Positions 1-64,000 of a stretch of DNA of 64,000 nucleotides are shown here, in pieces. The position numbers and the translations under genes were made by a program. Below the pieces are notes generated by a model that saw only the letters and a list, made by a program, of their open reading frames with translations, was not told where the DNA came from and did not search any database. The first letter of the stretch is position 1; every line of letters begins with the position of its first letter. Source of the stretch: an uncultured Nitrospirales bacterium (GTDB lineage: Bacteria; Nitrospirota; Nitrospiria; Nitrospirales; UBA8639); assembly GCA_958295805.1 (NCBI GenBank), contig OY282373.1, forward strand, positions 529,001 through 593,000. Direction: 5' to 3'.

Positions 1-1335
1 CTTGGCACCCTGGACGACAAGATCGAAGCAAACCGCCGCATGAACCAAACACTGGAGGCCATGGCGCAGGCGCTCTTCAAATCCTGGTTCATCGACTTCG
101 ACCCCGTCCACGCCAAAGCCACCCTCAACAACCATCACTCCCCCCTTGAGGGGGAGTCGGCAAGACAAGGGCGAAGCCCGCAGTCGCGCCGGTGGGGGGC
201 TATCCGACGCGGCTACACCCAACGCACCCTGACCACCGCCCAAACCCTCCGCTGCAACCGAACCGACGCCGAAGGGCTCCTTTGGCACTACCTGCGCAAC
301 AACCAACTCGACGGCCACCGCTTCCGCCGCCAGCACCCCATCGGCCCCTATATCGTCGATTTCGCCTGCCTGGCCCGAAAAATCCTGATCGAACTCGACG
401 GCAGCCAGCACGCGAAACGGCAAGACGACGACAAAAAACGAGACGCCTTCTTGCGCGCACGGGGCTACCGCGTCCTGCGCTTCTGGAACAACGAAGTCTT
501 CGAGAACTGCTTCGGGGTTCTGGAGCGCGTATACGAAGCCGTCACGGAGACCCCCCCACCGGAGCCGCCTGCGCCTGACGGCTTGACGGCTCCGACTCCC
601 CCTCAAGGGGGGAGTGATTGGACAGTCGAACGCGCCCGCGCCTATCTCGACAGCATGGACCCAGAAATCGCCGCCATGTTCCCCAACCGATTCGTGGACT
701 CGGAATTGGGCAAGATACCGGAAGGGTGGGAAGTAGGATGTTTTGGTGATGTTGTTGACCAGATCTCCGACAAGGAAAATCCGTTCACTTCACCTGATAC
801 TCTCTATCATCACTTCAGTATACCGGCTTTCGATGAAGACCAATGGCCCAAAACAGAGCATGGGGAGGACATTAAGAGCCAGAAATTGCGAGTGTTTCCC
901 GGAGTCATTCTGTTATCGAAACTCAACCCGGAAATTGATCGAGTCTGGCTTGTGGACGTCCAGCAAGGGGATCAAGCCGTGTGTTCAACAGAATTTTTGG
1001 TTCTTCGCTCTCGGTCGCCATACGGGAATGCTTTTTCCTATTGTCTTGCACGCTTTCCTGTCTTCCGACGGGCACTATGTTCGCTCGTGACCGGAACTTC
1101 AAAGAGCCATCAGCGTGCACACGCCAATGCCGTCTTGGCACTACCCATCATTCTATCTCCCAAGTCCTTGGCTGAAGCATTCGAAATGGCAACCACGATC
1201 TGTTTGCAAAAGGTTCAGGTGAATCGCCGTGAATCCCGCACCCTCGCCGCCCTGCGGGACGTGTTGCTCCCAAAGTTAGTTTCCGACAAAATTCGGATGT
1301 CCAGAATTTCCAAGGAGAATAATGATGCCAAGTAG
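1..1335 (+). CDS. hsdS: Type I restriction-modification specificity subunit HsdS, 5'-truncated by the window, with an in-frame DUF559 insertion
   Basis: The frame is open from base 1, so the true start lies upstream. The first residues and the following [16 protein letters not shown] stretch are the conserved central helix region found between the two target-recognition domains of HsdS. HsdS sequence resumes at about 620 ([30 protein letters not shown]) and continues through a second target-recognition domain to LLPKLVS at the C-terminus. Between them about 160 residues encode a DUF559 (Vsr/MutH-like) endonuclease domain, recognisable by [25 protein letters not shown] and [10 protein letters not shown], which is not part of any normal HsdS. 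The stop codon overlaps the start of the next gene by 14 bp. HsdS gives DNA sequence specificity to an HsdM2/HsdR complex; hsdM is presumably just outside the window. Whether the chimeric protein still folds and works is unknown. Confidence 0.88.
134..618. mobile_element. DUF559 endonuclease cassette bounded by perfect 27-bp inverted repeats, inserted in frame in hsdS
   Basis: Bases 134-160 and 592-618 are perfect reverse complements over 27 bp, each containing an internal near-palindrome (CCCCCTTGAGGGGG). A second imperfect inverted pair lies just inside (about 186-199 and 550-563). The enclosed 430 bp are open in the hsdS frame and encode a DUF559 domain whose key residues (the ExD/ExH-like IELDGSQH segment) look intact. 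The insertion adds a multiple of three and creates no stop, so the host frame is kept. The flanking amino acids on both sides join into a normal HsdS central region if the cassette is removed. A mobile or formerly mobile unit is the simplest inference; no target-site duplication is obvious. Confidence 0.75.
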
Positions 1336-3277
1336 AAACCGTCAATACAAGATGACCGTTGCTGGTCAACTTTTCAAACACCTTGGCCTCCAGATGTATT
1401 CCGGGGCCGTTCCCGCGATTTCTGAACTTATCTCAAATGCCTACGACGCAATGGCGAGAAACGTGTGGATCACAATTCCAACGGGACATTCAATTCAACA
1501 GATTGATGAAATCGTGGTCAAAGACGACGGCCACGGAATGAGTTTTGAGGAATGCAATTCGCTTTACCTGTTGGTGGGTAGGGACCGCCGTTCAGGTCAA
1601 AGCGAATGGACGAAAGCATATAATGGCGTGAGTCCCAGGAAAGTTCAAGGTCGGAAAGGTATCGGCAGACTTGCTGGATTCGGTATCGCCAACGGCATCG
1701 AGATCCAATCCGTCAAGGAAGAGGAAATAGCGCACTTCGCATTGGATTACGACGCGCTGACTAAGAATGACAACTTCGCGGACACCGAGGGATATACACC
1801 CGATACTTTATCTGATGATGGTAAGAGTACTACAGAAAAGCCTAACACAACCATAACGCTGTCCCGTCTGAAGATCAGCCGCGCTATTAAGGATGATGAG
1901 TTCAAACGGAGCATTGCTAGAAGGCTTCTCGTGCTCGATCAGAACTTTACGGTTCACGTGAACGGAACACCTATATCGAGGCAAGAAATTCCGTTTCAAT
2001 TTCGATTTCCAGAAAATACCGGCGAATGGGAAACGGCCGAGTTTGCGAATGGTCAGCAGATTCAATGGTGGGCGGGATTCTGCAAGGATACGATTCCAGC
2101 CGAAGAACATCGCGGGTTCGTCGTTTACGTACGCGGCAAATTGGCTCAGACGCCTTGGTTCTTTGACTTGAGCGGCGGCTTGTGGGGGCAACACGGGATG
2201 CAGTATCTCACTGGTGAAATCAAAGCGGATTTTCTCGACGAAAGAGAGGACCTGATCGCCACCGACAGAGGCACCGTGCGGTGGGAAGACCCCAGGGCAG
2301 TACCCCTGAAAGAATGGGGACGTAAAAAGATTAGAGATTTGCTGGAAACTTGGAGCGATAAAAGGAGTGAAGAAAAGAGCAAGAGTCCAAAAATAACCTT
2401 GTACGTGAAGCAGGCGGAAAAATTACCTGAAAACGATCGAAGAATATTTAAAAGCATAGTTAATCGCATTTGCGCCATTCCTCAACTTGGCGAACACAAA
2501 GACGGCCAAGATATTACTGACGAACTCGTCGGGTTCGTCTATAACGCGATGACGAACCGAAGTTTTCTCGACGCGATAAGGAGACTAAACACTGCCTCGC
2601 CGGAGGATATTAGGCATTTAGAACAAGTCCTTTCTGAGTGGGACATCATCGAAGCCGTAAATACCGCGCATCTCGTCAAGGGGCGCGTGGAAATCATTCA
2701 GAAATTCGCACAAATGATCAAGAATCAAGTCCGAGAGAAACCGGACATGCAGAACTATCTTCGGGATCATCCGTGGTTAATTGATCCTAAGTGGACGATG
2801 TTGGCGCATGAGCAGTCGTTAGATCGAATGATTTGCGACAAGTTCCAGATTTCCCCTTCGAAAGAGCGCGAAGGTGCGCGACGCCTCGATTTCTTCTGTC
2901 TCGGCGATCTCCAGACAACTCACGTGGTGGAAGTAAAGCGTCCGGGGTCTCTTGTTGGTCGGGAGGAATTTGATCAAATTCGAGACTATGTTTTGTTCCT
3001 CAAAAAAGAACTTCAGCAAGGAGCAACAAACAGCGAATATAACAGAGCCGTTGTGAAGGGACTGTTAATCGCAGATCGAATCCGTCCCGGGGATGAAGGA
3101 CACGCAAACATGGGACAAGAAGCAGGAATATTCGATATTCGAAAGTGGGAGAACTTGCTGAGAACCGCCCAATCAATGCACAAAGAATTTCTTGACGCCG
3201 TTACGAAACGTGCACCTAATGACGACCCAAGAATAGTTCAACTATCAGAGGAAAACGGAATCAATGCATTAGGCTGA
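1322..3277 (+). CDS. GHKL-type ATPase with C-terminal PD-(D/E)xK-like domain, restriction-modification associated
   Basis: The 651-residue protein has the GHKL ATPase signature: N-box E35-L-I-S-N39-A-Y-D42-A, G1 box around D68-D-G-H-G72, and G2 box G110-R-K-G-I-G115-R. This resembles HSP90/MutL/MORC-like ATPases. Near the C-terminus, D523 followed by E537-V-K539 within predicted beta strands fits a PD-(D/E)xK nuclease core of the DUF4263/Shedu kind, though this is pattern-based. The start ATG (1322) has AAGGAG six bases upstream and overlaps hsdS. Only 7 bp separate it from the methyltransferase. MutL/MORC-like GHKL ATPases next to a C5-methyltransferase and a Vsr-type nuclease are a known class of restriction-modification partner. 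The likely role is an ATP-driven clamp or sensor that activates cleavage of unmethylated DNA; the exact activity is inferred. Confidence 0.8.
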
Positions 3278-3284
3278 GGGGACG

Positions 3285-4406
3285 ATGGCGTTTAAGGAAA
3301 CGAACACAACGAAGCCCCTTGCGATAGATTTATTCGCCGGTTGTGGCGGGCTGACTAGGGGCCTGCGGGGCGCGGGCTTTCAGGTCGCGGCAGCGGTGGA
3401 AATCGATGCCATCGCGGCTCGGACGTATCAATGGAATAACCGACGAACTCCGCTGCTCGAAGAGGATATTCGCAACGTATCCGCTTCGGAACTCTTACGG
3501 ATAGCCGGCAGCAAGCAGATTTCTCTTTTGGCCGGTTGCGCACCTTGTCAAGGATTTTGTTCCTTGACGACCAAGTACAAGAGAGATGACCCGCGCAACG
3601 AACTTTTTCTCAAAATGGCCTATCTGATCGAAGATATTCGCCCCAAGGCCGTTATGATGGAAAACGTATCTGGCCTCGTGCATCGCGGGAAACCCATTTT
3701 TGATGAGTTTCTAAACATTCTTCAAAGAAGCGGATATCAGAGTGCGTGGCGTATTGAACAAATGGCCGACTTCGGCATCCCGCAATCTCGGCATCGTTTG
3801 GTTCTTTTGGCCGGTCTTGGGTTCGAGATTCCATTCCCCGAACCAACCCGAACTCGGTCTCCGAAAAGGGGGTCCGCTCTGCGTCCATGGCAGACCGTGC
3901 GGGAGGCAATCGGCCACGTGAGACACCCAGTTACGCTCAAGACGGCATTCCACCACGGCGGCCCACGACGGTATAACTGGCACGTCGTCAGGGACATTCA
4001 ACGACAAGTGAAGGAACGACTCCAAGCGGCGGAACCTGGACGAACGTGGTTGAAGGTTGACGAGTCGGTGCGTCCCCGCTGTCATCAGAATGGATACAAG
4101 GGATTCACGAACGTCTACGGGAGAATGGCGTGGGACCACGTAGCCCCGACGATCACGGGTGGATGCACCACGTCAAGCAAGGGTCGGTTTGGACATCCTG
4201 ACAAGCGGCGATTTACGATCTCCGTTCGCGAGGCCGCCTTGCTGCAAACGTTTCCCGAACGTTACGGCTTCATCACGGATCAGATGGATGCCGTGTGCAA
4301 CCTTATTGGCAACGCGGTTCCACCACTGTACGCCAAGCAAGCCGCCACGAGCATTTTAGCCGCGCTTAGGGAGCACGATTGTCGAAAGTTTGGTACAAAG
4401 CGATGA
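3285..4406 (+). CDS. DNA (cytosine-5)-methyltransferase
   Basis: The 373-residue protein has the ordered C5-methyltransferase motifs: motif I DLFAGCGGLTRGL for AdoMet binding near the N-terminus, motif IV with the catalytic cysteine C88 in APCQGF, motif VI ENVSGL, motif VIII RHRLVLL, a target recognition region containing the TITGGCTTSSKGR segment, and motif X IGNAVPP. Length is typical of single-domain Dcm/HpaII-type enzymes. It transfers a methyl group from AdoMet to C5 of cytosine in a recognition site that cannot be read from the sequence. The gene lies 7 bp after the GHKL ATPase and overlaps the Vsr-like gene by ATGA, so the three are probably co-transcribed and co-translated. It protects host DNA from the nuclease(s) of this cassette. 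Confidence 0.93.
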   Translation: MAFKETNTTKPLAIDLFAGCGGLTRGLRGAGFQVAAAVEIDAIAARTYQWNNRRTPLLEEDIRNVSASELLRIAGSKQISLLAGCAPCQGFCSLTTKYKRDDPRNELFLKMAYLIEDIRPKAVMMENVSGLVHRGKPIFDEFLNILQRSGYQSAWRIEQMADFGIPQSRHRLVLLAGLGFEIPFPEPTRTRSPKRGSALRPWQTVREAIGHVRHPVTLKTAFHHGGPRRYNWHVVRDIQRQVKERLQAAEPGRTWLKVDESVRPRCHQNGYKGFTNVYGRMAWDHVAPTITGGCTTSSKGRFGHPDKRRFTISVREAALLQTFPERYGFITDQMDAVCNLIGNAVPPLYAKQAATSILAALREHDCRKFGTKR

Positions 4407-4852
4407 GTTGGTGGCCCGGCAATCCTCAAAAGGAGAGAACGACATTTGGCGATTTAAGCAGGCGTGAACTCATGTCTCGTGTACGCAGTACTGGAAACCA
4501 GACCACGGAGAAGCGTCTTGCTTCCTTGCTAAGGAAGGCCCGTTTGACCGGTTGGCGTAGACACCAACCGATGCCCGGCCGCCCGGATTTCGTTTGGCCG
4601 AATCTGAGGGTTGCCGTTTTCGTTGATGGATGCTTTTGGCACGGCCATAACTGTGGCAGAAACGTTACGCCAAAGACAAACGCGAAGGCATGGAGAGACA
4701 AGATAAAACGCAATCAAGTCAGGGACCAACGAATTACCCGTGGCCTCCGACGGCTAGGCTGGAAGGTTATACGCATATGGGAGTGCCGTCTGACCAAGGA
4801 ACCTGATCGCTGCGTGCGAAGAATACAATTTAAACTCGAAGAAAGACGCTAA
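4403..4852 (+). CDS. vsr: Very-short-patch-repair (Vsr)-type DNA endonuclease
   Basis: This 149-residue protein matches the Vsr family: the MSRVRSTGNQTTEKRLASLL opening, RPDFVWP, then VAVFVDGCFWHGHNC with the catalytic Asp and the FWH segment, and KIKRNQVRDQ followed by GWKVIRIWEC. Vsr nicks 5' of T:G mismatches created by deamination of 5-methylcytosine, but Vsr-like proteins next to C5-methyltransferases plus GHKL ATPases may instead serve as the restriction nuclease. I prefer the ATG at 4403, because it forms an ATGA overlap with the methyltransferase stop; a TTG at 4379 would add eight residues. Cysteine and histidine residues that form the structural zinc site of Vsr appear at least partly present. 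Confidence 0.9.
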   Translation: MSWWPGNPQKERTTFGDLSRRELMSRVRSTGNQTTEKRLASLLRKARLTGWRRHQPMPGRPDFVWPNLRVAVFVDGCFWHGHNCGRNVTPKTNAKAWRDKIKRNQVRDQRITRGLRRLGWKVIRIWECRLTKEPDRCVRRIQFKLEERR

Positions 4853-4927
4853 ATGTGACAACCCTCACCGAATGCCCAAACTGACCTTCGGCGAGTTGAG
4901 GGTAAAGGGAATGGAGGCGAAAACAGC

Positions 4928-5056
4928 GTGATTGACCCAATCCATTCGTTGGCATTTTCGATCAAGGCTAATCGCGGCGTGTATGCACTTCTTCTTGGTT
5001 CGGGTCTGTCGAGAGCGGCGAAGATTCCAACGGTGCAGGTGGAGAGGGTTGTATGA
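4928..5056 (+). pseudogene. N-terminal remnant of a SIR2-like defence protein
   Basis: From a GTG at 4928 the frame reads DPIHSLAFSIKAN, then GVYALLLGSGLSRAAKIPT, followed by eight unrelated residues and a stop. The GSGLSRAAKIPT segment is the hallmark NAD-binding N-terminus of SIR2-like proteins found in bacterial defence genes, which normally continue for several hundred residues (with GWEV right after IPT). Homology stops abruptly after IPT, so a deletion has removed the rest. The stop overlaps the TPR gene start (ATGA at 5053-5056), and the GTG overlaps the stop of a 19-codon reading frame at 4872-4931. I read this as a decayed gene in the island; a functional 42-residue peptide seems unlikely. 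Confidence 0.7.
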
Positions 5057-6780
5057 CTGATGAACCCAAGCACGAACATCTGACATCCGCGCCGGACGAT
5101 GCAGGCAAGGCTGCCGATGTCGAAATGCAGAGCCGTTTCAACGATCTCAGACGTGAAGTTCTCGAAGGCCGTGTGAAGCTTGTTGATTGGTGGCTCACCG
5201 CTACGGCCATATTTCTGACGTTGCTTGGTATTGTCGCCGTTATTGCCGGTTATCTCAGTTTCAAGACGTTCCGCGAAATCGAAGGCGAAGCCCGCCAAAA
5301 TATGGTGTTGTCCAAGCAACATGCAGAAGAAGCTAGGAGCCTTGTCAATGAGATCAAAGGGAAACGCGATGAGGCTGAGTCGATTGTGGCCGGATTGAAC
5401 GCGGAGGCTGTCGGTAAAGACCCGGATAAGGCTAGCGAGGCTGCGAAAAGTGTTCAAGAGAATCCCACGGCATCCCCGATACACCAAGCCATTGCCGTTG
5501 CTGTCCTGCTTCAACAGCAAGGAAAAATCGAGGAGGCACTCGAAAAGTGGCGTTCCATCGCCAATGTTGCGGAAGGAACGGACAAAGAACTTGAGGCTCG
5601 TGCATGGTTCTCCGTCGGCTATCTCTACTTCAAGAAAGGAGAGAAATCTGATTTCAAGGCGGCGATAAATGCCTACACCAAGACACTCCAACTGAAGCCA
5701 GACTTGGCCAAAGCCTACAACAACCGAGGTGTTGCGAACAGCAAGCTTGGTCAACATGCCGCTGCCATTGAGGACTACGACGCGGCGCTCCGATTTAAGC
5801 TGGACTATCCTGAAGCCTACAACAATCGGGGTAATGCGAAGCACGACCTTGGTCAACGTGCCGCTGCCATTGAGGACTACGATACGGCGCTCCGATTGAA
5901 ACCGGACTTGGCTGAAGCCTACAACAACCGGGGTAGTGCGAAGGACGACCTTGGTCAACATGCCGCTGCCATTGAGGACTACGATACGGCGCTCCGATTG
6001 AAGCCGGACTATGCTGAAGCCTACAACAATCGGGGTAATGTGAAGAACAACCTTGGCCAACATGCCGTTGCCATTGAGGACTACGATGCGGCGCTCCGAT
6101 TGAAACCGAACTTGGCCGAAACCTACAACAATCGGGGTAATGCGAAGGACGACCTTGGTCAACATGCCGCGGCCATCAAGGACTACGACGCGGCGCTCCG
6201 ATTGAAACCGGACTTGGCCGAAGCCTACAACAACCGGGGTAGTGCGAAGGACGACCTTGGTCAACATGCCGCGGCCATCAAGGACTACGATACGGCGCTC
6301 CGATTGAAGCCGGACTTGTCTGAAGTCTACAACAACCGGGGTAATGCGAAGAGCAAGCTTGGTCAACATGCTGCTGCCATCAAGGACTACGATGCGGCGC
6401 TCCGATTGAAGCCGGACTATACTGAAGCCTACTACAATCGGGGTAATGCGAAGAACAACCTTGGCCAACGTGCCGCTGCTATCAAGGACTACGACACGGT
6501 ACTCCGATTGAAGCCGGACTATGCTGAAGCCTACAACAACCGGGGTAGTGCGAAGAGCGACCTTGGCCAACATGCCGCTGCCATCAAGGACTACGACGCG
6601 GCGCTTCGGCTGAAGCCGGATTTGGCCGAAGTTTACAGGAACAGGGGCGTTACCAATGCGCGACTGGGCCGCAAGGACGAGGCTCGGCGGGATTTACAGA
6701 AGGCGCTTGACTTGGCTCGAAAGGGGGGCAACGAAGAATTGGCAACCAGATTGGAACAACGTCTCCAAAACCTTGAATGA
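5053..6780 (+). CDS. Membrane-anchored tetratricopeptide-repeat protein with near-identical tandem repeats
   Basis: The 575-residue protein has a hydrophilic N-terminus, one transmembrane segment at about residues 46-70 (WWLTATAIFLTLLGIVAVIA), a coiled-coil-like stretch (about 75-130), a linker, and ten 34-residue TPR units from about residue 210 onward. Nine of these are almost identical (YNNRGNAK..LGQHAAAI.DYDAALRLKPD). The protein likely displays a superhelical binding surface on one side of the inner membrane. Ligand and role are unknown. Its position after the methyltransferase/Vsr cassette and a SIR2 remnant, with an ATGA overlap, suggests it travelled with a defence module. A purine-rich Shine-Dalgarno-like GGTGGAGAGGG precedes the ATG. 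Confidence 0.85.
   Translation: MTDEPKHEHLTSAPDDAGKAADVEMQSRFNDLRREVLEGRVKLVDWWLTATAIFLTLLGIVAVIAGYLSFKTFREIEGEARQNMVLSKQHAEEARSLVNEIKGKRDEAESIVAGLNAEAVGKDPDKASEAAKSVQENPTASPIHQAIAVAVLLQQQGKIEEALEKWRSIANVAEGTDKELEARAWFSVGYLYFKKGEKSDFKAAINAYTKTLQLKPDLAKAYNNRGVANSKLGQHAAAIEDYDAALRFKLDYPEAYNNRGNAKHDLGQRAAAIEDYDTALRLKPDLAEAYNNRGSAKDDLGQHAAAIEDYDTALRLKPDYAEAYNNRGNVKNNLGQHAVAIEDYDAALRLKPNLAETYNNRGNAKDDLGQHAAAIKDYDAALRLKPDLAEAYNNRGSAKDDLGQHAAAIKDYDTALRLKPDLSEVYNNRGNAKSKLGQHAAAIKDYDAALRLKPDYTEAYYNRGNAKNNLGQRAAAIKDYDTVLRLKPDYAEAYNNRGSAKSDLGQHAAAIKDYDAALRLKPDLAEVYRNRGVTNARLGRKDEARRDLQKALDLARKGGNEELATRLEQRLQNLE
5713..6631 (+). repeat. Nine near-identical 102-bp tandem repeats encoding TPR units
   Basis: The DNA repeats with a 102-bp period, each unit containing variants of CTTGGTCAACATGCCGCTGC and GGCGCTCCGATTGAA. 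Differences are concentrated at a few codons, such as the AKDD/AKNN/AKSK positions and EDYD/KDYD. Nucleotide near-identity, not only protein similarity, implies recent unit expansion or gene conversion; unit number probably varies between strains. Confidence 0.9.
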
Positions 6781-6891
6781 ACAATCACGAAGCAGACAGC
6801 ACCGAATCCATCGTTAATCAGGCCCCCTCCTGTTTGGCATAAGTCAATATAGTGGTCTATACTAAACCAGTCTATCTTACAGAGAGGAGTT

Positions 6892-7158
6892 GTGGCCGTG
6901 GACAATTCAAAATCCCGTCGTGTCTGGACCGTTGCTGAGGCTAAAGCGAGACTGTCCGAGATTTTCCGTTTTGCCGAAGAAGAGGGACCGCAACGCATCA
7001 GCACCCGGAAATCCTTCGTCGTCGTACCTGAGTGCCTCTGGCGGCCCTTGGCACCGGCACGCAAACCTCTGGGACAGTGGCTGGTTGAGAACTCGCCTCG
7101 TGGCGCGAATCTGGAGATTCACGGTGAGAGAAAGTCACGGCGCCCCATTCCCTTCTGA
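6892..7158 (+). CDS. Phd/YefM-family antitoxin-like protein without a visible toxin partner
   Basis: The 88-residue protein opens with VWTVAEAKARLSEIFRFAEE, then GPQRISTRKSFVVVPECLW, the usual pattern of Phd/YefM antitoxins (DNA-binding N-terminal domain, flexible C-terminus that neutralises a toxin). It starts at GTG 6892, preceded by GAGAGGAG. Upstream, TAGT and ACTA half-sites at 6850-6864 could be part of an autoregulatory operator, but they are short. The gene that normally follows, a PIN-domain or Doc/RelE toxin, is absent: the next sequence is a 46-codon frame leading into hsdR. It may be an orphan antitoxin or a remnant of a TA module. Confidence 0.75.
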   Translation: MAVDNSKSRRVWTVAEAKARLSEIFRFAEEEGPQRISTRKSFVVVPECLWRPLAPARKPLGQWLVENSPRGANLEIHGERKSRRPIPF

Positions 7159-7205
7159 AACCGCTGTTCAGCGCGTATTTCAAAAAATTGCATCTCCCCA
7201 ATCTC

Positions 7206-7346
7206 ATGGAGAAAAAGGGCTTCTACGTGCTTGCCGCGTATGTTCCCGAGCATGAAATAGATCCGGAAATCGGCGAGAAGCTGGACGAAATTGCCCGCGT
7301 CGCGAACGCCGGAAGAGATGCCACGTTGACGGAGGGTTGGCGATAA
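7206..7346 (+). CDS. Small hypothetical protein overlapping hsdR
   Basis: From ATG 7206 a 46-residue acidic peptide is encoded ([18 protein letters not shown] near the start), ending at a TAA that overlaps the proposed hsdR start by 10 bp. The frame is also open upstream to about 7150 in the same phase, so this could be the tail of a longer, truncated protein whose 5' part was replaced by the Phd-type gene. I do not recognise the family. Good codon composition and the overlap with hsdR support its being real or recently real. Confidence 0.4.
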
Positions 7347-10300
7347 ATCCTTTTGTGGAATCGGACGTTGAGCAGGCCGCTCTCGCTTGGCTTGAAAGCC
7401 TGGGGTGGCACGTGGCCCACGGGCCGGACATCGCGCCGGAGGCGGCGGGTGCCGAACGTGCCGACTACGGACGGGTGGTGCTGGAGCAACGGTTGCGTGA
7501 CGCGCTGGCACGACTCAACCCGGACCTGCCTGCCGAAGCCTTAGATGATGCGTTTCGCAAATTGACCAAACCGGAGGGGGTGATTCTGGAAGTCCGCAAT
7601 CGCGCTTTTCATCGCATGATCGTAGACGGCGTGACGGTTGAGTACCGCGTTGACGACGGCGCGATCCGCGGATCACAGGTGCGGGTGATCGATTTCGACG
7701 TTCCCGCGAACAACGACTGGTTCGCGGTGAATCAGTTCACCGTGGTGGAGAACAAACACGAGCGGCGCCCGGACGTTGTGCTGTTCGTCAACGGTCTGCC
7801 GCTCGTGGTGGTCGAACTCAAAAATCCGGCTGACGAGGACGCGACCATCTGGACGGCGTGGCAACAACTTCAAACCTACAAGGCCGAGTTGCCGTCACTG
7901 TTCGCCATGAATGCCATGCTGATGGTTTCCGACGGGGTAGAGGCGCGCATCGGGACGCTGACCGCCGGGCGGGAGTGGTTCAAGCCTTGGCGCACGATCT
8001 CCGGGGAAGGTCTGGCCGATCCGCGTACGCCCGAATTGCAGGTGATGCTGGAAGGCGTCTGCACGCCTGGCCGTTTCCTCGCGCTGCTGCGCGATTTCAT
8101 CGTCTTCGAGGACGACGGGAGCGGCGTTCTCGTCAAGAAAATGGCGGGCTATCACCAGTTTCATGCGGTGCAAGTCGCCCTCAACGAAACGCGACGCGCG
8201 GCGGAGATTCGGGAGTGCGTTGACGATGAAGGCGGGCAGTACGAATCGGGCCGACGCCCGGGTGGCGCGAGGGGCGACCGGCGCGTCGGCGTGGTGTGGC
8301 ACACGCAGGGGTCGGGCAAAAGCCTGACCATGGCGTTCTATGCCGGACGCATCATCCGCGAGCCGACGATGGAAAACCCGACCGTCGTGGTGCTGACCGA
8401 CCGCAACGATCTCGACGATCAGTTGTTCACCACCTTCGCGCGCTGCCGGGAACTGTTGCGCCAGCCGCCGGTTCAGGCGGCAAGTCGGGCGGATTTGCGC
8501 GCCAAACTCACGGTGGAATCGGGCGGGGTGGTGTTCACCACCATCCAAAAGTTCTTGCCCGAAGAAAAGGGCGACCGCCACCCCGCGCTGTCGGACCGGC
8601 GCAACGTCGTGGTCATTGCCGACGAAGCCCACCGCAGCCAGTACGATTTTATTGACGGGTACGCGCGCCACATGCGGGACGCGCTGCCCCGTGCCTCCTT
8701 CGTCGGTTTTACCGGTACGCCGATTGAGCGCAGGGACGCCAATACGCGCGCGGTGTTCGGCGACTACATCAGCATTTACGACGTCCAGCGCGCAGTCGAG
8801 GACCAAGCCACGGTTCCGATCTACTACGAGAGCCGGCTCGCCAAGCTCGACCTGAACGATAGCGAACGGCCGAACATCGACCCCGACTTCGAGGAAGCCA
8901 CCGAGGGCGAGGAGGCCGCCCGCAAGGAACGGCTCAAAACCAGATGGGCGCAGCTCGAAGCGGTGGTGGGCGCGGAAAAGCGTTTGGCCCTCGTTGCCCG
9001 GGACGTTGTCGCACATTTCGAGAGGCGTCTTGAAGCCCTTGACGGCAAGGCGATGGTCGTGTGCATGAGCCGGCGCATCTGCATCGACCTCTACCGTGAA
9101 TTGGTGCGCCTGCGCCCGAACTGGCATCACGAGGACGACGACAAGGGAGCACTCAAGATCGTCATGACCGGCGCCGCGTCCGACCCGCTCGACTGGCAGC
9201 CGCACATCCGCAACAAGCCCGGGCGCGAGGCCATGGCGAATCGCTTCCGCAACCCCGCCGACCCGCTTCGCGTGGTACTGGTGCGCGACATGTGGCTCAC
9301 CGGCTTCGACGCGCCGAGTCTACACACCATGTACGTGGACAAACCGATGCGCGGCCACGGACTGATGCAGGCGATCGCCCGGGTCAATCGCGTGTTCAAG
9401 GACAAGCCGGGCGGTCTCGTCGTCGATTACCTGGGTCTTGCCCACGAACTCAAACGCGCACTCGCGACGTACACGGAGAGCGGCGGCACGGGGCAGACTG
9501 CACTCGATCAAGCGGAAGCCGTGACGGTGATGCAGGAAAAGTACGAAATCTGCCGCGGCCTGTTCCACGGCTTCGACTGGTCCAAGTGGCTGACCGGCAC
9601 GCCGGCGGAGCGGCTGGGCTTGTTGCCGGCCGCGCAGGAGCACGTCCTGGCGCAAGAGAACGGTAAGGATCGTTGCGTGCAGTCGGTGCGGGAACTTTCC
9701 CAAGCCTTCGCGCTCGCCGTCCCCCACGAAGACGCGATCCGCGTCCGCGACGACGTGGCGTTCTTTCAGACCGTCCGGTCGGTGCTGGCGAAGCGCGCGC
9801 CGGCCGATGCACGGCCCGAAGAGGAACTGAATCACGCCGTCCGGCAGATCATCTCGCGCGCAGTGGCGTCGGAAGGAGTGACTGATATTTTCGCCGCGGC
9901 CGGTCTGGAGAAGCCCGATATTTCCATTCTGTCCGACGACTTTCTGGTTGAGGTACGGGATATGCCGCAGCGCAACCTCGCCGTCGAGTTGTTGCAAAAA
10001 CTGCTGAAGGGTGAACTTGTCGTTCGCCGGCGAAAGAACATCGTCCAAGCGAGGTCGTTTGCCGAAATGCTGGAGCAGACGCTCCGCCGTTATCAGAACC
10101 GCGCCGTCGAAGCTGCACAGGTGATTGAGGAACTGATTCAACTGGCCCGTGACCTGCGCGACGCGAACGCCCGCGGGGTGGAACTTGGGCTGTCTGAAGA
10201 CGAGATCGCTTTCTACGACGCGCTTGAGACCAACGACAGCGCGGTCAACGTGCTCGGCGACGAAGTCCTGCGTACCATCGCCCGTGAACTGGTCGAGACC

Positions 10301-10474
10301 GTGCGCCGCAACGTCACCATTGATTGGACGTTGCGCGAGACCGTGCGGGCGCAACTCCGCGTGCTGGTCAAGCGCGTCCTGCGCAAGCACGGCTACCCGC
10401 CGGACAAGCAGGAGAAGGCCACGCGGATCGTCCTGGAGCAGGCAGAAGTGCTCTCCGCCGGGTGGGCCGCGTGA
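7337..10474 (+). CDS. hsdR: Type I restriction endonuclease motor/nuclease subunit HsdR
   Basis: The 1045-residue protein has the N-terminal HSDR_N nuclease domain with D146...E160-L-K162 (PD-(D/E)xK), a RecA-like helicase core with Walker A GSGKS at 325-329, Walker B/motif II DEAHRSQ and motif III FTGTP, then a second RecA domain ([24 protein letters not shown]) and an EcoEI_R_C-type C-terminal helical domain. HsdR translocates DNA with ATP and cuts at random distant sites when bound to HsdM/HsdS. The start is uncertain: TTG 7337 gives the best N-terminus but GGAGGG lies immediately before it; GTG 7355 is the alternative. hsdS is about 6 kb upstream, separated by an unrelated cassette. Confidence 0.95.
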
Positions 10475-10606
10475 CGCACGTCACCGATAGGTGTTTGGGA
10501 TTTTGGCGTTCAGCGCCTGACCGACTTTCCGTGCCGTCAAGACGTGACCAATCAGGAGACAGCTTGTCGGATAGTGTCAACTCCTTCAAAAAAAGGAACG
10601 TGAACC

Positions 10607-11512
10607 ATGAGTGACGTATGGAATGCTCCAACCGTGTTTGCAACCGATCTCGCCGGCCTGGGTGAAAAACGACAAGGCAAAGTGCGGGACATGTACGACC
10701 TTGGTGATAGCCTGTTGTTGATTGCCAGCGACCGGATTTCGGCCTTTGACGTGGTGTTGCCGGAAGGGATTCCCGGCAAAGGGTACGTGCTCACGCAACT
10801 GTCGAAGTTCTGGTTTGATCGCCTGTGGCAAGAGGGTGGCTTGGCCCCGCATCACGTGCGGACGATGAACCCTGAGGAATTCCCCGACTCGTGCCGCCCG
10901 CACGTGGATATTCTGGCGGGCCGGAGCATGATCGTGGAAAAGGCCGACCCCTTGCCCGTGGAATGTATCGTGCGCGGGTATCTTGCCGGGTCAGCGTGGA
11001 AAGAATACCGGAAGCAGGGAACCGTCTGTGAACAGCCGCTGCCCGCGGGATTACGGGAATCAGAGAAATTCCCGGAGCCGCTGTTCACGCCTTCGACCAA
11101 AGCCACGGAAGGCCATGATGAAAATATCTCGTATGACACCATGAAGGGCATGATCGGCGAAGAGTTGGCGGAGCAAGTCAGGCGGATCAGCGTCACGATG
11201 TATCAACGGGCGGCCGCGTTGGCCGAAGCGCGCGGGATCATCATCGCGGATACGAAATTTGAATTCGGCCTGCATCAGACGACGAAGGAGTTGATGGTCA
11301 TTGATGAAGTCCTGACCCCGGACTCATCGCGGTTCTGGCCGAACGATCACTGTGAGCCCGGGAAGGCCCAACCCAGTTTTGACAAACAATTCGTTCGGGA
11401 TTATCTCGACTCGGTAGGCTGGGATCATACCCCGCCGCCGCCCCACCTGCCCCAGGACGTCGTCAAGCAGACCAGTGCCAAGTACCGGGAAGCCTTGGAA
11501 CGGTTCGTGTAG
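10607..11512 (+). CDS. purC: Phosphoribosylaminoimidazole-succinocarboxamide (SAICAR) synthase
   Basis: The 301-residue protein matches SAICAR synthase of the longer yeast-like type: GKVRDMYDLGDSLLLIASDRI at the start, ARSMIVEKADPLPVECIVRGY-like substrate region (VEKADPLPVECIVRGYLAGS), LFTPSTKATEGHDENIS, and IADTKFEFG with DEVLTPDSSRFWP. It ligates aspartate to CAIR using ATP in step 8 of purine biosynthesis, in the cytosol. An AAGGAA lies about 10 bases before the ATG. It stands alone as the first housekeeping gene after the defence island, so 10475-10606 marks the island's right border. Confidence 0.96.
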   Translation: MSDVWNAPTVFATDLAGLGEKRQGKVRDMYDLGDSLLLIASDRISAFDVVLPEGIPGKGYVLTQLSKFWFDRLWQEGGLAPHHVRTMNPEEFPDSCRPHVDILAGRSMIVEKADPLPVECIVRGYLAGSAWKEYRKQGTVCEQPLPAGLRESEKFPEPLFTPSTKATEGHDENISYDTMKGMIGEELAEQVRRISVTMYQRAAALAEARGIIIADTKFEFGLHQTTKELMVIDEVLTPDSSRFWPNDHCEPGKAQPSFDKQFVRDYLDSVGWDHTPPPPHLPQDVVKQTSAKYREALERFV

Positions 11513-12182
11513 TCATGGTTGAAGAAACTCGACGATTCGATTTTCGGCCCAGTAGACGTCTGCGCGCCTTCCCCGTCATTCGCGTCACCCCCCGGTCATT
11601 CGCGCGTGCGCGGGAATGACCGGAGAGGGTGATTCAATAGCAGGAGCATCCCCACTCTTCCTCCCTCTCCCCTTGCGGGAGAGGGTCGGGGTGAGGGGAA
11701 GAAATGCCCGCATTCGACTTCTGTACCACGCCCCCGGCGTCATGCCCGGGCATACGGAAAGCCAGATTCTTCGCTTCGCTCAGAATGACAGGAAGGGGGC
11801 GGGAATGACGAAGGAAGGTGGGATGACGGCGGAAGGCAGAATGACGGAGGGCACGCATGAACATGCCCGGCCTCATCCCTGGATTCCCGCTCCCCGATAA
11901 CAAATGTCGTGGACAGATTTCGCGGGAATGACAGGGAAGGTGCGGGAATGACAGAGAGGGTGCGGGAATGACAGAGAGGGTGATTCAATAGCAGGAGCAT
12001 TCCCACTCTTCCTCCCTCTCCCCTTGCGGGAGAGGGCCGGGGTGAGGGGTCTCGGCTCCCAGGATGTTCCAACTACCACTGCCAGCCCAAGCGGATAGAG
12101 ACCCCGTGCGCGGTCGCCTAGCTCCCTCTCCCCTTGCGGGAGAGGGCGGGGGTGAGGGGTCTCGGCTCCCAGGATGTTCCAA
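11513..12182. repeat. Gene-free spacer packed with dispersed palindromic repeats
   Basis: No convincing gene lies here. It contains two roughly 77-bp near-identical copies (about 11622-11698 and 11973-12049) that include GATTCAATAGCAGGAGCAT and the palindrome CCTCTCCCCTTGCGGGAGAGG; a copy of the TTCGCTTCGCTCAGAATGAC family (11764-11790); and runs of GGGAATGAC/AGAATGAC motifs. Short open frames in it are translations of repeat DNA. Confidence 0.8.
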
Positions 12183-12200
12183 CTACCACTGCCAGCCCAA
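12012..12200. repeat. 79-bp direct duplication (period 110 bp) carrying the 3' end of the autotransporter gene
   Basis: Bases 12012-12090 and 12122-12200 are almost identical. Each holds the CCTCTCCCCTTGCGGGAGAGG palindrome, CTCGGCTCCCAGGATGTTCC and the segment encoding the last five codons (LGWQW) plus stop of the reverse-strand gene. The right copy is the functional gene end; the left copy is an orphan duplicate lying downstream of it. Confidence 0.85.
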
Positions 12201-15200
12201 CCGAACCGAGACACCATGCGCAGTTTTCTGCCCGGATTGTTCCGCTCGTTCGCCCTCAAGCGTCACGTCCAGTGACGAACTGAACGCCAACCGGCTCCCC
12301 AGCCGATAGCGGGAGGAGCCGGGGCCCGCCAAGGCTAAGCCGCCATAGGGGGTCACCAAGCCGCGCCCGTCGGCCAGAGCCAGGCCGTAGCCCAAGTCTA
12401 CCTCCAGCCGGTGCGGCTGCCAGCCCGTGGCAGGTCGCGAAGTTCCGCTGGCTTGCGGCAACACCCCCGCCGTGCCCCAGAGTTGCTCCACTCCGCTGCT
12501 CGCCTGCCCCCATACCGGCGACACCGTCAGATACGCGCCTTCGCCCGCCACCCCCGGATCCAACCGCACACTCACACTCGCTCCCCAGTCCTCAAACGCT
12601 CCGTCCTCGTGCAGCAGCAGATACCGCCCTTGTGCATCTACGCTCAACCCCCAATCTGTCCGCGTGTATGCCACCCCACCACCCAGCTCTGAGCCCAGCC
12701 CCTGCTCAGCGGTGCCGTTGTCCCACCGGCCGCCTAGCTCCAGGCGCGGCTCCAGCCGGGACACAGAGGAGACTTCCACCGCGGTCCGGCCTTCCACCAA
12801 GAGCCGTACCCGCTGCGCGTGTCCCCGCGCCCCCGGCAGATTCGTCTTATCCGCCGACCGCACCGTCGTCATGAACGCATCCGTCTTCGCCGCCAAGTCG
12901 ATCCCCTGCCACGTGGTCAGGGCTTGCCGCCCGCCCACGGCTCCCAGCCACGAGGTCAGCCGCGTGGTGTACGTCTGAGCGTCTCCCACCAGCTTCAGGT
13001 CCATCTCGCCCCAGCCCACGCCTGCCAGGCCCCACACCCCCAACCCGGGGCGCGGTTGCCAATGCGCATACGGCAGCACGCTCGTCAACTCGACGTCCGC
13101 CCCGGCCTTGGTGGCTTCGGTGCGCTCATAATTCACCTCGCCGGTGCTGTGCGCCAGGGCCAAGCCCAGGAGCATCGTGGCTTGAGGCCGGTAGTCCACG
13201 CCGACGTAGCCGCTGTAGAGGGTGCCGTCCATCTTGAAGTCGGCTTCGGGCTGGCCGGAGAAGCCGGCGGCGGAGCCGCGACCCCAGAGGGTCCAGGCGG
13301 GCACGCCGGCGTCCCCCGTGCGGGTTAAGGGCAACTCGAAGGCGCTGCGGGCCAGGAGGTCTTTGCCCGAGACGGGTTGGAGTCCCAGGGGGCTTGAGGT
13401 GGTGGTTCGTCTGAGGTCGGTGGGAAGGCGGCCCGGGAGGTTGGGCTCATTTTGGAGGAAGCCCCCCTCACTCTGGAGAAATCCCCCCTCACCCCGTCCC
13501 TCTCCCGCGAGGGGAGAGGGGGAATGAGGCGAAGGGGTGTTGATGGTGACGCCTAGGGCGCGGGCGACGCCGAGGGCCAGGCCGGTGGCTTGTTGCCAGG
13601 GGCTGGGGGACCCGGCGGGGCGGGCGGCGGACTCTTGGGCTTTACTTTGGAGAAGACTCCCTTCACTACGGAGAACTTCCCCCTCACCCCGGAGAACTCC
13701 CCCCTCACCCCGTCCCTCTCCCGCGAGGGGAGAGGGAGAAGAAGAAAGGGGAGAGGGAGGAGGAGACGAGGGAGAGGGCGACGCCGGGGGATTGGTGAGG
13801 CGGAGGACTTGGCCGCCTAGGGTGACTTGGAGGCGGGAGGCTGGGGAGGAGCCGAAGCGGCCGCCCAGAATCTCGACGGCGTCGCTGGCCAGGGTGCGGC
13901 CGACGCCGGCTAGGACCAGGCCCAGGTCGCGGCTTTGAATGCCGGGCTTCACTTCGATGCTGAACGACAGGGTCGCCTTATCGTTGTTCTTGTCCGTCGC
14001 GGTCAGCGTGTACTCCCGTGCGGCCGTGGGCGTCGTCGGCGTGCCGGTGATCGTGCCGCCGTGACTCGCTCCGGCCGCCGGGCGCGTGTAGGTCAACCCG
14101 GCGGGCAGCGCCAGAGGCGCCAACTCGTAGCGGAGCGGCGGATCCCCGCCCGTGGCGCCCAGCAACTCGTCGTTCACCGCCTGACCCGTCGGGTACATCT
14201 TCGGATCCAAAGTGTCACTAGGAAACGCCGGCCTCCGGTTCTTAAACGCCAACGCCACTGTGGAAAAGGTCTTCAACTGGGCGCAGACCTTCTCGGGCGT
14301 CTGCTCCACAATCTCTTCGACTCTCCACGCGCCGTCCTGGTAATGCAGGAATTCCAACATCTCCCCGACCTTCTCCGCCTCGGCCTGCAACGCAGCACTC
14401 GGCAGGCAGATTTTTATCCCCTCCCCAGGCAGCAACTCGGCGAGTTGGGCGGCGGTGAGGGCCGTGTCGCTGTCTGGGAGCTGCACCGTGATCTCGAATA
14501 CCGTGCGCGCCCCCGCGGGACCCAAGGAGAACAGGGCCAGCCCCTGCACGGAGCCGTCGGCCGCCACCGCCGGGGGATTGGGCTCCAGCGCAATCTCTAT
14601 CTCAATGGCTTGAAGACCGGCCCCGCTCACGGTGCGTGGCGGGGTCACCGTCACCCCCGGCGCGTCGGGCGCTCTCAACGTCACCTCCACCCCGTTGTAG
14701 CGGGCCATGTTCGTGCCTGCTCCAAGCGGGGGCGGCTCCTCATCTTCCACGGTCACGGTCACGTCGGCGGACAGCGACGCATAATTGATATCGAGACTGC
14801 TGACCGTGTGCGTCAGCATGACCGGCGGGTCGTGCAGGTAGTCGTCGTCCACGACCGCCGTCACCGTCACCGTCTGCGCCGTGTTCCAGGTCATCTCCGT
14901 GAACGTCAGGGTGGTCGGGGCGACCGTCACCGCGCCGGGGTCGTCGTTCGCCACCGTCACCGTGACGGCCGCCGTCGGCTCGCTCGCCAGCTTCACCGTG
15001 TACGTCTTCATGTGCGTCGCCGGGGTCGTCGTCGCCTCCTCCAGGGCCAACGCGGTCGGGGCAATCATCAGCCCCGGGGTGTCGTCGTCCGTGGTGGTCA
15101 CCGACACGTCCACGTATGAGAGCAAGGGGGGGTTGTAGTTGGGGTCGCCGCTTGACGGGGTGACCCGCACCGCCCAGGTCACGTCCCCATCGACGAGATT

Positions 15201-16448
15201 GTCATCCACCCCGGTCACCGTCACCGGCTGCGCCGTGTTCCAGTCCATCGCCGTGAAGGTCAGCGCCGCCGGCGTCGCCGTGCCCTCACTCGTATTCTGG
15301 CTCGCCACCGCCACCGTGACGGCCGCCGTCGGCTGGGTGGCAAGTTGCACCGTGAACGTCGCCGTCGTCGCGCCTTCCGTCACGCTCAGCGTCGTCGCCT
15401 GCACCCCCGGCATCGTCAGGTTCGTGTCCACCATCACCGCCGGGGTGTCGTCATCCGTGGTGGTCACCGACACGTCCACGTGTGAGAGCAAGGGGGGGTT
15501 GTATTTGGAGTCGCCGCTTGACGGGGTGACCCGCACCGCCCAGGTCACGTCCCCATCGACGAGATTGTCGTCCGCGCTGGTCACCGTCACCGGCTTCGCC
15601 GTGTTCCAGTTGCCCGCCGTGAACGTCAGCGACGACGGCAACACCGTCCCCTCCGTCGGGTCCCCGCTGCTCACCGCTATCGTCACGTTCGCCGTGGGCT
15701 CGCTGTCGAGAACCACCGTGAAGGTCGCCGTCCCGCCGGCCTCCGTGAGACTTCCGGTCACCGCGCCCGTCGTGACCCCCGCCACGTCGTCGTCGATCGT
15801 CGTCACGCTCACGTTTTTTGTTATGCCACTGTACTCGGAGGCCCCGCCTCCATGATATATCCTGATGTTGTAGGTCTGGTCCCCGTCGTCCACGTCGTCG
15901 TTCGCGCCCGTCACCGTCACCGTCCGCTCCGTGTTCCAGTTGCTTGGGGTCCAGTTAAGGTTAGTATGAGACAACACCCCCTCGCTCTCGTCCCCGATTC
16001 CCAGAATCGTCGTCAGGTTCGTTGACGGTCTGGTGTTGAGCTTGACCGTGAACGTTGCCTGTCCCCCGGCCTCCGTGGCACTCCCGCTCACCGCGCTCGT
16101 CACGAATCCGGGCGACCTGTCGTTGTCATATACGTTCACCGTCCGCGTCACGTCCGTCACGTTGTCGTAGTCGGCCGAAGTGCTGGCGTTCACCGTGGAA
16201 AACGTGAGCGTCACTGTCTCGTCAATCAGGTTGGTGTCGTTCACCGCCGTGACCGTCACCGCCTGCGTCGTGTTCCAGTTGGTTGTGGTGAAATCAATAT
16301 CCGCAGTCGCTCCCGCGTTCACCGTGACGGCCGTGTTGCCGCTCGCTACCCGCACCTTGACGCCTCCCGAAGGCTGCGTGCGGAGCTTCACGTTATACGT
16401 CCCCGCCGTTCCCTGCTCCGTAAGATTGAGTGCCGTGGACGGATCCAC
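12183..16448 (-). CDS. Large repeat-containing autotransporter-like surface protein (5' end broken)
   Basis: The 1421-residue frame has, from the N-terminus, about six Calx-beta/adhesin-like units of roughly 100-115 residues with the recurring motif NWNTAQPVTVT..DDN..DGD and VTTTDDD; a domain with a He_PIG-like putative Ig fold (GLTYTRPAAG, ITGTPTTPTAAREYTLTATD); a low-complexity linker with two in-frame palindromic repeats; and a C-terminal autotransporter beta-barrel of about 280 residues (WTLWGRGSAAGFSG... ending RLGWQW with a terminal aromatic residue). It is probably an outer-membrane protein whose N-terminal region is exposed outside. The apparent GTG start at 16448 lacks a signal peptide, which instead lies in another frame upstream (16931). 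The Calx-beta units are similar at the DNA level too, giving tandem homology between 14850 and 15650. Confidence 0.75.
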   Translation of the reverse strand: MDPSTALNLTEQGTAGTYNVKLRTQPSGGVKVRVASGNTAVTVNAGATADIDFTTTNWNTTQAVTVTAVNDTNLIDETVTLTFSTVNASTSADYDNVTDVTRTVNVYDNDRSPGFVTSAVSGSATEAGGQATFTVKLNTRPSTNLTTILGIGDESEGVLSHTNLNWTPSNWNTERTVTVTGANDDVDDGDQTYNIRIYHGGGASEYSGITKNVSVTTIDDDVAGVTTGAVTGSLTEAGGTATFTVVLDSEPTANVTIAVSSGDPTEGTVLPSSLTFTAGNWNTAKPVTVTSADDNLVDGDVTWAVRVTPSSGDSKYNPPLLSHVDVSVTTTDDDTPAVMVDTNLTMPGVQATTLSVTEGATTATFTVQLATQPTAAVTVAVASQNTSEGTATPAALTFTAMDWNTAQPVTVTGVDDNLVDGDVTWAVRVTPSSGDPNYNPPLLSYVDVSVTTTDDDTPGLMIAPTALALEEATTTPATHMKTYTVKLASEPTAAVTVTVANDDPGAVTVAPTTLTFTEMTWNTAQTVTVTAVVDDDYLHDPPVMLTHTVSSLDINYASLSADVTVTVEDEEPPPLGAGTNMARYNGVEVTLRAPDAPGVTVTPPRTVSGAGLQAIEIEIALEPNPPAVAADGSVQGLALFSLGPAGARTVFEITVQLPDSDTALTAAQLAELLPGEGIKICLPSAALQAEAEKVGEMLEFLHYQDGAWRVEEIVEQTPEKVCAQLKTFSTVALAFKNRRPAFPSDTLDPKMYPTGQAVNDELLGATGGDPPLRYELAPLALPAGLTYTRPAAGASHGGTITGTPTTPTAAREYTLTATDKNNDKATLSFSIEVKPGIQSRDLGLVLAGVGRTLASDAVEILGGRFGSSPASRLQVTLGGQVLRLTNPPASPSPSSPPPSPLSSSPSPLAGEGRGEGGVLRGEGEVLRSEGSLLQSKAQESAARPAGSPSPWQQATGLALGVARALGVTINTPSPHSPSPLAGEGRGEGGFLQSEGGFLQNEPNLPGRLPTDLRRTTTSSPLGLQPVSGKDLLARSAFELPLTRTGDAGVPAWTLWGRGSAAGFSGQPEADFKMDGTLYSGYVGVDYRPQATMLLGLALAHSTGEVNYERTEATKAGADVELTSVLPYAHWQPRPGLGVWGLAGVGWGEMDLKLVGDAQTYTTRLTSWLGAVGGRQALTTWQGIDLAAKTDAFMTTVRSADKTNLPGARGHAQRVRLLVEGRTAVEVSSVSRLEPRLELGGRWDNGTAEQGLGSELGGGVAYTRTDWGLSVDAQGRYLLLHEDGAFEDWGASVSVRLDPGVAGEGAYLTVSPVWGQASSGVEQLWGTAGVLPQASGTSRPATGWQPHRLEVDLGYGLALADGRGLVTPYGGLALAGPGSSRYRLGSRLAFSSSLDVTLEGERAEQSGQKTAHGVSVRLGWQW
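13478..13741 (-). repeat. Two palindromic repeat insertions within the autotransporter coding sequence
   Basis: The palindrome CCCTCTCCCGCGAGGGGAGAGG occurs at about 13497-13519 and 13713-13735, flanked by short repeats of CTCCCCCCTCACC. In frame they encode SPLAGEGRGEGGFL and SPLAGEGRGEGGVL, followed by LQSEGGFLQ/LRSEGSLLQ-type peptides. The same palindrome family occurs in the spacer downstream of the gene, so these are dispersed repeats that entered the linker without breaking the frame. Confidence 0.8.
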
Positions 16449-16931
16449 ATCTATCGCCGGTACGAGTATCGGAACCCACTCCGAATAGAAAAAAAGCCTG
16501 TCGCTGCCCTGAGTGACGCCAATTAAGACGACTATCCCCCGTTCATGACCTGGGACGAGGTTAGAGTGATGGTCGAGTGAAGAGTGGTTGACGTGCTGCC
16601 GGGAGACAATCGGGTAAGGTCATCGCACTCGCTCGGTCTGCTGGAATAAAACCCGGGGCTGGCGGGATTAGGTCCCATAGGTCGCACACTCGTCCATCTA
16701 CAGGCCCAAATTCGGACGTTGCCTCCAAGTCCGAGAGGGACCTTGAACCGTGACTGTCTGAACACTACTCGTCGTGCTGGTGAGGGATGCTGTGACCACG
16801 TCATAAGGATTAGCGGTATTTTTCCACACCGTCGCGCCCATCAACTGGGCGGAAGCCTCCGGCGAGAAAGACGAAACTCCCGCGACTAAAACCAGGACGA
16901 GCAGGAAAACCCGCGTCAGAGTGCGGCTCAT
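16449..16931 (-). pseudogene. Frameshifted 5' part of the autotransporter gene with signal peptide
   Basis: From ATG 16931, preceded by a G-rich Shine-Dalgarno, the frame encodes a clear signal peptide (RVFLLVLVLVAGVSSF, then ASA-Q) and about 30 mature residues before drifting into stop at 16698. A second frame is open from about 16745 to 16532, and a third, without a start codon, from about 16618 (FFYSEWVPILVPAIDVDPST) straight into the large downstream frame. Joining frames one, two and three yields a continuous secreted protein, so two indels (or sequencing errors) are the likely explanation. If the indels are real, the surface protein is not exported in this strain. Confidence 0.55.
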
Positions 16932-16964
16932 TGATTTACCCCCCCCGTCATCATTCGGGCCAGA

Positions 16965-17030
16965 AGGAAACCAGGCGCCATGAGATGGCTGCCCTACAAA
17001 TGTAGGGCAGCATCTCATGCTGCCTGGAAC
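16965..17030. repeat. Hairpin repeat of the TGTAGSGCNGCATCTYATGC family
   Basis: TGAGATGGCTGCCCTACA (16981-16998) pairs with TGTAGGGCAGCATCTCA (17001-17017) with one bulged base, making a long hairpin just upstream of the autotransporter start. Flanking ACCAGGCGC.ATGAGAT is shared with the repeat cluster at 33686-33844. Confidence 0.75.
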
Positions 17031-17484
17031 TCTCTCACCGGCGGCGCCCGCCGGGCAACCTGCCCGCGCCTAGCCGACGGCCCACGTCACGGGTAGGACC
17101 GGCGGACAACCACGGGGGGGTGTCCCTACTGGAAGTTCCGCGGAAGCGCCGGATTCCGTCAAGACATGGGCGGCTTCCATCATGCCGCGCATCCTACCTT
17201 CGCCTCGGTGTCGTTTCAACTTGAATTGCTCCGCTCCCGGCATCGGCCATGCCGGGCCACCACGGCGTCAGACGGTGGCCGGGTCGTGACGCCCGACGTT
17301 GGATTTGGCGCTGAAGTGGACATACGGCCAGTCGGGGTTGTCTGCTATCTTCCTCCACACCTTCGAGACGATCTCCGAGAGCACCTCCAAGAGGCCGCCA
17401 CCGTTCAACTGCTCGTCCTTGCCGTCGTAGATGGTTATCCTCTGCGCGGCGGAAAGGCTCGGCGGTAAGCAGACTGCTACCCGG
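17031..17484. other. Spacer without a supported gene
   Basis: I see no gene here. A forward frame from 17166 to 17468 lacks a ribosome-binding site and any recognisable motif. The DNA is GC-rich with scattered inverted CGGC/GCCG motifs. Confidence 0.5.
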
Positions 17485-17799
17485 TCACTCGGGGTATTCC
17501 ACCCAGGATTCTTTTTCCGCGAGATATTTCTGCCCCTTGAAATTCAATCGCGTCCGTAATTGCGTAAAGCCCAATTCCCGAAGTTTGCCCACAACGTCCT
17601 GAATGGCTCCCCCGACCGTGGGATGCACGCCGCTTTCCGTCACCAACGCTTCATACATCGTGCTGGCCGTATATCCGCGATCCACGCGCTTCACCGGCAC
17701 CATCCGATTAAAATACCGAGCACTGGGATCCGTCCCCTCGACTTGGTGCTTCTCCACCACGGCATGACGCAAACGAAACGACAACGGCAGTGAACTCAT
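17485..17799 (-). CDS. Conserved-looking hypothetical protein of 104 residues
   Basis: I choose ATG 17799 because AAGGATG lies about eight bases upstream; the frame is open further but the added part is low-complexity and proline-rich. The protein is soluble and basic, with TVGGAIQDVVGKLRELGFTQLRTRLNFKGQKYLAEKESW at its C-terminal half, which looks like an alpha-beta fold. No family is recognised. It is transcribed divergently from pstS, sharing a 266-bp intergenic region. Confidence 0.6.
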   Translation of the reverse strand: MSSLPLSFRLRHAVVEKHQVEGTDPSARYFNRMVPVKRVDRGYTASTMYEALVTESGVHPTVGGAIQDVVGKLRELGFTQLRTRLNFKGQKYLAEKESWVEYPE

Positions 17800-17953
17800 G
17801 AGATGGCATCCTTTTGCTGAAAGTGAACGCGGCGTGATTATAGGGAAGGGCCTACGGGGGTTGCAATGTCCCGCCGCATCCTCTTCGTGTTGAACGATAC
17901 AACCGGCGTGATTCTCAGAGGGGGAGGGGGAATCATGAGGGGGAGGGAGCACA

Positions 17954-17971
17954 ATTAACTTAGGCGTAACC
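17954..17971 (+). promoter_or_regulatory. Candidate Pho-box-like direct repeat upstream of pstS
   Basis: ATTAACT-TAGG-CGTAACC places two TAAC cores exactly 11 bp apart, 95-112 bp before the pstS ATG. Seven-base repeats spaced by four are the layout of PhoB/PhoP boxes. Similar arrays precede the OprO/P porin gene (35521-35549) and the sixA/lipoprotein pair (31722-31750). Two degenerate units alone would be weak; the recurrence is the support. Confidence 0.35.
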
Positions 17972-18065
17972 ATCTCCACACGTTGTTGCAACATGGTTCC
18001 GGTAGTCTTGCGCTTGTGATATTTTGAGAGAGACCGGTATGTACACGTTGCAGAAGGAGGTCAAC

Positions 18066-19097
18066 ATGGTCGGGAGACCGTTGTTCGTTGGACGTGCCCT
18101 TGATCGGGCAGGCGGGTTTTTCAGAGGGCGGGCGTTGTGCTTGGGGCTGGTGCTTTTTGTGGGCATGGGGAGTGGTCCGCTGAGTTGGGCGGCCTCGGAC
18201 TCCATGGTTGACCCGGAGTGGAAGGCCTATAGCCGGGTCAGCGGGGTGTCCGGGAATCTCAACAGCATCGGATCCGATACGCTCAACAATCTGATGACGC
18301 TCTGGGCTGAAGGGTTCAGAAAGGAATATCCCAACGTGAAGATCCAAATCGAGGGAAAAGGATCCAGCACGGCGCCGCCGGCGTTAATTGAAGGCACGGC
18401 TCAGTTAGGCCCCATGTCCAGGCACATGAAGGCGAAAGAAATGGACAAGTTTGAGGCGAAATTCGGCTATAAGGCCACCACCGTTCCCGTTGCCGTGGAC
18501 GCGCTGGCCGTCTACGTCAATAAAGACAATCCCGTCGCGTGTCTGAGCATGGAAGAAGTGGACGCCGCCTTTTCAAAAACCCGACGCCGCGGTCACTCCG
18601 TGAATCTCGGCACCTGGGGCAAGGCCGGCCTTGATGGAGTTTGGCAGAACGCCAGGGTGAGTTTGTACGGTCGAAATTCAGCCTCGGGCACGTATGGCTT
18701 TTTCAAGAAAACCGTCTTGAAGAAGGGTGATTATAAAGACGAGGTGAAGGAGCAACCCGGATCCGCGTCCGTGGTGCAGGGCGTGACGGAAGATCGGGGT
18801 GGCATCGGGTATAGCGGCATCGGGTATCGCACTTCAGGAGTGCGCGTGATTCCGTTGTCGGCTACAAAAGGGGAGACCTGCTACGATCCGACGTTCGGCA
18901 ATGCCTCCGCGGGAACGTATCCCTTGGCCCGTTTTCTCTACCTGTACGTGAACAAGGCCCCGGGGAAACCGTTGCCTCCGTTGGTCCGGGAATTCTTGAC
19001 TTACGTGTATAGCCGACAAGGCCAGCACATTGTCATCAAGGACGGGTATTTTCCGTTGCCGCAACGTTTGATTCAACAACAATTGGCGGAGATGTAA
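18066..19097 (+). CDS. pstS: Phosphate ABC transporter, periplasmic phosphate-binding protein PstS
   Basis: The start is ATG 18066 with AGAAGGAGGT seven bases upstream. The 343-residue protein has a signal peptide (CLGLVLFVGMGSG...SWAA), then the PstS-like fold: NSIGSDTLNNL, IQIEGKGSSTAPPALIEG, LGPMSRHM and YGRNSASGTYGFFK, which contain the Ser/Thr/Arg residues that hydrogen-bond phosphate in this family, and the late YLYVNKAPGKPLPPLVREFL. It captures phosphate in the periplasm and delivers it to PstC/PstA. It heads pstS-pstC-pstA-pstB-phoU, but a 316-bp repeat-filled gap before pstC suggests that pstS is expressed at a higher level and separated by a hairpin. Confidence 0.93.
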   Translation: MVGRPLFVGRALDRAGGFFRGRALCLGLVLFVGMGSGPLSWAASDSMVDPEWKAYSRVSGVSGNLNSIGSDTLNNLMTLWAEGFRKEYPNVKIQIEGKGSSTAPPALIEGTAQLGPMSRHMKAKEMDKFEAKFGYKATTVPVAVDALAVYVNKDNPVACLSMEEVDAAFSKTRRRGHSVNLGTWGKAGLDGVWQNARVSLYGRNSASGTYGFFKKTVLKKGDYKDEVKEQPGSASVVQGVTEDRGGIGYSGIGYRTSGVRVIPLSATKGETCYDPTFGNASAGTYPLARFLYLYVNKAPGKPLPPLVREFLTYVYSRQGQHIVIKDGYFPLPQRLIQQQLAEM

Positions 19098-19126
19098 GGG
19101 GCCGCCTGCCCTTCCGTCAACACCCC

Positions 19127-19235
19127 TGTCATTCTGAGCGAAGCGAAGAATCTGCTTTTCGCCTTCCTGGGGTTGCCTCCAAGGGTGCCTTCGCGCCCGT
19201 CTTAGCCCAGATTCTTCGCTTCGCTCAGAATGACA
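19127..19235. repeat. Inverted pair of the dispersed 27-bp TTCGCTTCGCTCAGAATGAC repeat between pstS and pstC
   Basis: Bases 19127-19153 and 19209-19235 are reverse complements, each also partly palindromic (GCGAAGCGAAG). Together they can fold a 27-bp stem with a 55-nt loop in the pstS-pstC transcript. Other copies: 11764-11790, 24995-25021, 25878-25904 (variant), 54270-54296. The stem may protect the pstS message or attenuate read-through, as REP elements do elsewhere. Confidence 0.8.
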
Positions 19236-19413
19236 GAGAAGGTCAGAATGACAGAGACAGAGGAGAGACGACGGGGGCGGGCAAGGCCAATTCGAGTGGC
19301 GAAGGACTTGACGGGACCGGGAAAGCGTAATACCGTTGCCTGCGCCGCAAGGGCACATCCTGTAAGCCTTGGCTTTGTCCTGTGCTTTAACTTGTCAACG
19401 GTCTCCGCTCCCC

Positions 19414-21711
19414 ATGAATGACGCTGATACCACGAATCAGGGTGAGAGGCTTGCCCCTCCGTCACCGTCGGCTTCCTCAATTCTGACCCCCCGGATGGTG
19501 CGGAGGTGGCTGGATCACGGGGCCACGGGCGTGATTACCATTGGGGGATGGGCCACCATTTTCAGTATTTTTGGCATTTTCGCGTATTTGTTCATCGAAG
19601 TGGCTCCCTTGTTTTATCCTGCCTCTTGGACTGAACTGATTGCCGTCCGAGTTGACGCCGTTGAGGGCGCCGGTCAAGACCCACGGAACGTCAGCGTGGG
19701 AATTGATGGATACAGGGAAGTGGGGTACGTGCTCCGTGAGGGGAACCCGACGTTCTATGCGTTTCCGTCCGGGACTCCGATGCGCCTCGCGTCCGTGCCG
19801 AATTTTGAGCACGAGGACGTGACCGTGACGGCTCGCTCTCCAGGAACACCCCATCGCTACGGCCTCGGGACACGAACGGGGCAGGTCCTTCCTTTCTCCG
19901 TGGATTTTCGCGTCACGTTTGAAAATGACGTGAGACGCATTGAACCGGTTGTGACCGCCGGCGAGCCGTTTGACGCCGTCCCGACCGGCGCCCCCATTGT
20001 GTGGCTGGCTTACCGGGAGACCGAGAGCGGAACGATTGCCGCGGCCTTGGACGAATCCGGACGATTGTTTCTCACGAAGATTCAAGAGGCGGTGGGCGGG
20101 GGACTGTTTGCGCTCGAACGGGAAGTCGAGACGCTGCGGGCTGAGATCACCGGAGAAGGCGTGGAGGCCATCTCGGTGCTGCTCCTGGATGATCCGGGAG
20201 AAACGCTGGTAGGCGGGACGCGAGACGGCAGGTTGCTGTCCTGGGATATTTCAACGATCCAACGCCCGCGGGGCATGGGCGTCTATTCCGTGGGGGCGCC
20301 CGTCACCGCGCTTTCGTATCTCATCGGGGATCGATCCATCGTCGTCGGGACGGAGCAGGGGGACGTTGCCGTCTGGATGCCTCAGATCGACCCGGACGTG
20401 GGAGGCGACCCGCGTCTGCAACACATTCGTGACTTGACGCCCCACGCCGGGGCCGTGACCACGATTTCGCCGTCGCTTCGCGATAAAGGCTTTCTCACGG
20501 CCGATGCCACGGGGGAGGTTGCCGTCCATCATTCAACCTCCAATCAAACGCTCATCCGCGTCCCGGGGAACGGCCACGCCGTGCTGGCGGCGACGTTTGC
20601 CCCGAAGGTCGACGGTGCCCTGGTGCTCAATGACGCGGGCCGGCTCATCCACTACGCCGTTGAGAATGACTATCCCGAATCGACGTTCGCGTCGCTGTTC
20701 CGGCCCGTCCTCTATGAAGGTTATGACGAGCCTCTCCACGTCTGGCAATCCACCGGCGGGTCCGATGCGTTTGAACCGAAATTCGGTCTCTGGCCGCTGA
20801 TGTTCGGCACGCTGAAAGGCACGATCTACGCGATGTTGCTGGCCACGCCCCTTGCGGTGCTGGGCGCGATCTATACGGCGATGTTCATGAATCCGAACGT
20901 GCGCGCCGTGGTGAAACCGGTCGTCGAGATCATGGAAGCCTTCCCCACGGTGGTACTGGGATTCCTGGCCGGATTGTGGTTGGCTCCGTTGTTGGAAACA
21001 ATTTTTCCCGGCGTCGTGGCCGCGTTGATCGCGTTACCGCTGGCCGTGACGACGGTCTGCATCGCGTGGCAATTTCTTCCCGCGACCATGAGAGGCCCAT
21101 CAGGGAACGTGACGGAACTCGCGGTCTTCTTCCTGATTCTCTGCGGCACGGTGTGGGTTTGTCTTCAGTTCAATCGGCAGATTGAGGTCTGGTTCTTTGA
21201 TTCGGACTATACACACTGGTTGCAATCCACGTTCGGCCTGGCCTATGACCAGCGCAACGCGTTGGTGATTGCCTTTGCCATGGGCATGGCCGTCATCCCC
21301 ACCATTTTCAGCATCAGCGAGGATTCGTTGAGCAACATCCCGCGCCACTTGATTGCCGGCTCGTTAGCCCTGGGGGCGACGCCGTGGCAGACCTTGACCA
21401 AACTGGTCATCATCTCGGCCAGCCCCGGGTTGTTTTCTGCTCTCATGATCGGATTGGGGCGAGTCGTCGGCGAAACCATGATCGTGTTGATGGCCACGGG
21501 AAATACGCCGGTCCTGGACATGAACCTCTTCAATGGATTCCGAACCTTGTCGGCGAACATCGCCGTGGAAATGCCTGAAGCCCCGCACGGCGGAACCTTG
21601 TATCGCTTATTATTCTTGGCGGGGCTGCTGTTGTTCGTGTTTACGTCCATCGTGAACACGATTGCCGAAGTGATTCGGCAGCGGCTTCGAACGCGATACA
21701 GCCAGTTTTAG
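19414..21711 (+). CDS. pstC: Phosphate ABC transporter permease PstC with a large N-terminal extracytoplasmic domain
   Basis: The 765-residue product (ATG 19414) is more than twice the length of a classical PstC. A first membrane segment (about residues 37-62, GVITIGGWATIFSIFGIFAYLF) is followed by about 390 residues with WD/beta-propeller-like repeats (DGRLLSWDIS, GTEQGDVAVWMPQID), then five or six membrane helices with the inner-membrane permease motif (IPRHLIAGSLALGATPWQT) that contacts the ATPase. Long PstC variants are known in several proteobacteria and Nitrospira-like bacteria. It forms the channel with PstA. Ten bases separate it from pstA, so they are co-transcribed. The ribosome-binding site is weak. 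Confidence 0.92.
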   Translation: MNDADTTNQGERLAPPSPSASSILTPRMVRRWLDHGATGVITIGGWATIFSIFGIFAYLFIEVAPLFYPASWTELIAVRVDAVEGAGQDPRNVSVGIDGYREVGYVLREGNPTFYAFPSGTPMRLASVPNFEHEDVTVTARSPGTPHRYGLGTRTGQVLPFSVDFRVTFENDVRRIEPVVTAGEPFDAVPTGAPIVWLAYRETESGTIAAALDESGRLFLTKIQEAVGGGLFALEREVETLRAEITGEGVEAISVLLLDDPGETLVGGTRDGRLLSWDISTIQRPRGMGVYSVGAPVTALSYLIGDRSIVVGTEQGDVAVWMPQIDPDVGGDPRLQHIRDLTPHAGAVTTISPSLRDKGFLTADATGEVAVHHSTSNQTLIRVPGNGHAVLAATFAPKVDGALVLNDAGRLIHYAVENDYPESTFASLFRPVLYEGYDEPLHVWQSTGGSDAFEPKFGLWPLMFGTLKGTIYAMLLATPLAVLGAIYTAMFMNPNVRAVVKPVVEIMEAFPTVVLGFLAGLWLAPLLETIFPGVVAALIALPLAVTTVCIAWQFLPATMRGPSGNVTELAVFFLILCGTVWVCLQFNRQIEVWFFDSDYTHWLQSTFGLAYDQRNALVIAFAMGMAVIPTIFSISEDSLSNIPRHLIAGSLALGATPWQTLTKLVIISASPGLFSALMIGLGRVVGETMIVLMATGNTPVLDMNLFNGFRTLSANIAVEMPEAPHGGTLYRLLFLAGLLLFVFTSIVNTIAEVIRQRLRTRYSQF

Positions 21712-21720
21712 CAGGACGCG

Positions 21721-23355
21721 ATGGCGACTCGCATCAAAAAATTCCTCGGATCAGGGACGCTGTTCGTGTGGTTTTGCGGCACGGCCGTGGCTGCCTCCGT
21801 GCTCCTGGTGAGTGGGGTCCTGCTCCTGATTATGATCAATGGACTGGGATTTTTCTGGCCGCACGCCCTGGTGGAACTGACGCTCACGGACGGCACGCGC
21901 GTATTGGGCGAACTCAAAGGCGAAGAAGTCATCCCCCATTCGGAGACGACGGCATTTCCCGAGGGAAAAACCCGGGTGAAGCTGAAAATCGGAAATCGTG
22001 ATTTGTACGGCCTGGATTTCCGGTGGGTGGATACCGAGCGCGTCGTCTCGGCGGACACACCGACGGACGTGATCGCCGTTGAACGCAGAGAATGGGGAAA
22101 TTTTTACGGCCGGATCCGCGAAGTCCGTCGTGGCGGAGAGCACGTGGCTTCGGGCAATGAGGACGGATGGACGGCGTTAGTGCCGCTGATCGATCACGCG
22201 AACGCGCTCCACGATGACGTCGCCCATCTTCAACGGGACGTCATCGGTGACGTCAACTATGACATTGAACGCATCCGGTTGAAACTCAGAGCGTTGGCAT
22301 TACAGGGGCAGGACGATCCTGTTCGGATTGCCGTCCTGGAAGCGTCCCTGCAAGCGTTGGAACGCCGGTATCAAGAGCACGTTGACGTTCTTCGGACGTT
22401 GAGCGATCGGCTGAATGAGTACTCCGTGGTGCTCATCGAGACGAACGGCCGGGAACTCTCCCTCCCGGTCGGTCACATCGTGAACGCCCTCCGTCCCAAT
22501 GCCATGGGACTCTTTGAAAAAATCGGGACCTACTTCATCAATTTCTGGTCCGTGCTGAGCCAAGAGCCGCGGGAGGCCAATACCGAAGGCGGCATTTTCC
22601 CCGCGATCTTCGGGACCGTGATGATGGTGTTAATCATGAGCGTCGCCGTGGTGCCTTTTGGGGTCCTGGCCGCCTTCTATTTACGGGAGTACGCGAGACA
22701 GGGATTGATCGTTCGGGTGATCCGCGTGGCCGTGAATAATCTGGCCGGCGTGCCGTCGATCGTGTTCGGCGTCTTTGGATTGGGGTTCTTTGTCTACGCG
22801 GTCGGCGGCACCCTTGATACCCTGTTCTACCCCGAAGCCTTACCCACCCCGACGTTCGGCACCGGCGGGATTCTGTGGGCCTCGCTTACCTTAGCTCTGT
22901 TGACGGTTCCGGTGGTGATCGTGGCCACGGAAGAAGGGCTGTCCGCGGTTCCCCGAGAATATCGGGAAGGCTCATTGGCGTTGGGCGCCACCAAAATTGA
23001 AAGCATGATCCGCGTGATTCTTCCCTGCGCGTTGCCCGGGATTTTGACGGGGTTGATCCTGGCGGTGGCACGAGCGACCGGAGAGGTGGCGCCCCTGATG
23101 CTGACGGGGGTCGTCAAATTGGCGCCGGCCCTGCCGTTGGATCACCATTTCCCTTTCATTCACTTTGAACGGAAATTCATGCACCTGGGCTTCCACATTT
23201 TCGACGTGGGATTTCAGTCTCCCAACGTTGAAGCGGCGAAACCCATGGTGTACGTCACGACGTTGATCCTGGTGATGGTCGTCATTCTTTTGAACCTCAG
23301 CGCCGTTGCCATCCGGAATCACATGCGGAAAAAGTTCAGATCGGCGGCGGTGTAA
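21721..23355 (+). CDS. pstA: Phosphate ABC transporter permease PstA with a periplasmic coiled-coil insert
   Basis: The 544-residue protein begins with a membrane helix (about 15-40), followed by roughly 250 periplasmic residues that include a helical, probably coiled-coil part (DVAHLQRDVIGDVNYDIERI, LEASLQALERRYQEHVDVLR), and then a canonical BPD permease domain (from about residue 290) with EGLSAVPREYREGSLALGAT, the EAA loop that docks onto PstB. Classical PstA proteins are about 300 residues. The enlarged domain pairs with the enlarged PstC domain, so both probably form an extra periplasmic structure around PstS. It is followed 32 bp later by pstB. Confidence 0.92.
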   Translation: MATRIKKFLGSGTLFVWFCGTAVAASVLLVSGVLLLIMINGLGFFWPHALVELTLTDGTRVLGELKGEEVIPHSETTAFPEGKTRVKLKIGNRDLYGLDFRWVDTERVVSADTPTDVIAVERREWGNFYGRIREVRRGGEHVASGNEDGWTALVPLIDHANALHDDVAHLQRDVIGDVNYDIERIRLKLRALALQGQDDPVRIAVLEASLQALERRYQEHVDVLRTLSDRLNEYSVVLIETNGRELSLPVGHIVNALRPNAMGLFEKIGTYFINFWSVLSQEPREANTEGGIFPAIFGTVMMVLIMSVAVVPFGVLAAFYLREYARQGLIVRVIRVAVNNLAGVPSIVFGVFGLGFFVYAVGGTLDTLFYPEALPTPTFGTGGILWASLTLALLTVPVVIVATEEGLSAVPREYREGSLALGATKIESMIRVILPCALPGILTGLILAVARATGEVAPLMLTGVVKLAPALPLDHHFPFIHFERKFMHLGFHIFDVGFQSPNVEAAKPMVYVTTLILVMVVILLNLSAVAIRNHMRKKFRSAAV

Positions 23356-23387
23356 GCTGAGCGCGTGACGCGAAGGGGTTCATCCTG

Positions 23388-24251
23388 ATGCACGCCCTCA
23401 TTGACAGGTTGACTCAACCTCCTCACACTGCACGCCGACACCCTCAGGCGACGGGACCAGACGTGGCTTCTGCTGAACCTTCTCACGACGCACATTCCGA
23501 GCCCAAAATCACGGTTGAGGCCGCCGATTTCTATTACGGTGACAAGCAGGCGCTGTTCAACATCAATCTGACCGTCCCGCAACACAAAGTGACCGCCTTT
23601 ATCGGTCCGTCCGGTTGTGGAAAATCCACCCTGTTGCGGTGCTTTAATCGGTTAAATGATTTGGTGGAAGAATCCCGGCTCGTCGGAACGATTCGTCTCG
23701 ACGGCCGGGATATTCACGATCCTTCGGTGGACGTCACCGATCTCCGAACCAAGGTCGGAATGGTCTTTCAGAAAGTGAATCCGTTCCCCAAGTCCGTGTA
23801 CCAGAACGTGGCGTACGGTCCGCAGTTGAAGGGCATCCGGCGTCGGGCAAGGCTTGATGACATCGTCGAAACGAGCTTGCAGGGCGCCGGACTCTGGGAG
23901 GAAGTCAAAGATCGCCTGCACCACAGTGCGCTGGGACTTTCGGGGGGGCAGCAACAACGGCTCTGTATTGCGCGAGCCTTGGCCGTCAATCCCGAGGTCT
24001 TACTCATGGATGAACCCTGTTCGGCACTGGATCCCATTTCCACGGCCAAGATTGAAGAGCTCCTGCACGCCTTGAAGTCCCACCTCACGGTGGTGATCGT
24101 GACGCACAACATGCAGCAGGCCGCGCGCATCTCCGATTTTACGGGATTTTTTCTCATGGGTGAGTTAATTGAGTATGACGGCACCAAAGAAATCTTTACC
24201 AATCCATCGGACCGGCGAACTGAAGATTACGTGACGGGACGTTTTGGATAA
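23388..24251 (+). CDS. pstB: Phosphate ABC transporter ATP-binding protein PstB
   Basis: The 287-residue ATPase shows Walker [11 protein letters not shown]-loop [16 protein letters not shown], signature LSGGQQQR, Walker [14 protein letters not shown] and the H-loop [11 protein letters not shown]. An N-terminal extension of about 40 residues is unusual and polar; a later start cannot be excluded, but AAGGGG sits upstream of ATG 23388. It drives phosphate import by ATP hydrolysis at the cytoplasmic face of PstCA. It lies between pstA and phoU in one apparent operon. Confidence 0.95.
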
Positions 24252-24284
24252 CGGCATTCGTGCTCACCGGTCAATGAGGACGCT

Positions 24285-24953
24285 ATGGAACGCCACTTTG
24301 AAGAAGAATTTAACAGAGTCAAAAGCAAGATTCTCGAGATGGGTGCTCTGGTTGAAGAGCAAATCAGAAACGCCCTGACCGCGCTTGTTGACCGTGATGA
24401 AGCCTTAGCTCGTCAGGTGATCGAAACCGATCGACACGTGAATACCCTGGACGTGGAAATCGACGAAATGTCTCTCGAATGTCTGGCGCGCTACCAACCC
24501 GCCGCGAGAGATTTGCGCTTCGTGACGACGGCCATGAAGATTTCGTCTGAATTAGAGCGGATGAGCGATTTAGCGGAAAACATCTGCGAGCGCGCGATTG
24601 AACTCAACGCCGAGCCGCAACTGAAGCCCTACATCGACATTCCGCACATGGCTCACCTCGCGCGCATCATGGTCAAAGAGTCGTTGGACGCTTTCGTGAA
24701 AACCGATTCGGCGTTGGCCAGGAAGGTCATTCGTGACGACGACTTTGTCGACACGCTGACGGAACAATTATTCCGTGAACTGCTCTCCTTCATGATCGAA
24801 AATCCCAAGGCGATTACCCGAGCGATTCGGCTCTCCTTTATTTCGAAGTACGTGGAACGGATTGCCGATCACGCGACGAACGTCGCGGAATTGGTGGTGT
24901 ACATGGTTGAAGGAAAAATCATCCGCCACACCATTCCCTCCCCCACGGCCTGA
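24285..24953 (+). CDS. phoU: Phosphate signalling/transport regulator PhoU
   Basis: The 222-residue all-helical protein contains the duplicated PhoU core with metal-binding E/DxxxD motifs, ELERMSDLAENICERAIE and YVERIADHATNVAELVVYM. PhoU links PstSCAB activity to the PhoR/PhoB two-component system and restrains phosphate uptake. It starts 33 bp after pstB, preceded by GAGGAC. No phoR/phoB genes are seen in the window. It closes the pst operon; downstream is repeat-rich DNA. Confidence 0.94.
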   Translation: MERHFEEEFNRVKSKILEMGALVEEQIRNALTALVDRDEALARQVIETDRHVNTLDVEIDEMSLECLARYQPAARDLRFVTTAMKISSELERMSDLAENICERAIELNAEPQLKPYIDIPHMAHLARIMVKESLDAFVKTDSALARKVIRDDDFVDTLTEQLFRELLSFMIENPKAITRAIRLSFISKYVERIADHATNVAELVVYMVEGKIIRHTIPSPTA

Positions 24954-25311
24954 ACGTACCTTCACATGCAGGTACGTCCTGCGATGTGGCTCTTAGATTC
25001 TTCGCTTCGCTCAGAATGACATTTGTGGGGGCTGGGGATGGCATTGAGGTGCTCGGGGTGGCATTGGGGTACTCGGAGGGCATGGGGGGGGGCTCGAGGG
25101 GGCATTGGGGTGCTCGGGACGACGTTGTGCAAAGGTTTCTTGACGGGAGAGGAGGAAGTTCGTCCTTGCGGACGCGGATGGAGGGTGAACGGGAAGGAAC
25201 CGACATTCAGGTTGGACGGGCATGACGGCGTACTCCTGCTTCGATGAGTGCCCATGGGTTCTGACGATATGTTTCGTGAGAGGCTGCCCGCGGCTTGGAT
25301 GGGTCAATGGG
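24954..25311. repeat. Repeat-rich spacer after phoU
   Basis: It contains a copy of the TTCGCTTCGCTCAGAATGAC family (24995-25021) and a G-rich simple-repeat stretch (about 25025-25120) made of degenerate GGGGTGCTCGGGGTGGCATT units. No gene is supported; the short frames on both strands come from these repeats. Confidence 0.7.
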
Positions 25312-25716
25312 TCAGTCAAACACCTTGATCAGCGTGACCGTCAGGCCGACGATGCTGGCGGCCATGATCCACAAGTGGCGGTATAACCGGGCTTCTAACC
25401 CGGCAAGGTTGGCTTGAGCGACGGCACGATCCGCCTTCAACTCCGCCCTGAGTTCGTTAGCGTCGGCCTTCAACTCCGCTCGGAGTTCGTTAGCGTCGGC
25501 CTTCAACTCTGCCCGGAGTTCGTTAATGTCGGCTTTCAACTCGGCCTTCACTTCGGCCAATTCCGTTCTCACGTCGGCAATGTCGGCCTTGGTTGCGACG
25601 TTCTCGCCCATGGCCGCGCCCACGGTCGCGACAACGGCTTCCGCCAAGGATTCTGCCGCCCCGGCTGCGCGGAGTTCTTTGACGGCTTTGTGCGTATCGA
25701 AGGCAAGCACGGTCAT
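25312..25716 (-). CDS. DUF1640-like coiled-coil protein with C-terminal membrane anchor
   Basis: This 134-residue protein starts MTVLAFDTHKAVKELRAAG, has AVVATVGAAMGENVATKADI, then a long coiled coil containing 11-residue repeats (AELKADANELR three times), and ends with one membrane helix (LWIMAASIVGLTVTLIKVF). This order (FDTHKAVKxLxxAG, coiled coil, TM) is typical of DUF1640/CCDC90-like proteins, whose bacterial function is not established. The DNA behind the 11-residue units repeats every 33 bp, so the coiled coil probably changes length. It is monocistronic on the reverse strand. Confidence 0.8.
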   Translation of the reverse strand: MTVLAFDTHKAVKELRAAGAAESLAEAVVATVGAAMGENVATKADIADVRTELAEVKAELKADINELRAELKADANELRAELKADANELRAELKADRAVAQANLAGLEARLYRHLWIMAASIVGLTVTLIKVFD

Positions 25717-26174
25717 GAGGTCTACCCTACTGCTTCATGGCTTGGCCCGTCAATAGTCTCTCCTTCACGGTCTTCTCAGCCTCTCGCTCGCACTTTTTCC
25801 TTTCCCTCCCTCCTCTCCCTCACCCCTGCCCTCTCCCGTCGAAAGACCTTTGCCCCACGTCATCCTGAGCCACCCTCTGTCATCCTGAGCGAAGCGAAGG
25901 ATCTGCTTTTCTCCTTCCCGCACCGAAGGGCCTGCCTGCGAACCAGATTCTTCACTTCGAGGCCCTTCGAGGCTCAGGGCAAGCTCAGGGCAGGCGCTTC
26001 GCTTAGAATGACAGGGAGAGATCAGAATGACGGAGAAAGAACAGAATGCCGGATCAGGCACAGGAGAGGAGGACAAAGCAAGCACGGGAGGTCAGAGCAG
26101 GCATTTTTGCAAAGGTCGCGACAAAGGGGAGGGATGAATTTCTCTCACCAAGGGGCTGAGACGGGGTTGCCACG
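25717..26174. repeat. Repeat-filled spacer between DUF1640 gene and ppk1
   Basis: It carries a variant of the GAGCGAAGCGAAGGATCT repeat at 25878-25904, a degraded copy at about 25945-26015 (TTCGAGGCTCAGGGC units, also seen at 41715-41755), and a CCCTCTCC/TCACCCC palindrome remnant around 25800-25840. No gene is supported. Confidence 0.7.
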
Positions 26175-28328
26175 TTACGATGAACCTTTTGCGTGGCGGT
26201 TGCTCCAGTGCCCGAGAAACCATTCCTGGGAGTTCATGGGCGCTTGGTCGGGCAGGAGATGGAGGCGCGTCGAGTGCCCATTGGACAATAATTGACGGGA
26301 CTTGACGGTATCCTGAAGCGCAACTTGCAAGAGGTCTTCCACGAGTTCTTTGCGGAGGTGCGGTGATTCGATGGGAAACAGGATTTCCACTCGCCGATCC
26401 AGATTGCGCGGCATGAGGTCCGCACTGCCCAGAAACAGTTCTTCTTCTCCGCCGTTTCGAAAATAATAGAGCCGTGCGTGTTCCAGGAACCGTCCGACGA
26501 CCGACGTGACGGTGATCGTTTCACTGATACCCGGAATCCCCGGGCGGAGCCCGCAGACGCCTCGCACCTGCAGGTCGATGGTGACGCCGGCTTGTGAGGC
26601 TCGATAGAGCGCCTGGATACAGGGTTTATCCACGAGCGCGTTCATCTTGAACGCCAGATACCCGTCTCCCTTGTCCTTCTGTCGTTGAATTTCCCGCTCA
26701 ATGCGCTCCAGAATCTGCCGTCGCATCAATTGAGGCGCCACGAGCAGTTTGGTATAGGCGTCTTTTCGAGAATAGCCGGTCAACGAATTAAACAGATCGG
26801 ATACGTCCGCCCCCGTTGCCGGATCGCAGGTGAAGAAACTGACGTCGGTATACATCCGACTCGTCACCGGGTTGTAGTTGCCGGTGCCCAGATGCACGTA
26901 CCGACGGATGCCGCCCTCCTCCCGACGCACGACCAGACACATTTTCGCGTGGGTTTTCAGCCCCAATACGCCGTACACCACGTGGACGCCTTCATCTTCC
27001 AGTTTTCGGGTCCATTCGATGTTGTTTTCTTCATCGAATCGCGCCTTGAGTTCCAACAGGACCGCCACTTGCTTGCCGTTCTGTCTCGCCTCCATCAACG
27101 CCTCAACAATGGGGGAATTGGATCCTACCCGGTAGAGCGTCTGTTTGATCGTCAACACGTGAGGATCGGTTGCCGCTTCACGCACGAAATCGACGACCGG
27201 GGTAAAACTGTCATAGGGATGGTACAGGACCACGTCTTCCCGGTGGATGACGGAGAACAGGCTTTCGTTTTTGTTGAGACATTCCGGAACGGCCGGGAGG
27301 AACGGCGGATATTTGAGATCCGGCCGATCAATTCGCAGTAATTCCATGAGGCTGGACAACCCGAGGGGCAGGTCTTGCGCGTAGACCTGATAGGGTGCCA
27401 ACGAGAGATTTCGAATTAAAATGTCCCGGATGTGATCAGGCGTCGCCTGGTCGATTTCCAGTCGAACCACTGACCCGAAGTGGCGATTGTCCACTTGTTT
27501 TTCAATGGAGGCCAGCAAGTCGGCCGCTTCGTCTTCTTCGATTTCGAAATCCGCGTCGCGGGTGATGCGGAAGGGATACGCGGCGGTAATGGTGATGCCC
27601 GGGAACAACAGATTGAGATTCGCGGCGACGACTTCCTCAATCCAGACGAAGTTGTCGGCCGACGACTCGGTTAAACCCAATTGATCCGATTCCGAGACCA
27701 TGTGTTCGCTTGGAACGCGCACGAGACGGGGAAAAATATCGGGAATTTTGACGCGGGCAAAACATTCTCCTCGCTCAGGGTCCGTTCCGACGACGGCTAA
27801 ATTCAAACTCAAGTTGGAAATGTGGGGAAACGGATGTGAGGGGTCAAAGGCCAACGGGGTGAGCGCGGGAAAAATCTCTTTGGAGAAATACCCACGGAGT
27901 AATTGCCGTTGCTTGGATTGCAATTCCTTGTACCGCAGCACGTGAATGCCCCGGGCTTGGAGCTTCTCCAGCACGTCGTTTCGGTAGCAGTCGGAAAAGC
28001 GCGTTAATTGACGGAGGGTTTCCTGCCGAACGGCCGTTAATTGTTCCGAGGTCGTCATGCCGTCCGGGGGCGTCTCCAGCACGCCGCCGGATAACTGTTC
28101 TCTCAACCCCGAGATCCGGATCATGAAAAATTCGTCCAGATTGCTCGAAAAGATCGATAAAAATTTCACCCGTTCCAAGAGAGGGTTTTCCGCGTCTTCC
28201 GCTTCCTCCAGCACGCGGGCGTTGAATTGGAGCCAACTCAACTCGCGATTCACGTACAGTTTGGGATCTTCCAAGTCCGGTGGAGTCGGGACGGCCCGGC
28301 ACGGTGGTTGGGCAGGACTCGTGGCCAT
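26175..28328 (-). CDS. ppk: Polyphosphate kinase 1
   Basis: The protein has the four-domain Ppk1 layout: N-domain YVNRELSWLQFNARVLEEA, head domain, and two phospholipase-D-like catalytic domains. The autophosphorylated histidine is H479 in HLGTGNYNP; ARFDEENNIEWTRKLEDEG and GLRPGIPGISE are further family motifs. It transfers the gamma phosphate of ATP reversibly to polyphosphate. I prefer ATG 28328 (717 residues), which has GAGGTGA six bases upstream; ATG 28424 would add 32 residues but has no ribosome-binding site. Its position beside the pst operon and ppx groups phosphate uptake, storage and mobilisation. Confidence 0.95.
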   Translation of the reverse strand: MATSPAQPPCRAVPTPPDLEDPKLYVNRELSWLQFNARVLEEAEDAENPLLERVKFLSIFSSNLDEFFMIRISGLREQLSGGVLETPPDGMTTSEQLTAVRQETLRQLTRFSDCYRNDVLEKLQARGIHVLRYKELQSKQRQLLRGYFSKEIFPALTPLAFDPSHPFPHISNLSLNLAVVGTDPERGECFARVKIPDIFPRLVRVPSEHMVSESDQLGLTESSADNFVWIEEVVAANLNLLFPGITITAAYPFRITRDADFEIEEDEAADLLASIEKQVDNRHFGSVVRLEIDQATPDHIRDILIRNLSLAPYQVYAQDLPLGLSSLMELLRIDRPDLKYPPFLPAVPECLNKNESLFSVIHREDVVLYHPYDSFTPVVDFVREAATDPHVLTIKQTLYRVGSNSPIVEALMEARQNGKQVAVLLELKARFDEENNIEWTRKLEDEGVHVVYGVLGLKTHAKMCLVVRREEGGIRRYVHLGTGNYNPVTSRMYTDVSFFTCDPATGADVSDLFNSLTGYSRKDAYTKLLVAPQLMRRQILERIEREIQRQKDKGDGYLAFKMNALVDKPCIQALYRASQAGVTIDLQVRGVCGLRPGIPGISETITVTSVVGRFLEHARLYYFRNGGEEELFLGSADLMPRNLDRRVEILFPIESPHLRKELVEDLLQVALQDTVKSRQLLSNGHSTRLHLLPDQAPMNSQEWFLGHWSNRHAKGSS

Positions 28329-28685
28329 GGTCGTCACCTCGGTCGCGTGGCCGCCAGTCGGATAAGAGGCGGAAGCCTTTGTGGGTATTGCCGGCTCAGG
28401 GGTTTTCCTGATCACGTCGTCCATGAAAGATACCCGTTTTTACGATGAAGGAAGATACTATGCAGAAATCAATCGAATGGAATCAACCGGGCCGACGCGA
28501 TCACGTTCCTCCTTCCAAAGGAGGGGAACGAGTCATCCCTTCCCTTTGTCGGGGAGGGCTCGGTGGGACACGGCTCTCCGCGTGCCCAAGGTCGTGGACT
28601 TCTCCGTCCTCTTTTCATTTCTCATGAGCGCGTGCTATTTTTGTCGGACGCGGAAGAACCCCCTCAAGCGGTTCGCGGGAATCTT
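28329..28685. other. Divergent intergenic region between ppk1 and the IMPase-family gene
   Basis: It probably holds both promoters. A repeat-like segment with inverted CCTTCC/GGAGGGG and GGAAGG-type arms lies at about 28510-28570 (CTCCTTCCAAAGGAGGGG). No gene is supported. Confidence 0.4.
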
Positions 28686-29471
28686 ATGGATACACAAACG
28701 TTGGAACGTCTGCTTGCCCTTTCGATTCGTGCCGCCCAAAGTCCGGCCGAGCGCATGCTCACGCATTTCGCCGATCAGCGTTTATCAGTCGAATCCAAAA
28801 CGGACGGCTCTCCGGTTACCGTCGCCGATCGTGAGGCGGAAACCATGATTCGGACGCTGTTGCGGCAAGATCCCCTCTCGACGGACATGGATGTCCTGGG
28901 AGAGGAATTTGGCCGGACCGACAAGAACGCGCAATACCAATGGTTGATTGATCCTCTTGACGGCACGCGGTCGTTTGTCAATCGCATTCCGTTGTTCGGA
29001 ACAATTCTCGCCCTCCAGGACAGGGTGGCGGACAAGGCTCTCATCGGGGTCATTCATTTGCCCGTCCTGAATATGACTTATAGTGCGGCGCGGGGATTGG
29101 GCTGTTTCTGTAACGGACGGCCCGTGTCGGTTTCTCAAGATACGCGGTTAGACACCAGTCTGATCGCCACGGGAGACGTCGCCCAATTCGTCAGTGCCGG
29201 TTGCGAAAGCCTGTTTCATCGGCTCGCCGACACGTGCCGGTATCTTCGAGGGTATCCCGATTGTTTCGGACATACGCTGGTCGTCAGCGGTTCCGTGGGC
29301 GCCATGATCGATCCCGCGATCAATCCATGGGAGGCCGTGGCCGCGCAGGTGTTGGTGGAAGAAGCCGGCGGCACGATGCTCACGCGGCCGTCGATGAATC
29401 CGGAAAAGATGGACGTGCTCTTTGGATCCCCGGCTCTCGTGGAGGAATTGGCGACACTCGTTGCGTTTTGA
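28686..29471 (+). CDS. Inositol-monophosphatase-family phosphatase (CysQ/histidinol-phosphatase-like)
   Basis: The 261-residue protein carries the Mg-binding motifs of the superfamily: SPVTVADREAE, the acidic GEEFG, IDPLDGTRSF (DPxDGT) and NPWEAVAAQVLVEEAGG. Substrates in this family include inositol phosphates, 3'-phosphoadenosine-5'-phosphate and histidinol phosphate. The RSFVNRIPLFGTILAL segment resembles the histidinol-phosphatase/HisN branch, but the substrate cannot be fixed from sequence. Start ATG 28686 is chosen since family homology begins there; the frame runs further upstream through repeat DNA. ppx follows 92 bp later. Confidence 0.85.
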   Translation: MDTQTLERLLALSIRAAQSPAERMLTHFADQRLSVESKTDGSPVTVADREAETMIRTLLRQDPLSTDMDVLGEEFGRTDKNAQYQWLIDPLDGTRSFVNRIPLFGTILALQDRVADKALIGVIHLPVLNMTYSAARGLGCFCNGRPVSVSQDTRLDTSLIATGDVAQFVSAGCESLFHRLADTCRYLRGYPDCFGHTLVVSGSVGAMIDPAINPWEAVAAQVLVEEAGGTMLTRPSMNPEKMDVLFGSPALVEELATLVAF

Positions 29472-29563
29472 GTCGTCTGCGCGACCCGCGTGTTTTTCCG
29501 AATCTGAGACTTGTGTCCAAGTGAAACGCGCCACGACCACGGAGCACGTAAGCGGGTGACGCG

Positions 29564-31117
29564 ATGGCGAAATTAGCCGTCATTGACATCGGGACGAATT
29601 CCATCCACATGGCGTTGGCGGAAGCCGAGCCGGATGGGTCCTATAAAGTGCTGGATCGGTTCAAGGACATGACTCGTCTGGGTGACGGCACGTTCAGTCA
29701 TCGACGATTGTCGGCCGCGTCAATGGCACGGGGCGTTGACGTCCTTAAAAACCTGACGACGTTGGCCCGGAATAAAGGGTTCGATCACATGCTGATGGCG
29801 GCCACCAGCGCGGTTCGTGAAGCGCGCAACGGCGGTCAATTTATTGAAGAGGTGTTGGCCCAGACGGGCGTGCGGGTCAAAGTCGTCACCGGTCAGGAAG
29901 AAGCGCGGCTCATTTATTTAGGCGTGCGTCAAAGCATGGATTTAACCGACCGTCCGACCCTGTTGGTGGACGTGGGAGGCGGGTCAGTCGAACTCATCTC
30001 CGGGACCAGAGATCGTCTGCTCCATTCCGCGAGCCTTAAACTCGGGGCCATTCGGTTGAAAGATCGGTTTTTAACCAAGGCTCCGCCGACGAAGGCTTTA
30101 TTCCGTGACATGCAGAGCGTGATTGACGAGGAAATTCACGCGGCCTTACGGGGATTCGGTCAAACGAAATTTGACCGGATTGTGGCTTCCTCCGGCATGG
30201 CCGCGAACCTCGCGGAAATCATTTATCTGGAACGAACCGGTTGTCCCATTCCTCAGATCAACCTCGCGACCATCACGCTGAAAGAAATCGGAGCGGTTGA
30301 GCAGGGACTGGTGAGCCGCGACGTGGAGACTCGACTCACCATCCCGGGCCTCGACCCGCGACGGGTGGATACGTTATTGGCTGCCACGGCAGTGATTCGT
30401 CAGTGTGCCAAAGCCATCGGACGGAAGGCCGTCACGATCAGCGACAGGGCGATGCGAGACGGATTGGTGTATGATTTTATCCAGAAGAACCAGGAAGGGT
30501 TACGGATTGAGCAGGAAATCCCGAATATCCGATTGCGGAACGTCGTGGCCCTTGCCAGACGCTGTGGGTATCCCAAGACCCATTCCCATCACGTGGCCAC
30601 GTTGGCCACGTCTTTGTTTGACCAGACGCACCCCCTGCACGGCATGGATGATCGGGCACGCGAGTGGTTGGAGTATGCCGCGTTGCTCCACGACGTGGGC
30701 TACGTCATCAATCCCCGCCAACACCATAAACACAGCTATTACCTCATCACCAATAGTGGCTTGGCCGGGTTTACCGTTGAAGAAATCGACCTGATCGCCA
30801 ACGTGGCCCGCTACCATCGTCGTGCGTGGCCCTGCTCCCGGCATCTTCCGTATAAAGCCCTGCCTCAGAGCCGACGAAGACTCGTGGAGACGTTGAGTGC
30901 CATCTTGCGCATTGCGGATGGATTGGATCGAAGCCACTTTTCCATTATCCAGGACGTTCGGGTCACGCTGGGGCACAAGGTGAATCTGAAGTTACGCGTC
31001 GAGGGAGATTCTGAATTGGAAATCTGGACCGCCCAATCGAGAGCGGATTTGTTTCACCACGTGTTTGGACGGGATGTCACCTTTACCGTTCAAGTGACGC
31101 CCAAATCGGGAGATTGA
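29564..31117 (+). CDS. ppx: Ppx/GppA-family exopolyphosphatase with HD domain
   Basis: The 517-residue protein opens with the ASKHA phosphate-1 motif AVIDIGTNSIHMAL, followed by ATSAVREARNG, VVTGQEEARLIYLGV and the phosphate-2 loop LLVDVGGGSVEL. The C-terminal part (from about residue 315) has an HD-type helical domain with HSHHVATLATSLFDQ and LLHDVGYVINPRQHHKH. Proteins with this layout release phosphate from polyphosphate and/or hydrolyse pppGpp. It lies near ppk1 on the opposite strand and ends 24 bp before the convergent sixA gene. Confidence 0.93.
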   Translation: MAKLAVIDIGTNSIHMALAEAEPDGSYKVLDRFKDMTRLGDGTFSHRRLSAASMARGVDVLKNLTTLARNKGFDHMLMAATSAVREARNGGQFIEEVLAQTGVRVKVVTGQEEARLIYLGVRQSMDLTDRPTLLVDVGGGSVELISGTRDRLLHSASLKLGAIRLKDRFLTKAPPTKALFRDMQSVIDEEIHAALRGFGQTKFDRIVASSGMAANLAEIIYLERTGCPIPQINLATITLKEIGAVEQGLVSRDVETRLTIPGLDPRRVDTLLAATAVIRQCAKAIGRKAVTISDRAMRDGLVYDFIQKNQEGLRIEQEIPNIRLRNVVALARRCGYPKTHSHHVATLATSLFDQTHPLHGMDDRAREWLEYAALLHDVGYVINPRQHHKHSYYLITNSGLAGFTVEEIDLIANVARYHRRAWPCSRHLPYKALPQSRRRLVETLSAILRIADGLDRSHFSIIQDVRVTLGHKVNLKLRVEGDSELEIWTAQSRADLFHHVFGRDVTFTVQVTPKSGD

Positions 31118-31141
31118 CGATGTCGCCGAAGGGGACGACTC

Positions 31142-31645
31142 TTATGTTTTGCCCAGGACTCTGAGTTGCCCGGGCTGGAGCCACCATTGGAGCGTCCCGT
31201 TCCCGCCTCGCGGCGTTCCGTCGAATCGGATACAGCACGCTCCCGCTTTTTTGAAAGACAGGCCCGTCACCGGCTGACCGAACAGCATCGTGCCCGCGGT
31301 GTACCCTAAATGTGGTTCATGGCCCACGCAGAGCACGCAGTCATCACGGGAAAACGTCGTCAGCATGCTGATGAACGCTTCCGGTGACCCGTCCGACAGC
31401 ATCTCCACGCAGTGGCGAGGCGCCGCACGAACCCCTAACACGTCCTTGACGAGATCAGCGGTTTGTCGAGTCCGCAGGTACGGGCTACAGAGAAGGTGGG
31501 TAGGGTTGACGCCGAGTCGAAGGAGACCGTTCGCGGCCTTTCGCGTTTTTTCAACGCCTTCATCGGTCAGAGGCCGTGATTGATCGTCACCGTGCCAGTC
31601 GCTCCATTCCACGGCAACCCCGTGTCGCAAGAGAATACAGTCCAT
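31142..31645 (-). CDS. sixA: SixA-type phosphohistidine phosphatase
   Basis: The 167-residue protein belongs to the histidine phosphatase superfamily: catalytic RHG in ILLRHGVAV, PLTDEGVEKTRKAA, LLCSPYLRTRQTA and the second catalytic histidine in VCVGHEPHLG. Small size without a cap domain fits SixA, which dephosphorylates phosphohistidine in His-containing phosphotransfer or PTS proteins. It converges on ppx and diverges from the lipoprotein gene, sharing a 199-bp control region with palindromic and direct-repeat motifs. Confidence 0.88.
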   Translation of the reverse strand: MDCILLRHGVAVEWSDWHGDDQSRPLTDEGVEKTRKAANGLLRLGVNPTHLLCSPYLRTRQTADLVKDVLGVRAAPRHCVEMLSDGSPEAFISMLTTFSRDDCVLCVGHEPHLGYTAGTMLFGQPVTGLSFKKAGACCIRFDGTPRGGNGTLQWWLQPGQLRVLGKT

Positions 31646-31721
31646 GAGATGGTCCTCGGAGAACGCAACAGTGTACCAGACGAGGTTGGAAGAGAAAAAC
31701 GTGAACCGGAGGTTTCGTCGA

Positions 31722-31750
31722 CGTTAAAAATGCGTTAACACCCGTCAAAA
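31722..31750 (+). promoter_or_regulatory. Candidate Pho-box-like array between sixA and the lipoprotein gene
   Basis: CGTTAAA-AATG-CGTTAAC-ACC-CGTCAAA gives three related heptamers with 11- and 10-bp spacing. The order CGTTA, CGTTA, CGTCA is the same as at 35521-35549. It lies 77-105 bp before sixA and 95-123 bp before the lipoprotein start, so either or both may be controlled. Confidence 0.4.
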
Positions 31751-31794
31751 CCGCCGGACGAACGACGGCAATCAATGAACGCCCCGCGGACGTT

Positions 31795-31818
31795 GTGATA
31801 GAATATTTCTTCTATCAC
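31795..31818. promoter_or_regulatory. Perfect 9-bp inverted repeat upstream of the lipoprotein gene
   Basis: GTGATAGAA and TTCTATCAC flank a 6-bp AT-rich spacer, ending 26 bp before the start codon and just before the Shine-Dalgarno ACAGGAGG. Position and symmetry suit a repressor operator or an RNA hairpin in the leader. Confidence 0.45.
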
Positions 31819-31844
31819 GACCATAGACATATACAGGAGGAATT

Positions 31845-32561
31845 ATGGAGCCGGACAACGGAAGAATGAATACGGGTTCAAGAGAAACGATTGGAAGCAT
31901 GAGGAAACTCTTGACCGGCCTGGGGTGCAGTGTTGCCTGCCTCCTCGTTGCCTGCGGAACTCCACAGGTGCTGACTCACGCGATCTATGAGGACCAACAT
32001 CGCGTGGTCGGTCTTCAGACGATTCCCGACGGGTACGGTGGGACAGGATTTTCTCATCCGGCTTCCCTCAAGAAAGAGGATATTGCCGACGTGATGAAAG
32101 GTCTGTACGTTGAAACGCAGGACGTGCCCATTTCTCTGCCGTTGCTCGGTGGAGGCCAACCGGAACGGCGTCCGCTTTTCAGCAAAGGAGAAATTGAATT
32201 TTTTGCGCCGCTGTTCGCCAGGGTGTTCCATCTCGCCGGCTCGAACCAGATCGTCACGTTTTATGAGACCGCGGAAATTTCCGACGTGCATGAATTGACG
32301 ACGTCCGGCGGGATGTTTGTGCAGGGGAACGAACTGCACGTCGTGTTGAGTAATTACGGGGTCAAGACCGAAATCTGGCAGGACAGTGAAGAATATCGCG
32401 CTCCCATCAGAACCCGTCCCCTGGAACAGATTGATCCCCAGCCCGGACGACTGGTGTTTGACCCTCCCCGATTCATGGTTCACCCCAAAAGCGGGATGCT
32501 GGCCACCTTCACGAATGGAAAGCCCTGGCAAGTCGGAGTCCGATTCGGGGAATTACGGTAA
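31845..32561 (+). CDS. Putative lipoprotein, function unknown
   Basis: ATG 31845 is preceded by a strong AGGAGG. The 238-residue protein has an extended n-region (about 19 residues), a hydrophobic stretch and a lipobox L-V-A-C37, so maturation would give a membrane-anchored lipoprotein. The mature part is rich in beta-type sequence (VFHLAGSNQIVTFYETAEIS, GMFVQGNELHVVLSNYG) and resembles hypothetical periplasmic proteins; I recognise no named family. It is monocistronic, downstream of a palindrome and the GTTA/GTCA repeat array. Confidence 0.7.
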   Translation: MEPDNGRMNTGSRETIGSMRKLLTGLGCSVACLLVACGTPQVLTHAIYEDQHRVVGLQTIPDGYGGTGFSHPASLKKEDIADVMKGLYVETQDVPISLPLLGGGQPERRPLFSKGEIEFFAPLFARVFHLAGSNQIVTFYETAEISDVHELTTSGGMFVQGNELHVVLSNYGVKTEIWQDSEEYRAPIRTRPLEQIDPQPGRLVFDPPRFMVHPKSGMLATFTNGKPWQVGVRFGELR

Positions 32562-32661
32562 CGGGGAACGGATGGCGTCTCAGGCGTGTAGGGGAATGGA
32601 GTATGGCCGTCTTCCATAATGGTAGGAAGTTGAGGGAGGCTGCCCGCCTTACGTGACTCGG

Positions 32662-32922
32662 TTATTTGATGAGTTTCAGCCTCTTGAGGTCATCCTCAGA
32701 CCAACCAATATCGTGAATCAATTTCCGTAAAAGGCCAAGTCCGTAAGTTTTTTGTGGATGATAGTGAATCACGACTCGTCGTTTGGTTCCCGTACTCTTA
32801 AGAAATGCACGTGTGGCACCCCTCGTAATATCTTCCTGCCAGCCATCTGCCTTAAGCGCACGAATCAGTCCGCCGGCAGTGCAGTTCTTTAACTGATCCC
32901 AGACAGACTTAGGGAAGGCCAT
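32662..32922 (-). CDS. hicA: HicA-family mRNA interferase toxin
   Basis: The 86-residue protein has the HicA/YcfA dsRBD-like fold signature: GGLIRALKADGWQEDITRGA (with H/G variations), FLKSTGTKRRVVIHYHP containing the conserved histidine region, and LGLLRKLIHDIGWSEDDLKRL at the C-terminus. HicA cleaves mRNA independent of or on ribosomes and is blocked by HicB. It overlaps the end of hicB by 34 bp, in the less common order hicB-hicA. Confidence 0.85.
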   Translation of the reverse strand: MAFPKSVWDQLKNCTAGGLIRALKADGWQEDITRGATRAFLKSTGTKRRVVIHYHPQKTYGLGLLRKLIHDIGWSEDDLKRLKLIK

Positions 32923-33266
32923 TGCATCGTGATATTCTGAAGAGAGGCACCGTTTGGTACGTTAATTCGTTGAATTACAAGACCAGGGCCTTCAGGCAAT
33001 GGATCACCATGCTTATGAAGGGATTCTAAATACACGGCAATAGCCTCTTTCACGTTCTCAACGGCTTCTTCTTGCGTCGCTCCGTCAACGTGAAGACCCT
33101 TGAGTGCAGGGGCATAGGCGTGAAAGGCTCCTTCGTCGTTGGCTACGACAATCTGCACGGAAACGTGTTGTTGTGCTTTCCCTTCCCTTGACGTATAAGG
33201 ATCGTCCCCGTCGTCGCACTTGGAACGACGGGGCTTTCGGGAAAGGTCTGGCTTGGTCCTGCTCAT
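32889..33266 (-). CDS. hicB: HicB-family antitoxin
   Basis: The 125-residue protein has an unusual basic and acidic N-terminal tail of about 35 residues, followed by the HicB RNase-H-like partial domain: VSVQIVVANDEGAFHAYAP, LKGLHVDGATQEEAVENVKE and AIAVYLESLHKHGDPLP. ATG 33266 has AAGGAA seven bases upstream. It neutralises HicA and probably represses its own promoter: a clear sigma70-like promoter (33293-33322) and the perfect palindrome ACGATATCGT (33282-33291) lie just upstream. Confidence 0.82.
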   Translation of the reverse strand: MSRTKPDLSRKPRRSKCDDGDDPYTSREGKAQQHVSVQIVVANDEGAFHAYAPALKGLHVDGATQEEAVENVKEAIAVYLESLHKHGDPLPEGPGLVIQRINVPNGASLQNITMQWPSLSLSGIS

Positions 33267-33281
33267 CAAATTTCCTTGTTG

Positions 33282-33322
33282 ACGATATCGTATGTATATG
33301 GCGTCCTTACTTTATTTGTCAA
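33282..33322 (-). promoter_or_regulatory. hicBA promoter and operator-like palindrome
   Basis: On the reverse strand TTGACA (33317-33322) is followed after 18 bp by TATACA (33293-33298), a near-consensus sigma70 promoter. The palindrome ACGATATCGT (33282-33291) lies between the -10 box and the Shine-Dalgarno, as expected for an autorepressor site. Confidence 0.6.
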
Positions 33323-33448
33323 CGGCAATACTCTTGGGTAGAGAGGCGTCGAATTGTTTGTTGGACTTTAGACTAGACGACATAGTAGTGATGCGACTGC
33401 ACTGATTTGACGAAGGTCGTGTAATTTGGCTCAAGAAAGTTCACGGAA

Positions 33449-33560
33449 ATGACAGACCCTCTCAGTCAGGAAAAAGACTATCTGAAATCTCATCAGGCGG
33501 AACTTGCTGAACAGCATCTGGGTAAGTACTTGCTCATAAAAGGGAAAGCCGTCATTTGCA
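33449..33560 (+). pseudogene. Truncated hypothetical gene disrupted by dispersed repeats
   Basis: The first 35 codons (DPLSQEKDYLKSHQAELA, GKYLLIKGKAV) look like the N-terminus of small conserved proteins of the DUF5678 type, which normally continue for 30-60 residues. From about 33555 the sequence turns into dispersed repeats (GGATTCCCGCTGGAAAC, GGGAATGACGGG) and the frame only stays open by chance to 33820. I infer that repeat DNA replaced the 3' part. Confidence 0.5.
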
Positions 33561-33982
33561 AAAGCGCAAGGGGAAGGGCGAAAAATTCTGGATTCCCGCT
33601 GGAAACTTCGGGAATGACGGGAAGGGTATCCCCGCACCATACGGTCCGTCGTCTTTCGTTGCTTTCCATGCGACCGACGCCGTGCTGTAGCGGCTGCATC
33701 CCAGGTTGCAGGCCGAGATGGATTGCATGCGACTCAGAAGGTTTTGTTTTTATGTGTAGCGGCTGCATCTTATGCAGCCCTGAAACCAGGCGCGATGAGA
33801 TCGCGCAGCGACAAAAATAGATGTAGCGCCGCATCTTATGCGGCTAAGAAGAGGCCGCCATAAGGCATGTCCCTGCCCCCGAGCGGAGATCGCGCAGCTA
33901 CGAAAGAGAGGGAAGCAGGGGGGCGGAAGCTCCTTGGAACGTGATGTTCCAAGGAACTTCCCGACAGGAGGAGCCAAGCTCC
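33561..33982. repeat. Cluster of TGTAGSGCNGCATCTYATGC hairpin repeats
   Basis: Related hairpins lie at about 33686-33716, 33755-33779 (GGCTGCATCTTATGCAGCC) and 33822-33844 (GCCGCATCTTATGCGGC), with ACCAGGCGCGATGAGAT between them. The family member at 16965-17030 shares both parts. The last 140 bases (AAGGAACTTCC-type inverted motifs) hold nothing recognisable. Confidence 0.7.
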
Positions 33983-35431
33983 TCAGAACGAAACGTCCCA
34001 CTGAAGACGGACGCGTTGTTCGCTTAGCGTTTTGTCTTCAACCATCGGGTTTGGATCGAGTGCCGACAGAGTCAGATGGGACACGTCAAGCGTCAGTTTG
34101 TTTCGATGGCCGGCAAAGAACCAGTTGAAGCCGACCGTATACTCTTCACGGAAATCTCCAGGTTCACTGACGTTCGGGTCCACGTGCGAATAGCGAAATG
34201 CCACTTCCAAGGGTTTGGGAACGGCCGAAATCAGATAGTGCGGAAAGTAGCCGGCCATGGCATAGCCCCCGAACATGTTCGTTTTGCTTGATAGACCGTC
34301 AGCAGGATCAGTATCGTCATCACCATCCATCAGGAATTTGTTATATTGTTCGGCATTACCCGAATCCTTGACTTGTTTCCAATGCGTTTCATGTTGCCAG
34401 GCAAATCCACGGTACTTGAATGCCGACCCGACCTGGATCCCGTCAACGCGGAACCGGCCATCTTGAGTATAGTCACTCCCCGGGCTCTCAAACCCACTCA
34501 CGTTTCCACACCCGCCTGACGACCATCGGGTACATTTGCCGATCGTCGTATACCCGCCGATTGAAAGACTTGCCGTGGGTTTCTTGTGGAACTTGATGTC
34601 GCTTTGTCGCCATTTGAGTTCCCGACCGAACACGTTCCACTGCAAGCGGCCCATGTACATCATGTTATCGTCGTCATTTTTGGCCACGCCTCGACCTGAG
34701 CCCGAGTAAACCCCAAGATAATAATTCATATCGACGGGCGTACCGGGATTCACGCGCCCGTACAACATCGCGCCGATCTGTCGGTCGATGGTAAAAATCC
34801 GATTCATGATCGACCGTTCCACCATCGTCTGTTTCCCTGAAGAATCCACCCGCTCCCGACTGTAGTTGATCTTCCATTGTCCTATCCGCAACTTGGCCCA
34901 TTTATATTTTTCCAACATGATGCGCCAATCAATCAGGCGGGTCGCTGCGTTTCCCGCACCGTCATCGAAGTCGCGTCCAGGTTGCCAATCCACTTCAAAA
35001 TAATATTTGATCCAGGGTTGGTAGCCGTGACCGCCGACCTTCATCCGGACCCGCCGAAGTTCGAAGGTACTTTCTTCGTTGTCCGTGAACGCTCCTTCAT
35101 TGCGTGGGTCCGACCGTTCAGGATAGGTCCAGCGGCCTTGGAACCGCCATTGGATCTTGGTCTGGAATAATCCATCCGCGGTGGCCAGGGTAAACCCCTT
35201 TTTTCCCCAACCCACCTTGATCTGAGAGTCCTTCTCTTTGTTCTGCGTCTGTGACGCAGCCTCCTTTTCTTCGGCGGCTTTGATGCGAATCCAATCTTCT
35301 TTGGTAATGACGCCTTTTTCACGCAAGACGTCGGTCAGCGTATCGCCGGCCGTTGCCGTCGGTGTCAAAGCCATTGGTATGAGCAGCACAACCAGTGCCG
35401 CACTTCCAAGGCTGGATCGATGAATACTCAT
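33983..35431 (-). CDS. Phosphate-selective porin O/P family outer-membrane protein
   Basis: The 482-residue protein has a signal peptide (ALVVLLIPMALTPTATAG), a short helical segment (LTDVLREKGVITKEDWIRIK, as in OprO/P-type and BBP7-like porins) and a beta-barrel with LATADGLFQTKIQWRFQGR, ELRRVRMKVGGHGYQPWIKY and WRIMLEKYKWAKLRIGQWK, ending in a C-terminal F. OprP-type porins take up phosphate or polyphosphate across the outer membrane; specificity here is inferred from family and neighbourhood. GAGGAG stands eight bases before the start. A GTTA/GTCA repeat array lies 90-118 bp upstream, and a perfect palindrome (CTGATTCAGAATCAG, 35482-35496) lies between. Confidence 0.88.
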   Translation of the reverse strand: MSIHRSSLGSAALVVLLIPMALTPTATAGDTLTDVLREKGVITKEDWIRIKAAEEKEAASQTQNKEKDSQIKVGWGKKGFTLATADGLFQTKIQWRFQGRWTYPERSDPRNEGAFTDNEESTFELRRVRMKVGGHGYQPWIKYYFEVDWQPGRDFDDGAGNAATRLIDWRIMLEKYKWAKLRIGQWKINYSRERVDSSGKQTMVERSIMNRIFTIDRQIGAMLYGRVNPGTPVDMNYYLGVYSGSGRGVAKNDDDNMMYMGRLQWNVFGRELKWRQSDIKFHKKPTASLSIGGYTTIGKCTRWSSGGCGNVSGFESPGSDYTQDGRFRVDGIQVGSAFKYRGFAWQHETHWKQVKDSGNAEQYNKFLMDGDDDTDPADGLSSKTNMFGGYAMAGYFPHYLISAVPKPLEVAFRYSHVDPNVSEPGDFREEYTVGFNWFFAGHRNKLTLDVSHLTLSALDPNPMVEDKTLSEQRVRLQWDVSF

Positions 35432-35520
35432 AACGTCACTCCTCCCCGTTGAATGTCAAGAAGACGGAAATACGACGGCGTCTGATTCAGAATCAGCGTG
35501 AGAGAAGCATAGAAGCTATT

Positions 35521-35549
35521 CGTTACGAGGGCGTTACGGAGGCGTCAAA
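35521..35549 (-). promoter_or_regulatory. Candidate Pho-box-like triple repeat upstream of the porin gene
   Basis: On the + strand CGTTACG-AGGG-CGTTACG-GAGG-CGTCAAA forms three heptamers spaced exactly 11 bp. On the gene strand this reads TTTGACG, CGTAACG, CGTAACG. The spacing is that of PhoB-family boxes and the same order appears at 31722-31750. Confidence 0.45.
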
Positions 35550-35648
35550 GAGTCGTAAATTCGCGCGCAAAAAAGGAAGGAAGTGCCGGGGGAAGGAGAG
35601 AGACGCTGCTCCTTGTCAGACGATATGAACTATGATATGTATGCCGGT

Positions 35649-35867
35649 ATGACTCAGAAACGTGAGATTCGCCGAGTGACGGCCAATTTGCCTGCCGATC
35701 TGTTGGAAGAAGCCTGTCACGTGTCCGGAGCCGGCGTGACTGAAACCCTCAAACAAGGATTGAGCCTGATCAAAAGGGGGGCGGCACTGACCAAGGCCTC
35801 GCGTCTTCGTGGTCGGCTCAAGCTTGACGTTGATCTTCGGGTCTCTCGTGAGCGCCCTCGTCGTTGA
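35649..35867 (+). CDS. VapB-like antitoxin
   Basis: A 72-residue protein from ATG 35649 (upstream in-frame ATGs at 35625-35640 are alternatives; none has a clear ribosome-binding site). RRVTANLPADLLEEACHVSG followed by VTETLKQGLSLIKRGAALTK fits a ribbon-helix-helix antitoxin with a basic C-terminus. It overlaps the PIN-domain toxin gene by 20 bp, so the two are translationally coupled. It likely represses its own operon together with the toxin. Confidence 0.75.
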   Translation: MTQKREIRRVTANLPADLLEEACHVSGAGVTETLKQGLSLIKRGAALTKASRLRGRLKLDVDLRVSRERPRR

Positions 35868-36231
35868 TACCTCCAGTTGGGTGACGTATTTTGCGCATAG
35901 GGGTCCTTCAGTCATTGATGAGACCTTGGCCGAGGGCCGGATGTACCTTTCCCCCGTTGTCGCTGCTGAATTACTCAGCGGGAAGATGACCCCACGGCAG
36001 CGTGCCCAATTAGAATCTTTTCTCCTGGATCTTCCTCTTTGTCCGCATGGATTGGAGCACTGGATGCGCGTGGGACGATTGCGCGCGCATTTGTTTTTGA
36101 CGGGGGTCAGTGTTTCGACGCCTGATGCCCACGTTGCTCAATGTGCGCTTGATTTGAACGCCGACCTGCTGAGTGAAGACCACGTCTTTTCCACGATCGC
36201 GCAAAAGACCGCGCTCCGATTGCTGAACTGA
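35848..36231 (+). CDS. vapC: VapC-type PIN-domain toxin
   Basis: Start GTG 35848 gives a 127-residue PIN protein with the four acidic sites: D in LVVDTSSWVTYF, E in VVAAELLSGKM, D in STPDAHVAQCA and D in DLLSEDHVF. VapC enzymes are Mg-dependent ribonucleases that typically cut tRNA or rRNA. Longer N-terminal starts would extend through the antitoxin overlap and are unlikely. A GC-rich hairpin followed by TTTTTT (36238-36270) may end the transcript. Confidence 0.87.
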   Translation: MSALVVDTSSWVTYFAHRGPSVIDETLAEGRMYLSPVVAAELLSGKMTPRQRAQLESFLLDLPLCPHGLEHWMRVGRLRAHLFLTGVSVSTPDAHVAQCALDLNADLLSEDHVFSTIAQKTALRLLN

Positions 36232-36271
36232 TCTGCCCGCGACCCCGGCAGGCGGGCCGCGTCGACTTTTT

Positions 36272-36631
36272 TCAGTCCCGGCGTTGGAACCGGCTTCGGA
36301 TGGTTTCGACTCGCCGGCGATTGACCCCCAGGTCCGAGTACCCGACGCGGGCGGCGGATCGCACGTGAACGATGGGGGCGCGTTCGTCAAACCAGAATTC
36401 CAGGTCGTCAACGAAGCGAAACACGAGCGAGGTGCATTCGGCGTGCAGGTACAACTCTTCGTCTGCAACGATGGTGGTCCGCGGCAGGGCGTGGAGGATG
36501 GTCCGTAATCGAGCCTTCGCTTGTTCGCGGGCGTCCTGATAGTGCAGGGGGGCGATGAAGTGGTCGTGATCGGCACCACCGACTGAGGTCACGCAATTGG
36601 GAGATGAGGGGCAAGGGGTGGGTACACGCAT
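36272..36631 (-). CDS. DUF1499 family protein
   Basis: This 119-residue protein shows the DUF1499 pattern: CPSSPNCVTS at the N-terminus, DHFIAPLHYQDAREQAKARL, ELYLHAECTSLVFRFVDDLEFWFDE and the hallmark VRSAARVGYSDLGVNRRRVE. The function of the family is unknown. ATG 36631 lies directly behind the stop of the DUF3422 gene (TGAC-ATG), so the pair is coupled; a longer start at 36679 would overlap that gene. Confidence 0.85.
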   Translation of the reverse strand: MRVPTPCPSSPNCVTSVGGADHDHFIAPLHYQDAREQAKARLRTILHALPRTTIVADEELYLHAECTSLVFRFVDDLEFWFDERAPIVHVRSAARVGYSDLGVNRRRVETIRSRFQRRD

Positions 36632-36632
36632 G

Positions 36633-38012
36633 TCAGTCGTTTGACGGGGTGGAGGTTTTCCGGTCGGTCCCGGCGTCATTGACGTGGCGTGTGTAGATGA
36701 ACGTTCGCCCCAACACGATGAGTCCGAACGCCACGCCTAAGGAGACGGGGACGAACAGGCCCGCCGCCAGATCGTGATCGTCAATCCAGCCGAGTGTTTC
36801 CATGGCTCTGAACACGTAACTTCCAAGGCCGCTGAGATAATATGAAAGCACGATGACCGATAAGCCTTCGACCGTGCGCTGGAGAATCGCCTGGCTGCGC
36901 GTCGTTTTATCCATGCTGCGCAGGAGCTGGACGTTCTGATTCTGCAATTGGAGTTCCACCTTGGTGCGGATCACGGCGATGGATCCTTGAAAATCATTCA
37001 CCAGCGCGTTGATTCGCTTGATGAACTGCTGGTAGCCCTCGGCCACGCCGATCGTCTTTCCGTCCACGTATTCGGAGAGTGGGCGGCAGCCTTCAACCGG
37101 TTGTTCCTGGAGCGACGCCACGTTTGCCCGAATGATGCGATCGTACGGCACCGCGGCGGACAGCTTGTACCGCATGGATTCCGCCATGCGACTGACGTTC
37201 ATGAAATCCTGCGTCAGGACGGTGAGCCAATGCTGGAGGGTGTCCTGGGTCGAGTCCGCGATCTGCGTGGTAATCACTTCGCGTTGATACAAATGGCGTT
37301 GTTCATGTTGCTGGACCTGGTCCACCGCTTGGGCGAAGGCGTGAAGCGGAAGGAGAATCAGATGGGTATAATTTTCGACGGCGACCAGCGTGTCGATCGT
37401 GCGGCCCAATTGATTGAGCAGGACGTCAAACGACGGCGACGTGATGAGATAGCGTTCACGCCGATGTTCATCCGGGGTAAAGGTCGCCATCACGGAAATA
37501 TCGTGCCCGAACAGACGGCTTCCATAAATCTGCGGTCCGGGCATCGTCGTTTTGACTTCCTCAACCGTCAGATTGGTGTGCGGCAAAACCAGAATGTCCA
37601 ACGCGTTGATTTCAAGCCCCAAGGGCGACAACGGCATGGCATAGTCGGGAAACGTCAGCGGCCCGAAGGCCAGCGGTTGTAATTTATCGTCGGGGATGTG
37701 CCAGACCTGATAGCTGTAGTATTCCGTGTGGGCTTCCCATGTGACGAGCAACCGATCCCCGTTGGGCGCCACTTTGGCGCCGTGGCCGAACTTGTCGTGC
37801 ACGACCGCGTGTTCCTCAGCGATCTCCAAGCACCCAAGAAGCTGGAGAAATTCCTGTCGGCTCTGCGGGCGATCCACCGGTGGATTCGCCATCTGATGCG
37901 CCACGTGATGAACGTGAGCAGGCAGGTCAAACCATTCTTCCAGATATTTTTTGGAAGGCTCATGGATGCGCCGCAAAAACCCGCGCGCGGCGGTTGGCGG
38001 GTTCAGACTCAT
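36633..38012 (-). CDS. DUF3422 family inner-membrane protein
   Basis: The 459-residue protein matches DUF3422: EVHARPF-like region replaced by HEPSKKYLEEWFDLP at the start, KFGHGAKVAPNGDRLLVTWE, HTEYYSYQVWHIPDD, and two membrane helices at the C-terminus (about 390-410 and 425-450). The middle part is helical and probably faces the cytoplasm. No biochemical role is established. It is transcribed before DUF1499. Confidence 0.82.
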   Translation of the reverse strand: MSLNPPTAARGFLRRIHEPSKKYLEEWFDLPAHVHHVAHQMANPPVDRPQSRQEFLQLLGCLEIAEEHAVVHDKFGHGAKVAPNGDRLLVTWEAHTEYYSYQVWHIPDDKLQPLAFGPLTFPDYAMPLSPLGLEINALDILVLPHTNLTVEEVKTTMPGPQIYGSRLFGHDISVMATFTPDEHRRERYLITSPSFDVLLNQLGRTIDTLVAVENYTHLILLPLHAFAQAVDQVQQHEQRHLYQREVITTQIADSTQDTLQHWLTVLTQDFMNVSRMAESMRYKLSAAVPYDRIIRANVASLQEQPVEGCRPLSEYVDGKTIGVAEGYQQFIKRINALVNDFQGSIAVIRTKVELQLQNQNVQLLRSMDKTTRSQAILQRTVEGLSVIVLSYYLSGLGSYVFRAMETLGWIDDHDLAAGLFVPVSLGVAFGLIVLGRTFIYTRHVNDAGTDRKTSTPSND

Positions 38013-38135
38013 AAGATTTGATGATACCGGTTTCGTCCGCTTCCTTCTTCAGAACCCTTCTACCCAATCCTTCCCCGGATAGAAACGGCATAACAAACAA
38101 TGGGTGCACAAAATGGCAGGACTCTGGCTTGTCGG

Positions 38136-38381
38136 TTAAAAGAAGATTCTGAGGATTGCGACGGTCACGGTTACGATGACCACCATTGCGCTGATCGTAG
38201 CCTGCAGAAACCACACCTTGAGTTTTTGGATGTCCTCTTTGGTGGCAAGGTATTGTACGTGGGTTTCGAGTGCCGTCAGGCGCCTTTCAAAGTTGCTCCC
38301 GCCATTACCCCCGCTTGACTTTGCAGGCCCCTCCGGTTCTTCTTGATTGTAGGGAACTGATTGAAGAGGCCGACCACTCAT
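38136..38381 (-). CDS. Small protein with coiled coil and C-terminal membrane anchor
   Basis: The 81-residue protein (ATG 38381, GAGGAACAGGA upstream) has a polar N-terminus, a short heptad region FERRLTALETHVQYLATKED and a membrane helix ATISAMVVIVTVTVAILRIF. This order resembles small hemolysin-XhlA-like or DUF-type coiled-coil/TM proteins. Its start overlaps the stop of the gene before it by ATGA. Function unknown. Confidence 0.65.
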   Translation of the reverse strand: MSGRPLQSVPYNQEEPEGPAKSSGGNGGSNFERRLTALETHVQYLATKEDIQKLKVWFLQATISAMVVIVTVTVAILRIFF

Positions 38382-38650
38382 TCCTGTTCCTCTGTCCGTC
38401 TGAGCCACTCCCACAGCGAACGTATGGTATAGCCGGAATAGGCTGGAGTCAGCTCAAAAACCGCTCCACTTGCCGACTCTATGCGGGATGCACCTTTTAT
38501 CCCCACGGAAACGGCAACGGTGTCCGCAAGCTTATCACTCTCCACGAGAAAAAACGTGTCGTTATATTGATAGTGCTCAGGATAGGTTGTCGCAATCTGT
38601 TCCGTTACCTTGGCATTGGCTTCTTTCAAAACAATAGCGAAAACAGACAT
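38378..38650 (-). CDS. Hypothetical 90-residue soluble protein
   Basis: From ATG 38650 the protein reads as a compact alpha-beta protein (SVFAIVLKEANAKVTEQIAT, NDTFFLVESDKLADTVAVSV) with RSLWEWLRRTEEQE at the end. A GGAGAG lies upstream at a rather long distance. The ATGA overlap with the coiled-coil/TM gene suggests a two-gene unit whose products may interact. No family recognised. Confidence 0.6.
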   Translation of the reverse strand: MSVFAIVLKEANAKVTEQIATTYPEHYQYNDTFFLVESDKLADTVAVSVGIKGASRIESASGAVFELTPAYSGYTIRSLWEWLRRTEEQE

Positions 38651-38893
38651 GATAGTCGTCTCTCCCTTTGGGTGCAGCCCCGTCACGTCTCCATGCCATG
38701 GGATGGCAGCGTGGTTCTCTCACCGATAACTGTAAGGCATTCAACAACAACATTCAAACACGTGTTCTCAATCTTACTTTTTCGCCGTTATCGTCGCGGC
38801 AACGATCCGGCAACGGACGTTGACTCATCTCGCGTCGGCTTGCTTGGCGTTCCGTCTTTTCGGTTCCGGTTTCAGTAGAGACTTCAACGGTTT

Positions 38894-40105
38894 CTAGCGT
38901 TCTTCAGCCAGTCGATACTTTTCCATCCGGTAGGCAATCTGACGCGGCGTCATGCCCAACAGCCTGGCGGCCTTGGCTTTGACCCACCCGGCTCGGTTAA
39001 GGGCTTCTCGAAGACGGTCCCGTTCGATCGCATCCAACCGGGCGGGAAGCGTTTGTTGGGAAGACGCGCTGCTTGACCTGGTTGCGGATTGCCCATGAAC
39101 CGCTCGCATGTGCTCAACGTATGGGACAAGTGATGCGGGAATGGTCCGTAACTCGATGGTCGGCGTCTCGGACAAGACGACCAACCGCTCAATACAATTT
39201 TGCAGTTCACGAACGTTGCCGGGCCAATGGTAGGCCTTCATCACCTGAATCAGGTCCTTCCCCAGGTGAATCTGCCGGTGATTGTCGCGATTGACCTTGT
39301 CGAGAAAATGCGTCATGAGCAACGGCACGTCGTCCGGCCGGTCACGTAAGGGAGGAAGCGTAAGCGGGACGACGTTGAGACGATAATACAAATCTTCTCG
39401 AAACTCCCCGGCCCGGACCATGGCTTCGAGATGACGATGGGTCGCGGCGATTACGCGGACGTCCACGGAGAGCGTCGGCCCACCTCCGACTCGTTCAAAT
39501 TCTTTCTCCTGCAGAACGCGCAGGAGTTTGACTTGGGTCGCCGGGGAAATATCACCCATTTCATCAAGAAACAGCGTGCCGCCGTGGGCTTGTTCCAAAC
39601 GCCCTTTTCTGGCCTGACTCGCGCCGGTGAAGGCCCCCCGTTCATGCCCGAACAGGGTGCTTTCCATCAAGGTCTCAGGTATGGCCGCACAATGCACCGC
39701 CACAAACGGTTGACCGGCACGCGCACTGGAAAGGTGAATCCGTTGCGCCGCCAACTCCTTGCCCGTTCCACTTTCTCCACGGAGCAAGACCGTGGCCGAG
39801 GTGAGCGAGATCCGCTGAATGGCCGCGTGGACGGCGTGCATCGCCGGACTGTTGCCAATCAGCACGGGAGTCTGCTTCTTTTTTCTTGAGAAGATCGGCG
39901 ATTGTGGAGCATCCACCGCGACTGGGTGACTTGGCGTTGACTTGAACGTTTCCGACGGCCGTTCAGGAGCCTGTGCCGGCTCAGCTTCCTGATTCAGCAA
40001 GTCCAGGGCTTGGCCGATCCGCGTTTCCGGGGAAGCCGTTCCATTCAGAATCGACCGGAGCCGGGAGATGAGACGGCGATCATCTTCTGTACGTTCATGT
40101 TTCAT
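38894..40105 (-). CDS. Sigma54-dependent transcriptional activator without an N-terminal sensor domain
   Basis: The 403-residue protein has only about 80 N-terminal residues of low-complexity sequence before the AAA+ core: Walker A GESGTGKE (110-117), the sigma54-contacting GAFTGA loop (157-162), Walker B GGTLFLDEMGDI, and the arginine-finger region EFREDLYYRLNVVPLTLPPL. A C-terminal Fis-type helix-turn-helix (about 360-400, LREALNRAGWVKAKAARLLG) recognises an upstream activator sequence. Receiver, GAF or PAS domains are missing, so activity is probably set by expression or a partner protein. A sigma54-type promoter lies 324 bp upstream facing away (40429-40444). Confidence 0.9.
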   Translation of the reverse strand: MKHERTEDDRRLISRLRSILNGTASPETRIGQALDLLNQEAEPAQAPERPSETFKSTPSHPVAVDAPQSPIFSRKKKQTPVLIGNSPAMHAVHAAIQRISLTSATVLLRGESGTGKELAAQRIHLSSARAGQPFVAVHCAAIPETLMESTLFGHERGAFTGASQARKGRLEQAHGGTLFLDEMGDISPATQVKLLRVLQEKEFERVGGGPTLSVDVRVIAATHRHLEAMVRAGEFREDLYYRLNVVPLTLPPLRDRPDDVPLLMTHFLDKVNRDNHRQIHLGKDLIQVMKAYHWPGNVRELQNCIERLVVLSETPTIELRTIPASLVPYVEHMRAVHGQSATRSSSASSQQTLPARLDAIERDRLREALNRAGWVKAKAARLLGMTPRQIAYRMEKYRLAEER

Positions 40106-40280
40106 GAGTCAACCCCGTTTCACACAACAAAAGGCACCGGCATCATCACCTGTAAAAACGTTCCCGGTTTGTACACGGTGTTGCCGGCGCCTTTGCCAAT
40201 GCCGCGAGAGGATGACCGGGCAAGGAATCCCGCTCCTCTTCACGGCGTCACGCTCAACGAATGTCCAGGCCGTGGGTCCA

Positions 40281-40321
40281 TAAAAAAACGCCCTTTCCCA
40301 ACTCCGTTGGGGAAGGACGTT
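40281..40321 (-). terminator. Strong Rho-independent terminator
   Basis: Read on the reverse strand, AACGTCCTTCCCCAAC, a CGGA loop and GTTGGGAAAGGGCGTT form a long stem with one mismatch and one wobble or bulge, followed directly by TTTTTTT. No protein gene on that strand lies close upstream, hence the sRNA/leader proposal. Confidence 0.75.
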
Positions 40322-40371
40322 CATTGTCCCCGCACGGTCACGCCGTGCAGAATAACGACCTTGTTATTCTG
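40281..40371 (-). ncRNA. Candidate ~90-nt small RNA or attenuated leader of the sigma54 activator gene
   Basis: On the reverse strand a sigma70-like promoter (40378-40405) is followed by three stem-loops: GCAGAATAAC/GTTATTCTGC (40347-40372, perfect 10-bp arms, 6-nt loop), GCACGG/CCGTGC (40332-40348) and a terminator stem with a T run (40283-40321). No good reading frame with a start codon exists inside. The product would be a compact, structured transcript ending 176 bp before the activator's start codon. It may be a free sRNA or a leader with conditional termination. Confidence 0.5.
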
Positions 40372-40377
40372 CGCGTA

Positions 40378-40405
40378 GTTAAACGCACTTTTTCCCGTTT
40401 GTCAA
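40378..40405 (-). promoter_or_regulatory. Sigma70-like promoter of the candidate small RNA/leader
   Basis: TTGACA (40400-40405) and TTTAAC (40378-40383) on the reverse strand are spaced by 16 bp; predicted transcription starts at about 40371, at the foot of the first stem-loop. Confidence 0.5.
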
Positions 40406-40428
40406 TGGGGTGTAGACGTCCACGACCT

Positions 40429-40444
40429 TTGGCACTCGGGTTGC
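40429..40444 (+). promoter_or_regulatory. Sigma54-type (-24/-12) promoter
   Basis: TTGGCAC-N5-TTGC matches the -24 GG and -12 GC elements with correct spacing. It points to the TIGR01777-DUF523-MerR-CbiX genes, whose first start codon is about 250 bp downstream. The divergent neighbour encodes a sigma54 activator, and the perfect palindrome at 40347-40372 is at a plausible distance for an upstream activator site. Confidence 0.5.
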
Positions 40445-40577
40445 CGTTGGAGCATGGATTGTCCTGGAGAGTGCAGGCCAAGGCTATACGGTCCCTCAGG
40501 TTGAGTCCCAAAGGTGTCTGAACTTATAGACGTTACATTACTGAGCATTCATTCTCCTCAAGTGGGTCCAAGACTGG

Positions 40578-40597
40578 TATGATAAAGACTATTATCA
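40578..40597 (+). promoter_or_regulatory. Operator-like inverted repeat overlapping a -10-like box
   Basis: TGATAA-N6-TTATCA (40580-40597) overlaps TATGAT (40578-40583), a -10-like hexamer without a good -35. A repressor such as the MerR/B12 protein encoded downstream could bind here; this is a guess from position. Confidence 0.3.
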
Positions 40598-40709
40598 CGT
40601 GGCGCCGGACCGAAACCCCAAAGGCCCGAAGACGGAAAACCCACGGTACCGGCTTCCGTTGTGCCAGGGACGTTGGTGCCGCGCCGCAACCCGTTGCACG
40701 AGGCCAATG

Positions 40710-41657
40710 ATGAACGTGGCCATTGTAGGCGGCACGGGCTTTATCGGCAGGAACGTGACGCCGCTGCTGACTGCCGATGGGCACCGGGTCACCATCGTCA
40801 CCCGAACCCCCGACAAGGCTTCCGCCGTTCTTGAAGCCGAGACGTTCGTTCGCGGATGGGGCCCGTCGAATCGTGACACGTTGGAACAAGCCGTTCACGG
40901 ACAGGATGCCGTCGTCAACTTGGCAGGCGCTTCTCTTGCCGAAGGCCGATGGACGCAAGCCCGCAAGCACGTGCTTCGTGCCAGCCGAATCGAGACGACC
41001 CGGATGCTGGTCAACACGTTATCGAATCTCCCCGCGACCGTTCGGCCGAAGGCCTTCATCAGCGCCTCAGGAATCGGATATTATGGACTTGAGACGGCTG
41101 AGCCTTCGAAGCTCAGGACGGGCAGTGCCGATGAAACCACAAAACCGGGAGAGGGATTTCTGGCTGACCTGTCCGTGGAATGGGAACGCGAAGCCTTTCG
41201 CGCCACGGATTTCGGCATTCGGACCGTCTGCTTGAGAATCGGCATGGTCCTGGGGAAAGACGGCGGCGCCCTCCCCAAAATGCTGATCCCCTTCAAGGCG
41301 TTCCTCGGCGGCCCCGTCGGCGACGGCACACAGCACGTGAGTTGGATTCACGTTGAGGATCTTGGACGACTGTTGGCCGTCGTTCTCAAGCGTGATTCCT
41401 TCCAAGGTCCACTCAACGCCGTGTCCCCCCATCCAGTCACGATGAACGAATTTTGTGTACAAGTGGGGAAGACCTTGGGGCGACCTGCCTGGCTTCCGGT
41501 TCCGGCGTTTGCTCTGAAAATCGCATTAGGTGAAATGTCTACGCTCATGACCCATGGTCAATCGGTCCATCCCCTGATGGCCGGGCAACTCGGGTTTACT
41601 TACACGTATTCATACCTGGATTCCGCGCTCGCCGCGATTCTGGGACGGAAGGCGTGA
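40710..41657 (+). CDS. TIGR01777-family NAD-dependent epimerase/dehydratase
   Basis: The 315-residue extended-SDR protein begins with the Rossmann motif VAIVGGTGFIGRNV and has VVNLAGASLAEGRW, SASGIGYYGLE with the SDR tyrosine region, GPVGDGTQHVSWIHVEDL and a C-terminal DUF1731-like end (VHPLMAGQLGFTYTYSYLDSA). The physiological substrate of this family (E. coli YfcH group) is not known. ATG 40710 (or the adjacent 40707) follows GAGG. It is the first gene of a four-gene run; in other bacteria such an SDR occurs in light-induced LitR/PplR regulons. Confidence 0.87.
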   Translation: MNVAIVGGTGFIGRNVTPLLTADGHRVTIVTRTPDKASAVLEAETFVRGWGPSNRDTLEQAVHGQDAVVNLAGASLAEGRWTQARKHVLRASRIETTRMLVNTLSNLPATVRPKAFISASGIGYYGLETAEPSKLRTGSADETTKPGEGFLADLSVEWEREAFRATDFGIRTVCLRIGMVLGKDGGALPKMLIPFKAFLGGPVGDGTQHVSWIHVEDLGRLLAVVLKRDSFQGPLNAVSPHPVTMNEFCVQVGKTLGRPAWLPVPAFALKIALGEMSTLMTHGQSVHPLMAGQLGFTYTYSYLDSALAAILGRKA

Positions 41658-41768
41658 TCGACGTATTCTTGAATTGATTGCCGTGAGCAAGCCTTGACCA
41701 AGGAACAACAAACCCTTCGAGACTCAGGGCAGGCACTTCGGGGCTCAGGGCAGGCCTGAACGAACCGC

Positions 41769-42782
41769 ATGACCTCTCTCTCGCCACACGGTCCGCATGC
41801 CGACGCCGTCCCTGAGACGGCTCCCTCTGCCGACTTCCCTCTTCGCCTGGGAATCAGCCGATGTCTGTTGGGCGATCCCGTCCGATACAATGGCGGCCAT
41901 ACGCGGGATCATTTTCTGGTGGACGTTCTCGGGCCACACGTGGAGTGGGTCCCGGTGTGTCCCGAAGTCGAGGCTGGATTCGGCACCCCGCGCGAAGCCA
42001 TGCGCTTAGTCGATGACGTCGAATGTCCTCGCTTGATAACCATTCGTTCGTGCATCGATCATACCGAGATCATGCGCCGGTATACGAACACGCGGTTGCG
42101 TGATCTTCGATCGTGCAACCTGTCCGGGTACGTGTTCAAAAAAAATTCTCCGAGCTGCGGGACCCGGCGCGTGCGCGTGTATGACCGGCAAGGCCGACTT
42201 CTGGGAACGGGTAAAGGTCTGTTTGCGGATGCGTTTCAACGCGAGTTTCCGTTGATTCCCGTTGAGGAAGAAGGTCGGTTGCAAGACCGGATGCTTCGAG
42301 AACATTTCATTGAGCGCGTCTTTGGTTATCACCGGTGGCAATCGTCTACCCTGAGCAGACGACTCACCCGTGGGGACCTGGTCTCCTTTCATACGACTCA
42401 TAAATATCTCTTATTGGCCCACAGCCGCCGACATTACCAACGGCTTGGGCAATTAGTGGCCAACGCCAACCGGTTCTCGACTCGCCAATCAGCGGACGCG
42501 TACGGACGCCTGTTCATGGAAGCCTTAGCCGTCAAAACCACGATCCGCAAGCACGTGAACGTCCTCCAACACGTCGTCGGGCATTTCAAAGGCACGTTGA
42601 GTTCCACGGCCCGCCGTGACCTCCACGACGTGTTGACTGATTATCAGAAGGGAGTCGTGCCCCTGAGCGTGCCTGTCACCTTGATCCGGCATTACGTCCG
42701 CGTCCTGGATGTCCCCTACCTCCGCGAGCAGGTGTATCTTGCGCCGCATCCGAAGGAATTGACGCTGCGACACCATGTCTAA
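41769..42782 (+). CDS. DUF523-DUF1722 (YbgA-like) fusion protein
   Basis: The 337-residue protein has an N-terminal DUF523 domain (LGISRCLLGDPVRYNGGH, VCPEVEAGFGTPREAMRLV, FKKNSPSCGTRRVRVY, with conserved cysteines) and a C-terminal DUF1722/YbgA domain (VSFHTTHKYLLLAHSRRHYQ, HVNVLQHVVGHFKGTLSS, DYQKGVVPLSVPVTLIRHY). YbgA-type proteins are often encoded beside photolyase and MerR-type light regulators; their biochemistry is unclear. The stop overlaps the MerR gene start by 8 bp. The spacer before it (41658-41768) carries TTCGAGACTCAGGGC repeats. Confidence 0.88.
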   Translation: MTSLSPHGPHADAVPETAPSADFPLRLGISRCLLGDPVRYNGGHTRDHFLVDVLGPHVEWVPVCPEVEAGFGTPREAMRLVDDVECPRLITIRSCIDHTEIMRRYTNTRLRDLRSCNLSGYVFKKNSPSCGTRRVRVYDRQGRLLGTGKGLFADAFQREFPLIPVEEEGRLQDRMLREHFIERVFGYHRWQSSTLSRRLTRGDLVSFHTTHKYLLLAHSRRHYQRLGQLVANANRFSTRQSADAYGRLFMEALAVKTTIRKHVNVLQHVVGHFKGTLSSTARRDLHDVLTDYQKGVVPLSVPVTLIRHYVRVLDVPYLREQVYLAPHPKELTLRHHV

Positions 42783-43707
42783 CGTTCAGACTCACCCATC
42801 AGGATACAGAATGAAACGGCTCTCGGAGTTGACGGGATTGAGTCGCCACGTCCTTCGAAAATGGGAACAACGCTATACGTTCCTCTCCCCACGACGCACA
42901 ACGAATGGGTATCGCCTCTACGATCTCGAAGAACTGCAACTGTTGCTTTTCCTCAAACACCAATTGACCAACGGCCTTTCAATCGGCCGACTTGCCCGTC
43001 AAGGCCGTGCGGCCTTACTCGCCGAGATGAACGCCGGCCCCATTGACGTGCATCACGTTCCCCAGGATTCCCAAACCCAGGCCCGCGATTTGATCCAGGC
43101 GGCACGCAGGGGCGACCAGGCAGCCGTGGACCGGACCATCGCCCTGATCATTCAGCAACGGGGATTTGATGAAGCCTTGACCGGCGTCTTTTTCCCGGTT
43201 CTCCAAACCATCGGCGAACTCTGGCACCAAGGCCGGATCAGTATCACCGGAGAGCAGTCGGTCTCGCGAACGATTCAACGGTTGTTGGTCCAATCTCATC
43301 AGCATCAAAACCGTACCACCCGTCCGCATGCCTTGATCGCCTGCGTGCCCAATGATTTTCATGAAATCGGCGCCATGTCCGCGGCGAGGCTTCTTCGCAA
43401 CAACGGATGGAACACAACCTATCTCGGCCCCGACGTGAACGTCGATGTCGTTCGTTTGGCTTGCCGGCGACGCCATGGAAAACTCGTGCTCTTCTCCTGC
43501 GCCGTCGAACCCCCGTCGTCGGACATGAAAAATCTGGTTGACGATATCGTCCGGCAATTGTTGCCCCTGACAAAGGTGGTCATGGGCGGCAGAGGGGCTG
43601 ACTCATACCGGGATTGGCTTGAACGACGCGGCATCCGGTATATTGTCGAGATAGAACGCGTACAGGCAATAACGCCCCGTTTACTTGGACGTTCCAACAC
43701 GGCTTAG
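42775..43707 (+). CDS. MerR-family regulator with C-terminal cobalamin-binding domain (CarH/LitR-like)
   Basis: Residues 11-80 form a MerR-type winged helix (MKRLSELTGLSRHVLRKWEQ). A helical cap domain contains W150-H151 and E160-Q161 in GELWHQGRISITGEQ, and a Rossmann-like B12-binding domain has D194-F-H196-E-I-G199 (DxHxxG, lower axial His) and VVMGGRGADS. In CarH-type photoreceptors the cap motif is W-x9-E-H; here the last residue is Q. The histidine next to Trp, used in the light-adapted bis-His state of CarH, is present. It probably represses its own cluster and responds to AdoCbl with or without light. Confidence 0.87.
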   Translation: MSNVQTHPSGYRMKRLSELTGLSRHVLRKWEQRYTFLSPRRTTNGYRLYDLEELQLLLFLKHQLTNGLSIGRLARQGRAALLAEMNAGPIDVHHVPQDSQTQARDLIQAARRGDQAAVDRTIALIIQQRGFDEALTGVFFPVLQTIGELWHQGRISITGEQSVSRTIQRLLVQSHQHQNRTTRPHALIACVPNDFHEIGAMSAARLLRNNGWNTTYLGPDVNVDVVRLACRRRHGKLVLFSCAVEPPSSDMKNLVDDIVRQLLPLTKVVMGGRGADSYRDWLERRGIRYIVEIERVQAITPRLLGRSNTA

Positions 43708-43743
43708 CAACGCGACTGCCGTCACGTCAGAAAAGAGGGAACC

Positions 43744-44277
43744 ATGAGTGATTCAACAACAGGCGTGGTACTCGTTGGGCATGGAGGCATTCCTAAAGAC
43801 TACCCCGGAGAACTGGTCACGAAGCTCAAACGGCTGGAGGCCCAACGACGCGCCGCAGGAGTTCCGATGTCCCAGGAGGAATATGACCTTGACCAGAAAA
43901 TCCGGCTGTGGCCTCGAACCCCGGAAACCGACCCCTATCAAGCCGGGCTTGAACGATTGGCCATCCGCCTCAAGTCTCTCCTGGGTGGGGCACGATTTTC
44001 CCTGGCGTATAACGAGTTTTGCACGCCCACGCTCGGCGAAGCCATTGAACGACAAATCGCCGACGGAGCTAAAGACGTTACCGTGGTCTCCACCATGTTC
44101 ACGCCGGGCGGCTCGCACTCGGAATATGAAATTCCCGAGGAACTGGCAGCCCTGCGCAAGCACTATCCCGACGTGACCTTGACCTACGCCTGGCCCTTCG
44201 ATCTGGACAAGGTCGCGGAGATGCTCTCGGACCATCTCCAACGGTTTCAGGGTAATCCGGTGGCCAGTGGACAGTGA
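43744..44277 (+). CDS. CbiX/SirB-like chelatase family protein
   Basis: The 177-residue protein shows the chelatase fold: VVLVGHGGIPKDYPGEL with the metal-binding His near the N-terminus, RFSLAYNEFCTPTLGEAIER, and VVSTMFTPGGSHSEYEIPEEL, a class II chelatase-type segment. Small single-domain CbiX proteins insert Co or Fe into sirohydrochlorin, but an unusual inserted segment (AQRRAAGVPMSQEEYDLDQK) separates this from the standard enzyme. Following a B12-sensing regulator, a tetrapyrrole-related role is plausible. GAGGGAACC precedes the ATG. Confidence 0.75.
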   Translation: MSDSTTGVVLVGHGGIPKDYPGELVTKLKRLEAQRRAAGVPMSQEEYDLDQKIRLWPRTPETDPYQAGLERLAIRLKSLLGGARFSLAYNEFCTPTLGEAIERQIADGAKDVTVVSTMFTPGGSHSEYEIPEELAALRKHYPDVTLTYAWPFDLDKVAEMLSDHLQRFQGNPVASGQ

Positions 44278-44403
44278 CCGGTGACCAGCGCCAAGGATGA
44301 GAGAGTTTCTCGTCTGTCTAAGGTTTTCTTGATTTTATGTTGTGGATGCTCTACAAAGGAAGGCATCATATACGTGATTTAACCATCTTGAAAGGAGGAT
44401 GTT

Positions 44404-45357
44404 ATGCAAACCGTTCATCTTAAAACGAAGTCTTGGACCGTCGGTGTCCTCTTTTCCGTCATGATCGTAGGAGTGCTGATGACGGTGGGGCAGGTGCCGT
44501 TGGCGGTGAGCCAACCGGTGACGATTCCCGTGGGTCAGATCAGCGGGGCGATTCCGATGGATGCGGCGAACCCGGTGTGGGAGACGGTGCCGGGGATTGT
44601 GGTGCCGCTGAGTGGGCAAACCATTACGACTCCGATGCATCCCAACATCTCGGTGAAGACCGTGATGGTCAAGATGGCCACGAACGGCAAAGAGATCGGG
44701 GTGTGGGCGAACTGGGGCGATCAAACGTTGAACAACACCACCATTGGGCCGCAGGATTTCCGGGATCAAGTGGCGGTGCAATTTCCGGTGCAAACCTCTG
44801 GGGCGCCGCCGTTCCAATGTATGGGGCAATCAGGGGGCACGGTGAACATCTGGCGCTGGAACGCGGAATGGCAACGGGACATGGGCGCGGGTGTGGCGGG
44901 GATGTGGGACGTGGATCAACAGTATCCGTCGATTGCGTGGGACTTTTACTATGAGGAGCCGGCCGGGGGGGTGACGTATCCGGATCGGATTGGGCGGAGT
45001 TTGGGGCCGTTCAATCCGGGGATTTGGTCGGGGAACATCCTGTCGGATCCGGATTTGCGGGCGAGTTCGGTGGAGGATTTGAACGCGAACGGGTTCAGCA
45101 CGTTGACGACGCAGGCGTCGCAGGACGTGATGGGGAATGGGCTGTGGGAACCGTATGGGGCGTTGAAAGGCGGGTGTTGCAGTGGGCCGACGTGGCGGGT
45201 AGTGATGAAGCGGGCGTTGGCGACGAATGACGCGAACGACGTGCAGTTCGGGGCCGGGCAGAGCGTTCCGGTGGCGTTTGCGGTGTGGGACGGGCAGAAC
45301 GTGGAACGGAACGGCATGAAGGGCATCTCGACTTGGTTCACCGCTAAAATGCCGTAA
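44404..45357 (+). CDS. Secreted ethylbenzene-dehydrogenase-like heme b protein, nitrite oxidoreductase gamma-subunit candidate
   Basis: The 317-residue protein has a signal peptide (GVLFSVMIVGVLMTVGQVPL...AVS) and an EB_dh/DMSO reductase family type II gamma-like beta-sandwich: MDAANPVWETVPGIVVPLSG, VKMATNGKEIGVWANWGDQT, DQVAVQFPV, WRVVMKRAL and PVAFAVWDGQNVERNG. Gamma subunits of this family bind heme b through Met and Lys ligands and pass electrons between the iron-sulfur subunit and a cytochrome c. In Nitrospira, such proteins are candidate NxrC. No nxrA/nxrB is in the window. GGAGG precedes the start, and a strong terminator follows (45409-45452), suggesting high, separate expression. Codon use is heavily GC-ending. 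Confidence 0.8.
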   Translation: MQTVHLKTKSWTVGVLFSVMIVGVLMTVGQVPLAVSQPVTIPVGQISGAIPMDAANPVWETVPGIVVPLSGQTITTPMHPNISVKTVMVKMATNGKEIGVWANWGDQTLNNTTIGPQDFRDQVAVQFPVQTSGAPPFQCMGQSGGTVNIWRWNAEWQRDMGAGVAGMWDVDQQYPSIAWDFYYEEPAGGVTYPDRIGRSLGPFNPGIWSGNILSDPDLRASSVEDLNANGFSTLTTQASQDVMGNGLWEPYGALKGGCCSGPTWRVVMKRALATNDANDVQFGAGQSVPVAFAVWDGQNVERNGMKGISTWFTAKMP

Positions 45358-45408
45358 CCCTCACTGCCGTGAAACGCCGTGAGACGATCACATCACGACA
45401 ACCATCTG

Positions 45409-45452
45409 GAGCCTCCGTTTCCGCGAAAGCGGGAACGGGGGCTTCATTTTTT
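45409..45452 (+). terminator. Rho-independent terminator after the gamma-subunit-like gene
   Basis: AGCCTCCGTTTCCGC (45410-45424) pairs with GCGGGAACGGGGGCTT (45429-45444) around a GAAA tetraloop, followed by CATTTTTTG. Confidence 0.85.
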
Positions 45453-45503
45453 GAGAACGTCAAATTGACTGACCGGTAGTCCTTCTCAAAAAGGAGTGAA
45501 GGG

Positions 45504-46469
45504 ATGACGTGGCTAAAGTTAGTGGAAGGCTACATGCCGATGCAGATGATTTCGGAATTGGCGGGGTCGATTTTAGTCTTTGCGCTGGTGAACTGGGCGC
45601 TGAAGCGGGCGGGGCTGGGGGTGCCGAAATTCTGGGCGGGCGTGGGCGTGTGGCTGTACATTCAACTGTATTTGCAATATCGCATTTATCCGCCGATCCC
45701 GTTCAGCGTGCGGGCGATCTACGGCACGGTGTCGGGGTGTGGGATCTTCATGTGGGTGTCGGGGTCGGAAGGGGAGTGGCAAGAATTCAAGCGGCCGATT
45801 CTGAACGTGATGGATGGGATCAGCGGCGTACATCGGGCGGTGCGGCTGGGGGCGGTGATCGTGATTCCGGTAGCCTTTGGCGGGTTTGCCTACACGTCGT
45901 TTCTGCCGAGTTTTGCCGAACCGATCGAGTTACGGACAGTGCATCCGGCGCCGCCGGCGACGACGAAAGTGCATGGCAAGACGTTTGTGCTGCAAGTGGT
46001 GGAGAACCCCTACCGGGTGAACGCGGCGGGCAACTACGATCAGGCGTACACGGATGCGCGGATTGTGGAGCAAGCCATGGGGCGGCTGATGAAAGACGTG
46101 AACGACGCGGACTACAACCCGTGGGATCCGGACGCGGAGGGGTACATCAAGTACGTGCGGGAGGGGGGCGAGATATTCTTTCAGAACTGTCACTTCTGTC
46201 ACGGGGACAACCTGAATGGGCGGGGGCTGTGGGCGTATGCGTTCAACCCGATACCGGCGAACTTCACGGACGCGGGGACGATTGCGCAGTTGCAAGAGAC
46301 CTTCGTGTTCTGGCGGGTGTCGAAGGGGGGGATTGGGCTGCCGGGGGAAGGCTTTCCCTGGGCGTCGGTGATGCCGCCGTGGGAACAACACCTGACGGTG
46401 GATGAGATCTGGAAAGTCGTGATGTTTGAATACTGGCATACGGGGTATTATCCCCGGACGTGGGACTAA
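45504..46469 (+). CDS. Membrane-anchored mono-heme cytochrome c
   Basis: The 321-residue protein has three to four N-terminal membrane helices (about 15-33, 42-60, 68-88 and 112-130), then a periplasmic class I cytochrome c domain with C229-H-F-C232-H233 and a probable axial methionine in SVMPPWEQHL. Sequence around the heme (EIFFQNCHFCHGDNLNGRG) is like the cytochromes that accompany Nitrospira nitrite oxidoreductase and type II DMSO-reductase-family enzymes. It likely shuttles electrons from a gamma subunit to the terminal oxidase or anchors the complex. AAGGAG precedes the ATG, and the next gene starts 13 bp after its stop. Confidence 0.85.
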   Translation: MTWLKLVEGYMPMQMISELAGSILVFALVNWALKRAGLGVPKFWAGVGVWLYIQLYLQYRIYPPIPFSVRAIYGTVSGCGIFMWVSGSEGEWQEFKRPILNVMDGISGVHRAVRLGAVIVIPVAFGGFAYTSFLPSFAEPIELRTVHPAPPATTKVHGKTFVLQVVENPYRVNAAGNYDQAYTDARIVEQAMGRLMKDVNDADYNPWDPDAEGYIKYVREGGEIFFQNCHFCHGDNLNGRGLWAYAFNPIPANFTDAGTIAQLQETFVFWRVSKGGIGLPGEGFPWASVMPPWEQHLTVDEIWKVVMFEYWHTGYYPRTWD

Positions 46470-46482
46470 GGGAGAGGGCAGG

Positions 46483-48324
46483 ATGATGAGGAGCAAGGCA
46501 AGCAGACACGAGGGCGGGGGGAGCCGCGGCTGGGGGCTGACGGTCGGGCTGAGTCTCCTGCTGGGGCTGAGCGGGCCGGGGAGCAGTTGGGGGCAAGAAG
46601 AAGTGCTGCCCGACGGCTTCAGTCGGCAGAGTGCCCCGGCCAAGCCGGGAGCGGAGCAGATTGAAGCGGGCAAGCGGGTGTACTTTACCAAATGCGTGTG
46701 GTGCCATGGGGTCGAAGGCGCGGGGGACGGCCCGGGCGCCGTGCGGCTGTGGCCGCGGCCGCGCAACTTCAACGCGGGGACGTTCAAGATACGGCACACG
46801 GCGAGCGGGCAACTGCCGTTAATCGACATTGATCTGTTTGAGACGGTGACGCACGGGCTGCCGGGGTCGGCCATGCCGCCGTGGGAAGGCATCCTGACGG
46901 AGCAGCAGCGCCGGGACGTGCTGGCGTTTGTCACCACGCAGTTAGTCCAGGATCGGGAATGGCAAGACGAAGAATTTGAAGAATTCTTCGTCTTGGAGTT
47001 GGACAAGCTCACGCCCAAAGCCGCGACCGCGGCCTCGATTCAGCGGGGAGCCGAATTAGTCGGGGAGAAAAAATGTATCGAATGTCACGGGCTGGAAGGA
47101 CGGGGAGACGGCAATGCCTTCAACCTCAAGGACGACTGGGGGTTCAGCATCCAACCGGCGGACTGGCACAAATGCTGGAACTTCCGGGGCAGTCGGCAAG
47201 ACCCGTATAACGTCGCGAACATCTTTCGGACGTTTTCCACGGGGCTGAACGGGACGCCGATGCCGTCGTTTGCAGACACCACCAGCGTGGACGAGCGGTG
47301 GGAGATCGCCAACTACGTGAATGCCCTGTGTGAGCGGCAGCACGACATTGACATCGCGGAGGGGCAAGTCACGGCCCCCATCGCGCAAGCGTTGGCGGAA
47401 GGAGAGCCGTTAGCCATTGACCCGCTGACGGACAAACCGAAGAGCAACTTCGTCATTCCGGCGAAATACGTGGAAGGAGCGTTACCGGCAGACGAACACG
47501 ACGAACGGTGGAAATTGGTGCCCCGGCGGTGGATTGCCCTGGGGGGGCAGATTACGCACAAGCCGCGGAACTTCGTGAACCGGCTGGACGACGTGTGGGT
47601 GCAGACCCTGTACAACGACACGCATCTAGCCATCATGTTCCGGTGGGATGATCGGACGAAGAGCGTGCAAGCCGAAGAACCGGAGTGGGACGCCACGGAA
47701 GTGAACTTGGAGGACTATGGCGTAGCCGAACAAGGCCCGCAAGGGACGACGTTTAGCGAAGACCCATTTCATCAAGAGTCCATCGCGGCGAAACAAAAAG
47801 ACGGCTATCCGGTGTACAACGACGGGATTGCGGTGCAATTTCCGATCAAATGGCAAGAGTTGCCGGCTCCGCGGAAACCCCGGTATTTCTGGGGAGATGA
47901 GACCTTTCCGGTGGACATCACCAAATGGACGGCCGACGGGACGCTGGGGGTATATGAAGGGACGGGCTGGGATCAAGACTTCACCGAGGTAGACTTTCAA
48001 GAGGAGGTGGAGGTGGTCAAAGCCGAGTGGGCGAATGGGCGGTGGACGGTGATCATCCAGCGGCCGCTGAAGGGGGACTATGACGAGGTGGCGTATTTAG
48101 AGCGGGGGCAATACATCCCGCTGGTGCTGTTTGCGTGGGATGGGCACAATGGGGACGTGGGGCGGAAGATGGCGGTGTCGGCGTTTTATTACCTGGTGAT
48201 GGAGCCGCCGATTCCGACGACGACGTACATCTATCCGGCGCTGATTGCGGTGGGGATGGTCATTGTGGAAGGGTGGGTGTTAGGGCGGCGGGCCAACCGA
48301 CGCAAACGGAACGGGTCCGGCTGA
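46483..48324 (+). CDS. Di-heme cytochrome c fused to a gamma-subunit-like heme b domain and a C-terminal membrane anchor
   Basis: From ATG 46483 the 613-residue protein has a signal peptide (GLTVGLSLLLGLSGPGSSWG), a first cytochrome c domain (C71-V-W-C-H75), a second (C198-I-E-C-H202), then an EB_dh-like domain (about 320-570: VQTLYNDTHLAIMFRWDDRT, YNDGIAVQFPIKW, WTVIIQRPL, VLFAWDGHNGD) and a membrane helix with a basic tail. The fusion places two c hemes and one presumed b heme on a single membrane-tethered periplasmic chain. It is probably co-transcribed with the preceding cytochrome gene and ends at a strong terminator. It likely takes electrons from a molybdenum enzyme such as nitrite oxidoreductase. 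Confidence 0.85.
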   Translation: MMRSKASRHEGGGSRGWGLTVGLSLLLGLSGPGSSWGQEEVLPDGFSRQSAPAKPGAEQIEAGKRVYFTKCVWCHGVEGAGDGPGAVRLWPRPRNFNAGTFKIRHTASGQLPLIDIDLFETVTHGLPGSAMPPWEGILTEQQRRDVLAFVTTQLVQDREWQDEEFEEFFVLELDKLTPKAATAASIQRGAELVGEKKCIECHGLEGRGDGNAFNLKDDWGFSIQPADWHKCWNFRGSRQDPYNVANIFRTFSTGLNGTPMPSFADTTSVDERWEIANYVNALCERQHDIDIAEGQVTAPIAQALAEGEPLAIDPLTDKPKSNFVIPAKYVEGALPADEHDERWKLVPRRWIALGGQITHKPRNFVNRLDDVWVQTLYNDTHLAIMFRWDDRTKSVQAEEPEWDATEVNLEDYGVAEQGPQGTTFSEDPFHQESIAAKQKDGYPVYNDGIAVQFPIKWQELPAPRKPRYFWGDETFPVDITKWTADGTLGVYEGTGWDQDFTEVDFQEEVEVVKAEWANGRWTVIIQRPLKGDYDEVAYLERGQYIPLVLFAWDGHNGDVGRKMAVSAFYYLVMEPPIPTTTYIYPALIAVGMVIVEGWVLGRRANRRKRNGSG

Positions 48325-48363
48325 CGGCAGGGCGAGCGGGCAGCCCGGTGTAGGTGTGGGAAA

Positions 48364-48392
48364 GGGGGTGGAGGCGATCCACCCCCTTTTTT
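48364..48392 (+). terminator. Rho-independent terminator after the di-heme cytochrome gene
   Basis: GGGGGTGGA (48364-48372) and TCCACCCCC (48378-48386) form a perfect stem with a 5-nt loop, followed by TTTTTT. Confidence 0.9.
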
Positions 48393-48466
48393 GTGGGGCA
48401 AGGAGGCAACGATCACAGAGCATCACGCGCTTCCTTGCGACCCCCTCAATGGTGTGGCCAAGCTCT

Positions 48467-49012
48467 TCACGACTGATTTTCTTGTGGGGTTGATTCAGGG
48501 GGTGATGATTCAGGGGATGAGTCGTTTTTCTTTTTATCCAACGCAAAAATAATGAGCAGGGAGAAGACGCCCACGCTGATGGCAGCGTCGGCCACGTTGA
48601 ACGCCGGCCAGTGATAGCGACCGACATACACGTCGAGAAAGTCCACAACCTCTCCATGTTGCAGCCGGTCCAGCAGATTGCCGATGGCTCCTCCAACAAT
48701 ACTGGAGACGGTGAGTTGGCCCCAGACGTCATCCGGATGCATTCGGTAAAAAATCGTCCCCAGCAGCCCCAGGGCAAAAATCGAGGTTCCGACGAAAAAG
48801 ATGAGCCGGAACGCGCTGTTGGTCGTGGCAAACAGGCCGAACGCCGCGCCGGGATTCCGGATGTAGGTCAGGTTGAAAAACCCGGCGACGACGGGGGTCG
48901 ATTCATGCAACTGCATGGTATTGATGATGAGGAGCTTTGTGAACTGATCCAGGGAGACAATGATGAGGCTGACACCAATCAGTAAGCCGTACCGACGGAA
49001 TCCGTTGGTCAC
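48467..49012 (-). CDS. lspA: Lipoprotein signal peptidase II
   Basis: The 181-residue protein has four membrane helices and the LspA motifs: [10 protein letters not shown] near the first helix, [36 protein letters not shown] with the first catalytic Asp and [11 protein letters not shown] with the second. It cleaves signal peptides of prolipoproteins at the inner membrane. Its start overlaps the ileS stop by 4 bp, the common ileS-lspA arrangement. The C-terminal tail of about 20 residues is Ser/Pro-rich and non-conserved. Confidence 0.95.
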
Positions 49013-51882
49013 GTCACGGCCTCAACGCAACGGTGACACAACGTCGGATGCTGAGGGGCACGTCCCACGGACACGCGGTAATTCCAACACCGCTCACATT
49101 TTCGGCCTTCTGCTTTCACGACGTTCACGCTGATGCCCAACGCGGCGTCATCCGTCAGGTGTGTTTCACCGGAAGGGTGGTCCGTAGGATGTAAGACCGC
49201 TTGGGACACGATCAAGACGGTCGGTAAATCTTGTTCATAGGCCTGAAGAAACTGATACAGGGTTGGAACGACGTTGAGGACCACTCGTGCGTCCAGCGAA
49301 GATCCGATGACGTTTTCTCGTCGCCCTTTTTCCAACGCGCCCATGACGACCGTGCGGACGGTCAGTAATTGTTTCCACCTAGCTTCCAGGTCGTCCTGGT
49401 TCGGCAACGCCAGAGGCTCGGGAAAGGTCGAGAGGTGAACGGAGTCGGCGAGCGATGAAGCGTGCGCGTTGCCGGGCAAGGCGTCCCACACGTCTTCAGC
49501 CGTAAAACTCAAAATCGGAGCCATGAGTTGCGCAAGCCCCGTGACGATCGTGAACAGGACCATTTGCGATCCGCGTCGGACCGGCGATTCTTTGGGGAAC
49601 GTGTAGAGCCGATCTTTCAACATATCCAGATAGGTCGCGCTCATGTCCACCGAACAAAAGTAATCCAGTTCATGCACGATCTGCCGAAAATCAAATTCCT
49701 CGTACCCCTTCCGCACGTTGCGAATGACGTTGTTGAACCGCAGCAGAGCCCAGCGGTCCAACTCCGGCAACTGATGCACATCGATGCGATGCGCCGGATC
49801 GTGAGGATCGAAGCCATCAACGTTGCCGAGTAAATACCGACAGGTATTTCGAATTTTCCGGTAGGTTTCCATCAATTGCTTGAGAATTTGCGGCGAAATT
49901 CGAAGGTCTTCCTGATAATCCTGTGCCGCCACCCACAAGCGAAGAATTTCCGCCCCATACTGTGTCATCACGTCTTGAGGCGCCACGACGTTTCCAGCCG
50001 ATTTGGACATCTTCTTTCCTTGACCATCAACCACAAACCCATGGGTCAGGACGGCCCGGTAGGGTGCTCGGCCGTCCGTGGTCACGGAAGCCAACAGGGC
50101 ACTGTGGAACCAGCCACGATGTTGGTCCGATCCTTCGAGGTACAAATCGGCCGGCCACCACTCGGCACCCCGCGGTTTGACCACCGCGGCATGACTCACC
50201 CCGGACTCAAACCAGACGTCAAGAATGTCCTGCTCTTTTTTGAACTCGGTTCCCCCGCACGTTGCACAAGTGGTTGTTCCGGGAAGTAATTCGTTCGCCG
50301 ATCGCTGGAACCACACGTCCGCCCCGTGTTCACCGACGAGGTCGGCAATCGCCGCAATGATGGTCACATCAACCAGCGGCGACTGACAGGTCGTACAGAT
50401 AAATCCCGGAATCGGGGTTCCCCAGAGCCGTTGACGGGACAAACACCAATCCGGCCGATTCGCAATCATGCCGTGAATGCGATCACGGCCTCGCGCGGGA
50501 ATCCATTGCACCCGGTCAATTTCCTCAAGCGCCCGCTCCCGTAGTCGGCCTTTGCCCATCGAGACGAACCATTGTTGCGTGGCTCGGAAAATCACGGGCT
50601 TCTTACATCGCCAACAATGGGGATAGGAATGTTCCAGCGTTCCCTGCCCCACCAGGACCCCGAGGCGTTGCAGATGGTTCACGATTTCGGGATCGGCTTG
50701 TAAGACGTGTTGCCCGGCAAACTCCGGCACCTCAGAGGTCAAGCATCCGTTATCATCCACCGGCACCACCACCTGAAGCGGTTCCGTCAGCACCCCCGTC
50801 GCCGTTTCGGCGTTATATTTCAGTGCCAACAGATAGTCCTCCATGCCGTGACCCGGAGCAATATGCACGCACCCGGTTCCTTGTTCCAACGTCACAAAAT
50901 CTCCCAAGACGATCGGAGACCGCCCCTGCGCTTGTCCCGAGCCGCCCAGGGTGAACGGACGACGGCACACCATCCCTTCAAACCCGTCCTTGCCTTTTCG
51001 GGTTCCAATGATGGAAGGATTGTCCAATCGACACGCCCGGCTCACCTCATCAATCAACTTCTCGGCGAGCACCACGACCTCGTTGCCGACGCGCAGGAAG
51101 GCATAGTCGATGTCGGGATGCAATGCCACGGCCTGATTGGCCGGAAGCGTCCATGGGGTGGTCGTCCAGATGACGAGCGACACCTGCTCGACTTCTGCCA
51201 ATCCCCCAAGGCCAAATCGCTCTTGCGGCGCACTGATGAACGGAAATTTCACGTAGATACAGGGAGAGGTGTGATTCGCATATTCGACCTCGGCTTCCGC
51301 CAAGGCCGTCTGATCCCGCGTACACCACAGCACGGGCTTGAGCCCTTTATAGACCCCGCCTTGTTCGACAAACTTTCCGAATTCTCGAATGATGGCGGCT
51401 TCGTAGTCTTTCGTCATCGTCAGATAGGGATGGTCCCAGTCACCGAAGACGCCTAACCGTTGAAATTCATCACGTTGGACGGCGTAAAATTTTTCCGCAT
51501 ACTCACGACACAATCGGCGCAATTCCGTGGCACTCGTCTCTTTTTTCTTCGCACCCAGTTGCTTCGCAACCTGATGTTCGATGGGCAACCCGTGACAATC
51601 CCATCCGGGAACGTAAGGCACCCGGTATCCTTCCATGGTGCGGGACTTGACGATCACGTCCTTGAGAATCTTATTCAGTGCGTGGCCGATGTGAATGTGG
51701 CCGTTGGCGTACGGCGGGCCGTCGTGCAGAACGTAGAGCGGCTTCCCCTTCCTGGATTCTTGAATGCGTTGATAGAGGCGTTGCTCCGCCCACCGGGATA
51801 AAAACTCCGGCTCACGCTGCGGCAGATTCCCCTTCATGGGGAAGGCCGTTTTGGGCAAGTTGAGGGTCCCTTTATAATCCAT
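49009..51882 (-). CDS. ileS: Isoleucyl-tRNA synthetase
   Basis: The 957-residue class I synthetase has H64-I-G-H67 and K624-M-S-K-S628, the CP1 editing domain (about 190-400, with [18 protein letters not shown]), an anticodon-binding helical domain and a C-terminal zinc-finger (CERCWNYR...LCHRC). A metal-type CxxC set inside the editing region (CWRCKKPV and CTTC/CATC) is also visible. It charges tRNA-Ile. It is upstream of lspA and 67 bp downstream of nadA; no T-box leader is seen. Confidence 0.97.
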
Positions 51883-51949
51883 GGTTCAACGGGGCACGCG
51901 AAGGGAACAAGGGGGGACGGCTAAATAAGACAAGAACAATCCATTCCGA

Positions 51950-53053
51950 TTAGCTGAGCGCCATCATGCGATCGAGCGCAACCCGGGCCAAGGCTTTCTC
52001 GTCGTCGGGCACGGAAATCCGATTGACCACGCATCCTTGCGCGAGATTCTCCATGCTCCAACACAAGTGAGCGGCGTCGATCCGGAACATCGTCGCGCAA
52101 CGGCAGACGGTGGGCGACAGAAAGAAGACCTGTTTGTCCGTTTCCTCATTCTTCAACCGATTGACCAGATTCAATTCCGTCCCCACGGCCCACAGGGTCC
52201 CCGGTTGCGCCTGTTTCACCGTGCGAATAATAAATTCGGTGGACCCCACGTAATCGGCTTGATTGACCACGTCTTCGTGGCATTCAGGATGCACGATGAC
52301 CTGAATGCCCGAGTAAGTTTTGCGAAAGTACGCCACGTGCGCGGGTTGAAACATCTGATGCACGCTGCAATGGCCTTTCCACAAAATCAGATTGGCTCGT
52401 CTGATGGCCTCTTTGGTGTTGCCCCCATACGGCAGAAACGGATCCCACACGATCATCCGGTCTCGGGCAATCCCCATGGCATTGGCCACGTTCCGGCCAA
52501 GATGTTCGTCCGGGAAAAAGAGAATTTTTTCTCGCCGCGCCCAACACCAATCCATCACGGCTTTGGCGTTGGACGAGGTACAGGTAATGCCGCCGTGTTC
52601 GCCGCAAAAGGCCTTCAGGACGGCCGCGGAGTTGACGTACACCGCCGGCATCACCTCCTCTTCCACGGACAGCACGCGCCCCAATTCTTCCCAGCACTGA
52701 TCAACCTGCTCAATGGCCGCCATGTCCGCCATGGAACACCCCGCGGCTAAATCCGGCAACGTGACGGTCTGATTCGATCGGCTCAAAATATCCGCGGTCT
52801 CCGCCATGAAGTGGACGCCGCAAAACACCACGTATGGATGCTGCGACCGCTCCGCCGCCAACTTGGACAGCAATAAGGAATCCCCCCTGAGATCGGCATG
52901 GACAATGACCTCATCCCGCTGATAATTGTGGCCCAGGACGAGCACGTCATCCCCAAGCACCTGCTTGGCCGCCCGAGTCCGTTCAAAGAGTTCCTCGGTT
53001 GAGACCGAGGCATAGTCGGTTATGGGTAATGTTCTCGTTTCAACGGCATTCAC
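51950..53053 (-). CDS. nadA: Quinolinate synthase A
   Basis: The 367-residue protein contains the NadA triple-domain fold with three cysteines that bind the [4Fe-4S] cluster: VVFCGVHFMAETA, VIVHPECHEDV and SPTVCRCATMF. VLGHNYQRDEVI and GGITCTSSNA are substrate-binding segments. It condenses iminoaspartate and dihydroxyacetone phosphate to quinolinate in NAD synthesis. No nadB or nadC follows; the gene precedes ileS-lspA on the same strand. Confidence 0.96.
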   Translation of the reverse strand: MNAVETRTLPITDYASVSTEELFERTRAAKQVLGDDVLVLGHNYQRDEVIVHADLRGDSLLLSKLAAERSQHPYVVFCGVHFMAETADILSRSNQTVTLPDLAAGCSMADMAAIEQVDQCWEELGRVLSVEEEVMPAVYVNSAAVLKAFCGEHGGITCTSSNAKAVMDWCWARREKILFFPDEHLGRNVANAMGIARDRMIVWDPFLPYGGNTKEAIRRANLILWKGHCSVHQMFQPAHVAYFRKTYSGIQVIVHPECHEDVVNQADYVGSTEFIIRTVKQAQPGTLWAVGTELNLVNRLKNEETDKQVFFLSPTVCRCATMFRIDAAHLCWSMENLAQGCVVNRISVPDDEKALARVALDRMMALS

Positions 53054-53102
53054 GCCTTCACCTCTTGATCGATTGTCTCAAGCCGTCTGTGTCTTGATGA
53101 AT

Positions 53103-53312
53103 TCATTGTTGATGTACTGTTAGGGCTTGATGATTATGTGCTTCTATAGATGCATCCGCCAACGCATCAAGTTTTCCGGCCGATATGTCTTTTTCAATTT
53201 GCTTATCCCATGAATCTGAATTGAACTTTTCGTACCAAGCATGGAATTGTCTCAACTGCTCTTGCGGCAGTTGTCGAATCGCATCTTCAATGTCCTTTAC
53301 GGATTTAGCCAT
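53103..53312 (-). CDS. Small antitoxin-like hypothetical protein
   Basis: The 69-residue protein (KDIEDAIRQLPQEQLRQFHA, WDKQIEKDISAGKLDALADA) resembles small helical proteins that accompany RelE/ParE-type toxins; AGGAAA precedes the ATG. The expected toxin gene is absent downstream (nadA follows at 53053), so it may be an orphan. Confidence 0.55.
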   Translation of the reverse strand: MAKSVKDIEDAIRQLPQEQLRQFHAWYEKFNSDSWDKQIEKDISAGKLDALADASIEAHNHQALTVHQQ

Positions 53313-53704
53313 TTTCCTGATTCCCGTTTTTTAGTTTGAAGTGGGTTCAGGCGCTCACTTTACGGTACAGCCCTCATTCTCTTGTCAGCGAGTTCTTCAG
53401 GACTTTTCTTCTGCCTTGGTGATTCAATCAACAGGAAAGAATTATAATTGTAACAAATCTTTGGCGTGCTGCAACCCCGGCTTCACGTACAGCATCATAG
53501 CGTACCAACAATGTATAGCTTATAGATCGTTTTGACATTAAAAAGGCGGAACCTTGCAAAGGTCTCAAAATTTTAGAAATACTGTCATGTCGGTCCTGCA
53601 CCGGCATGAAAAAACTGTGGCGGAAATTGTGAAGTGTCAAAAGAAATGGGGATTGGCTGAGTGGTCCCAACCCGGAGGGGAGATGGGAAATTACCACGAA
53701 GAAA
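53313..53704. other. AT-richer gene-free stretch
   Basis: Nothing recognisable beyond probable promoters for the flanking genes; base composition is noticeably more AT-rich than the surrounding chromosome, as is the whole 53100-54600 stretch. Confidence 0.5.
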
Positions 53705-54001
53705 ATGAGTAACGCATTCGTGCGGAAGAAGGGCCATCAACCGATGAGAAAGAAAACAACTGATGAAGAGATTAGAGATGTAATGATTGAGGAAAAGAGC
53801 AGGGGTAAAAGAAAGATTGATCGGGATGCCGAGAAACTGAATAAACAGTTTAAAAATGTTTTTTATCAATTGCTAAAGGAAGGCGATAAGAAAAAATTCA
53901 AATCCTTTCTTATCGCCCATGGGCTACAAGCGGGAAGCGAGAAGTATCTTCAGACGATGAAACTTTGGAACGATTACCAGAAGAAGAGACCGCGGACTTA
54001 G
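53705..54001 (+). CDS. Hypothetical basic helical protein of 98 residues
   Basis: The protein is lysine-rich (KSRGKRKIDRDAEKLNKQFK, FYQLLKEGDKKKFKSFLIAH) and helical; a second start at 53744 is possible. The AT-rich codon use differs from housekeeping genes. Its 3' end overlaps the convergent gene 53910-54134 by 92 bp, which is unusual. No family recognised. Confidence 0.45.
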   Translation: MSNAFVRKKGHQPMRKKTTDEEIRDVMIEEKSRGKRKIDRDAEKLNKQFKNVFYQLLKEGDKKKFKSFLIAHGLQAGSEKYLQTMKLWNDYQKKRPRT

Positions 54002-54134
54002 CCTTTGCTTTCAAAACCTTTTTGCCCTCTTCAATCTTTTTCTTCCGTTCTTTTTCAGGAAGAGAATCAAGGTGCTCCATCATAATGTCTGCCATTTTTT
54101 GGGCAACGTTTCTTGCTGAGAGTTGACGTTTCAT
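53910..54134 (-). CDS. Hypothetical 74-residue protein, convergent overlap with the preceding gene
   Basis: From ATG 54134 it reads MKRQLSARNVAQKMADIMMEH, then SLPEKERKKKIEEGKKVLKA and a Ser-rich tail. The N-terminal part looks like a small conserved regulatory or DNA-binding helix. No clear ribosome-binding site. Either this or the overlapping forward gene may be non-coding. Confidence 0.4.
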   Translation of the reverse strand: MKRQLSARNVAQKMADIMMEHLDSLPEKERKKKIEEGKKVLKAKAKSAVSSSGNRSKVSSSEDTSRFPLVAHGR

Positions 54135-54226
54135 GTCAAAAAATTTTGTAAATTTTATACTACTATATAAATAAAAATTTCGTACCACTATAAAAACTTT
54201 CTTCACTTCAAGCAAGTAAAAGATTT

Positions 54227-54496
54227 GGGAATTCTATACCTAACTAGACAACCCGCCCGTTTGTGATTGAGATTCTTCGCTTCGCTCAGAATGACAGCGT
54301 GGTTTCTGTTGCATCTTCGTTCGGACTCATGTTGAGTACGACCATGTTCTGTCCCGCTTTTGCTATCTACCCATTTCTGTCTATCATTTTTATTGCTTGA
54401 CTTGGTGCTCTCAGATTGTTTGATATGAGACTCATATTCCTTGGAATATGAGTCTCATGGTTCCTCCCAGGTTGTCTAGTTAGATATAGAAATCCC
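54227..54496. mobile_element. MITE-like element with 27-bp terminal inverted repeats
   Basis: Bases 54227-54253 and 54470-54496 are inverted repeats identical at 25 of 27 positions (CTAACTAGACAACC and its complement), with weaker similarity extending outward into AAAGATTT/AAATCTTT. The 216-bp interior has no gene; it contains a copy of the TTCGCTTCGCTCAGAATGAC repeat (54270-54296) and a 34-bp hairpin (54425-54458). The structure suits a non-autonomous, transposase-mobilised element. Confidence 0.65.
54425..54458. repeat. Perfect 16-bp-arm palindrome within the MITE-like element
   Basis: ATGAGACTCATATTCC and GGAATATGAGTCTCAT are separated by two bases. Such a stem would be a stable hairpin in DNA or RNA. 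Confidence 0.85.
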
Positions 54497-54604
54497 AAAG
54501 ATTTTGGTGAACATTCCCCTACTTCCAGCCTTCACAGTCTTACCCTGGACCATGGCGAATTGACAAGAAAAAAGGCAAAGCGTACGATAGGAAGTATGAC
54601 GATG

Positions 54605-54695
54605 AGCTAGGGGAGCCGAAGGCGGCTGAGAGTCTTCATTTGGAGACAACCCTTATCACCTGATCTGGGTAATTCCAGCGTAGGGAAGCGGTGAT
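54605..54695 (+). promoter_or_regulatory. TPP (thi-box) riboswitch
   Basis: The conserved THI elements are present in order: GGGGAGCC, GGCTGAGAG, ACCCTTATCACCTGATCTG and GGGTAATTCCAGCGTAGGGA. It binds thiamin pyrophosphate and switches off the thiC operon by folding the terminator just downstream (54721-54750). Confidence 0.95.
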
Positions 54696-54718
54696 GAAAG
54701 AAGACGTTTCCAAATAGA

Positions 54719-54750
54719 AGCCGCTCCCAGGACTTGGAGAGCGGTTTTTT
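54719..54750 (+). terminator. Riboswitch-controlled terminator before thiC
   Basis: CCGCTCC and GGAGAGCGG form a stem with a one-base bulge, followed by TTTTTT, 19 bp before the thiC start. Confidence 0.8.
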
Positions 54751-54756
54751 ATATGA

Positions 54757-56676
<1,920 letters not shown>

Positions 56677-56688
56677 GAGAGGGTCGTT

Positions 56689-57510
56689 ATGGAAGGTCTC
56701 CATCCAGCGCCACTTCGTGAACGAGACGTGACGCGCCACATTGCACGCGAGTTCTATAAAGAATTCGATCAACTCATTGAAAGCGACGTGATCGTCGTCG
56801 GAGGTGGGCCGTCGGGTCTGGTCTGCGCCTCTGACTTGGCGTGCCACGGCTTTCGCACGCTGTTACTGGAACAAAGTCTCGCGCTGGGCGGCGGGTTCTG
56901 GTCCGGCGGATACCTGATGAATAAAGCCACCGTGTGCGAACCGGCTGACGACATCCTGAAGAACCTGGGCGTCCCGTGTAAGCCCATTCAGGAATGCGCC
57001 GGCATGACAATCGTGGACCCTCCACACGCCACCGCCCGGCTTATTGCCTCCGCGTATGAGGCAGGAGCAAAAGTGCTGAACCTCACCAAAGTGGTTGACC
57101 TGATTCTTCGGGCTGACGGCGTGCTGGAAGGCGTCGTGGTCAATAACACGACGGCCGAGATGGCGGGACACGACGTGATCCACGTTGACCCCGTTGCCCT
57201 TGAATCAAAAATCGTGGTGGATGCCACGGGCCACGATGCCGTCATTGTCGAACTGCTCAATAAACGCGGAGTCTATCAACCGGTTCCCGGCAACGGGGCC
57301 ATGTGGGTTGCACGCTCAGAGGCCATGGTTGTAGAAAATACGCGCGAAGTGTTTCCGAATTGTTTCGTCACCGGATTGGCCGTCGCCGCGGTTGATGGCT
57401 CTCCTCGGATGGGACCGGCGTTTGGATCAATGCTCTTATCAGGAAGACGGGCCGCCGACCTGGTCCGCCGAAAACTCAAAGGAGAAGACGGCGCCGGCTG
57501 CTTCTCGTGA
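56689..57510 (+). CDS. thi4: THI4-type thiazole synthase (sulfide-using, histidine-containing type)
   Basis: The 273-residue flavoprotein-like enzyme has a dinucleotide-binding VIVVGGGPSGLVCASDLA, ALGGGFWSGGYLMNKATV, and MGPAFGSMLLSGRRAA. In eukaryotic THI4 a cysteine donates the sulfur and is lost; here the corresponding position is H165 in VIHVDPVALES, as in archaeal enzymes that use free sulfide and turn over repeatedly. It makes the thiazole phosphate from NAD and glycine. It stands directly after thiC. Confidence 0.9.
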   Translation: MEGLHPAPLRERDVTRHIAREFYKEFDQLIESDVIVVGGGPSGLVCASDLACHGFRTLLLEQSLALGGGFWSGGYLMNKATVCEPADDILKNLGVPCKPIQECAGMTIVDPPHATARLIASAYEAGAKVLNLTKVVDLILRADGVLEGVVVNNTTAEMAGHDVIHVDPVALESKIVVDATGHDAVIVELLNKRGVYQPVPGNGAMWVARSEAMVVENTREVFPNCFVTGLAVAAVDGSPRMGPAFGSMLLSGRRAADLVRRKLKGEDGAGCFS

Positions 57511-57528
57511 CGGAGGCTTCTCCGATCG

Positions 57529-58044
57529 ATGAATCAGGAAGATTTCATTCACCAAGGCGAAGGACGGGAAGAAGACAAGCTCATCGCGTGGAATTTATTC
57601 CAGCAAGCCTATGAATTCCAGATGAACGGCAAGCTGGACGACGCGGTGGACTTCTATCACCGTTCCATTGACGCCTTTCCCACGGCTGAAGCGTATACGT
57701 TTCTTGGGTGGACCTACAGCTTCAAAGGTCAATTGCGCCGAGCGATTGAAGAATGCCGTCGTGCCATTCAGATGGACCCGGATTTTGGGAATCCCTATAA
57801 CGATATTGGGGCCTATCTCATTGAATTGAATCAAGTCGATGAATCCATTCCCTGGCTCGAACGAGCCACTCAGGCCAAACGATATGAAAGTCCGGCCTTC
57901 CCGCACATGAACCTCGGGCGAGTCTATGAACGAAAAGGGAACTGGGCCCGCGCCATCGAATCATACAAAACCGCGGTCACGCTCAATCCCGATTATACGC
58001 CTGCCAGAAAAGCCATGATGCGGCTGGTGACCTGGATGAATTAA
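57529..58044 (+). CDS. Small TPR protein in the thiamin operon
   Basis: The 171-residue protein has four TPR-like helical pairs (LFQQAYEFQMNGKLDDAVDF, TFLGWTYSFKGQLRRAIEEC, DIGAYLIELNQVDESIPWLE and NLGRVYERKGNWARAIESYK). It lacks a signal or membrane segment, so it is a cytoplasmic scaffold. It is 18 bp after thi4 and 36 bp before the receiver-like gene, inside the riboswitch-controlled operon. Its partner is unknown; a role with thiamin or Fe-S enzymes is only suggested by context. Confidence 0.82.
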   Translation: MNQEDFIHQGEGREEDKLIAWNLFQQAYEFQMNGKLDDAVDFYHRSIDAFPTAEAYTFLGWTYSFKGQLRRAIEECRRAIQMDPDFGNPYNDIGAYLIELNQVDESIPWLERATQAKRYESPAFPHMNLGRVYERKGNWARAIESYKTAVTLNPDYTPARKAMMRLVTWMN

Positions 58045-58080
58045 GCCGGGTTGATCAACCGACGTCCTCGAAAGGTGGAC

Positions 58081-58464
58081 ATGGAACAAGAAAAAATCGT
58101 GTTGGTGGGAGTCACCGATGTCTTTTTCTACGCGAAGATTCGCGCGGCCTATAAACCCGAGGGATACGCGCTCAAACGGATCACCTCCCAAGAGAAGGTC
58201 GTGGAACAATCAAAAGCGGGGGCGCCGGTGGCCATTGTCCTGAATATGAATGATCCGGGGCTTGATGCCTTCACCATACTCAAGGGGATAAAACACGACG
58301 TCGCCCTGAGCCGCATTCCGGTACTGGCTTTTGCCAATCATGAAGAAGTCGACACGTGGCGTCAGGCCAAAGAATTCGGCATCGACAAAATTGTCTCACG
58401 CAATGAATTTTCCGCCCGAACCCTGGCCCTCCTCAAAGAAGTGACCGAACACCGGATGACATGA
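58081..58464 (+). CDS. Receiver-like domain protein lacking the phosphoacceptor aspartate
   Basis: The 127-residue protein folds like a CheY-type receiver (EKIVLVGVTDVFFYAKIRAA, VAIVLNMNDPGLDAFTILKG, IPVLAFANHEEVDTW), but the usual phosphorylated Asp at the end of strand 3 is replaced in VLNMNDPG, and the acidic pair after strand 1 is not clear. It is thus likely a pseudo-receiver used for protein binding. ATG 58081 with AAAGGTGG upstream. It overlaps ygfZ by ATGA. Confidence 0.7.
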   Translation: MEQEKIVLVGVTDVFFYAKIRAAYKPEGYALKRITSQEKVVEQSKAGAPVAIVLNMNDPGLDAFTILKGIKHDVALSRIPVLAFANHEEVDTWRQAKEFGIDKIVSRNEFSARTLALLKEVTEHRMT

Positions 58465-59558
58465 AACACTCTTCGCTTCATACGACTCATCAACAACTGG
58501 GGGCACACTTTGAACCTGCCGGAGAGTGGGAAATGCCGGCCCATTATGGTGATCCCATTGACGAGCATCACGCGGTCAGAAAGGGCGTCGGCATGGCCGA
58601 TCTCTCGCACCGCGGCAAACTGCAAGTCACGGGCGACGATCGAATCACTTGGCTCCAAAGCATGATCAGCAACGACGTGCTTCCCCTTCAGCCCGGCCAC
58701 TGGTTCTATTCCAGCTTCATGTCGCACAAAGGCAAAATGCTGAGCTACTTTCGGGTCTACAGGCTTAAGGATGACCTGTTCCTTGAAGACACGGGAGAAG
58801 TGGGCGATCTCACGTACCAGGCGTTGAAAAAGTTTCTCCTCTACGGTACCAAAGCGAAAATGAAGAATTGTGGAGACACCTGGGGCATCCTATTAGTCAG
58901 CGGCCCCAAGACTCCACTTCTGATGCAACAAGCCATGAAGGTTGACGTCACCAAGTTGACCACGGGGGATTTTCTGATCCACGACCTGAGTGGGCGGACA
59001 ATCCTTATGGCGAAAACAGAAGAAACCGGTGAGTGCGACGTTGAAATCCTTGCGCCCAATGAAGCCATGGAGCAGGTCTGGCGGCACTTGTGGGAAGCCG
59101 GAACAGCCTTTGACCTGCGCACCATCGGCACACACGCACGAGAATCCCTGCGCATCGAAGCCGGCATCCCCAAATTAGGCCCTGACCTGAACGAACAAAT
59201 TGTTCCACCCGAAGCTAACCTTGAAGGCAAGGCCTTCAGCCTGAGCAAAGGGTGCTATCCCGGGCAGGAAGTCGTCGCACGCATGGACACGTACGGTTCC
59301 GTCAAACGGCGACTGGTCGGCCTGGTCATCAATGCACCGGAAAACATGATTCCTCCTTCCCACTCCAAAATGTTCAGCGGCGATCGAGAGGTCGGATGGA
59401 TCAGCAGCGCCATTCACTCCCCCACCCTAAATAAAATCATCGCATTCGGATTCCCTCTCCGAGACTTCACCGCTCCGGGAACGACCCTGGACGTGGACGT
59501 CAACGGTCAACGCCATCCCTCCGTGGTACAGACTCTTCCGTTTTACCCTACGACTTGA
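58461..59558 (+). CDS. ygfZ: YgfZ/GcvT-family folate-dependent Fe-S cluster maintenance protein
   Basis: The 365-residue protein has the GcvT fold with the YgfZ signature K263-G-C265-Y-P-G-Q-E270. The region GVGMADLSHRGKLQVTGDDR and the later HGxR-type barrel residues fit. YgfZ uses tetrahydrofolate to support the biogenesis or repair of certain [4Fe-4S] enzymes, especially radical-SAM ones. Its place in the thiC operon, with ThiC itself a [4Fe-4S] enzyme, makes functional sense. The gene overlaps the pseudo-receiver gene and ends the operon. Confidence 0.9.
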   Translation: MKHSSLHTTHQQLGAHFEPAGEWEMPAHYGDPIDEHHAVRKGVGMADLSHRGKLQVTGDDRITWLQSMISNDVLPLQPGHWFYSSFMSHKGKMLSYFRVYRLKDDLFLEDTGEVGDLTYQALKKFLLYGTKAKMKNCGDTWGILLVSGPKTPLLMQQAMKVDVTKLTTGDFLIHDLSGRTILMAKTEETGECDVEILAPNEAMEQVWRHLWEAGTAFDLRTIGTHARESLRIEAGIPKLGPDLNEQIVPPEANLEGKAFSLSKGCYPGQEVVARMDTYGSVKRRLVGLVINAPENMIPPSHSKMFSGDREVGWISSAIHSPTLNKIIAFGFPLRDFTAPGTTLDVDVNGQRHPSVVQTLPFYPTT

Positions 59559-59688
59559 GACTCTGCCCACTCACTTTTCATACCACGCCGCAACATCGTT
59601 GATCCGACGTTGACTTCTGCACGTGAAGGCGCATCGGAATCACGCCGGGACTTCACTGTTTTGTTCAGTAAAAAACGTTTGAGGGAGT

Positions 59689-60159
59689 TCAGCCCGGATA
59701 CCGGGCTGACGAAAGTCTTTCTGCCACTGCCATGACACTGGCTCGTTGCGCATCGTCTAATCCCAATAAAATATGCGCTTCGTCGCCATGTTGGAGACGC
59801 AGACTCAAGAAGGAAATTTCTTCTCGCTTTTCCTCATCTTTATAGATGCCGTCAATGCTTTGAAACTTGGTCAGATCGGCGGCGGAAAACAGATCATAGC
59901 GAAAATATTGATCGCCAAGGACCATGTCATACACCACGTTGCCCTCCGTCACGGCGATGGCATTGAAGTGTCCCTGATCTTCATACCCTTCCGGTAAATA
60001 TTGATTGACGTGGAGGAGTGCGATGGTTCGGTTGCCCAGCGCCGCAACCATCTTTTTCTCCAAGGCGTCATAATCAATCTGTAAGGCCCGCTCATCCTGT
60101 CCGGTTGCGGCCAAGGCCGCCGCTTTCACTTGTTCAAAAACTTCTTTCGCCGTTGCCAC
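59689..60159 (-). CDS. Hypothetical 156-residue protein
   Basis: GTG 60159 is preceded by AAAGGAGCGTG. The soluble protein begins with a helical part (EVFEQVKAAALAATGQDERA) followed by beta-rich sequence (IALLHVNQYLPEGYEDQGHF, NVVYDMVLGDQYFRYDLFSA) and ends with helical LGLDDAQRASVMAVAERLSS. No known family is recognised. It is monocistronic and converges on ygfZ. Confidence 0.7.
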   Translation of the reverse strand: MATAKEVFEQVKAAALAATGQDERALQIDYDALEKKMVAALGNRTIALLHVNQYLPEGYEDQGHFNAIAVTEGNVVYDMVLGDQYFRYDLFSAADLTKFQSIDGIYKDEEKREEISFLSLRLQHGDEAHILLGLDDAQRASVMAVAERLSSARYPG

Positions 60160-60422
60160 AAATCACGCTCCTTTCTCAATCCATTCACAACAGGTGTACC
60201 GCCTCAATCAACTCGCAGACTACGATAACGAGACCATCCGCATGAATGCAAGTTCGTCGGCGTTCCGTTGCAAGGCGGCCCAACAAAAGTCGAATTCGCT
60301 GAAGTCCTCTGCGAATATCGCAGGGTTGGCGGCAAAGGCGAAGACGATGAGCCAAGTTGGACACAGCAGCTTGAACGCTTTCGGGAAAAAAGCGTGAAGG
60401 AACCAACTCTATTTTCTGGGGA

Positions 60423-61781
60423 TTAAACGCGCAACAATGCCAATGGCAGCGGTTCTACGGGCACTCCCTGAAGTGTACTGACCTGTCTTGATTGGCTCAA
60501 AATTCTGGACCGGGGATAACAACTCACCTGCTTCAAATCTTTGGGCCTCAATTGCCGGGTCCATTTTATTTCAACGGGCCAAAAACAGTCCGCGTCAACG
60601 TAGGCAATATCCACTTCGCCTTTCGCCTTGATGTAGTACGTGGGATAGCGGCGGTGATAATGCGTGGCGACACAGGCCTCAACCAGCCGGGAATACAGTA
60701 CCGGGTCCTGGAACAACGGAAGCATCTGCACGTGATAAGGTTCCTGCTCTGGTCGCAACCATGCCATGACGGCATGAAAAATAAAGGGATCCGTAAACAT
60801 CACCTTGCGGGCTTTTTTAGGCGCGGGGGCCAGTTTGTCTTCCTGTAACGCCCGTTGGATAAACAAGGCGTCCATCGACTCAAGCAAGGCCGCATAGTCT
60901 GCGACTGTTTTGGGGTGATCAATGGAGAGGTCACGCGCCAAGGCATTCCAACTATAATGGCTGCCGTACCGCTTTATCACCCCGGTCAGAAATTCGCGCA
61001 GGTAACGTTCCTGCTTGCCCCGTTTTAACATATCACCCCGAATCCAGTCTGAGTAGGTCGTCAGGGTAGACGAAGAAACTCTGCCTTTTTGTGCAATGTC
61101 GTTCATTGCCGTCAAATAACCGCCGTGCAACAGGTACTGGTCGAATTCAGCAAACAGAGAGTCCATTGAAGTTTTTCCGAGTTTCCCCCGTTGCCAGCGT
61201 TCTGCTTCATCCTGACCCCGCTTCAACCCTACCGCGTCGCGAAAAGAAAGTGGATAAAGATGAAAATCCGCCTGTGCGACATCCCCACGGCACCCGGGAA
61301 ACCGCGTCCGAGCTTCCCTGATCAAGGCCAGGTCCGAACCCGTTATCACCAGGACGGTTTGCTCCAGCAACCCGGCATCCGCCGCGTATTTCACTGCCTT
61401 GTCCCATTCCTTTATATACGTCACCTCATCAAGCAACACATAACATGTTTTGCCGGCCGGCATCTCCGCCAACTGTTCCTGCAACAGACGCAACAAGCTA
61501 TGGTGATCATCAATCAGTTCTCCAGAGAAAAAAATGATTCTTTCGGGTGCCACACCGTCTTCCATCAATCTCGACATCCACTGTTTCAACAAGGTCGTCT
61601 TGCCCACTTGTCGCCCCCCGCTCAAGGTATAAATACCAGGGGTTTCTCTCGGCAAACGCGCCAGTAATGCCGACGTATGCACGTGGACTTGCCGAGCCAA
61701 TCTGCGTAACTGCGGGTCTCGGCTGGAAAACTCGGCCGGGTCGTCCAAATGAGTATTGTGAGATAAGAAACGGTAATCCAT
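60423..61781 (-). CDS. ATPase with DUF4143 C-terminal domain
   Basis: From ATG 61781 the 452-residue protein has an AAA-type P-loop GGRQVGKTTLLKQW, Walker B CYVLLDEVTYIKEWDKA, sensor VLVITGSDLALIREA, and a DUF4143-like C-terminal PD-(D/E)xK-type region (YIKAKGEVDIAYVD...WPVEIKW with D-E-K arrangement). DUF4143 ATPases are widespread, patchily distributed and often found in mobile or defence-related DNA; their activity is not clear. A start further upstream at 61916 would add 45 unlikely residues. Confidence 0.87.
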   Translation of the reverse strand: MDYRFLSHNTHLDDPAEFSSRDPQLRRLARQVHVHTSALLARLPRETPGIYTLSGGRQVGKTTLLKQWMSRLMEDGVAPERIIFFSGELIDDHHSLLRLLQEQLAEMPAGKTCYVLLDEVTYIKEWDKAVKYAADAGLLEQTVLVITGSDLALIREARTRFPGCRGDVAQADFHLYPLSFRDAVGLKRGQDEAERWQRGKLGKTSMDSLFAEFDQYLLHGGYLTAMNDIAQKGRVSSSTLTTYSDWIRGDMLKRGKQERYLREFLTGVIKRYGSHYSWNALARDLSIDHPKTVADYAALLESMDALFIQRALQEDKLAPAPKKARKVMFTDPFIFHAVMAWLRPEQEPYHVQMLPLFQDPVLYSRLVEACVATHYHRRYPTYYIKAKGEVDIAYVDADCFWPVEIKWTRQLRPKDLKQVSCYPRSRILSQSRQVSTLQGVPVEPLPLALLRV

Positions 61782-61972
61782 ATTTGAACATCCACCATTG
61801 AATAAATTTATGAGATCAAGATTTCTGCCGTTTACCATCCCTTGCAAAGAGGAATACAACAAGCTGAGAGGGCTGCTCTGTCTCACACGGTTCTGAACCT
61901 GTACGGTTCGTTGCAACGCGGCCTAGTCGTTGGGCATACTGGATCGAAGACCATCACAAAGGAGCCAACCGC

Positions 61973-62188
61973 ATGATTGATCCACATTGTATGATTGAAG
62001 GCTGTGCGAACCAAGGGTATGCCCCGGCCGGAACGGGCACCGTGTGCAAAGACCATTTCACCGACTTTGTGAAGTGGCGGAGAAAAAAAGGCGGCAAAAA
62101 CATGTTCCGGCAATACAGCGGGATGACGATGCCGGAACGGGATTCGATTGTCGAAGCATGGTACAAGACCCTCGCTCTTCCCCACTAA
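61973..62188 (+). CDS. Hypothetical 71-residue protein with a possible zinc-binding CxC/H pattern
   Basis: Start ATG 61973 follows AAAGGAG. The N-terminal half has C...C...C-K-D-H (HCMIEGCANQ, TVCKDHFTDFVKWRRKKGG), spaced like a small treble-clef or zinc ribbon, and the rest is helical. I do not recognise the family. Good ribosome-binding site and compositional fit support a real gene. Confidence 0.6.
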   Translation: MIDPHCMIEGCANQGYAPAGTGTVCKDHFTDFVKWRRKKGGKNMFRQYSGMTMPERDSIVEAWYKTLALPH

Positions 62189-62362
62189 CCGCTATCATTT
62201 CATAATTTGATCGCCCCGAACCTTCCAGTCAAAGAACGCATCATGCCGCCGTGCGAGGAAAGCGCACACACAATCATTTATATGAAAAGTTTGAATGTTC
62301 TGCCAAGGCATCGCCGAAGTCTTTATTCAATGAATAAAGAATGAAAATTTGAGTTTTTGGAG

Positions 62363-62643
62363 ATGAAAAACAGGAAGGCGAACAGAATGCGGGAATATGA
62401 TTATTCCCAAGCCGGATATTATTTTGTGACCATTTGCACGCAAAACAGAAAGGAATGGTTCGGGGAAATCATTGACGGCCGGATGATTGCGAACGCCGCA
62501 GGCAAAATGGTGAAAGAAACCTGGGATGAATTGTCGAGATTTTATGAGGCCATTCGGACGGATCAATTCCAAATAATGCCCAACCACGTCCACGGCATCA
62601 TCGCCATTGTCCATGTAGGGACAGGCCTCCGTGCCTGCCCAGA
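62363..62643 (+). pseudogene. Truncated REP-associated tyrosine transposase (RAYT, IS200/Y1 family)
   Basis: The sequence starts NRKANRMREYDYSQAGYYFV, then TICTQNRKEWFG and the HUH metal site in IMPNHVHGII, all as in RAYT transposases. Homology ends at about 62640, before the catalytic tyrosine helix, where the DNA turns into the 3' end of the convergent SnoaL-like gene. The frame stays open to 62992 only by antisense overlap. Full-length RAYTs are about 150-230 residues, so this copy is inactive. Confidence 0.8.
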
Positions 62644-62646
62644 TAA

Positions 62647-63039
62647 TTATTCCATCAGCGGCGAGCCATGGTGGTGGATGATCTTCCAGCCGTCTTCCAG
62701 GCGCTCGTACAGATTGGTGGCCATCACTTGGCCGTTTTGGGTCGCGTCTCCGTGCCGACTTGTAATATTTTCCGTACAAATCACCCACGCCACGTCGCCG
62801 GCGACTTGGACTTGGAGTTCCGTGAGGGAAAAACTCATGGAAAAGACATTATTGAAAATGACCACCCATGAGTCGCGTACCATGGGCCAGCCCACGCGAA
62901 GACTCCAGCCTGGATGGATACAGGTCACATATTCCTGGTGGGACCACATGTTATCCATTTTTCCAATGTCCAGGCTTTCAAAGGCGTGGTAAAACGCCTC
63001 GTTGGCCAAGGTCACTTCCTCAATGCGTTCTTTCAGCAT
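62647..63039 (-). CDS. SnoaL-like/NTF2-fold protein
   Basis: The 130-residue protein has the SnoaL_3/DUF4440-like pattern: NEAFYHAFESLDIGKMDNMW, VTCIHPGWSLRVGWPMVRDS, VAWVICTENI and a late LYERLEDGWKIIHHHGSP. NTF2-fold proteins of this kind are often of unknown ligand. Its C-terminus (PLME) coincides with the RAYT fragment junction and may be slightly shortened. Confidence 0.8.
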   Translation of the reverse strand: MLKERIEEVTLANEAFYHAFESLDIGKMDNMWSHQEYVTCIHPGWSLRVGWPMVRDSWVVIFNNVFSMSFSLTELQVQVAGDVAWVICTENITSRHGDATQNGQVMATNLYERLEDGWKIIHHHGSPLME

Positions 63040-63160
63040 GGCGTTTGATCTTTCCCCGCCGGTCTTCGCGTCTTCAAGCCGGTCGTGTGTTCGGTGTCAT
63101 TCTATCATCCCATTCGAGACCGTTTTGAGCAACTCCGTTGCTCAGGCATTGCCCGCCGCG

Positions 63161-64000
63161 TCAGGTCCCTGCTGACCGGTTGACCAACCAGACGCCTCCT
63201 AAGACGAATCCAATGCCGAGAATGTTGATCGCATCCAGACGTTCGCCGAGGATGACAAAGGACAAGAGGAGCGCGGATACGGGAATCAAATTGGTGAACA
63301 CGCCGGCCCTGGACGGACCAATCCCGGACACGCCATAGAGCCAGGCTTGCTGACCGACTGCCGTCGCAAAGACGATGACGTACACCAACGCCGCCCACTC
63401 GGAGGAGGGAATGCTCCCTATTCCGGCTTCCAGCACTTTCGGGCCCGTCCACAGCAACGGAATCTGAAAGAGCACCGAAATGAAGAGCGTCGTCCAATTC
63501 ACCGTGAGTGGCGACAGCCGTTCCATGACCCGACGGCTTCCAATCGTGTATAAAGCCCAACTGGTCAGCGCCAGCAGCACCAGACCGCCGCCGAGGATGG
63601 GATGCTCTCCGCCATCCGCCGTGGCCTGTCCTCCCGAGACCAAGGCCACCCCCATAAACGACACCGCACACCCGACCCAAACCCGGCGAAAGGGGACGTC
63701 TCGTAGAAGCAACGAGGACAGAAAGGCAGTAATGGCCGGGCTCGCCCCGATGATCACGCCGGCGGCCCCGGCCCCGATGTACTGGAGCCCGTATAACACC
63801 AGCAGATGATTGCCGAGCACGGCGAGGCCCAAGGCGGTGAGCACGCCGAGTTCCCGTAGCGCCAACTTGGTGCTGGTGTGGACCTGTTCCTGCCACCACC
63901 ATAATGGAATCAGAATTCCCAGCGCGCCGATCCCTCGAAACACGGACACTTCCACGGCGGAGAACGCCCCCAACGCGACTTTCTGAGCCACCACCGACCC
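63161..64000 (-). CDS. EamA-family (DMT) transporter, N-terminus outside the window
   Basis: At least 277 residues in frame; the frame is open to base 64000, and family proteins begin about 25 residues earlier, so the first helix is cut off. Nine membrane helices are visible, with the duplicated EamA repeat (GLQYIGAGAAGVIIGASPAI and LYGVSGIGPSRAGVFTNLIP followed by GERLDAINILGIGFVLGGVW). It is an inner-membrane metabolite exporter of unknown substrate. Confidence 0.88.
   Translation of the reverse strand, partial: GSVVAQKVALGAFSAVEVSVFRGIGALGILIPLWWWQEQVHTSTKLALRELGVLTALGLAVLGNHLLVLYGLQYIGAGAAGVIIGASPAITAFLSSLLLRDVPFRRVWVGCAVSFMGVALVSGGQATADGGEHPILGGGLVLLALTSWALYTIGSRRVMERLSPLTVNWTTLFISVLFQIPLLWTGPKVLEAGIGSIPSSEWAALVYVIVFATAVGQQAWLYGVSGIGPSRAGVFTNLIPVSALLLSFVILGERLDAINILGIGFVLGGVWLVNRSAGT

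Follow-up and report, generated by a model that had tools for sequence, protein, structure and literature searches.

The 125-nt element on the minus strand of the window (the whole stretch of 64,000 nucleotides analysed here) at positions 40405-40281 is very probably the 5' leader of a sigma54 activator gene, acting as a cis transcription attenuator under the control of an ANTAR protein; both the binding of this protein and the antitermination are predicted from the sequence. The reading of the leader as an ANTAR target is based on two hairpins exhibiting A at the first and G at the fourth loop position (A1/G4) and AC/GU closing pairs, the signature described for such targets (PMC3369931). The downstream gene (38894 to 40105, minus strand) exhibits an AAA+ domain, a lid and a Fis-type HTH in a domain search, which recognises no domain ahead of AAA+ in residues 1-80. 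Since there is no recognisable sensor domain, the amount of the activator is a likely control point.

Nitrospira are major nitrite oxidisers. To our knowledge, nitrogen sensing in Nitrospira is poorly known. A search of the open literature, with most subscription journals outside its coverage, did not turn up any paper on Nitrospira that deals with ANTAR control.

Promoter, competing hairpins and terminators

Read on the minus strand, the element consists of TTGACA, a 17-nt spacer, TTAACT, hairpin P1, a linker, hairpin P2 and a terminator with its U-tract, followed after 176 nt by the activator ATG (40105), exactly the distance given in the original prediction. The -35 hexamer TTGACA (40405-40400) fits the consensus at 6/6 positions and is identical in 11/11 leaders of the genus. 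The -10 hexamer TTAACT (40382-40377) fits at 3/6 positions and is conserved in the genus, save for a one-base deletion in genome G011. The promoter had been called near-consensus; in view of the -10 this description is generous, and the pair is absent from a promoter scan requiring 4/6 matches per hexamer. Transcription of the leader would start at about 40370.

P1 (40372-40347) is a perfect 10-bp stem, GCAGAATAAC[AAGGTC]GTTATTCTGC. Its hexaloop AAGGUC, with A1, G4 and an AC/GU closing, is what is expected of the first hairpin of an ANTAR target (an A1/G4 hexaloop on a stem of 3 bp or more). The linker folds into a second perfect hairpin, GCACGG[CGTGA]CCGTGC (40348-40332). Two perfect hairpins are thus present as originally described, but the second is found in this genome only and not in relatives, which rules out a conserved role for it.

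Two further structures had escaped the original prediction. The first is P2 (40331-40313), GGGGAC[AAUGAAC]GUCCUU, the loop of which carries A1 and G4 and is 7 nt long when fully paired, in the window as in family f1, where an ANTAR target would be expected to have a loop of 6. The 3' arm of P2, GUCCUU, is also the 5' arm of the intrinsic terminator (40322-40282), so that on paper the two cannot coexist; such an overlap, expected of ANTAR targets, is seen in 11/11 leaders of the genus. The computed stabilities are about -6 kcal/mol for P2 and about -20 kcal/mol for the terminator, which deserves the earlier description as strong (13-14 pairs, about -20.6 kcal/mol, a 7-U tract). The second is another terminator-like hairpin (40199-40126), adjoining the gene and ending with a weak U-tract. 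It starts with UUGGC[AAAGGC]GCCGG, whose P2-like hexaloop corresponds to the P2 seen in family f3, and may act as a second gate on the activator; it is missing in genomes G001 and G008. The element as first observed is therefore real, with corrections concerning the promoter, the second hairpin and the overlooked P2.

For the 125-nt minus strand, the computed folding energy is -48.8 kcal/mol (z = -4.2), a value equalled by 1 of 200 shuffles. The plus strand is also well folded (z = -5.1), because palindromes fold on both strands. No Rfam family was matched at gathering or relaxed thresholds, the top score being only 12.4 bits for msiK (gathering threshold 33). We considered a leader peptide (ATG AAC GTC CTT CCC within P2) and dropped it: the short ORF is not conserved and the position of its stop varies. 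A GAGG-like sequence lies only about 3 nt from this ORF.

From this layout we predict the following course of events. RNA polymerase would make P1, the linker and P2. By default, the more stable terminator would capture the 3' arm of P2 and transcription would end after about 90 nt. When a signal activates the GAF-GAF-ANTAR protein, its dimer would grip P1 and P2 by their A1/G4 loops; P2 would then be held, the terminator blocked, and the polymerase could reach the activator gene, with the second P2-like terminator just upstream of it as a probable further checkpoint.

Conservation and linkage to the activator gene

A search for the sequence elsewhere, as had been proposed for the hairpin, finds the element in single copy in its genome, which rules out an integron attC, a REP or another dispersed repeat. 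It is conserved (74-79%) in 10 of the 13 relatives of the genus. Among the 14 genomes of the genus, the leader is present in 11, exactly those with the activator, and the remaining three are without both. The U-tract is only about 30 nt from the ATG in G001 and G008, so that the activator could hardly be expressed there except through the terminator. Named records sharing the leader core are from Nitrospirales and Nitrospira sp. MAGs.

These observations bear on the two roles originally offered, a separate sRNA or a leader that controls the activator through its terminator. In the former case the element, equipped with promoter and terminator, would give an independent sRNA of about 90 nt that acts in trans, and the activator would use another promoter. 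Such an arrangement is very improbable. It is true that the 125 bp hold a complete transcription unit of conserved sequence, that the 176 nt between terminator and gene would suffice for a second promoter, and that sRNAs sequestering an ANTAR protein exist, as exemplified by EutX (PMC5821096, PMC8934654). However, the position of the element is not independent of the neighbouring gene, as gains and losses of the leader parallel those of the activator, and the short interval in G001 and G008 hardly offers space for a promoter of the activator's own. The terminated RNA would sequester ANTAR poorly, because the terminator consumes P2, which is needed for binding. The place directly before the gene, kept throughout the order while the sequence changes, also fits cis control. 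The leader reading is thus upheld by co-occurrence, by the short gap in these two genomes and by the overlapping antiterminator. Terminated leader transcripts of about 90 nt would be expected to build up and to resemble an sRNA on a Northern blot.

Activator orthologues (E <= 1e-95) are found in 36 of the 235 genomes of the order. We excluded five of these: G014, with an N gap upstream; G055, which we regard as a different activator because of a GAF-domain coding sequence upstream; and three f4 genomes without an ANTAR match. The last three also lack the module (P1 and P2) and form a small natural control. The remaining 31 orthologues are readable and come from ANTAR-bearing genomes (11 of the genus, 8 others of f1, 12 of f3). 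Of these, 30 have P1 and P2 ahead of the activator, 19 being outside the genus and differing in their stems. The lone exception is G220, where the activator follows an amtB-like gene with no module directly upstream. Other genera of f1 exhibit, for instance, GGUGAC[GGAGCG]GUCACC as P1 and GGAC[AACGAAC]GUCC as P2; an f3 example has CCCGAC[AACGUC]GUCGGG and UGGC[AAAGGC]GCCA. The f3 orthologues thus possess true P2 hexaloops (AAAGGC, AACGGC). P1 loops throughout the order are AANGNN or close variants, a few with G at position 1; module loops in general have A or G at position 1, G at position 4, and AC/GU or GC/GC closing pairs.

The compensatory changes in relatives, the lack of which was to refute the original prediction, are clearly present in P1. 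Across 21 distinct sequences, 5 of the 7 pairs exhibit changes on both sides, with 39 doubly changed cells against 15 in shuffled alignments. The covariation score is 0.719 against 0.259, a level reached in 0/500 shuffles, which leave the relatedness of the sequences in place. Sliding the alignment abolishes the signal. G020 exhibits one mispair in P1. P2 is too invariant within the genus for covariation to appear.

A strict scan for a P1 hexaloop, P2 and a terminator overlapping P2 matches 23 of 36 real upstream regions and 0/2160 dinucleotide shuffles; most of the misses have a terminator of a shape too irregular to satisfy the rule, and G025 was mis-indexed although its module is present. 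These numbers bear on a reading of the element as a plain terminator with an upstream inverted repeat, either an operator or chance hairpins, and no regulatory antitermination. Terminators and palindromes are common, and the linker hairpin is indeed lineage-specific; yet the absence of the module from the shuffles, the covariation of P1 and the persistence of P1-P2 in 30 orthologues make this explanation hardly credible.

Other module-bearing genes and the ANTAR protein

A model built from the activator leaders (R1) picked up further members. Control windows submitted to the strict scan gave matches in 12 of 728, all of them on inspection further leaders (4 before the activator, 6 before an NrtA-like gene, 2 before porin genes). 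In the genome studied here, a module (G000:C1:1906958-1906863) heads a BBP2 porin-amtB-PII-amtB-glnA cluster. In relatives, a second porin-like gene is preceded by a module, as are nadE and an NrtA-like substrate-binding gene; nadE is next to the ANTAR gene, and only P2 is clear in its leader. The second porin of the genus resembles OprP by eye; its N-terminal 150 aa have no match in Pfam. In most f3 loci, glnA immediately precedes the activator, and the f3 nadE and porin leaders have clean hexaloops. The strict scan finds no f3 module within 1.5 kb of amtB; modules lie further upstream of this gene, before a porin-like ORF or nadE.

Two observations concern individual leaders. The nadE leader of the present genome (L039, about 5590-5830; G000:C1, about 2411600-2411830) has lost its promoter and hexaloop and contains an insertion with palindromic CGTCATTCCCGCG repeats; a terminator-like tail before nadE persists. 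Among the tabulated leaders (L001, L047, L076, L109, L168, L170 and others), the loop-to-loop P1-P2 spacing is bimodal, with about 31-37 nt for a GGAC-type P2 and 15-20 nt for a UGGC-type P2.

A -24/-12-like site, TGGCAC-N5-TTGC, is located divergently from the leader (40430-40444, plus strand). In six relatives an NrtA-like gene occupies the divergent position and has a TGGCAY-N5-TTGC sigma54-type promoter and its own ANTAR-type module. Sigma54 sites across the genome are no commoner than chance (8 matches against 7 in a reversed control). In the present genome the site faces a gene for an NAD-dependent epimerase (DUF1731), and the NrtA-like transporter gene appears to have been lost or moved. 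Downstream of the site (41769-45357) is a run of genes for a 2-thiouracil desulfurase/DUF1722 protein, a MerR-B12-binding regulator, a CbiX-like protein and a protein of the ethylbenzene-dehydrogenase type. A TPP riboswitch (71 bits) is found at 54599-54703 (plus strand).

The genome encodes one GAF-GAF-ANTAR protein (ANTAR match at G000:C1:2411874-2412029), and an ANTAR protein, one per genome, is present in 48/48 family genomes searched. In the genome studied here the gene sits between aroB and nadE-glnD. EutV and NasR both align with the ANTAR domain of its product. PMC8934654 discusses a number of EutV residues; as mapped to our protein by our own reading of the alignment, R142, K143, E146, K149, E160, M172, N173 and R175 are kept, K147R and Y164F are substitutions, and two RNA-contact residues are changed (R168Q, R177S).

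The distribution of this protein was also surveyed in f3. Among 20 f3 genomes tested, amtB is present in 10/10 with the ANTAR protein and in 0/10 without. AmoB is the marker here for ammonia oxidation; in genus g29 it occurs in 13 of the 17 genomes that lack ANTAR and in 0 of the 10 that have it (f3 survey, G087-G195), and G195 (g31) possesses ANTAR, amtB and AmoB together. The ANTAR protein and AmtB thus seem to be lost together, for the most part in genomes of the comammox type.

An attenuator may in principle operate without ANTAR, P1 and P2 being sensed by a small-molecule riboswitch or by another RNA-binding protein. The indirect nature of the ANTAR assignment and the 7-nt P2 loop of f1 leave some room for this. 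Nevertheless, it is very unlikely: Rfam offers no match, the main loop feature across the order is the ANTAR signature (G4, mostly A1, AC/GU closing), and further nitrogen genes, all of them in genomes encoding the ANTAR protein, are headed by the module as well. With control by ANTAR, the proposal that the terminator links the activator level to some signal stands and can be narrowed to the input of a single GAF-GAF-ANTAR protein; judged from the target genes, this input would be nitrogen-related. As the module also stands before genes for the uptake of ammonium and the synthesis of glutamine and NAD in this or related genomes, the leader appears to belong to a circuit for nitrogen control. 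If this reading is right, a single RNA-binding protein would coordinate these three processes and a sigma54 regulator through transcription attenuation, and the regulon would offer a way to study a GAF-type ANTAR protein, its ligand being the input.

More tentatively, these elements could belong to a two-tier circuit extending over the Nitrospirales, a possibility to which we give somewhat less than even weight. Through antitermination, one GAF-GAF-ANTAR protein would govern the nitrogen-uptake operons and also how much of a sensor-less sigma54 activator is supplied, and the activator would drive the sigma54 promoter of an ANTAR-module transporter transcript, forming a feed-forward loop. The same protein would read both spacing classes (about 15-20 and 31-37 nt).

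Comparison with known ANTAR systems

The P1-P2 gap is 15 nt in the window, 20-24 nt in other members of the genus and up to 30 nt in f1, and a similar gap is usual among other leaders of the order. Because of this long gap and the 7-nt P2 loop, we file the element as a variant rather than a plain member of the ANTAR targets. ANTAR-sequestering sRNAs of the EutX type are RNAs with dual hexaloops. In contrast to EutX, there is no sign of a trans role here, the module being always directly before a gene.

The element shares with the eut (EutV), nasF (NasR) and amiE (AmiR) leaders two small A1/G4 hairpins with AC/GU closing, the overlap of the second hairpin with an intrinsic terminator, and nitrogen-related genes downstream (PMC3369931). 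Unlike them, it is followed by a sigma54 activator gene with a second terminator before it, and in f1 it exhibits the 7-nt P2 loop and wider gap. This gap exceeds that of eut leaders (5-12 nt), in which the addition of 20 nt abolishes activity (PMC8934654), but falls mostly inside the 2-25 nt linker permitted in actinobacterial ANTAR RNAs (PMC8164766). The latter have the dual stem-loop in common with our element; few of them precede a terminator, and overlap with the RBS or start codon is frequent, whereas here a strong terminator overlaps P2. The GAF-GAF-ANTAR type of protein was without a characterised example in 2012 (PMC3369931). In other phyla, ANTAR RNAs have been predicted before ammonium transporter, P-II and glutamine synthase genes (PMC3369931). 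The predicted nitrogen regulons of Desulfotomaculum and Pelobacter (PMC3369931) involve the same types of genes and several modules per genome; the present case differs in belonging to the Nitrospirota and in including nadE and the sigma54 activator.
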